Shown one piece after another: positions 1-24,478 of a stretch of DNA of 24,478 nucleotides. The notes below the pieces were generated by a model that was not told the origin of the DNA, did not search any database, and saw only the letters and a program-made list of their open reading frames with translations. This DNA is from a virus. Position 1 is the stretch's first letter; every line of letters starts with the position of its first letter. The stretch spans positions 1 to 24,478 of IMG/VR virus record IMGVR_UViG_3300025483_000072; one strand, given 5' to 3'. The position numbers were made by a program, and so were the translations under genes.

Positions 1-69
1 TGAACATCCAAAGGGGGTTAATTCCACTAAGTATTAGTGGCACCTTTGGTTGGAACGTCTCAAGTTCCT
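1..69 (-). other. Structured non-coding trailer next to tRNA-Thr
   Basis: No gene is visible here. Two inverted repeats lie directly 3' of the tRNA-Thr. One is GGAAC/GTTCC (52-56 with 64-68, 7-nt loop). The other is a nested structure: CCACTAA/TTAGTGG (24-30 with 34-40, 3-nt loop), enclosed by CCAAAGG/CCTTTGG (8-14 with 43-49). There is no T-run, so it is not a standard intrinsic terminator. It may be a tRNA processing or stability structure, or part of an element continuing off the left edge. The base pairing is seen directly; the role is unknown. Confidence 0.4.
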
Positions 70-71
70 AA

Positions 72-143
72 AGCCTCTGACAAGATTTGAACTTGCGACC
101 TGAGCTTTACAAAAGCCCTGCTCTACCACTGAGCTACGGAGGC
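72..143 (-). tRNA. tRNA-Thr (anticodon UGU)
   Basis: Read on the minus strand this folds as a complete cloverleaf. The acceptor is GCCTCCG with CAGAGGC (one mismatch). The D arm is GCTC/GAGC, the anticodon stem GGGCT/AGCTC with loop TTTGTAA (anticodon TGT), and the T arm contains GTTCAAATC. The discriminator base is T and no CCA is encoded. It decodes ACA. Phage-encoded tRNAs of this kind usually compensate for codon-usage differences from the host. The assignment rests on the visible fold. Confidence 0.9.
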
Positions 144-150
144 ATACGGG

Positions 151-200
151 TGACCTGATCTTTACAAAAGACCTGCTCTATCCAACTGAGCTAATCAGGC
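151..200 (-). pseudogene. Truncated tRNA-Thr-like copy (5' part only)
   Basis: The minus strand shows the acceptor 5' strand GCCTGAT, a D arm (GCTC/GAGC with a TTGGATA-type loop) and an anticodon arm GGTCT/AGATC with loop TTTGTAA (anticodon TGT). There is no T arm and no normal 3' acceptor strand; the sequence runs on into the intact tRNA-Thr. Similarity to the intact neighbour is high through the D and anticodon arms, so it looks like a degenerate tandem copy. The bases ATCAGGT at the 3' edge could pair with GCCTGAT, which would be expected if the T arm was lost by recombination between two short ATCAGG copies. The stop codon of the next gene lies inside its acceptor strand. Confidence 0.6.
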
Positions 201-454
201 AATAATTCTGGATTCTTAAAACTTAAAGCATACATCATTGGGTGACATTCTTCCATAATGAGATAGTTACTCCACTTCCAAAGGTCTTCCATTTCATACT
301 CTGGATTAATGGATGCTTCGTATGAGATAGCAGGATCTCTCTGCATTATGGGTTCTAACTCATCGAATGTGAACGGAATGTTTTCGACGAAGTACATCTT
401 AACATAACCGATCTCTTCGATCAGACAATATCTGGTACTTAATTTATAATCCAA
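191..454 (-). CDS. Hypothetical protein, 87 aa
   Basis: I do not recognise a family. It is a small acidic protein with many aromatic residues and a central EMEDLWKWSNYLIMEECHP stretch (about residues 55-73), and has no signal peptide or membrane segment. The full-length reading begins at a TTG codon; the first ATG is residue 20 (MYFVENIPF, about 397), so the start is uncertain. Its final residues LPD and stop are encoded by the acceptor strand of the truncated tRNA copy. It is the last of three small genes behind the promoter at 917-945. The unbroken reading frame and tight spacing support a real gene; the function is unknown. Confidence 0.6.
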   Translation of the reverse strand: MDYKLSTRYCLIEEIGYVKMYFVENIPFTFDELEPIMQRDPAISYEASINPEYEMEDLWKWSNYLIMEECHPMMYALSFKNPELLPD

Positions 455-478
455 CGTATCATAAACTCAACACGCCAA

Positions 479-745
479 TTATATAGTACCAATATCACCA
501 AGATCTGTCATCTGTTCCTCTAACATTGATGAAAGTTGTTGCTCAACATCAATCTGAGGTTTGATTTTAGGAATCTCAGCATAAGGGGCAAGAACACAGT
601 TACCTTTCTCACTCTTAATTAAGAATGATTGACCACGTTCAACAAGTGTGAAAATAATGTCAAAGTTTGCTTCCAATTCTTCAACGGTCAAATAAGGCAT
701 CTTCATAGTTGGTGTAGGTAACGTCATCTTCTGATACTTGTGCAC
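479..745 (-). CDS. Phd/YefM antitoxin-like protein (prevent-host-death fold)
   Basis: Residues about 17-60 (PYLTVEELEANFD, then a glycine turn, then SFLIKSEKGNCVLAPYAEI) match the pattern of Phd/YefM antitoxins: a short strand, a helix placing an asparagine, then a beta hairpin of the type 'V.I.K.G.PVA.L.P'. In that family this N-terminal part dimerises and binds operator DNA, and the C-terminal tail binds a toxin. The tail here is acidic and glutamine-rich (about 65-88). No recognisable toxin lies next to it, so it may act alone as a regulator or neutralise a host toxin. The reading from 745 uses GTG; ATGs at 727, 706 and 700 are alternatives, and the domain itself begins at the 700 ATG. It overlaps the upstream gene. 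The fold is inferred by eye. Confidence 0.55.
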   Translation of the reverse strand: MHKYQKMTLPTPTMKMPYLTVEELEANFDIIFTLVERGQSFLIKSEKGNCVLAPYAEIPKIKPQIDVEQQLSSMLEEQMTDLGDIGTI

Positions 746-893
746 GAATTTCCATCAAGACTCTTAAAAACTCATTAATTCCCGTTCTACCCATAGAACA
801 TTCAATCTCACGAATCTCACCATCACTGGAAAGAATCTGAAATTTGCGATTCTGGACATCGATCCAACAATGTTCAAGAACGGGACTGGACAT
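681..893 (-). CDS. Hypothetical protein, about 70 aa
   Basis: The start is set at the ATG giving MSSPVLEHCW, because AGGAG lies 7 nt upstream of it. A longer reading to 926 would begin inside the promoter. The N-terminal half (WIDVQNRKFQILSSDGEIREIEC) looks like a small beta sheet; the C-terminal half is a helix followed by an acidic end. I do not recognise the family. It is the first gene after a consensus-type sigma70 promoter, and its 3' end overlaps the Phd-like gene, suggesting translational coupling. Confidence 0.65.
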   Translation of the reverse strand: MSSPVLEHCWIDVQNRKFQILSSDGEIREIECSMGRTGINEFLRVLMEIRAQVSEDDVTYTNYEDALFDR

Positions 894-916
894 GAGTGTC
901 TCCTGACTACTCACAT

Positions 917-945
917 AGTATAGCACTCCCGTGTCTGGGTGTCAA
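917..945 (-). promoter_or_regulatory. Sigma70-type promoter for the 893-191 gene group
   Basis: The minus strand reads TTGACA (940-945), a 17-nt spacer, then TATACT (917-922): a perfect -35 and a 5/6 -10 at ideal spacing. It lies just past the stop codon of gp5 and about 24 nt before the start of the 70-aa gene, so transcription should begin near 910. It is likely an early promoter using the host RNA polymerase and may also supply the tRNA transcript. Confidence 0.85.
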
Positions 946-949
946 GGGG

Positions 950-3421
950 TCAGTTCAGCATGATTGGAGCACCAATGCAGGTCAGGGGTCCAGTTGCAGT
1001 GATAGTGATTAGTCCCACACCAGTGATAAACATCTTACCTGCTGTAGACAGACTGAAGACACCAGCAGTTGACATTGAGATGGCACCAGTAGTGTTGACT
1101 GTAAAGGCACAACCAGCAAGACCAGTGAAGTTCATAGCACCACCAGCACCCTGAATCACATTATACACAGCAGCAGTCAGTTGCTTGTGAGTCACGACGG
1201 ATGCAGGTGCTAAGTGAAGGGTTGTATCACTAGTGATTGTAGGAGACAAGAATGTTGTAATTCTCTTTCCTAAGAAGAAATTGAATTGTCCAACATTAGG
1301 ATCTAGTGTACCACCACCAAGTGCACTTGATGCTAAACCTTGAATACTTGCACCAACAACATTATATTCTGATTTTGCTGAGAAGTTAGTTGTAACACTA
1401 GATGACCAACCAATTGCAGGTGCAGATCCAACAATACTAGCACCCTGTAAATTGATTCTACCTTTTTGTGCCTTTAGATCAATACCTTCAGAAGCATGAA
1501 TAGATGCTTTATTTGCACCAATATGCCAACTACCCTTGTATTCACGTGAGAAGTCAGATGCATCAGTATGAGTTGATTCTCTTGCTCTACCATTATCTTT
1601 CACATTTCCATTCTTATCAACTTCAGGACCAGATGAAGTGAACTGTTGTGTTGTACCATCAGTGGAAACTTTTTGATCTCCATGAACTTTGAAAATTAAA
1701 TCACCATCAACTTCGATGATATAGTTACCTTTAACATGTTCACACTTATCACCTTCAATGATTCTGGTTTCAGTTTTTGTCTTATGCTCATGAGTATTAC
1801 CCTTTTCATCGGTAACGTGTGAGTTACCAGCATGATCAACTTTTCTCTTAAATCTCTTGCCAGGTTCTGCAGAAGACTGCTCATATGAACCATCAGCAAA
1901 GTTTTCAACAAAAGTTGTTGCTGCATTTAGTAGAGTTTCATTCCACGGTGAGTTAGCCCTCTTATATGGATTATTATCTGATCTTTCATACCCACGTAAT
2001 GTATCAGTAGAACATTCCGAACTACCATATAATGGCATCCAGTTTTTCACCCTATCATCAGATTTTTTCCTTCGACACGGATCTGGGAATAATAGATCTA
2101 ATAGTAGATTAACAACAAAATTAACAATATTTGTAATTAGATCTTTCCCTGCTTGTGTACTCCAGAATTCAGCAGTCTCCGAAACTGCCTTTGCTGCGGC
2201 GGATGTTTCTTTTGCAGTTTGTATAGCATCTGCAATAGAACCTGCAATCTCGATTGCTTTACCAAGGGAATTCTGAATATTGCCCATGATGTTATCAACT
2301 GTCAATAAGGCACTAGAAATATAATTTGATATTGTAGAAGATACTTGATCTATTATACTATCCGCAAATCCTTGTACAAAGTTTGCTGCATTTGAGATTG
2401 CCGATGCAAAATTGTTACCAATCTCAAAGTCACACATGAATCTGTTGACAACACGAATAGCAGTGTCAATCAGAAGTTGATATACAAACGGTAATGCTGC
2501 AAAATTAGACATAAGGTCAGTAACAGCATCACCAATCAAATTAGCAATGCCTGCTTTCAACTCAGCAAATAGTCCATTGAAAGCATATGAAATAAATCTC
2601 TTGATTTTGACAATGATTGCATCAATATTAATAAGAGAACCTGTAAAGGCAGAGAAAAACTCACCATTATATCCCTTAGAAAGAGATCCGATAGTGACAC
2701 CAAGGTCACAAAGCATATATCTCAGTGTATCAACATACTCCGAAAAATCACCTGCTTTACCATTACTAACAGGTCTAGGACATGTACTAGGAACACCAGA
2801 AGGGTTTGCTGCTGATGCAGGTGCTTTTGTTGAACCTGCACCTACTGGTCCAGTATTTTGTGGTCCAGATCCATCATCATTACGTCCAGGATTGGTGTTT
2901 AGTGATGCATTAGATGCAAGATCATTACTATTTTGTCTAGATCCCTTTCGATTACCCCTTTCTCTTGTTAATTCTTGCCCAAGAGGACGGTTATGATTGA
3001 TATCTGCAGTTGCAACATTAGTAAAACCACCACCATTGCCCTTGATATCAGCAATCCATTCACCTGCTTTTAACTTTTCTTTATCATCAGTTCCTGTATT
3101 CAGGAAAGAACGCAAAATACCCATGATCACAGGTTGTTGTGCTTCTTCACCATCCAGGAAGAATCCCATCACAATAGCACCCACACCAAGTCTATTGTTT
3201 GACTTACCAATGTTTTTGATACCTACTTCAGTAGTAGGTTGCATAACATGAGCCCATGGCAGCATATCTGTAGGAATATTCTCTTTATAATCCTCTCCAG
3301 TATACCAACCAGCAACACGAACTTTGACCCTACCTAAACCTGCAGGATCCCCATCATTTTTTTCGACTTGTCCTACCCACCAAGTAAAACCGTCCTTACC
3401 AATAAATGACTGGGTTGTCAT
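950..3421 (-). CDS. 5: gp5-like baseplate hub/spike protein lacking the lysozyme domain
   Basis: Residues about 10-110 form the gp5/VgrG-type OB-fold (WWVGQVEKNDGDPAGLGRVKVRV, LPWAHVMQPTTEVG, VIMGFFLDGEEAQQPVIMG). In T4 this sits under gp27 at the tail tip. About 110-220 is a low-complexity linker. About 225-450 is helical and hydrophobic (for example NFVVNLLLDLLF). The C-terminal half is beta-rich and repetitive (YIIEVDGDLIFKVHGDQ, then many Gly/Ser/Thr turns), as expected for the trimeric needle. T4 gp5 (575 aa) carries a lysozyme between OB-fold and needle; no such catalytic pattern is visible here and the helical domain takes its place. The gene is last in the tail operon, two genes after the gp27-like gene, with its own early and late promoters. 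Confidence 0.85.
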   Translation of the reverse strand: MTTQSFIGKDGFTWWVGQVEKNDGDPAGLGRVKVRVAGWYTGEDYKENIPTDMLPWAHVMQPTTEVGIKNIGKSNNRLGVGAIVMGFFLDGEEAQQPVIMGILRSFLNTGTDDKEKLKAGEWIADIKGNGGGFTNVATADINHNRPLGQELTRERGNRKGSRQNSNDLASNASLNTNPGRNDDGSGPQNTGPVGAGSTKAPASAANPSGVPSTCPRPVSNGKAGDFSEYVDTLRYMLCDLGVTIGSLSKGYNGEFFSAFTGSLINIDAIIVKIKRFISYAFNGLFAELKAGIANLIGDAVTDLMSNFAALPFVYQLLIDTAIRVVNRFMCDFEIGNNFASAISNAANFVQGFADSIIDQVSSTISNYISSALLTVDNIMGNIQNSLGKAIEIAGSIADAIQTAKETSAAAKAVSETAEFWSTQAGKDLITNIVNFVVNLLLDLLFPDPCRRKKSDDRVKNWMPLYGSSECSTDTLRGYERSDNNPYKRANSPWNETLLNAATTFVENFADGSYEQSSAEPGKRFKRKVDHAGNSHVTDEKGNTHEHKTKTETRIIEGDKCEHVKGNYIIEVDGDLIFKVHGDQKVSTDGTTQQFTSSGPEVDKNGNVKDNGRARESTHTDASDFSREYKGSWHIGANKASIHASEGIDLKAQKGRINLQGASIVGSAPAIGWSSSVTTNFSAKSEYNVVGASIQGLASSALGGGTLDPNVGQFNFFLGKRITTFLSPTITSDTTLHLAPASVVTHKQLTAAVYNVIQGAGGAMNFTGLAGCAFTVNTTGAISMSTAGVFSLSTAGKMFITGVGLITITATGPLTCIGAPIMLN

Positions 3422-3445
3422 ATTTCACAAATTATCGTTACCCTG

Positions 3446-3453
3446 TATTTATA
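3446..3453 (-). promoter_or_regulatory. T4-type late promoter before gp5
   Basis: The minus strand carries TATAAATA, the exact T4 late promoter core recognised by the gp55 sigma factor with the gp33/gp45 co-activators. It lies in non-coding DNA 25 nt upstream of the gp5 start codon, just downstream of a sigma70-type promoter. gp33 is encoded in this window. Confidence 0.75.
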
Positions 3454-3481
3454 GCTTTTCTCTGATCTCTCTACAAAAGAT

Positions 3482-3510
3482 ATTGTACTGATTATCCAAA
3501 CTTTTGTCAA
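3482..3510 (-). promoter_or_regulatory. Sigma70-type promoter before gp5
   Basis: The minus strand reads TTGACA (3505-3510), a 17-nt spacer, then TACAAT (3482-3487). It sits between the terminator at 3532-3562 and the gp5 start, so gp5 begins a separate transcription unit. Confidence 0.8.
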
Positions 3511-3531
3511 GCCCCTGAAAACTTTACAGAC

Positions 3532-3562
3532 AAAAAAATCCCCCGAGGTTTTTTCGGGGGAT
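3532..3562 (-). terminator. Intrinsic terminator after the small gene at 3589
   Basis: On the minus strand a 9-bp GC-rich stem (ATCCCCCGA with TCGGGGGAT, 3538-3546 and 3554-3562) with a 7-nt loop is followed by a run of seven T's (3532-3538). It ends the long tail operon 26 bases after the stop of the small gene and insulates it from the gp5 promoters. Confidence 0.9.
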
Positions 3563-3588
3563 TCTACAAATCAAAAGTTGATTTTTGT

Positions 3589-3978
3589 TTAGTCGTCGAA
3601 TACTTTACACATTGGTGAACCAGGGTGATCATCACAGAACTTATCTAAAATTTTGTCCTGATGACGATTCTCTGGATTAGCAATTCTACCTTCTGTTTTA
3701 GGATCCCATTCATCAGGTGAATGTGTTTCATTACAATGTAGATCTACCTTGTATTCATTCCACTTATCATTAGGATCATAGAGTGGATCATTAGAATCTC
3801 TCTGCTTAGGTTGTGACATTAAATCCTCCCTTCTTAATATAAGACTAATTATGGACTTTGATGCGTCATACACTGATTTTGTGTTAAAATCAGAGATTGA
3901 CTTATTGATCTGATCTCGTAAGAAAAAGAGTTTTTCATCGATTTCGTTTACTTTCTTTGCTACCTTTCCACTCATCAT
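3589..3978 (-). CDS. Hypothetical protein, 129 aa, with a strong internal start
   Basis: The first 53 residues look like a charged coiled coil (KVNEIDEKLFFLRDQINKSI). The rest is hydrophilic and ends with a small cysteine pair (KFCDDHPGSPMCKVFDD). I do not recognise a family. AGGGA precedes the first of two adjacent ATGs. However, the in-frame ATG at 3819 (MSQPKQRDSNDPLYD) is preceded by GGGAGG at 5-nt spacing, a better ribosome site than that of the full-length start. The gene may make two proteins (129 and 76 aa), or only the shorter one. It lies between the gp27-like gene and the terminator, so a virion or tail-assembly role is possible but not shown. Confidence 0.65.
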   Translation of the reverse strand: MMSGKVAKKVNEIDEKLFFLRDQINKSISDFNTKSVYDASKSIISLILRREDLMSQPKQRDSNDPLYDPNDKWNEYKVDLHCNETHSPDEWDPKTEGRIANPENRHQDKILDKFCDDHPGSPMCKVFDD

Positions 3979-3989
3979 AGTCCCTATTT

Positions 3990-5312
3990 CTATTGATAAG
4001 AATCCCTCGCAATATATATGTCTGTCTCCATGGACCCTTCAATATTGTATCGATGTGTAATACCACTGACCAAATACTTGCCAGAGTTTTTCTTATCGAT
4101 AACAGTATTTTGCCCATCCCACCGTGGTACGTTGATATTGATAACATCACCAGCAACAATACCAAAGTTTCCAGGAACTGTAATACGACCACTGATATGA
4201 TCTAATGACAAGAATCGGGATAGGGTATAGGGTTTGGCATCTGCAGATGTTTCATAGTCACCACCACTAATATTTTGTGCAGTCCTAATGGTACTGCCTG
4301 TAGCACCACCAATGGGTCCACTATTATTAGTCGTGTTTGCCTCTCTTGTAATAGCATCCCCAAAGAGATGAGGTGCTACACAGGAATAGAACACTCTCGA
4401 TACTCCACCAATTTGATCTTCAACTTGCGTAAACTCTGAGAAGGGATTCGTACTTCCCAGATGACTCATTCTACCGTATGCATCGTTGATAGACCACCTT
4501 TTCGCTATGTTATTTTCCGATTTCAAATTCACGAAATCAACACCATAGAAGATGCCACCATAAGCACCTTTCTGTAGATTATCTTGAACATTCAGACCAC
4601 TATCAATAACAAAGCTTCTGATTGCTAGTTGATCATTAGGACCAACATTTTGAGCAAGGTTTTTAGGTCTCAGTGTGTACTCATACTTTGATTTACCTTC
4701 ACACAATTTGTCCATAGATTTAAAATGGAAACCATCTAGTGCTTCATAGAATAGATAACCTGCTTGTCCACTTTTGCCACCTCGGATTGCTTTTGCTGAT
4801 AGTTGTGCGATAAAATCAAAGGGTCTGTAGTTTGGGCAGATAAAAGATCCCCTGTGTTCCGTACCTTCAATTTCAACCTTCTTTTGTGTACCCAATCTTC
4901 TCTTCAGAATATCTCTAACAATTGAAGATATCTTGGTATTCTTGTATGCAAATAATAATCTCTGATTGTCATTCAAATAACTCTCTCTAGAGTTAAACAC
5001 AAGATTATACTTCTTAACTTTCTCACCATCAATTAAGTCACGTACTTCATTCAAACTTGTTTGCCAAGTCATACGACCACCGTATGAATCCATATCAAGA
5101 TCTAAAATCTCTTGACCGACAATTTGTGTATAGAGACCTACATTGTCTTGAATAGACAAAATGACTCTGACACTAGGACAATCAATACTCTGTAGAATAG
5201 TGATACCCTGCACATATGCTGTAATGTCAGGTAACTTAGTCCCATCTGCCTTTCTTAGTGTGATGTTGTTGACTACAGCATCACCAACGTTATAAACTCC
5301 AGTTCTTGCCAT
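3990..5312 (-). CDS. 27: gp27-like baseplate central hub protein
   Basis: The 440-aa protein has the tail-hub pattern of T4 gp27 (391 aa): an N-terminal beta domain (about 25-130; LPDITAYVQGITILQSIDCPSVRVILSIQDN), then a second domain (about 135-215) with PNYRPFDFIAQLSAKAIRGG and GYLFYEALDGFHFKSMDKL, the 'load the field, read the test' block typical of gp27/gpD hub proteins. The C-terminal part (about 370-440) is again beta (RITVPGNFGIVAGDVI, GKYLVSGITHRY). In T4 a gp27 trimer caps the tail tube and holds the gp5 trimer. Here the gene sits immediately upstream of the small gene and gp5, matching that partnership. Its start overlaps the stop of the preceding gene by one base (TAATG). The identity is inferred from these motifs and position. 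Confidence 0.8.
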   Translation of the reverse strand: MARTGVYNVGDAVVNNITLRKADGTKLPDITAYVQGITILQSIDCPSVRVILSIQDNVGLYTQIVGQEILDLDMDSYGGRMTWQTSLNEVRDLIDGEKVKKYNLVFNSRESYLNDNQRLLFAYKNTKISSIVRDILKRRLGTQKKVEIEGTEHRGSFICPNYRPFDFIAQLSAKAIRGGKSGQAGYLFYEALDGFHFKSMDKLCEGKSKYEYTLRPKNLAQNVGPNDQLAIRSFVIDSGLNVQDNLQKGAYGGIFYGVDFVNLKSENNIAKRWSINDAYGRMSHLGSTNPFSEFTQVEDQIGGVSRVFYSCVAPHLFGDAITREANTTNNSGPIGGATGSTIRTAQNISGGDYETSADAKPYTLSRFLSLDHISGRITVPGNFGIVAGDVININVPRWDGQNTVIDKKNSGKYLVSGITHRYNIEGSMETDIYIARDSYQ

Positions 5313-8300
5313 TACTTAACACCTCCACCAAAAATCTTACCAGCAATAGAACTAAGACTACCAGCAATAGTAGATGTAAGATTTTCACCTGAAGAAGATT
5401 TCTGGAATCCAGGACTTGGTGCTCCTCCACCACTACTTTGTCCACCCTTCTGAGATGCACTAATAATTGCTGATTGAATCATGGGTAATATTTGTGCCAT
5501 AGCCTGATCATTTATAGCAGGTGGCAGTTCTGCCATCTTGCCTTTGTCTACAAGGACACCAGCAATAACATCACTAGTAACCTTAACTAATTTATCTGTC
5601 AACATAGTGGTTGCACCTTCCAAGTTCTGAATCTTGGCAGAGTTCTGTGCTACCTGCTGAGTCTTCATCAATGTGGAGAATGCCTTTGCTGCATTGACGT
5701 TCAAGACTGTTGATCCACCAGGAACAAAAGCTTGTTTTGAGTCAGGTCCACCTGCGGTGCCCGCAAGTTGGCCAACAGCAAAGTCTAGAGCACCCATACC
5801 AGACTGTTTCAGGAAAGTTGATGCACCTAAACCTTTACCACCGATGTTCAATGCGTCTAGTGTACCACCAAACATCGATGTAAATCCAGGACCAAAGATC
5901 ATCTCACCACCTTGAGCAAGAATATTTCCCATTCCTCCCATTCCACCCAAGATATCTCCACTCATCAGTCCACTAAATGCACCATCTAACATACCACCTG
6001 CTGATGACATCAACCCACCAAAACTTCCTCCGATCATATTACCAAGACCACCAAACCCTCCGATGCCACCGAGTGCACCAGATAAAGCACCACCGATACC
6101 TCCACCACCCATCAGTCCACTGATACCACCAATAGCAGCAGATGCAATAGGTCCAATACCAGGGATGAATGATGCAGCAATAGGTGCTATTTTTGCGACA
6201 GTCTTACCAATACTACCTAATGCATTGCCAATACCCTTAGCAATACCACCAAGGAACATGCGTTGAGGTCTGATTGTATTGAGAGTTTTTTTGATTTTTT
6301 CAGCAGTCATATTACTAGACTGGTCAGGATAGTGGAACTTACCGTTAGCATTCGGGAACGAAGCAAACTCTTGTGATAGTCCTTGCATGAAGGTCTCTGT
6401 GGACATCTTACCTGCTAACCAGTCGTCCCCTCCACGGCCTGTTATGTTTGCCTTAACAATAATTTTATCTTGATTAGCAGGACTGAATAGATCTTTATCT
6501 GGATCTAAACCCGCCTTTCTTGCTCGTCCCTTGAGGAAACGTGGAAGTTGTTGATACTTACCAACAGCTCCTGTTGCTTTCTCAACAACTTCAGAGATGG
6601 TCATTTTGGTTGCCCCAGGCAATGTCGTACTGGGGTTCATTGCCTCATAGTTGCCACCTGACTCCTTACCAGCAATTAGATCTAAGAGTGGACCCCATGT
6701 ACCTGGACTTCCAGCAGATGCAGATGCTGTTTTTTCACCATTAGGACCAAAAGCAGGACCTGCATATTCCACGGGTGAACTGGAGGGAGTTGTACCAGGT
6801 GGAGATGGTGCAGCAGCTGCTGGTGATCCTCCAGGTAGGATACTCTTAAACCAATCTTTGATAGCATCGGTCATTGCCTCGGCAAAGTCCTTTCCTGCCT
6901 GATTGTTGCTTGTGGACAGACCCATTGCCTTATCTAAGATATTGCCGTCTACACCAAAAATTTGCAGAATAGGACCCATCAATGTCTTAGCAATCGGTCC
7001 AAGCATGTTACCGATTCCAAAAGGTAGTTTTCCTAGAAGAGAACCCAGACCAACTAGAATCCCAGCACCTGCCATTTTAAGTGGCATAGGAATGAGAGTT
7101 GCCATTCCTTTTGCCATCTTCTTACTGTTGCCAAGGATAGCAGCAAGAGGATCATTACCTGAGTCAGTATATCTGTTCTTGATAGGAACAACTGCTTCAG
7201 TTCCATGTGCTTCGATTGCTCCACCACCAACTGATGCACGATATCCTTGATTTCTACCAGTGATGATACGAGCAGCACCAGACTGAGCATGGGGTGGTCT
7301 ACCACCTGTTCTGAATGGTAAGATAGAACCACTTTCAGCCTTAGGAACAGGAGCTGTAGGAGTTCCACTTGTTCCACCAGAGTTTGTTGTTGTTGCAGGA
7401 GTTCCACTTGTTCCACCAGAGTTTGTTGGTGCTGCAGGTGTTGGTCCTTCTCCACCATCAGACATCAGACTTGAAACACCATAGGCAGCTGCTCCAACAG
7501 CTGCAGTTGTTAACAGACCCTTAACTAATCCACCACCTTTCATTCTGGCAACACCAGTCCTGGTTGCCATGACAACTGCTTTACCTGCCTTAGCAGCAAG
7601 ACCTAATGCTTTCGGGATTATTCTTAGTACCCTAAAGATTCTCTTAACATCTTTAATAATTTTGAAAGGATTCTTTAGATATCTGTTGACTAAGAACAGA
7701 GAGAATATTCCTACGGCAAACTGTAAGAATCCTTTCAATCTGTCTAGTAGTGAACTATCACTACCAAACACGTTACTAAAACCTTCTAGTGCACTGATAA
7801 CACCAAACTCTACAAATTTATAGATTGCTTTACCAACTTTGACTAGGATTTTTAAAAAATCCACAGCCATCTTTGCATTTTTAGGGTTAGACAACCACGA
7901 TAATGCACCATACAAAACTAGTGTCTTTAAGAACTTAATTATTCCTGCGAAGAACCCACCACCACCCTCAGGTGATGTATCAGTCGAACCATCAGTAACT
8001 GGTCCTGCACGTTTTGCTTCAAGATCACCCTCTCTACCACCTAATCTTGCCCGTGATGCTGCAATTCTACTCTCTCTTGATGCTTGCCTTTGTTGTTTAA
8101 CAGCAGCAATTTTTCTCTTACGGTCTTCAGATGCTAGACCTTTAATAGAATCATTAATTAATTTATTATTTTTGATTAATCCCTTAGTTGAATTATCAAT
8201 ACTAAGTTTGATGCCCTGTAGAATCTTAGTTTGCTCATTCAACTGACCACCAATCCTATTCAGTGCAAGAACTTGCATTCTAGGAGTACCATCTGGTTTA

Positions 8301-8392
8301 GTCTTATATTTCTTGCCAGCAATCGTTGCTGTCCCTCCAGTGGGACGAACTCCACGAGGGTTTACAAACTTATAGAATGATGCAGCTGCCAT
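5312..8392 (-). CDS. Tape-measure-like tail protein with lysozyme/transglycosylase-like domain
   Basis: The protein has 1026 aa. The N-terminus (1-130) is basic and helical. About 150-310 has several hydrophobic helices (FLKTLVLYGALSWLSNPKNAK), resembling the same region of the upstream neighbour. A Thr/Gly/Ser/Pro linker with a 13-aa repeat follows (about 320-350). Near 394-403, EAHGTEAVVPI resembles the GEAGPEAVVPL signature found in many phage tape-measure proteins. About 565-700 is a lysozyme-like domain with candidate catalytic Glu577 in GKESGGN and a downstream GAVGKYQQLP. Glycine-rich hydrophobic repeats (about 710-900) and a helical end follow. I infer a tail-lumen protein that could be ejected and locally cut peptidoglycan. 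It is not a normal T4 gp29 by sequence. The exact tail role is uncertain; the domain reading is fairly firm. Confidence 0.75.
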   Translation of the reverse strand: MAAASFYKFVNPRGVRPTGGTATIAGKKYKTKPDGTPRMQVLALNRIGGQLNEQTKILQGIKLSIDNSTKGLIKNNKLINDSIKGLASEDRKRKIAAVKQQRQASRESRIAASRARLGGREGDLEAKRAGPVTDGSTDTSPEGGGGFFAGIIKFLKTLVLYGALSWLSNPKNAKMAVDFLKILVKVGKAIYKFVEFGVISALEGFSNVFGSDSSLLDRLKGFLQFAVGIFSLFLVNRYLKNPFKIIKDVKRIFRVLRIIPKALGLAAKAGKAVVMATRTGVARMKGGGLVKGLLTTAAVGAAAYGVSSLMSDGGEGPTPAAPTNSGGTSGTPATTTNSGGTSGTPTAPVPKAESGSILPFRTGGRPPHAQSGAARIITGRNQGYRASVGGGAIEAHGTEAVVPIKNRYTDSGNDPLAAILGNSKKMAKGMATLIPMPLKMAGAGILVGLGSLLGKLPFGIGNMLGPIAKTLMGPILQIFGVDGNILDKAMGLSTSNNQAGKDFAEAMTDAIKDWFKSILPGGSPAAAAPSPPGTTPSSSPVEYAGPAFGPNGEKTASASAGSPGTWGPLLDLIAGKESGGNYEAMNPSTTLPGATKMTISEVVEKATGAVGKYQQLPRFLKGRARKAGLDPDKDLFSPANQDKIIVKANITGRGGDDWLAGKMSTETFMQGLSQEFASFPNANGKFHYPDQSSNMTAEKIKKTLNTIRPQRMFLGGIAKGIGNALGSIGKTVAKIAPIAASFIPGIGPIASAAIGGISGLMGGGGIGGALSGALGGIGGFGGLGNMIGGSFGGLMSSAGGMLDGAFSGLMSGDILGGMGGMGNILAQGGEMIFGPGFTSMFGGTLDALNIGGKGLGASTFLKQSGMGALDFAVGQLAGTAGGPDSKQAFVPGGSTVLNVNAAKAFSTLMKTQQVAQNSAKIQNLEGATTMLTDKLVKVTSDVIAGVLVDKGKMAELPPAINDQAMAQILPMIQSAIISASQKGGQSSGGGAPSPGFQKSSSGENLTSTIAGSLSSIAGKIFGGGVK
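7358..7428 (-). repeat. Near-perfect tandem repeat, 39-bp period, within a tail gene
   Basis: Two 32-base identical segments (7358-7389 and 7397-7428) are spaced 39 bases apart. They encode a 13-residue repeat, TNSGGTSGTP plus a variable part, in the flexible linker of the 1026-aa tail protein. The perfect base identity implies recent duplication. Confidence 0.85.
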
Positions 8393-8397
8393 TTATA

Positions 8398-11300
8398 TTA
8401 TCGACCGAAAGTTGATAGTGGTGATGGTGGTTTAGAACCACCTCCTGCTGACCCAGATGATGCGGACATTGGTGTGGGGATTGGCATAAACACTCTCTGG
8501 ATAACACCAATCTCAACAGGAGCTTTGGTAATACCAGGATGCATAATACTCTCTCTATTTATCCCTGATGACTGACCCATAACTCTTGCACCACGAGTCT
8601 CAGCAACTTTTACAAGACCACCAAGATTCTTACGTTCATAATCTTCAGGTTTATATTTCTTGCCCTGTGCCTCTGATGCTTTAACTCTTGCAGCAATAAT
8701 ATGCTCAGATGGAACCTCACCTGCGACACCACCAGTAGTAAATCGACCAAAGTTTACAATACCACCATGGTTCATTCTCTGCCTAACCATTTCACGAATC
8801 TTCTCTGGACCCGACCACATCTTGTCACCTTGCTTTAGTTTTGCGAGGTCCCACTTTCCACCCTGATCAGGCAGTTCTCCGTGAGTAGGTACAGTTTCTT
8901 TAGTGATGTCTGCTGCAGTCCACCCCCAAGTCTTTGCAAGATTTGCAACTGCCTGAGCAAGACTTTTTACCTGAACGTCTTTGACTGGATATTTACCGAA
9001 ATTATTTTCCGTTGCATTCAACATTGCTGAGATTGAGAAAGAAGCATTGCCAGTGTTGAAATCGGCCGTGTGATATGGTGGACTCTGACCAAATGATGAG
9101 TGTCCTGGGTGCTTATTGGGAACAACAGAACCATCACCTTTCACATAACGGTGATAACCTGCCCATCCAAAATTTGCCATGATAGATCTATCATCATCAT
9201 ATGAACCTGCAGTCCAGTGCAAGATGATTTTTTTATTCTTCTTCTTACCAGTCTTATCGTCACCTATACCTGCAATTGATGGTGAGGCAGTTTCTCCTTT
9301 TGCTTTCAAGAATGCCTGAACCATGCCTGTGTTCGCAGCAGTTCCATCTTCATTTGTGGTGTGTCTTAGACGACCACCAACTCCATTTATACCACCTTCA
9401 AAGAACTGTAGTCCCGAACCAGTGTTGGCTGCATGGAATTTTTGACCTTTGTCATCCTCAAAGAAAAACTTATCATTCTCTTTAATTCCATAGTTTCTGT
9501 TTGGATCAAGTGTGGGTGCACCTGTTGATCTGCTCAGAGACTCTTCATCACCTAAACCTAGCAGGTTTGTGAGTCCAGTTCTTTGTGCTACCTGCATTGG
9601 TAGACTGCCCAACCAAGTTTTTAGCAAACCACCCAAAAGAGTTTTTATTGGTGCTACAGTCGCACCAAAGAATTTTGCGAGATGATCCTTGATTTCATTC
9701 TTTGCTGAGACGACTGGTGCCATCATAGGTGTTTCACCTAAAGCAATAACACCTGAACCAAATGCTCTCTTTGCCTCAAATAGTTTTGGTCCGAACTCAT
9801 TCTTTAGAATCTCACCACCAGGCATTACCTCAAGTATAGCTTGCAGTGCACCAACTAGGTAGTTACCTGATCTCATTCTAGGATCATAGGCATCAAATCC
9901 AGGACCTCTACCAGTCTCAGCACCAGGCAACATGGCACCAAACTTCTTGATCTGATCCATGACTGGATCTAGACCTAAACCTTTAACTACTCTATTTTCA
10001 GTGTCCTTGATACCAGGAACCATATCACGGAGGAAGTTGTAGATGTCCATGCCCATGGATACTCCAGGACCGAACTGTCCTCCAGGAATTAAACCAACAA
10101 GGTCAAATGCACCAGATGCAAACTCTAGTAGTGCACCAATAGGATCACCTGCTTTCAGTGCTTCATAACCAAAATATAGGTTTGCAATACCACCTAAGAT
10201 TGGGATTGCTTTAGATCCAATCTTTTTCATCAGACCATTGCCACCCTTACCACCAAACTTTTGTAGAAGTTTAGCACCCTTGGGTCCTAGGACCTGCATC
10301 AATTTCTTTTCGATGGCACCCTTGAGACCTTTTAACTTGCCTAGCATAGGTTTGACATATTCTATAGCAGGTTCCACAACTTTTCGCATGGCAGCATCTT
10401 TGATGCCATTCAGACCTTTGCCGACAGTAACTAATCCTGTCTTAAATCCAGTACCAATTTTTCGGAGACCTGTTAATGCTTCACCACCAAGTTTCTTACC
10501 TTGATCTACTACTCTACCACCAAGTTTCTTACCTTGATCTACTACTCTACCACCAACTCTCTTGGCTTTTTGAAATTGCCTTTGAAAAAATCCAGGACCT
10601 TGCTTAGGTTTTGGTTTGGGTTTTGGTTTGGGTCTCCCTTGTGGATCCTGTTCTCTTGGTGGTTTAATACCAAGAATATCACTAACTAGATTCCAAATAA
10701 ATTTCAGTGATCCAATAGGATTCAATAGGAATGCAACTGAACCAATGGCAGGTAAACCTTTCAGCAGGTTACCAAAACCTGACATCAGTTCACCAACTTC
10801 ACCATTTTTAACACCGTTGATGATCTGACCGATACCACCAGCAGCAGAACCAATGCCGTCCAGTGCCCAAGTAGTCCAATTAATTACAAAACTACCAATA
10901 GGTTTCAGTACCAAATTATAAAAATTAGTAAATGCATCTACAAATCTTCTTGCATTACCTGGTTGTGAAAACCACTTGAATGCTGCTGACAGCACAAATA
11001 CTTTTAAGACAGATCCGACAATTCTTTGGAAGAATGATCCGATACCACTCAGGATACCTAGACCACCACCATCATCAACCTTTTTTTCTTTTACTAATTT
11101 TTTTCTTACTTCTGTTGCAGGTTTTCTTTTCTGTAAATTTCGTGATATTAGTTGTGGTCTAACTTTCTGACCATTTAATTTCTTAAGTGCTTCTCTTCTT
11201 CTCTCAAGGTCATTATAAAGTGATGTTTGTATCTTATGATCTACATTGCGTCTTCTTGTAAAAGAGTTTGCAATGGCACTTAATATTACATTATTTGCAG

Positions 11301-11418
11301 AAACTTGAGTGCCTATACCATTCAATGCCTTTATGGTAGGCGCAGTTTTGCCACCAACTTCTTGATATCGTTGAGGTTTTTGTGCTAATTTATTCTGTGG
11401 TTTAGCAAGTACGGCCAT
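8398..11418 (-). CDS. Tape-measure-like tail protein with N-acetylmuramoyl-L-alanine amidase domain
   Basis: The protein has 1006 aa. Its N-terminal 110 residues are basic and helical. About 115-255 has hydrophobic helices (VLKVFVLSAAFKWFSQPGNAR) alignable with the downstream paralogue. A Lys/Pro repeat and an 11-aa repeat (RVVDQGKKLGG) follow, then glycine-rich hydrophobic stretches. About 725-875 is an amidase_2/PGRP-like domain: IILHWTAG (His734), YHTADFNTG (His783), THGELPD (His846) and KWDL (Asp857). His734, His846 and Asp857 are placed as the zinc site would require. The end carries GGIVNFGRFTTGG, a tape-measure-like turn. The family cleaves the bond between muramic acid and L-alanine. 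I infer a tail-lumen protein that opens the wall during DNA entry. The start ATG abuts the upstream stop (TAAATG). Confidence 0.75.
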   Translation of the reverse strand: MAVLAKPQNKLAQKPQRYQEVGGKTAPTIKALNGIGTQVSANNVILSAIANSFTRRRNVDHKIQTSLYNDLERRREALKKLNGQKVRPQLISRNLQKRKPATEVRKKLVKEKKVDDGGGLGILSGIGSFFQRIVGSVLKVFVLSAAFKWFSQPGNARRFVDAFTNFYNLVLKPIGSFVINWTTWALDGIGSAAGGIGQIINGVKNGEVGELMSGFGNLLKGLPAIGSVAFLLNPIGSLKFIWNLVSDILGIKPPREQDPQGRPKPKPKPKPKQGPGFFQRQFQKAKRVGGRVVDQGKKLGGRVVDQGKKLGGEALTGLRKIGTGFKTGLVTVGKGLNGIKDAAMRKVVEPAIEYVKPMLGKLKGLKGAIEKKLMQVLGPKGAKLLQKFGGKGGNGLMKKIGSKAIPILGGIANLYFGYEALKAGDPIGALLEFASGAFDLVGLIPGGQFGPGVSMGMDIYNFLRDMVPGIKDTENRVVKGLGLDPVMDQIKKFGAMLPGAETGRGPGFDAYDPRMRSGNYLVGALQAILEVMPGGEILKNEFGPKLFEAKRAFGSGVIALGETPMMAPVVSAKNEIKDHLAKFFGATVAPIKTLLGGLLKTWLGSLPMQVAQRTGLTNLLGLGDEESLSRSTGAPTLDPNRNYGIKENDKFFFEDDKGQKFHAANTGSGLQFFEGGINGVGGRLRHTTNEDGTAANTGMVQAFLKAKGETASPSIAGIGDDKTGKKKNKKIILHWTAGSYDDDRSIMANFGWAGYHRYVKGDGSVVPNKHPGHSSFGQSPPYHTADFNTGNASFSISAMLNATENNFGKYPVKDVQVKSLAQAVANLAKTWGWTAADITKETVPTHGELPDQGGKWDLAKLKQGDKMWSGPEKIREMVRQRMNHGGIVNFGRFTTGGVAGEVPSEHIIAARVKASEAQGKKYKPEDYERKNLGGLVKVAETRGARVMGQSSGINRESIMHPGITKAPVEIGVIQRVFMPIPTPMSASSGSAGGGSKPPSPLSTFGR
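10483..10556 (-). repeat. Tandem repeat, 33-bp period, within a tail gene
   Basis: Two identical 33-base units (10483-10515, 10516-10548) plus 8 bases of a third encode RVVDQGKKLGG repeats in the linker of the amidase-bearing tail protein. A short Lys-Pro repeat lies nearby (about 10607-10632). In-frame unit changes here would alter protein length without breaking it. Confidence 0.85.
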
Positions 11419-11616
11419 TTAACCTTCGTATGGTGCTTGTTGGTTAGATTGTTGCATTTCACGTTCTGATTCAAGGTGTTGAGTCAACATGATCACATAC
11501 AAGTCCCTTTCCCAGGGCATCAGACTATCTATCTCGGTTAGACTCCATTTATGATGTTGTACTAAGGCAAAATTAGTTCGGTAATAATTTTCCAAACTAG
11601 AGTACAACATACTCAC
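11419..11616 (-). CDS. 51: gp51-like tail assembly chaperone ORF (probably made by -1 frameshift from gp26)
   Basis: The 65-aa ORF has a core WSLTEIDSLMPWERDLYVIMLTQHLESE (about 24-51), which resembles the 'L..MPWRER..Y...L' core of phage tail-assembly chaperones such as the lambda T region and T4 gp51-type proteins. It overlaps gp26 by four bases (GTGA). Its own first codon would be GTG, and the nearest Shine-Dalgarno-like sequence is 18 nt away, too far for normal initiation. The preceding T TTT TTC heptamer, read in the gp26 frame, would carry -1-shifted ribosomes straight into this frame and give a gp26-gp51 fusion of about 306 aa. Independent initiation at GTG or at the ATG two codons later remains possible. 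The chaperone role and the name are inferred from the motif and from position before the tape-measure-like genes. Confidence 0.65.
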   Translation of the reverse strand: MSMLYSSLENYYRTNFALVQHHKWSLTEIDSLMPWERDLYVIMLTQHLESEREMQQSNQQAPYEG

Positions 11617-11639
11617 CCGAAAAAAGACGACAAACCCTC
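11600..11639 (-). promoter_or_regulatory. Candidate programmed -1 ribosomal frameshift site
   Basis: On the minus strand, in order: GAGGG (11635-11639), 9 nt, the heptamer T TTT TTC (11619-11625) with TTT and TTC as in-frame gp26 codons, 4 nt, then a weak 5-bp hairpin GAGTA/TACTC (11600-11614). The gp26 stop is one codon after the heptamer. This is the dnaX-like layout: internal Shine-Dalgarno, slippery site, stem-loop. The parts are seen directly; that frameshifting happens is inference. Confidence 0.65.
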
Positions 11640-12338
11640 AAGAACTACTTCAGATGTAACACCAGTCTCTGGATTTTTGACTTCACTCTTCCACTGCAAC
11701 TTAGGCATAGTCTCGAAGAATGATTGTAGTTTAATGAATTGGTCATTAGTCAAACTTTCTAGGAATTCAGTTAACTCTTTCTTAGTACAGTCTTTTGCTT
11801 CCCACACCTCTTCTCCTTGGAAGATTTGTGAGATACAACCTGCTGCAATAGAGAATACCTGATTAATAGAATCAGACTCAGTTTGGGTTGTACCAGAGAT
11901 GTTTTCCTTAACAAAGGTGTCAAGACTAGGGTAAGACATGACAACACCAGTGTCATCATCAAGCATGATCTTTGGATCATGACCTTCAGGTTTCTCGCAA
12001 ACAACTTCCTCTAGAGGAACTTTGATTTTGATTTCAGTCTCACCATCATCAGGTGCAGTGATGATCACATCTGCTTCTTCACCTGCAGACTTCGCACGAA
12101 TACGAAGAAACAGAAACTCAATATCAAATGTTGGGAGAACATCAATCTTGCGTTTGATTGATGTACAGTTGCGGATGATAGTTTTCACCGCATTCATCAT
12201 GTCTTTCTCGTTATTAGATTCCATAGCCATCAAAAGAATCTTTTCTTCTTTGACTAGGAATGGACGATACTTTACTTTTTCTCCTGTAGAAGGCAATTCA
12301 CATTCGTACTCAGGTACGACAAGTTTTGGCAAAGGCAT
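11613..12338 (-). CDS. 26: gp26-like baseplate hub/tail assembly protein
   Basis: The 241-aa acidic protein begins MPLPKLVVPEYECELPSTGEKVKYRPFLVKEEKILLMAMES, the conserved opening of the T4 gp26/T4_baseplate family (T4 gp26 is 208 aa). It continues with FDIEFLFLRIRAKSAGEE and an acidic C-terminal helix region (QFIKLQSFFETMPKLQW) before ending EGLSSFFG. In T4 gp26 acts in hub assembly; in many long-tailed phages the equivalent position encodes the first part of a tail-assembly chaperone pair. The last codons form the slippery heptamer and the stop is overlapped by the 65-aa ORF. No strong ribosome site is visible; GGG lies about 10 nt before the ATG. The family identification is good; the chaperone interpretation is inference. 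Confidence 0.8.
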   Translation of the reverse strand: MPLPKLVVPEYECELPSTGEKVKYRPFLVKEEKILLMAMESNNEKDMMNAVKTIIRNCTSIKRKIDVLPTFDIEFLFLRIRAKSAGEEADVIITAPDDGETEIKIKVPLEEVVCEKPEGHDPKIMLDDDTGVVMSYPSLDTFVKENISGTTQTESDSINQVFSIAAGCISQIFQGEEVWEAKDCTKKELTEFLESLTNDQFIKLQSFFETMPKLQWKSEVKNPETGVTSEVVLEGLSSFFG

Positions 12339-12367
12339 AGTTTAAAACCCAATTTCAGTTTAGTTAT

Positions 12368-12994
12368 TTAGTCATCAAAATTAGATACATTCCCAAGAAC
12401 ATCGGCAGCAAGATTGAATGCACCACCCCTTACGAATCTATATCTCTCAACTTTGAAAGAGATTCTAGTCTTCAGTAGTTGTGTTCTAGCAGAACTTAAT
12501 TGATAAGGACTAATGTTGTATGGTAGAGCATTTTCAATTTCCCATCTACCAGTAATAGAAGTTGACCACGTATTATTTTTCGTACCGTTCTTCTCTAACT
12601 TATAGATGACCATCTTAGGTGATACGATATCATCATAATAGGATACCTTGTTACCAGTGTCATCATGAATAAAATTATACCACGTTTCAAAGACTCGGTT
12701 GAAATCAAGATCTTTAGGTGACAATAGATTCAAAGTCACCTCACCATAAACAGTACCAGTGGCATAGTTGATGCCAACACCATGATCTCTGTGCTGTGCT
12801 GTAGTAACTTGCTTAGTTGGTGTAGTGACAGAATCACAATAGAAATTTAGAACTTCACCAAGAGAATACCCATCAACAGCAAACGTCTCAGATCTAAGGA
12901 TTGTTGGCAGTTGCATTTGTACAGCATACCTATTACTAGTAGCCATACCAGCACTAGATAATTTTGTAAGCATTGCACTCACATCGAGTGTCAT
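12368..12994 (-). CDS. Tail-tube-like baseplate protein (candidate gp54 equivalent)
   Basis: The 208-aa, beta-rich protein has features of the gp19/gp54 tube fold: NRYAVQMQLP near the start, a long YGEVTLNLLSPKDLDFNRVFETWYNFI segment (about 80-110), and a C-terminal LLKTRISFKVERYRFV strand. Position among gp4, gp26, gp48 and gp53 suggests the tube initiator or another tube-like baseplate component. T4 gp54 is longer (320 aa), so the name is not assigned. GGGGG lies 5-10 nt before the ATG and the gene begins three bases after the preceding stop. It could instead be a minor tube or cap protein. Confidence 0.6.
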   Translation of the reverse strand: MTLDVSAMLTKLSSAGMATSNRYAVQMQLPTILRSETFAVDGYSLGEVLNFYCDSVTTPTKQVTTAQHRDHGVGINYATGTVYGEVTLNLLSPKDLDFNRVFETWYNFIHDDTGNKVSYYDDIVSPKMVIYKLEKNGTKNNTWSTSITGRWEIENALPYNISPYQLSSARTQLLKTRISFKVERYRFVRGGAFNLAADVLGNVSNFDD

Positions 12995-12997
12995 CTA

Positions 12998-13480
12998 TTA
13001 CCCCCAGACTTTTTTAGCAGCAATTCTTCTACTTCCATTCGGTGCTAATGGTGACTCGTCTACAAAATACTCTAATGGTAATTGTACTGCGTCCCACTCT
13101 TCCTCAGGAATATTGTATACAGGAGATTTAATCTCGGTATTTCTATATCTATGTATGGTAGTTCTAGGAAAGAACAATGCATCTCTAGAACTACTCTTAA
13201 TCTGATTTACTGTACCCAATCTTGAACTAGGTGCAAGGTAATGTAGGTTTGCACCTAACCAACCTGTACCATCTACTGAAATACAATATGCAAATGGGTA
13301 TCTATCATACCACTCCATCCTCTCAGGTTGTTTTGCAATGTAATGGAAGTAATAGATACCACCTACCTGTGGTCTAGTCTGCTGAAATCCCTGGATACGT
13401 TTAGTCCACTGTTTTCTATACCAAGTCTCACTCTTGCCAGATCCCTTGGTTAATGATCGTATGTCTGTAAAGATACTCAT
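12998..13480 (-). CDS. Conserved phage protein of unknown function, 160 aa
   Basis: A conserved-looking block spans about 35-90: GGIYYFHYIAKQPERMEWYDRYPFAYCIS, then GWLGANLHYLAP. I have an impression that this 'YFHY.AK..ERM..YDRYP ... G.NLHYL.P' pattern recurs in T4-like phage genomes, but I cannot give it a named function. A basic N-terminus (YRKQWTKRIQGFQQ) and a basic C-terminus could contact nucleic acid. It overlaps gp4 by four bases (ATGA), so the two are translationally coupled and a head-completion or neck role is plausible but unproven. Confidence 0.7.
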   Translation of the reverse strand: MSIFTDIRSLTKGSGKSETWYRKQWTKRIQGFQQTRPQVGGIYYFHYIAKQPERMEWYDRYPFAYCISVDGTGWLGANLHYLAPSSRLGTVNQIKSSSRDALFFPRTTIHRYRNTEIKSPVYNIPEEEWDAVQLPLEYFVDESPLAPNGSRRIAAKKVWG

Positions 13481-13920
13481 ACCTTCAACTCTTTCTCTGT
13501 GATGACTTTAAATTCCCAAAGTCTGTCCCCACAAAAGTCAACTGCTGCTTTCCATTTTGCTTGGTTGACCGCATATGTTTTCACCTCAGATATATATCTC
13601 TTCGTCTGTCTCTTTGGTTTCTTAGGTGCTTTACATTGTGCTAGAGGTTTTACCTCAACAACATATCTCTTCACTTTTCCAGTAATAGATCTTAACTTCA
13701 CATAGAAATCTGGAAAATATCTATGCATTCTACCATCAACAGGTGATATATAGGGTATAAAGAACTCCTCACTACCCCACTCAAGGATATTTGGATTTTT
13801 GTCACACCAAATCATAAACTTACGTTCCCACAAACTCCTATAAATAATTTTTGTAGGATCACCTTTGTATTTTTGAAAGTTTGTTGGTGAAAATCTACCT
13901 TTATAACCTTTATATGACAT
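13477..13920 (-). CDS. 4: gp4-like head completion protein
   Basis: The sequence MSYKGYKGRFSPTNFQKY, IIYRSLWERKFMIWCD, GSEEFFIPYISPVDGRMHRYFPDF and YVVEVKP matches T4 gp4 (150 aa; also called gp50/65 head completion) along its whole length. The spacing of the Glu in SLWERKF, the Asp in YFPDF and the Glu-Val-Lys in VVEVKP fits a PD-(D/E)XK nuclease-type fold, which may trim or hold the packaged DNA end before tail joining. The ATG at 13920 is chosen; a GTG one codon earlier (13923) is possible. The gene is divergent from gp48 with a 25-base gap from 13920, so its promoter must lie in that gap or within gp48. Confidence 0.9.
   Translation of the reverse strand: MSYKGYKGRFSPTNFQKYKGDPTKIIYRSLWERKFMIWCDKNPNILEWGSEEFFIPYISPVDGRMHRYFPDFYVKLRSITGKVKRYVVEVKPLAQCKAPKKPKRQTKRYISEVKTYAVNQAKWKAAVDFCGDRLWEFKVITEKELKV
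13839..13846 (+). promoter_or_regulatory. T4-type late promoter for gp48-gp53, inside gp4
   Basis: The plus strand reads TATAAATA, an exact late-promoter core, antisense within the gp4 coding region and 100 bases upstream of the gp48 start. The divergent gap is only about 22-25 bases, too short to hold separate promoters, so a promoter inside gp4 is expected. The same base string could arise by chance in AT-rich coding DNA. Confidence 0.5.
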
Positions 13921-13936
13921 CACTAACGTTTAGAAA

Positions 13937-13944
13937 TATTTATC
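13937..13944 (-). promoter_or_regulatory. Candidate late promoter for the gp4-led tail operon
   Basis: The minus strand reads GATAAATA, one base off the TATAAATA core, in the divergent gap. Transcription would start about 7-8 bases downstream, leaving a leader of only about 10 bases before the gp4 ATG at 13920. This is short but possible. Confidence 0.4.
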
Positions 13945-13945
13945 C

Positions 13946-14896
13946 ATGTCAGTAGCACCGTTAGTATATCCAAGACAACTCAAGGGATCATCAGATAAAG
14001 ACTACCTAAAAATCACAATCGCAACAGAAGGTGGTCAGGGTATCTATCAGTTTTTTGATGGTGGTAAAGGTAGATCCACAAATGGTGGAGCAAAAGCACC
14101 TGTCAATAATTCACAGGGTACTATCTTTCTAGCAATGCCCAGACAGTTATCTGTCTCTTATGGTATGTCATATCAAGGTGTTGACTTAGGTTCTCTTGGT
14201 TCTGGTTTGGTATCTACGGCAGCAGGGTTGTCAGGAACAGCAGGCGAGGGGAAAACGGAATCGCAAGACATTGCATCACAAATTTCGGGTATGGCTAATA
14301 ATGCAAAACCCGAGTTGGCATTGAATACTGCAGCAACAGGTGTCAATAGTCTCATTCAAGCAGCAGGATTTTCTGGTGGTGTTGATGCAAACTCTTTAAG
14401 TGCTTTGATGCAAGGTCAAACTCTAAATCCATTCAGAGAGATCACTTTCAAAGGTGCAAACTATAGAAGCCATAACTTCACTGTGAAGATGGTTGCACGA
14501 AATAAAACTGAAGAGAATGAAATCAAAAAGATTGTTAATACACTAAGATACTACATGCACCCCGATCTAAATGGTGGGCAAGGAGGTGGTGGTAGTATCT
14601 TCAACGGGGGTGGTAATAATAGATGGTTGGGTATTCCCTCATACTTCGATCTTGCTTTTGTCAGAATGCAAGGATCAAAGGGTAATCAAAAAAGAGTGAA
14701 ACTTAACTCTTCTGCTGAAATTGAAAATATATATCGTCCTGGTGCTTGTGTTCTTAAGAACTTTAATGTGAACTTTGCACCCGATGGTCAGTATGTTGCA
14801 ACAGAAGACTATGTGATGGCAGTTCAAATTCAAATGGGATTTCAAGAAACAGTCATGCTACATCGTTCAGCACTAAAAGAACTAAAAGAATTCTGA
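13946..14896 (+). CDS. 48: gp48-like baseplate tail-tube cap protein
   Basis: The 316-aa protein matches the T4 gp48 layout (364 aa). It has an N-terminal strand region with IFLAMPRQLSVSYGMSYQGVD and a glycine/alanine-rich middle. The typical FREITFKGANYRSHNFTVKMVARNKTEENEIKKIVNTLRYYMHPDL block spans about 170-210, followed by LGIPSYFDLAFVR, then IYRPGACVLKNFNVNFAPDGQYVA and VAVQIQMGFQE-type strands at the end. In T4 gp48 sits on the hub and, with gp54, starts tail-tube polymerisation. It is one of only two plus-strand genes here. Its stop overlaps the gp53 start by one base (TGATG). No strong ribosome site is visible. Confidence 0.85.
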   Translation: MSVAPLVYPRQLKGSSDKDYLKITIATEGGQGIYQFFDGGKGRSTNGGAKAPVNNSQGTIFLAMPRQLSVSYGMSYQGVDLGSLGSGLVSTAAGLSGTAGEGKTESQDIASQISGMANNAKPELALNTAATGVNSLIQAAGFSGGVDANSLSALMQGQTLNPFREITFKGANYRSHNFTVKMVARNKTEENEIKKIVNTLRYYMHPDLNGGQGGGGSIFNGGGNNRWLGIPSYFDLAFVRMQGSKGNQKRVKLNSSAEIENIYRPGACVLKNFNVNFAPDGQYVATEDYVMAVQIQMGFQETVMLHRSALKELKEF

Positions 14897-15528
14897 TGGC
14901 AAACTATTTTTCCTACCTACCAAACATCGAGATCTCTGAAAGAACTGCTAAAAGTTCTTTTCTAGATCAAAATGTAATCAAGAACATCTATAGAAGAGTC
15001 TCTGTTAGAGATGACTTGGCAAAGTATATCTTTGCTTACGATAGTTATACGGTTAATGATGGTGAGAGACCTGACTCAGTGTCAACAAAGTTCTATAGTA
15101 CACCTGAGTACGATTGGATTATCATTATTTGCAACCGATACACCAATCTATATGAAGAATGGCCAATGGATACTGCTTCACTAGAAGATTATCTAGACAG
15201 GAAGTATGGAAATAAACTGTATGATGTAGTTCAATACGAAACCGATGAGATACAGGACACTAAACAGAATGTTCTAATCCCTCAAGGTACAATTGTAAAT
15301 GCCAACTTCACGTTTACTACTTACGAGGGTATCACGCATGGACTCAATAAAATTAGATCGTTAACAAATTACGATATTGAGCAACGTAAGAACGAACAAA
15401 AAAAAGAAATTAAAGTTCTTAAGACTCAATTCATTCAGAAGTTTATTAAAGAGTTTGAAGAATTGATCAAATATCCTGAGTCTGTGGATGCTGATAACGC
15501 ATTCCTCAAGAGAACTCAGATAAGATAA
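14896..15528 (+). CDS. 53: gp53-like baseplate wedge protein
   Basis: At 210 aa it is close to T4 gp53 (196 aa). The family core is clear at about 55-105: RPDSVSTKFYSTPEYDWIIIICNRYTNLYEEWPMDTASLEDYLDRKYG, where T4 has a similar 'YGNPQLYWVLLMCN...YYGW' block. The C-terminal third is a charged helix (EQRKNEQKKEIKVLKTQFIQKFIKEFEELI), also as in T4. gp53 is a LysM-like wedge component that strengthens the contact between wedges and hub. It is coupled to gp48 by a one-base overlap and followed by a terminator. Confidence 0.88.
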   Translation: MANYFSYLPNIEISERTAKSSFLDQNVIKNIYRRVSVRDDLAKYIFAYDSYTVNDGERPDSVSTKFYSTPEYDWIIIICNRYTNLYEEWPMDTASLEDYLDRKYGNKLYDVVQYETDEIQDTKQNVLIPQGTIVNANFTFTTYEGITHGLNKIRSLTNYDIEQRKNEQKKEIKVLKTQFIQKFIKEFEELIKYPESVDADNAFLKRTQIR

Positions 15529-15542
15529 AAAACCTAAGAGAC

Positions 15543-15576
15543 AAAAAAATACCCCGAGATTTTTTCGGGGTATTTT
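15543..15576. terminator. Bidirectional intrinsic terminator between convergent genes
   Basis: A 9-bp stem ATACCCCGA/TCGGGGTAT (15549-15557 with 15565-15573) is flanked by seven A's on the left and TTTT on the right, so it can stop transcription in both directions: gp53 from the left and the gp32/His-rich protein transcript from the right. Confidence 0.88.
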
Positions 15577-15602
15577 AGGATTTGTAGATTGATTTTCGTT
15601 TA

Positions 15603-15881
15603 CTAGTATCTATATCTGTGATTGTATGAACCACATGCTCTCCAAACAATCTCAGTCTCCCATGTAGTATAACCTTCATGGTAATAGTCACCTGGAATGT
15701 ACCGTTCCCGTTTCACTTTGTATCTACACCTCCTTGAGGGTGGTGCTGAATGGTGATAGTGATGTACTTCCCGTTCAACATGATGATGATCATCAGTGAA
15801 CGGTTCCCAAAACTCTCCCCAGGTGATTGCCTGAGCAGGTGTTGCAAGGAACATCAACAAGGGGAGAGCAAGTAGTTTCAT
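15603..15881 (-). CDS. Small secreted histidine-rich protein
   Basis: Of 92 aa, residues 1-18 are a clear signal peptide (MKLLALPLLMFLATPAQA) with likely cleavage after AQA, so the mature protein should reach the periplasm. The mature part begins ITWGEFWEPF and has two histidine groups, His32-34 and HHYHH at 40-44. It continues with many Arg/Tyr residues and two cysteines (52 and 83) that could form a disulphide. The histidines could bind metal; this is inference. It does not match a family I know. It overlaps the gp32 stop by one base (TGATG), so it is co-transcribed and probably translationally coupled with gp32, although its compartment is different. Confidence 0.75.
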   Translation of the reverse strand: MKLLALPLLMFLATPAQAITWGEFWEPFTDDHHHVEREVHHYHHSAPPSRRCRYKVKRERYIPGDYYHEGYTTWETEIVWRACGSYNHRYRY

Positions 15882-16777
15882 CAGAAATCTTCTTCTGCTA
15901 GTTTCTTGAAGTAGTCTAGACTATCATCGGTTGATTCGGCAGACTTGTGGTCACTTACTTGACTGGTCCAAGAGGGTCCTTCAGGCACCTCTTCCTCGTT
16001 AGCAACTTCCTCATCGAGACGAGCAGTCACACGAGGTTGAACCTTACCAAGGACAAGATTCAAACGTGCTTCAAGTTCTTCAAAGGTCTTGAACTTAGAA
16101 GAATCAGTAAAGTCTGAAAGTGCATACTGCTGCTTGTAGATCTTCTCCAGTTCACCATCAGAGAACTCACCGAGCACAGAAGTAGACTCGAACTCAGACT
16201 TATCATAGTTCCAGAAACCATCCTTCTTCACGATCTTAAGTTTGAAGTTAGCACCTTCCCAGAAGTTGAATACATCAACAGGACGTTCGTCTTCAAACTG
16301 AGGTTTTGCTGCTTCAACAATCTTGTCAAAGATCTTCTTGCCATACTTGAAGAGGAATACTTTACCTTCATTCTCAGGATGCAAGGGGTCCTTGACCACA
16401 TAGATGTTGCTGTAGTAAGACAGTTTACGTTTCTGAATACGTGCTGTCTGCTTATCAGCTTCCAGACCAGTGTTCCAGAGGTCACGATTGATAGCACCGA
16501 CTGGATCATCCTTACCAATGGTGGTCAAGGAGTTCTCGATGTACCACTGCCCTGTAGGACCTTTGAACGCATGACTCCAGACCTTAGCAAAGGGAAGGTC
16601 CTCACCCTCAGCTGGTGGCAGGAAACGGATCACAGCATATCCGTTGCCAGACTTATCAAGTTCTGCTTTCCAGAGACGTTCATCAGTATAGCTTTGTCCC
16701 TGAGGGTTAGAGATCTTATCAATCTCACTCTTCAGATTATCGAAGTATGAAGACTTCTTGAGTGCTGCGAAAGACAT
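15881..16777 (-). CDS. 32: gp32-like single-stranded DNA-binding protein
   Basis: The 298-aa protein (T4: 301) opens MSFAALKKSSYFDNLKSEIDKI, has the OB-fold core (YAVIRFLPPAEGEDLPFAKVWSHAFK; GQWYIENSLTTIG; YYSNIYVVKDPLHPENEGKVFLFKYGKKIFDKI; FNFWEGANFKLKIVKK), and ends in the acidic tail DSLDYFKKLAEEDF that recruits replication proteins. It contains no cysteine, so the His-Cys3 zinc site of T4 gp32 is absent; the strand-to-strand link is instead PLHPENEGKVF. It coats ssDNA in replication, recombination and repair. GAGGAA lies 8 nt before the ATG. Its own consensus promoter and a G-rich leader suggest separate control and possibly T4-like autoregulation. Confidence 0.92.
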   Translation of the reverse strand: MSFAALKKSSYFDNLKSEIDKISNPQGQSYTDERLWKAELDKSGNGYAVIRFLPPAEGEDLPFAKVWSHAFKGPTGQWYIENSLTTIGKDDPVGAINRDLWNTGLEADKQTARIQKRKLSYYSNIYVVKDPLHPENEGKVFLFKYGKKIFDKIVEAAKPQFEDERPVDVFNFWEGANFKLKIVKKDGFWNYDKSEFESTSVLGEFSDGELEKIYKQQYALSDFTDSSKFKTFEELEARLNLVLGKVQPRVTARLDEEVANEEEVPEGPSWTSQVSDHKSAESTDDSLDYFKKLAEEDF

Positions 16778-16814
16778 AATTGGATTCCTCGTATTTTTGT
16801 ATTAGTTGGATTGT

Positions 16815-16864
16815 GTCAGGGTCTTACAGTGCGAACCAGTCTCCCAGTCCCGTCCTGCCCCGAC
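16815..16864 (-). promoter_or_regulatory. Structured, G-rich 5' leader of the gp32 mRNA
   Basis: The predicted transcript begins near 16864. Its first bases GTCGGGG (16858-16864) can pair over 7 bp with CCCTGAC (16815-16821). Between them are closely spaced G runs (GG, GGG, GGG). In T4 the gp32 mRNA leader holds a structure at which gp32 represses its own translation. The pairing is seen; an autoregulatory role is inference. Confidence 0.4.
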
Positions 16865-16865
16865 T

Positions 16866-16873
16866 TATTTATT
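16866..16873 (-). promoter_or_regulatory. Candidate late promoter overlapping the gp32 -10 box
   Basis: The minus strand reads AATAAATA, one base from the TATAAATA late core, sharing bases with the sigma70 -10 element. An overlapping early/late arrangement would keep gp32 expressed through infection. Confidence 0.45.
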
Positions 16874-16899
16874 ATAACGGATCAGTCAGTGGTTGTCAA
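16871..16899 (-). promoter_or_regulatory. Consensus sigma70 promoter for gp32
   Basis: The minus strand reads TTGACA (16894-16899), exactly 17 nt, then TATAAT (16871-16876), a perfect consensus. The -35 box is formed by the codons for the last Leu-Thr-Thr of the upstream gene. The start of transcription should be near 16864. Confidence 0.92.
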
Positions 16900-17220
16900 C
16901 CGTTCTTTCAGACGGTCGATCATGGTATCAGCATGTTGACTAAAGGTGCCATTAAACCCGAACCTCTGACCGATAGCATCGATTTTAGATCGAACCTCTT
17001 GCAATTCTACATTATCATAACTTTCTAAAGTCAATCTAGTGTAGAAAATCTTCTGACGTTCGATTAATTCAATAACCTTTTCAATCCTCTCATTCTGAAC
17101 CTCTGCTGTCAGATTTTTCATGACAGCAGGGTTAAGAAGACGCACCATGTCTTCATGAAGACTGAATATGTTTGCTAGTTCTGCACGAACTGCAGGTGCA
17201 TTAAAAAATTCTGTGGACAT
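16882..17220 (-). CDS. DUF1825-like protein in the gp59 position
   Basis: About 112 aa from MSTEFFNAPAVRAEL. The pattern FFNAPAVRAELANIFSLHEDM, then IEKVIELIERQKIFYTRLTLE, then a C-terminal helix, is that of DUF1825, a small helical family known from cyanobacteria and cyanophages and without a known function. A GTG at 17241 gives a seven-residue longer form; the ATG at 17220 is preferred because the family begins there. The gene sits between gp33 and gp32, where T4 has gene 59 (helicase loader). It does not resemble gp59 in length (217 aa in T4) or sequence. Its last codons contain the gp32 -35 box. Confidence 0.7.
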   Translation of the reverse strand: MSTEFFNAPAVRAELANIFSLHEDMVRLLNPAVMKNLTAEVQNERIEKVIELIERQKIFYTRLTLESYDNVELQEVRSKIDAIGQRFGFNGTFSQHADTMIDRLKERLTTTD

Positions 17221-17245
17221 TTCTCTATTGTAATGGTACACCCAA

Positions 17246-17536
17246 TTACACAGGGAGAATACCTCTACTAGTTCTCTTAACGTAGTTCAGATACTGAGCA
17301 TCCCTCTTAATTTTTTCTTTTAAAGGTTTAGACAAAAGTTTGGGTACACTCTCAATCTCAACCTCATTTTGATCACAATAGACTATCACTGCATCAATAT
17401 AGTTGATCAAACCATGAGATTCTTTGACTAACTTTTCAATTTCTAAGGCAAATTTAGTAGGAGTCAAGAATTTCTTCTCCATCTCAACACTCATGCTAAA
17501 CTTTTTCAAGTCCTCGGTACGACTACTGGTTTCCAT
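17246..17536 (-). CDS. 33: gp33-like late transcription co-activator
   Basis: About 96 aa from METSSR, with AGGAGG just upstream; the longer reading to 17551 would start at TTG. The core FALEIEKLVKESHGLINYIDAVIVYCDQNEVEIESVPKLLSKPLKEKI aligns with T4 gp33's FIIEKMVEEFGMSYLEATTAFLEENSIPE block followed by the 'IIEKIQSEA' helix. gp33 binds the RNA polymerase flap and links it to the sliding clamp for transcription from gp55-dependent late promoters; matching promoter cores occur in this window. Location beside gp32 matches the T4 order 33-59-32. It overlaps the upstream nuclease by 14 bases. Confidence 0.75.
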   Translation of the reverse strand: METSSRTEDLKKFSMSVEMEKKFLTPTKFALEIEKLVKESHGLINYIDAVIVYCDQNEVEIESVPKLLSKPLKEKIKRDAQYLNYVKRTSRGILPV

Positions 17537-18203
17537 GGGCCTCCTGTACAAATTCTTGCATATATTCCTTGAGTAGTGTCAATTGATGATCGATATCTTT
17601 TTTGATGAACACCTGGGTGCCACCTGATTCGTTTGCGATAATCACAACCAATTGTTTGACCTCACGTTCAGTTAATTCGTAGTACATTGTAGCATATGCA
17701 CAACACTGTACGAAATAATTTTCAATCCAGTCAAGTTTTTTAGATTTGTTTGATGTTTTAAAATCAATTACAGAAAGAACGCCATCATATTCAGCAATGC
17801 AATCAACCCGACCAGCAAGACCAAGGAAATCAGAATAAAGAGCTGCTTCCATGCAATGAATATTATCAATGCGATCAAGGTCAGTTTTAGAACATCGGAA
17901 AAGCAGATGCGGCACGACCTTCTCTTCCCATTCCTTAGCAATGTAATTATTACGAAGGTACGATTCGCAAATTTCATGGTAAACAGATCCTCTAGCAGTT
18001 GCACGACCAGACTCACGGGTTGCGACTGCTTCACCTACACGTTGTCTCCACTCAAAGATTGCTTTCTTTGATCTAATACCAGTCACTGTAGTAACAGAAG
18101 GATAATATTTACCATCCTTCTCGTAGAAACGCATACCATTGCGTTGAGTCGTTTTCATCTTGGGGACCTGAAGGTCCTCCTCATGATATAACCAATTAAA
18201 CAT
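17523..18203 (-). CDS. RecB/Cas4-type PD-(D/E)XK exonuclease
   Basis: The 226-aa protein shows the RecB-nuclease motifs in order: His76-Glu77 in GSVYHEICESY, Asp134 in LAGRVDCIAEY, Asp147-Phe-Lys149 in LSVIDFKTSNK, and the Gln166-x3-Tyr170 of FVQCCAYATMYY. These are the metal-binding and catalytic residues of the PD-(D/E)XK superfamily. T4-like cyanophages commonly carry such a gene among replication genes, and a role in DNA end processing or host DNA breakdown is likely. It overlaps the phoH stop (TAATG). A second in-frame ATG at residue 16 is a less likely start. The substrate cannot be told from sequence alone. Confidence 0.82.
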   Translation of the reverse strand: MFNWLYHEEDLQVPKMKTTQRNGMRFYEKDGKYYPSVTTVTGIRSKKAIFEWRQRVGEAVATRESGRATARGSVYHEICESYLRNNYIAKEWEEKVVPHLLFRCSKTDLDRIDNIHCMEAALYSDFLGLAGRVDCIAEYDGVLSVIDFKTSNKSKKLDWIENYFVQCCAYATMYYELTEREVKQLVVIIANESGGTQVFIKKDIDHQLTLLKEYMQEFVQEAHGNQ

Positions 18204-18973
18204 TAAAGACCTAAATTCAATTTGCTGATCAGATAACTGCGAACCAGACCAGAACGAACGATGTCGTTAATGTCAAACTCAACAGTTTCAAACTCCTCCA
18301 TAGTAGCACAGATTCTCATGAAGTCAAGAACACCAGTTCTCTCATTAGATTTTACAAGATCTGACTGTGTGTAGTCACCACAGAATAGAATACGAGTATC
18401 ATTACCAACACGAGTAATCATCGAGTCAAGTTCATGGAAGTTTAGATTACTAAACTCATCAATCAAAATGATAGCATTATCAAATGTAGTTCCACGAATG
18501 AATGATGTAGACCAGAAAGAGATAGACTCCTGAGATCTCAAATTATCATAAAGAAACTCAAAAGCATTATCATCTGGCATCTCAAACATATACTTCACCA
18601 TATTCTTATATGGAATCTGGTAAAGATATGACTTGTCTTCATGATCTCCAGGTAGGAAACCAATCTCTCTAGTAGGAACTAGTGAACGAACAATATAAAT
18701 TTTTTCGTAAGGAGTCTCAGGATTCAGGACTTCTTTCAATGCAAGATACAATGCAACAAATGTTTTACCTGTACCTGCACAACCATGCAGGACACAGTTC
18801 TTACCCTCTGCCCATGCAGTGAAAACTTTCTTTTGGTTCTCAGTGATAGGTTCGATTGTAGCAAGTTGCTCAGTGCTGATCGGTTTACGTCTAGGAGACT
18901 TCTTCACTGTTGGTTTATCATCTAGAACTCCTTCAAGATTGAATTTGTTCTGTAAATTCTTACGACGTGGCAT
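18203..18973 (-). CDS. phoH: PhoH-like P-loop ATPase
   Basis: The 256-aa protein has a basic N-terminus (1-35), then ITENQKKVFTAWAEGKNCVLHG, Walker A GCAGTGKT (64-71), Walker B IILIDEF (168-174), and the PhoH markers YIVRSLVPTREIGFLPGD (93-110) and ILFCGDYTQSDL. PhoH belongs to the phosphate-starvation-inducible ATPases related to the helicase domain of RNA/DNA helicases. It is one of the most common auxiliary genes of marine phages; its exact role in infection is not settled. It lies between the FmdB-like gene and the nuclease with overlaps or a two-base gap. Confidence 0.93.
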   Translation of the reverse strand: MPRRKNLQNKFNLEGVLDDKPTVKKSPRRKPISTEQLATIEPITENQKKVFTAWAEGKNCVLHGCAGTGKTFVALYLALKEVLNPETPYEKIYIVRSLVPTREIGFLPGDHEDKSYLYQIPYKNMVKYMFEMPDDNAFEFLYDNLRSQESISFWSTSFIRGTTFDNAIILIDEFSNLNFHELDSMITRVGNDTRILFCGDYTQSDLVKSNERTGVLDFMRICATMEEFETVEFDINDIVRSGLVRSYLISKLNLGL

Positions 18974-18975
18974 AA

Positions 18976-19206
18976 TCAGATAAATCTACTAAGGTTTGCA
19001 CCAGGATGTGCTCTCTGGACTTTAGACATCACTTCCTTGAATCCCTCTGAAGCAACAGGAGCTCCATAGGTAGCAGTGACATTTTGATTACCAAAATATC
19101 TTTCAAGTTCAGGATGTTCCTCTTTGTATTTATCTAGATCAGAGATCGGCATCATCGTGGTGATGATCTCTCCAGTATCTTTGTTTTTAAAATCGTATGA
19201 TGGCAT
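18976..19206 (-). CDS. FmdB-like small protein without zinc-ribbon cysteines
   Basis: The 76-aa protein starts MPSYDFKNKDTGEIITTMMPISDLDKY and ends with ASEGFKEVMSKVQRAHPGANLSRF. This is the layout of phage FmdB-related proteins, whose bacterial relatives open with a CxxC zinc ribbon (MPTYDFRC..C). Here no cysteine is present; TGE and related turns replace the metal knuckles. The function of the family is unknown. It lies two bases upstream of phoH and four after thyX. Confidence 0.6.
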   Translation of the reverse strand: MPSYDFKNKDTGEIITTMMPISDLDKYKEEHPELERYFGNQNVTATYGAPVASEGFKEVMSKVQRAHPGANLSRFI

Positions 19207-19210
19207 GGAT

Positions 19211-19897
19211 CTATTCTATTAGTATACAAGGTTGATCATTTGAATCGTAGTTCGATCCTACGACTTTCCAATCTAGAGCACTTGCGATGATTGGAAACTC
19301 AGCAACAAAGATCTTTTTGATTGCTTTAGCAATGTCCATATGTTCTTTCTGAGTACCATTCTTCTCACGCAAAGAGATATAATGGATCCAATTTCTGAGA
19401 TTGCCCGTCATGTACATTCTGGTGGGTACACATAAAGGAAGTACATTTCTTGCACATTCCTTTGCAATAGATGCATCGAGCATCTCTTGGTAGAGATTCA
19501 TTCCCTCTTCAAAGTGTCGTTGCATTTTGATTTGGAACTGTTGATGGACAAACGGGTCAATATCATCAATACTATTCTGACGATTCTTGGTGTCTTGTCT
19601 GCGTAGTTCAGGTAGAGGGATCTTCTCCGAGAGTAGGGAAGAATCAGCATATCGTTGTGAAAATTCTTGGAAGGTGAATGAACGGTGCCTCAGGATCTGA
19701 GCTCCGATTGCCCTGGTGGTATTTATTTCTACAGTCAAAGTTGCCTGCTCAAACACAGACCAATGACCATGCAGGATACAATACTTCAGTAGACCCTCAA
19801 CCTTAGGATTTTCCTGGTTGCTAGGGTTACTTACACGTGCAATGTATCCAATAATTTTCTCTGCATCAGGAGTTGTAGAGATCTTACATACTTTCAT
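19211..19897 (-). CDS. thyX: Flavin-dependent thymidylate synthase ThyX
   Basis: The 228-aa protein carries the ThyX signature RHRSFTFQEFSQRY (Arg70 to Tyr83; pattern RHRxxSxxxxSxR with a small change), plus HWSVFEQATLTVEI (about 45-58) and the C-terminal RNVLPLCVPTRMYMTGNLRNWIHYISLR block. It makes dTMP from dUMP using methylene-tetrahydrofolate, FAD and NADPH, supplying thymidine for phage DNA synthesis. T4 has the unrelated Td instead; ThyX is usual in marine cyanophages. Its start overlaps the upstream gene by four bases (ATGA). Confidence 0.95.
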   Translation of the reverse strand: MKVCKISTTPDAEKIIGYIARVSNPSNQENPKVEGLLKYCILHGHWSVFEQATLTVEINTTRAIGAQILRHRSFTFQEFSQRYADSSLLSEKIPLPELRRQDTKNRQNSIDDIDPFVHQQFQIKMQRHFEEGMNLYQEMLDASIAKECARNVLPLCVPTRMYMTGNLRNWIHYISLREKNGTQKEHMDIAKAIKKIFVAEFPIIASALDWKVVGSNYDSNDQPCILIE

Positions 19898-20127
19898 TTC
19901 TTAAAAATCATATAGGATAGAGCAAGAAGTCCTGCGGACTTAAAGTAACCAATGGTTGCCAACCCAAAGAGACTAGGAATCAACCAGTTCCATAATAGCA
20001 TAAAGGCAATTGGAATAGCAGCAACTGTTAAGATTGCTGCTATTAATTCTTTGGGACTCTGTGATACAGACTCTTCTTCAACTTCCTCTTCTTTTTTCTT
20101 ACGAGGATCAAAAATAACAGTGCTCAT
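19894..20127 (-). CDS. Small two-helix membrane protein
   Basis: 77 aa. The N-terminus is charged (RKKKEEEVEEES), followed by two hydrophobic segments at about 27-47 (ELIAAILTVAAIPIAFMLLWNWL) and 52-75 (FGLATIGYFKSAGLLALSYMIF), then KK. It is probably an inner-membrane protein with the acidic tail in the cytoplasm. I do not recognise a family. Four-base overlaps with both neighbours show it is part of one translational string. It could alter the host membrane, but nothing in the sequence says how. Confidence 0.65.
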   Translation of the reverse strand: MSTVIFDPRKKKEEEVEEESVSQSPKELIAAILTVAAIPIAFMLLWNWLIPSLFGLATIGYFKSAGLLALSYMIFKK

Positions 20128-20384
20128 TTTTTCTTACTTGTCTTCGATGGATCTTTTGGATTGTTCCACAACCTTGGGTTTATTCTACCATCAGTCTGTG
20201 TAAACCTAACAAAATCATGACGATAATGATCCCAATACCAGTCAAAGATTTCAATTCTTTTCCCTGAGATCACGATGTCATACTTAGTCTGTCCATCCAG
20301 AACATACTCTACAAGATATGCTGTATAGGGTAATGATTTGTCAGCAGCAAGTTCTGGTGAACAGTCTTCTTCATAAATTTTCAT
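20124..20384 (-). CDS. Hypothetical protein, 86 aa
   Basis: I do not recognise this protein. It begins MKIYEEDCSPELAADKSLPY, has a beta-looking middle (AYLVEYVLDGQTKYDIVISG) and an aromatic segment IEIFDWYWDHYRHDFVRF (about 45-62), and ends in a basic lysine-rich tail. There is no membrane segment or signal peptide. It overlaps the upstream gene by four bases and the downstream gene by four bases. Confidence 0.65.
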   Translation of the reverse strand: MKIYEEDCSPELAADKSLPYTAYLVEYVLDGQTKYDIVISGKRIEIFDWYWDHYRHDFVRFTQTDGRINPRLWNNPKDPSKTSKKK

Positions 20385-20842
20385 TCAGCAGGGCCTCTAT
20401 TACCCCACTCAATTTGTGGGAATGCATCTTTTACTGTAGCAAGTGTGATACGAAACTTGTCTTGAAGTTTGCCGTCCTTTGCAAGGCATACAACTTCTGC
20501 CTCAGACCTGTGTAGACCTTCAATCAATCCAATAAACATAGACTCACGTCTCACTTGAGGCACTTGATCTGCTCCACCTTTGATGTAATAATACAGTTTA
20601 GCATACTCCTTAGCAAGCAGTGAATGCTCTGTACCTTTAGGTGAATCGTTTGGAGTGAAAGGAACTTCACCTTCAGGTAGAAGGGTGATGATAGATTCAT
20701 CATAGTTCCAGACTAAAATACTGCGAAGTGCGGGACTGTTATTCTGAACTAAAAGAGAGATCTTTTCTTTCTTAGTCTTTGCATTACTGACCTTCTGAAG
20801 CACTTCAGAAATCAAAAGGTTGTTGTTTGTCCATCCAGACAT
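20381..20842 (-). CDS. DUF6433-like conserved T4-type phage protein
   Basis: The 153-aa protein has the family's continuous pattern: LLISEVLQKVSNAKTKKEKI, LVQNNSPALRSILVWNYDESI, LLPEGEVPFTPNDSPKGTEHSLL, YYYIKGGADQVPQVRRESMFIGLIEGLHRSEAEVVCLAKDGKL, and TVKDAFPQIEWGNRG at the end. The family is widespread in T4-like phages of marine hosts and often sits with replication genes; its function is not known. The match comes from remembered family features, not a search. Confidence 0.75.
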   Translation of the reverse strand: MSGWTNNNLLISEVLQKVSNAKTKKEKISLLVQNNSPALRSILVWNYDESIITLLPEGEVPFTPNDSPKGTEHSLLAKEYAKLYYYIKGGADQVPQVRRESMFIGLIEGLHRSEAEVVCLAKDGKLQDKFRITLATVKDAFPQIEWGNRGPAE

Positions 20843-20844
20843 AA

Positions 20845-21723
20845 TTAAAATTCTCCTACGTGGTTAATCAATTCAAGAAGTTGGTTCGATACGAAGTAAG
20901 GATAAATTCCTGACCTAGGTTTACAGACATAGTTGTCGTATTCTTCGACAATTAAATCTTCAATCTCCTTAGGTATATATCTGAAATCTATGAGTGTCTT
21001 ATTTCGATCATAGTATTGCATCTGTTCTGAAGTACAGAAGTCTTCAGGTGCTTTGTCCAACCACATAGAGAAGTTCTTCTTACTAATAGGTCTCTGTCTT
21101 ATACCCTTCACAAAGGTATCATCAGGAGAAAGGCAGTTGGGAATACCATCAGACTTATCACCCTTGATGATGTGCTCCAGGATGTATAGATGAGGATCTG
21201 GACACTCCACGAATGCCTTCTTTACAGGATTATACTGCTTGACAAATGGATACTTCTGCAACTGAACAAAGTCTTTGTCACCAGACAGGATTAGAATAGG
21301 TACAGGTGGCTGCATATCCTTCTGCAGTCTGATGTTCCTCATACCCTGATCAATAGTCATGATTGCAATGATGTCATCTGCTTCAGATCCATCAACGCAT
21401 AAGACTTTGTAAGGAAGGTTATCACGGAATTCATCTCTGAGTTTGTTTAGAACCTCAAAGATATTACCCCAGTTGTGATTAGACTTTGCCCGATCTTTCT
21501 TCCTACTAGCTTTGTATTGGGGATAATACTTTCTCCTCCAATAGTTTTTACTATCATAACAAAGGACTAGTTCTCCGAACTTGTCCCCAAACTTCCTACG
21601 GTACATCCGTAAAGAAGAGAGAACCATGTGTCGAACTAGTCCTTCATCAAGTTCTCCATTTCGCACATTGATTTGCATCATTAGGTTGGAGATCATCACC
21701 TGATTCATATCAACTAGAATCAT
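20845..21723 (-). CDS. rnh: T4-type RNase H / 5'-3' exonuclease (FEN-1 family)
   Basis: The 292-aa protein (T4 RNase H: 305) has the flap-nuclease acidic residues in order: Asp5 in VDMNQVM, Asp57 in LCYDSKNYWR, Glu114-Asp116-Asp117 in DGSEADDIIA, Asp149 and Asp151 in SGDKDFVQL, and Asp189/Asp192 in IKGDKSDGIPN. They bind two metal ions. The enzyme removes RNA primers and adjacent DNA from lagging-strand fragments, in T4 together with gp32. Arg/Lys-rich YWRRKYYPQYKASRKK (61-76) forms the helical arch. It lies two bases upstream of the DUF6433 gene. Confidence 0.92.
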   Translation of the reverse strand: MILVDMNQVMISNLMMQINVRNGELDEGLVRHMVLSSLRMYRRKFGDKFGELVLCYDSKNYWRRKYYPQYKASRKKDRAKSNHNWGNIFEVLNKLRDEFRDNLPYKVLCVDGSEADDIIAIMTIDQGMRNIRLQKDMQPPVPILILSGDKDFVQLQKYPFVKQYNPVKKAFVECPDPHLYILEHIIKGDKSDGIPNCLSPDDTFVKGIRQRPISKKNFSMWLDKAPEDFCTSEQMQYYDRNKTLIDFRYIPKEIEDLIVEEYDNYVCKPRSGIYPYFVSNQLLELINHVGEF

Positions 21724-21729
21724 AGTTTG

Positions 21730-21972
21730 TCAGTCATCGGTTTCCTCTAGTGTATCATGTTCTTTGTCTATACGCAAGTATAGGAGCTCACCTGCATCAG
21801 CAGGATTCCCGTCTTCATCATACATCTCAGGGTGAATTACTTGTTTAGCATAATCTGCCTTGTCATACCAGGCATCAAACACTTTAGAAGCAAACCACCC
21901 TGCGAGGAATCCGATTATGAATGCCCCCAGTATGAGGAACGTTGAGAACAATAGCACAGCTGTGTAGTCCAT
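21730..21972 (-). CDS. Small single-span membrane protein
   Basis: 80 aa with one strong transmembrane helix at about 6-30 (VLLFSTFLILGAFIIGFLAGWFA). A hydrophilic, acidic cytoplasmic-type tail follows (DEDGNPADAGELLYLRIDKEHD). No family is recognised. GGGAGAG lies 7 nt before the ATG. A CTAAATA-like string about 25 bases further up (near 21993-21999) might be a weak late promoter, but I do not rely on it. Confidence 0.65.
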   Translation of the reverse strand: MDYTAVLLFSTFLILGAFIIGFLAGWFASKVFDAWYDKADYAKQVIHPEMYDEDGNPADAGELLYLRIDKEHDTLEETDD

Positions 21973-22011
21973 GTGAACTCTCCCTGATCTCTAGTGTTAA
22001 TATTTAGTATG

Positions 22012-22251
22012 TCATAGCATACTATTTTCTCTTAAATACTGCACAGTTTCTGTACATCCACCAAGATTTCGACCATTACATTGAACCTGAGGGAATGTAG
22101 ATCCTGATCCAAACCTTTCGTAGAACTGTTCACGAGTATAATCTCGATCAAGTTTGTAGACGACATGTTTCAGTTCTTTTAATTGAAGAACCTGCTCAAT
22201 CTTGGTACAGAAAGGACATCCGTCTTTGGAATAAACGATAAAACTATTCAT
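22012..22251 (-). CDS. nrdC: Glutaredoxin
   Basis: The 79-aa protein has the glutaredoxin active site Cys12-Pro-Phe-Cys15 in SKDGCPFCTKIE, the cis-proline loop TFPQV (52-56) and the glutathione-site motif GGCTE (64-68). This class reduces disulphides with glutathione as donor and in T4-like phages feeds electrons to the phage ribonucleotide reductase, which supports dNTP supply. It overlaps the 47-aa gene upstream by eight bases. The symbol follows T4-like cyanophage practice and is a functional, not strict sequence, equivalence. Confidence 0.88.
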   Translation of the reverse strand: MNSFIVYSKDGCPFCTKIEQVLQLKELKHVVYKLDRDYTREQFYERFGSGSTFPQVQCNGRNLGGCTETVQYLRENSML

Positions 22252-22387
22252 TTGTTGTTTTTGCTTGTTGAATTACACGACCATAGGAACGCATCCTCCT
22301 ACGTTCTCCAGGAGGACGAGTAGGAATGGCAGCTGGTTCCATGTCACGATGACCACGTTTGCGATTGCGTTTGGATTGCTCAGGCAT
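22244..22387 (-). CDS. Small arginine-rich protein, 47 aa
   Basis: The frame opens MPEQSKRNRKRGHRDMEP and ends RVIQQAKTTNE. GGAGG lies five nt before the ATG (spacer ATCT plus one base), a near-perfect ribosome site. About a third of the residues are Arg/Lys/His, with two basic clusters (RNRKRGHR and RRRMR), so nucleic-acid binding is possible. No family is recognised. It overlaps the glutaredoxin start by eight bases, which suggests the two are translated together. Confidence 0.65.
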   Translation of the reverse strand: MPEQSKRNRKRGHRDMEPAAIPTRPPGERRRMRSYGRVIQQAKTTNE

Positions 22388-22404
22388 AGATCCTCCTTGA
22401 TTAC

Positions 22405-22435
22405 CTTAGTATCTTAGCATAAAAAAAGAGGGGTT
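22405..22435 (-). promoter_or_regulatory. Possible sigma70-type promoter before the 47-aa gene
   Basis: The minus strand reads TTGCAA, 17 nt, TAAGAT, followed by the 47-aa gene. The -35-like box lies within the terminator stem of the preceding gene, so the same bases may serve both. The boxes are partial matches, and this call is weak. Confidence 0.3.
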
Positions 22436-22445
22436 GCAACCCCTC
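22421..22445 (-). terminator. Intrinsic terminator after the outer-membrane-like gene
   Basis: The perfect palindrome GAGGGGTTGCAACCCCTC (22428-22445) is followed on the minus strand by seven T's (22421-22427). It ends the late transcript of the gene at 22473. Confidence 0.9.
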
Positions 22446-22472
22446 CGAAACTCTAGAGTTTAGTTTGTTGTA

Positions 22473-22844
22473 TCAGAAGGAATACTTCAGACCCAACTTG
22501 GTTCCATAACCACGGTCGATATCACTGTCACCAGAACCGACGAATGAAACCTCACCATACGCACCCAGTGCATCTGTCAGTGCAAGACCGAGACCAGCCT
22601 TACCAGAAGGCACGGTGTCACTTTCAGCACCATCAGGGGAGACTACAGTAGCTCCTCCTTGAACGTAGTAAGATGCGTTCTCACCCAGAGCACCTTCGTA
22701 ACCCACGTGCAGGTCTGTGGCGGTTCCAGAGTAGTCCGATCCCGTCCAACCTGAGTTTGCTTCGACGTTGACGTAGGGACCTGCAAAGGCAGCCCCAGCG
22801 GACATGGACAGAGCAGCAGCAGATGCGAATACAGATTTGATCAT
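22473..22844 (-). CDS. Small outer-membrane-beta-barrel-like protein
   Basis: Of 123 aa, residues 1-21 are a signal peptide (MIKSVFASAAALSMSAGAAFA) with cleavage before GPYVN. The mature ~100 residues alternate polar and hydrophobic positions in beta strands (YVNVEANSGWTG, DLHVGYEGALG, SYYVQGGATVV, GKAGLGLALTDALGAYGEVSFV) and end in LGLKYSF, with the C-terminal phenylalanine typical of outer-membrane barrels. Similar small proteins occur in cyanophages; their role is unknown, and superinfection exclusion or envelope change are only guesses. AAAGG lies 9-10 nt before the ATG. It is transcribed alone, from a late promoter to its own terminator. Confidence 0.75.
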   Translation of the reverse strand: MIKSVFASAAALSMSAGAAFAGPYVNVEANSGWTGSDYSGTATDLHVGYEGALGENASYYVQGGATVVSPDGAESDTVPSGKAGLGLALTDALGAYGEVSFVGSGDSDIDRGYGTKLGLKYSF

Positions 22845-22936
22845 TGTTGTTTACCTTTAAGTATATCTCGTGGAGTATCCCACGGATGGAAGAAGACTCG
22901 ACTTGTCTTCGTAATAAAACATTACATAAATGTAAT
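22845..22936 (-). promoter_or_regulatory. Hairpin-rich 5' leader of the outer-membrane-like gene
   Basis: The predicted late transcript starts near 22937. Its leader holds three inverted repeats in a row: ATTACA/TGTAAT (22921-22936) at the very 5' end, GAAGAC/GTCTTC (22892-22910), and CGTGG/CCACG (22869-22884). A 5'-terminal hairpin often protects mRNA from decay; the pairing is seen, the role inferred. Confidence 0.45.
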
Positions 22937-22943
22937 GACTGAG

Positions 22944-22951
22944 TATTTATA
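22944..22951 (-). promoter_or_regulatory. T4-type late promoter for the outer-membrane-like gene
   Basis: An exact TATAAATA on the minus strand, in non-coding DNA between tRNA-Ser and the gene at 22473, 100 bases upstream of its start. Confidence 0.75.
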
Positions 22952-22975
22952 CACGTTAGAATTTAAAGTGTATAA

Positions 22976-23060
22976 CGGAGAGAGTGAGATTTGAACTCAC
23001 GGATGCTTTCACATCGCTGGTTTTCAAGACCAGTGCCATAAACCACTCGACCACCTCTCC
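22976..23060 (-). tRNA. tRNA-Ser (anticodon UGA)
   Basis: The minus strand forms a class II tRNA: acceptor GGAGAGG/TCTCTCC, anticodon stem CTGGT/ACCAG with loop CTTGAAA (anticodon TGA), a long variable arm (GATGTGAAAGCATC) and T arm with GTTCAAATC. The discriminator is G, as usual for serine, and no CCA is encoded. It decodes UCA. Confidence 0.93.
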
Positions 23061-23095
23061 AACAGAATCTATTATAAGGGAAGTAGATTCTTTTG

Positions 23096-23197
23096 TCAAC
23101 CCTCTTCCCAAGTAGGGGGATTGTACTTAAGGAACTCAAAGAATGTCATCTTCATTTCCTTGTGAGTCATCCCGCAGTTCGTTGCTGCTTTCGGCAA
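23096..23197 (-). CDS. Possible 33-aa overlapping protein or frameshifted tail
   Basis: In the +1 frame relative to the end of the 115-aa gene, a stretch ATWNLPKAATNCGMTHKEMKMTFFEFLKYNPPTWEEG reads like a genuine small helical protein (amphipathic, well composed), while the part of the same open frame further upstream does not. There is no ATG at its head: TTG at 23197 or ATG at 23170 would have to be used, or a +1 frameshift from the overlapping gene. It continues 40 bases past that gene's stop. Uncertain. Confidence 0.3.
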   Translation of the reverse strand: MPKAATNCGMTHKEMKMTFFEFLKYNPPTWEEG

Positions 23198-23483
23198 GTT
23201 CCATGTCGCCGTAAAGAGATTCGTATTGGATTCTAAGACCTTCTGGGGTGTAGTTTTTACTACGGTCGATTCTTCCAATTTCACCGAAGATTGATTTCTT
23301 ATTCTTCTGGTATTGTCTGACCTTTTTGTGTGCGACATGCTTATCTGTGTTCTTATGGACAATGTTCTTGAGATCTTGAAGTTCTCTCTTCATCTCGTTT
23401 AGACGAAAGTCTGCACGAGCATGACGACGGATTGCTTCTGCCTCATCATTTTCTACACTGTCCCAATCAGTTGGTTTTACCAT
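23136..23483 (-). CDS. Hypothetical charged helical protein, 115 aa
   Basis: It begins MVKPTDWDSVENDEAEAIRRHARADFRL, with a long coiled-coil-like helix (RLNEMKRELQDLKNIVHKNTDKHVAHKK, about 27-54), a basic middle and an acidic, glutamine/asparagine-rich tail. No family is recognised. AGGAA lies just before the ATG. It overlaps the 44-aa gene by 17 bases and follows talC in the same operon. The 3' part is overlapped by a second open frame. Confidence 0.6.
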   Translation of the reverse strand: MVKPTDWDSVENDEAEAIRRHARADFRLNEMKRELQDLKNIVHKNTDKHVAHKKVRQYQKNKKSIFGEIGRIDRSKNYTPEGLRIQYESLYGDMELAESSNELRDDSQGNEDDIL

Positions 23484-23601
23484 ACTTCCTAATAAACTCT
23501 CTTAATTCAGGTGTCTCTTCCCACTCCCAGACTTGGTTGTGGTTTTCATCTTTCTTGTTAACGACCATTTGCCTTTTCGTGGAAACAGTACGAAGTTTCA
23601 T
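23467..23601 (-). CDS. Hypothetical protein, 44 aa, between talC and the 115-aa gene
   Basis: It begins MKLRTVSTKRQMVVNKKDE, with a central NQVWEWEETPELREF segment and end RKYGKTN. GGAG lies eight nt upstream of the ATG. The start overlaps the talC stop (ATGA) and its stop lies 17 bases inside the next gene, an arrangement typical of translationally coupled phage genes. No family or function is recognised. Confidence 0.6.
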   Translation of the reverse strand: MKLRTVSTKRQMVVNKKDENHNQVWEWEETPELREFIRKYGKTN

Positions 23602-24257
23602 CGGATTTTCTCCTGTAGTTCAGCCCAATCTTTGTCGAAGAGTTCTAGACCCTTATCCGTAAGAATGTGGTTATACATTTTATTATACACTGAAAATGGC
23701 ATAGTAGCAACATCTGCACCATGTCTAAATGAATCTATAACATGCTTTACATTACGAATAGATGCAGATAAGACTTGGCAATCAATGAGATGTCCATCAA
23801 AGATCTCTGAGATCTCTTTGATTAGAGTAATGCCATCAAATGATTGGTCGTCAACTCTACCCACGAAAGGTGAAACATAAGTAGCACCTGCTTTGGAAGC
23901 AACGATTGCTTGTGCTGCTGAGAAGACAAGAGTAACATTAACAGTTCTACCAAGATCTGTCAAGTATCTACATGCCTTCAGTCCCTCAAACGACATGGGG
24001 ACTTTGATAGTAATGTTCTTAGCATGATTGATATAGGGTTGTGCCTGCTCTAGCATCTCTTCATGCCGTCCACCGACAACCTCTGCAGAGATAGATGCAG
24101 TCTCAGGGAACAGATCAGAAATCCTCTTGATAACTTCTACTGGATCTTTCTTCTGCTTACACATCAGTGTAGGATTAGTAGTCACACCATCGATGAATCC
24201 TAACTTCGCAACCTCTTCAATTTCGTAGAAGTCCGAAGAGTCTAAAAAGATTTTCAT
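23598..24257 (-). CDS. talC: TalC-type transaldolase (auxiliary metabolic gene)
   Basis: The 219-aa protein is a complete short-form (MipB/TalC) transaldolase: MKIFLDSSDFYEIEEVAKLG, DGVTTNPTLM, SAEVVGG, the Schiff-base Lys85 in NITIKVPMSFEGLKA, VNVTLVFSAAQAIVASKAGATYVSPFVGR, and a C-terminal GADVATMPFSVYNKM. It interconverts sugar phosphates of the pentose phosphate pathway. In cyanophages this gene is known to help redirect host carbon flow from the Calvin cycle toward NADPH and nucleotide precursors. That fits with thyX and the glutaredoxin nearby. It follows a terminator, so it starts a new unit; a TATAAT lies about 20-25 bases before the ATG but has no good -35. Confidence 0.95.
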   Translation of the reverse strand: MKIFLDSSDFYEIEEVAKLGFIDGVTTNPTLMCKQKKDPVEVIKRISDLFPETASISAEVVGGRHEEMLEQAQPYINHAKNITIKVPMSFEGLKACRYLTDLGRTVNVTLVFSAAQAIVASKAGATYVSPFVGRVDDQSFDGITLIKEISEIFDGHLIDCQVLSASIRNVKHVIDSFRHGADVATMPFSVYNKMYNHILTDKGLELFDKDWAELQEKIR

Positions 24258-24289
24258 TTATATAGTTTGAAGTCTCATTATATATTAGC

Positions 24290-24317
24290 AAAAAAGAAGG
24301 GGTATGTAAACCCCTTC
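24290..24317 (-). terminator. Intrinsic terminator after the DUF4278-like gene
   Basis: On the minus strand the stem GAAGGGG/CCCCTTC (24296-24302 with 24311-24317, 8-nt loop) is followed by six T's (24290-24295). It separates the gene at the right edge from talC. Confidence 0.85.
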
Positions 24318-24339
24318 CTAAAATTTTAAAGTAAGTTGA

Positions 24340-24478
24340 TCACTTAGTGTAGGTCTTCCCACGATAGCAAAATGTGCCATGGGTTTCCTTGGATTCTACA
24401 CAACGTGTAGTATACTCAACACCACGATATGAAGTGTGGGTAATCTGTGCGTCGTGAAGTGCAGATGCTTTGTTGATC
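24340..24478 (-). CDS. DUF4278-like protein, C-terminal part (runs off the window)
   Basis: The last 45 residues are visible, ending CYRGKTYTK. They contain HTSYRGVEYTTRCVES and GTFCYRGKTYTK, two copies of the YRGxxY pattern of DUF4278, a small family of unknown function frequent in cyanobacteria and their phages. The N-terminus is beyond the right edge. A terminator follows 23 bases after the stop. Confidence 0.6.
   Translation of the reverse strand, partial: INKASALHDAQITHTSYRGVEYTTRCVESKETHGTFCYRGKTYTK

Follow-up and report, generated by a model that had tools for sequence, protein, structure and literature searches.

Frameshifting in the production of tail assembly chaperones (TACs) was reportedly described by Xu, Hendrix and Duda in 2004 for lambda (G/GT), HK97, P2 (E+E′) and other phages.

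Frameshifting of the G-T type has been called widely conserved 'except T4' (PMC5009743), and the tape measure and tail tube role that this source gives for lambda G/GT is the one from which the role inferred below is taken. In the T4-like group, gp51 of cyanophages and of marine vibriophage was noted to be without the first ~200 residues of T4 gp51 (Sullivan et al. 2010, PMC3037559). Going by its title and by the papers that cite it, the work of Vladimirov, Gautam & Davidson (2022, Virology 566:9-15) identified the TAC genes of T4-like phages. The title argues for a mechanism other than frameshifting in these phages; PMC10885494 summarises the work as describing a short gene and a fused long gene in some of them, and PMC12846349 cites it as the source for poly-T slippery sites in the TAC-N genes of this group. 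A first-pass annotation of the DNA studied here had called a frameshift version in T4-like cyanophages undescribed, which these sources make doubtful. No paper describing a slippery site in cyanophages was found in our search of the open-access literature, and a prior description of the cyanophage-type site, at least in part, is likely.

Here we analysed a 24,478-base IMG/VR virus fragment (the window). Judged from sequence comparison, we put at about 95% the probability that its gp26 locus is a single TAC gene giving two products by -1 programmed frameshifting from gp26 into a gp51-like C-terminal part (gp51C). The window also carries a tRNA-Thr(TGT) gene at 72-143 and a tRNA-Ser(TGA) gene at 22975-23061.

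The gp26 gene and its junction with the -1 frame

The gp26 gene, which would encode the short chaperone (TAC-N) of 241 aa as the 0-frame product, lies at 11613..12338 on the minus strand and matches PF12322 (E 2.3e-69) and phrog_150 (E 1.1e-73). Its last codons are GAG GGT TTG TCG TCT TTT TTC GGG TGA. They contain the slippery heptamer T TTT TTC (11619..11625, minus strand) in the phase X XXY YYZ, as tandem slippage needs, and a single sense codon (GGG) separates it from the stop TGA (11615-11613). The -1 frame is open from 5′ of the heptamer down to 11419, and the extension in this frame, a putative gp51-like TAC C-terminal domain, occupies 11419..11619 on the same strand. A frameshift would add 66 aa after Phe240 of gp26, with the predicted read-through FF-RVSMLYSSLENYYRTNFALVQHHKWSLTEIDSLMPWERDLY... 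and a fusion of 306 aa. For the 65-aa ORF of the -1 frame the match is phrog_634, annotated 'baseplate hub assembly catalyst' (E 9.5e-26), at profile positions 58-117 of 121. The locus has no complete gene for a gp51-type long form: the C-terminal part alone is present as an ORF, which lies in the -1 frame downstream of gp26.

In the window a GTG of the -1 frame overlaps the gp26 stop (GTGA) and an in-frame ATG follows 6 nt later, so that coupling may yield a certain amount of the small ORF's product on its own. The 20 nt before these start candidates hold no Shine-Dalgarno match. The first-pass annotation had named the heptamer, its phase and its position one codon before the stop, the uninterrupted -1 frame into a 65-aa ORF and the lack of a usable ribosome site for that ORF, and our reading of the locus agrees with all of these.

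The next gene on the minus strand starts directly after the -1 ORF and is an ORF of 1006 aa (8398..11418) in a tape-measure-like position, and may be the tape measure gene. Residues 728-857 of this ORF form an N-acetylmuramoyl-L-alanine amidase domain (Amidase_2). In Caulobacter phage Cr30 an annotated tape measure is not the gene next to the chaperone locus but the one after it.

Conservation of the junction and rival explanations

A gp26 match was found in 852 records, and a Megablast search of the phage collection for near relatives found none. We collected 80 gp26 relatives from IMG/VR and 15 from phage records, 91 of which have a scorable junction of this type; the four others (L091-L094), of Ackermannviridae type and similar, have different sites and were left out of the count. 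The 91 relatives represent 81 distinct junctions and 29 clusters below 60% identity, with a median pairwise gp26 identity of 46%. The heptamer T-TTT-TT(C/T) is present in all 91 in constant phase, ending in TTC in 83 and in TTT in 8, and every one has a gp51-like -1 ORF that runs through the heptamer without a stop. The six T columns are invariant over the 81 distinct junctions, while neighbouring wobble positions are mostly conserved at ~0.5-0.6. In one set of relatives (L035-L064 types) the 0-frame tail continues for about eight codons past the heptamer before the stop, and the spacing from heptamer to -1 ORF is nevertheless unchanged. The aligned junctions indicate that heptamer, phase and frame relation are conserved far beyond chance. 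An alignment of this kind had been proposed in the first-pass annotation as a check on its idea that a -1 frameshift fuses gp26 to the small ORF in the manner of G/GT, and the comparison of 91 relatives strongly supports that idea: no relative has a broken heptamer or another phase (0/91 for each), and a plausible Shine-Dalgarno sequence of its own precedes the downstream ORF in at most 2 of the 81 junctions.

One could suppose that T-rich Phe codons simply fall together at a conserved FF end, with no recoding. Conservation of the FF pair at the protein level speaks for this, as does the prevalence of TTT among the Phe codons of these gp26 genes (77%, against 23% TTC). However, this would leave the wobble bases and the preceding T free to vary around a background of 63-77%, whereas they are invariant: the codon before the Phe pair (D, S, N or A) is GAT, AGT, AAT, TCT or GCT, T-ending without exception, compared to 63% T-ending among the D/N/S/A codons of these genes. 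Moreover, an internal conserved FF pair, which served as a control, reads TTTTTT(C/T) in only 1 of 74. Together with a -1 ORF that is conserved without a start, these comparative data refute coincidence, to which we assign practically no probability.

The -1 ORF could also be a separate gene, started at its GTG or ATG by the gp26 stop through translational coupling at the GTGA overlap. The two start candidates of the window fit this, as does the short stand-alone gp51 annotated in several records. On the other hand, 49 of the 81 distinct junctions lack any ATG, GTG or TTG in the -1 frame over 60 nt or more of conserved coding sequence, and in a Desulfovibrio phage (L087) the -1 ORF is entirely without a start codon. 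In the remaining 32 junctions a Shine-Dalgarno-like sequence is nearly always lacking: a tetramer of this kind occurs within 20 nt before the first start in 2 only, in one of them 13 nt away. The coding constraint in the start-less stretch was measured in 32 start-less, short-tail junctions over the 15 codons preceding any possible start. Differences per codon position in the -1 frame were 0.29/0.25/0.46, and the ratio of synonymous to nonsynonymous differences was 1921:2794 in this frame compared to 672:4494 and 758:4398 in the others. These patterns indicate that the start-less stretch is translated in the -1 frame; as this happens without a start codon, a frameshift from gp26 or an equivalent mechanism is needed. 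Separate initiation would also leave the conserved heptamer unexplained, and T4-type gp51 has a gp26-like part in the same chain. As a general explanation it is already contradicted by the start-less relatives and was rejected because most relatives have no start codon; we consider it very improbable. Slippage of RNA polymerase on the T6 run, by which a fraction of the mRNA with an inserted or deleted U would encode the fusion directly, appears just as improbable. It would make use of the conserved run of at least six T, but most relatives have only six, closed by C in 83 of 91, where longer runs would be favoured. It would also show no preference for the X XXY YYZ phase or for TTC, the rarer Phe codon (23%), which fills the second Phe position in more than 90% of the loci.

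For ribosomal frameshifting, stimulatory elements are plausible. Both candidates of the first-pass annotation are present as described: a Shine-Dalgarno-like GAGGG (11635..11639, minus strand) ends 9 nt 5′ of the heptamer, and an inverted repeat GAGTA-TGTTG-TACTC (11600..11614, minus strand), which may form a hairpin acting as a weak stimulator, starts 4 nt 3′ of it. Neither the GAGGG nor the exact hairpin is conserved across relatives. Purine-rich GGA, AAGG, GAGG or AGGA is common 8-10 nt upstream, but it overlaps a conserved Gly codon. Hairpins occur at a similar place in many lineages with differing stems; they are not universal, and lineages L013 and L018 have almost none. When downstream folding energies of the 81 junctions were compared to synonymous shuffles, the mean z was -0.82, with 30 junctions below -1.5 and none above 1.5. 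The stem register pairing 7-12 with 26-31 (6 nt past the heptamer) is enriched in a lineage-specific manner, with at least five pairs in 22 junctions compared to 9 expected. A universal downstream hairpin was rejected, as RNAalifold found no structure shared by the anchored set.

In the proposed frameshift mechanism, the majority of ribosomes would end at the TGA (11613-11615) and produce gp26 (TAC-N, 241 aa). A minority would slip by -1 on the heptamer T TTT TTC, which allows both Phe-tRNAs to re-pair (UUU to UUU, UUC to UUU), and would continue in the -1 frame to 11419, resulting in the 306-aa gp26-gp51C fusion (TAC-NC). If the locus works like lambda G/GT, the tape measure protein would be coated by many copies of the short form and few of the long one, the C-terminal extension would recruit tail tube subunits, and both chaperone forms would then leave. 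The anatomy of the locus, its conservation, the coding constraint in the -1 frame, the homology of the fusion to T4-type gp51 and the resemblance of gp26 residues 1-87 to a solved chaperone were observed directly, and we infer from sequence and analogy that frameshifting takes place, at some rate, and serves assembly.

Other gp26 relatives carry variant sites. Those of Ackermannviridae type (L091, L092 and L093, 3690-3900) have an open -1 ORF with an MPWH core directly after gp26, and an ORF of this kind directly follows the gp26 stop in Kuttervirus (L108-L121); it is unannotated in CBA120. The sites of this type read G ATT TTC, G CTT TTT or A CTT TTC, at which only the second (Phe) tRNA can re-pair. 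We take them to resemble the T7 gene 10 site, and Ackermannviridae-type phages may use a non-tandem frameshift. In Pseudoalteromonas phage XG4 (L094, 3730-3930), gp26 ends with T TTT TTA GTA TAA, a variant heptamer, and a gp51-like ORF lies in the -1 frame.

Relation to T4 gp26 and gp51

In T4, gene 26 is separate from gene 51, the two being transcribed divergently, and the 3′ end of gene 26 (GAG TTC TTT GAG TTA CTA TAA) is without a slippery heptamer. We compared the cyanophage proteins with T4-type profiles built from seven T4-type phages. Cyanophage gp26 matched T4-type gp26 with hhalign E values of 1.2e-21 and 2.8e-12 in two comparisons, and its profile also matched the N-terminal 200 residues of T4-type gp51 (E 5.6e-11). 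T4-type gp26 and T4-type gp51 matched each other (E 1.2e-19), the cyanophage C-terminal piece matched T4-type gp51 at its C-terminus (E 3.2e-10), and the in-silico fusion aligned with the T4-type gp51 profile over 242 columns, end to end across the junction (E 5.2e-21). A single T4 gp51 sequence gave no match to a smaller gp26 profile of 19 sequences; the match came with the 7-sequence gp51 profile. These comparisons indicate that T4-type gp51 is a gp26-like domain plus a C-terminal domain, the full-length N+C form. T4 gp51 would therefore be the counterpart of the frameshift product and T4 gp26 that of the unshifted product: T4 makes the short and long forms from two genes, while the cyanophages would make them from one locus plus a frameshift. 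T4 would thus do the same job via genes 26 (N) and 51 (N+C, in one ORF). The first-pass annotation had seen in the junction a link between two chaperone systems, a view that does not hold, since T4-type gp51 itself carries a gp26-like part and is no separate system. The frameshift would also explain the oddity noted in 2010, with gp26 supplying the ~200 N-terminal residues missing from cyanophage gp51.

The fold of gp26 was approached with an AlphaFold model built from 45 relatives (pLDDT 88.7), which was searched against PDB structures. VIA-align ranked 3fgx, 2ob9 (the HK97 tail assembly chaperone) and 3klu (YqbN) highest, with Z scores of 7.2-7.8 and the next match at 4.8; Z below 8 is the range where the tool warns of a common arrangement and is not conclusive alone. 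The aligned part comprises about 85 N-terminal residues (1-87). Foldseek alone placed 2ob9 fifth, with E about 1, and a PDB sequence search with the gp26 profile gave nothing convincing. We presume that 3klu and 3fgx are also prophage-type chaperone proteins, on which their PDB titles are silent. The presence of a known tail assembly chaperone among the three matches that stand clear of the rest fits the locus, and the model is consistent with a gp26 N-terminal domain of tail assembly chaperone fold.

We incline slightly towards a reading in which -1 frameshifting is the solution that T4-like phages widely use (Kyanoviridae as well as Schizotequatrovirus, Ishigurovirus, Menderavirus, Cr30 and a Desulfovibrio phage), and in which T4 and its closest relatives would have abandoned it, duplicating gene 26 and fixing the frameshift product as a whole gene, 51. 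If true, one essential protein pair would show a traceable change from recoding to gene duplication. In Klebsiella phage phi1_146002 (L101, 1501-2794), full-length gp51-like and gp26-like genes lie in tandem on the same strand with a 14-bp overlap, an arrangement between the frameshift locus and the divergent genes of T4.

No joined gp26-gp51 gene was found among the annotated records examined, and public records variously cut the small ORF short, label it hypothetical or leave it out. Cyanophage gp51 annotations are 30-37 aa long or absent (L095 3789-3881, L082 4804-4917, L096 after 3711), probably because gene finders seek a start codon where the -1 frame truly begins, and there is none. Many marine phage genomes would need a corrected gp26 and gp51 annotation, and the T4 hub proteins gp26 and gp51 become comparable to the G/GT system.

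Comparison with described chaperone systems

Like lambda G/GT, the locus combines a short chaperone with a -1 extension in overlapping ORFs, with the slippery site a few codons before the stop. The next gene is in a tape-measure-like position, and the gp26 model resembles the HK97 chaperone structure 2ob9. It differs from lambda in its slippery sequence and in the larger N-protein, gp26 (241 aa), with extra domains. The TAC genes of Vandenendeviridae and Andersonviridae share with it a poly-T stretch at the TAC-N end, an uninterrupted -1 frame and a second ORF that is usually misannotated (PMC12846349); however, these are other phage families with the motif GTTTTT, whereas the site here is the canonical tandem-slip T TTT TTC. 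To T4 itself the locus is related through both forms: gp26 is a homologue of T4 gp26, and the predicted fusion is homologous to T4-type gp51 over its full length. In T4, however, the two genes are separate and divergent, gene 26 has no heptamer and the long form is a complete gene of its own.
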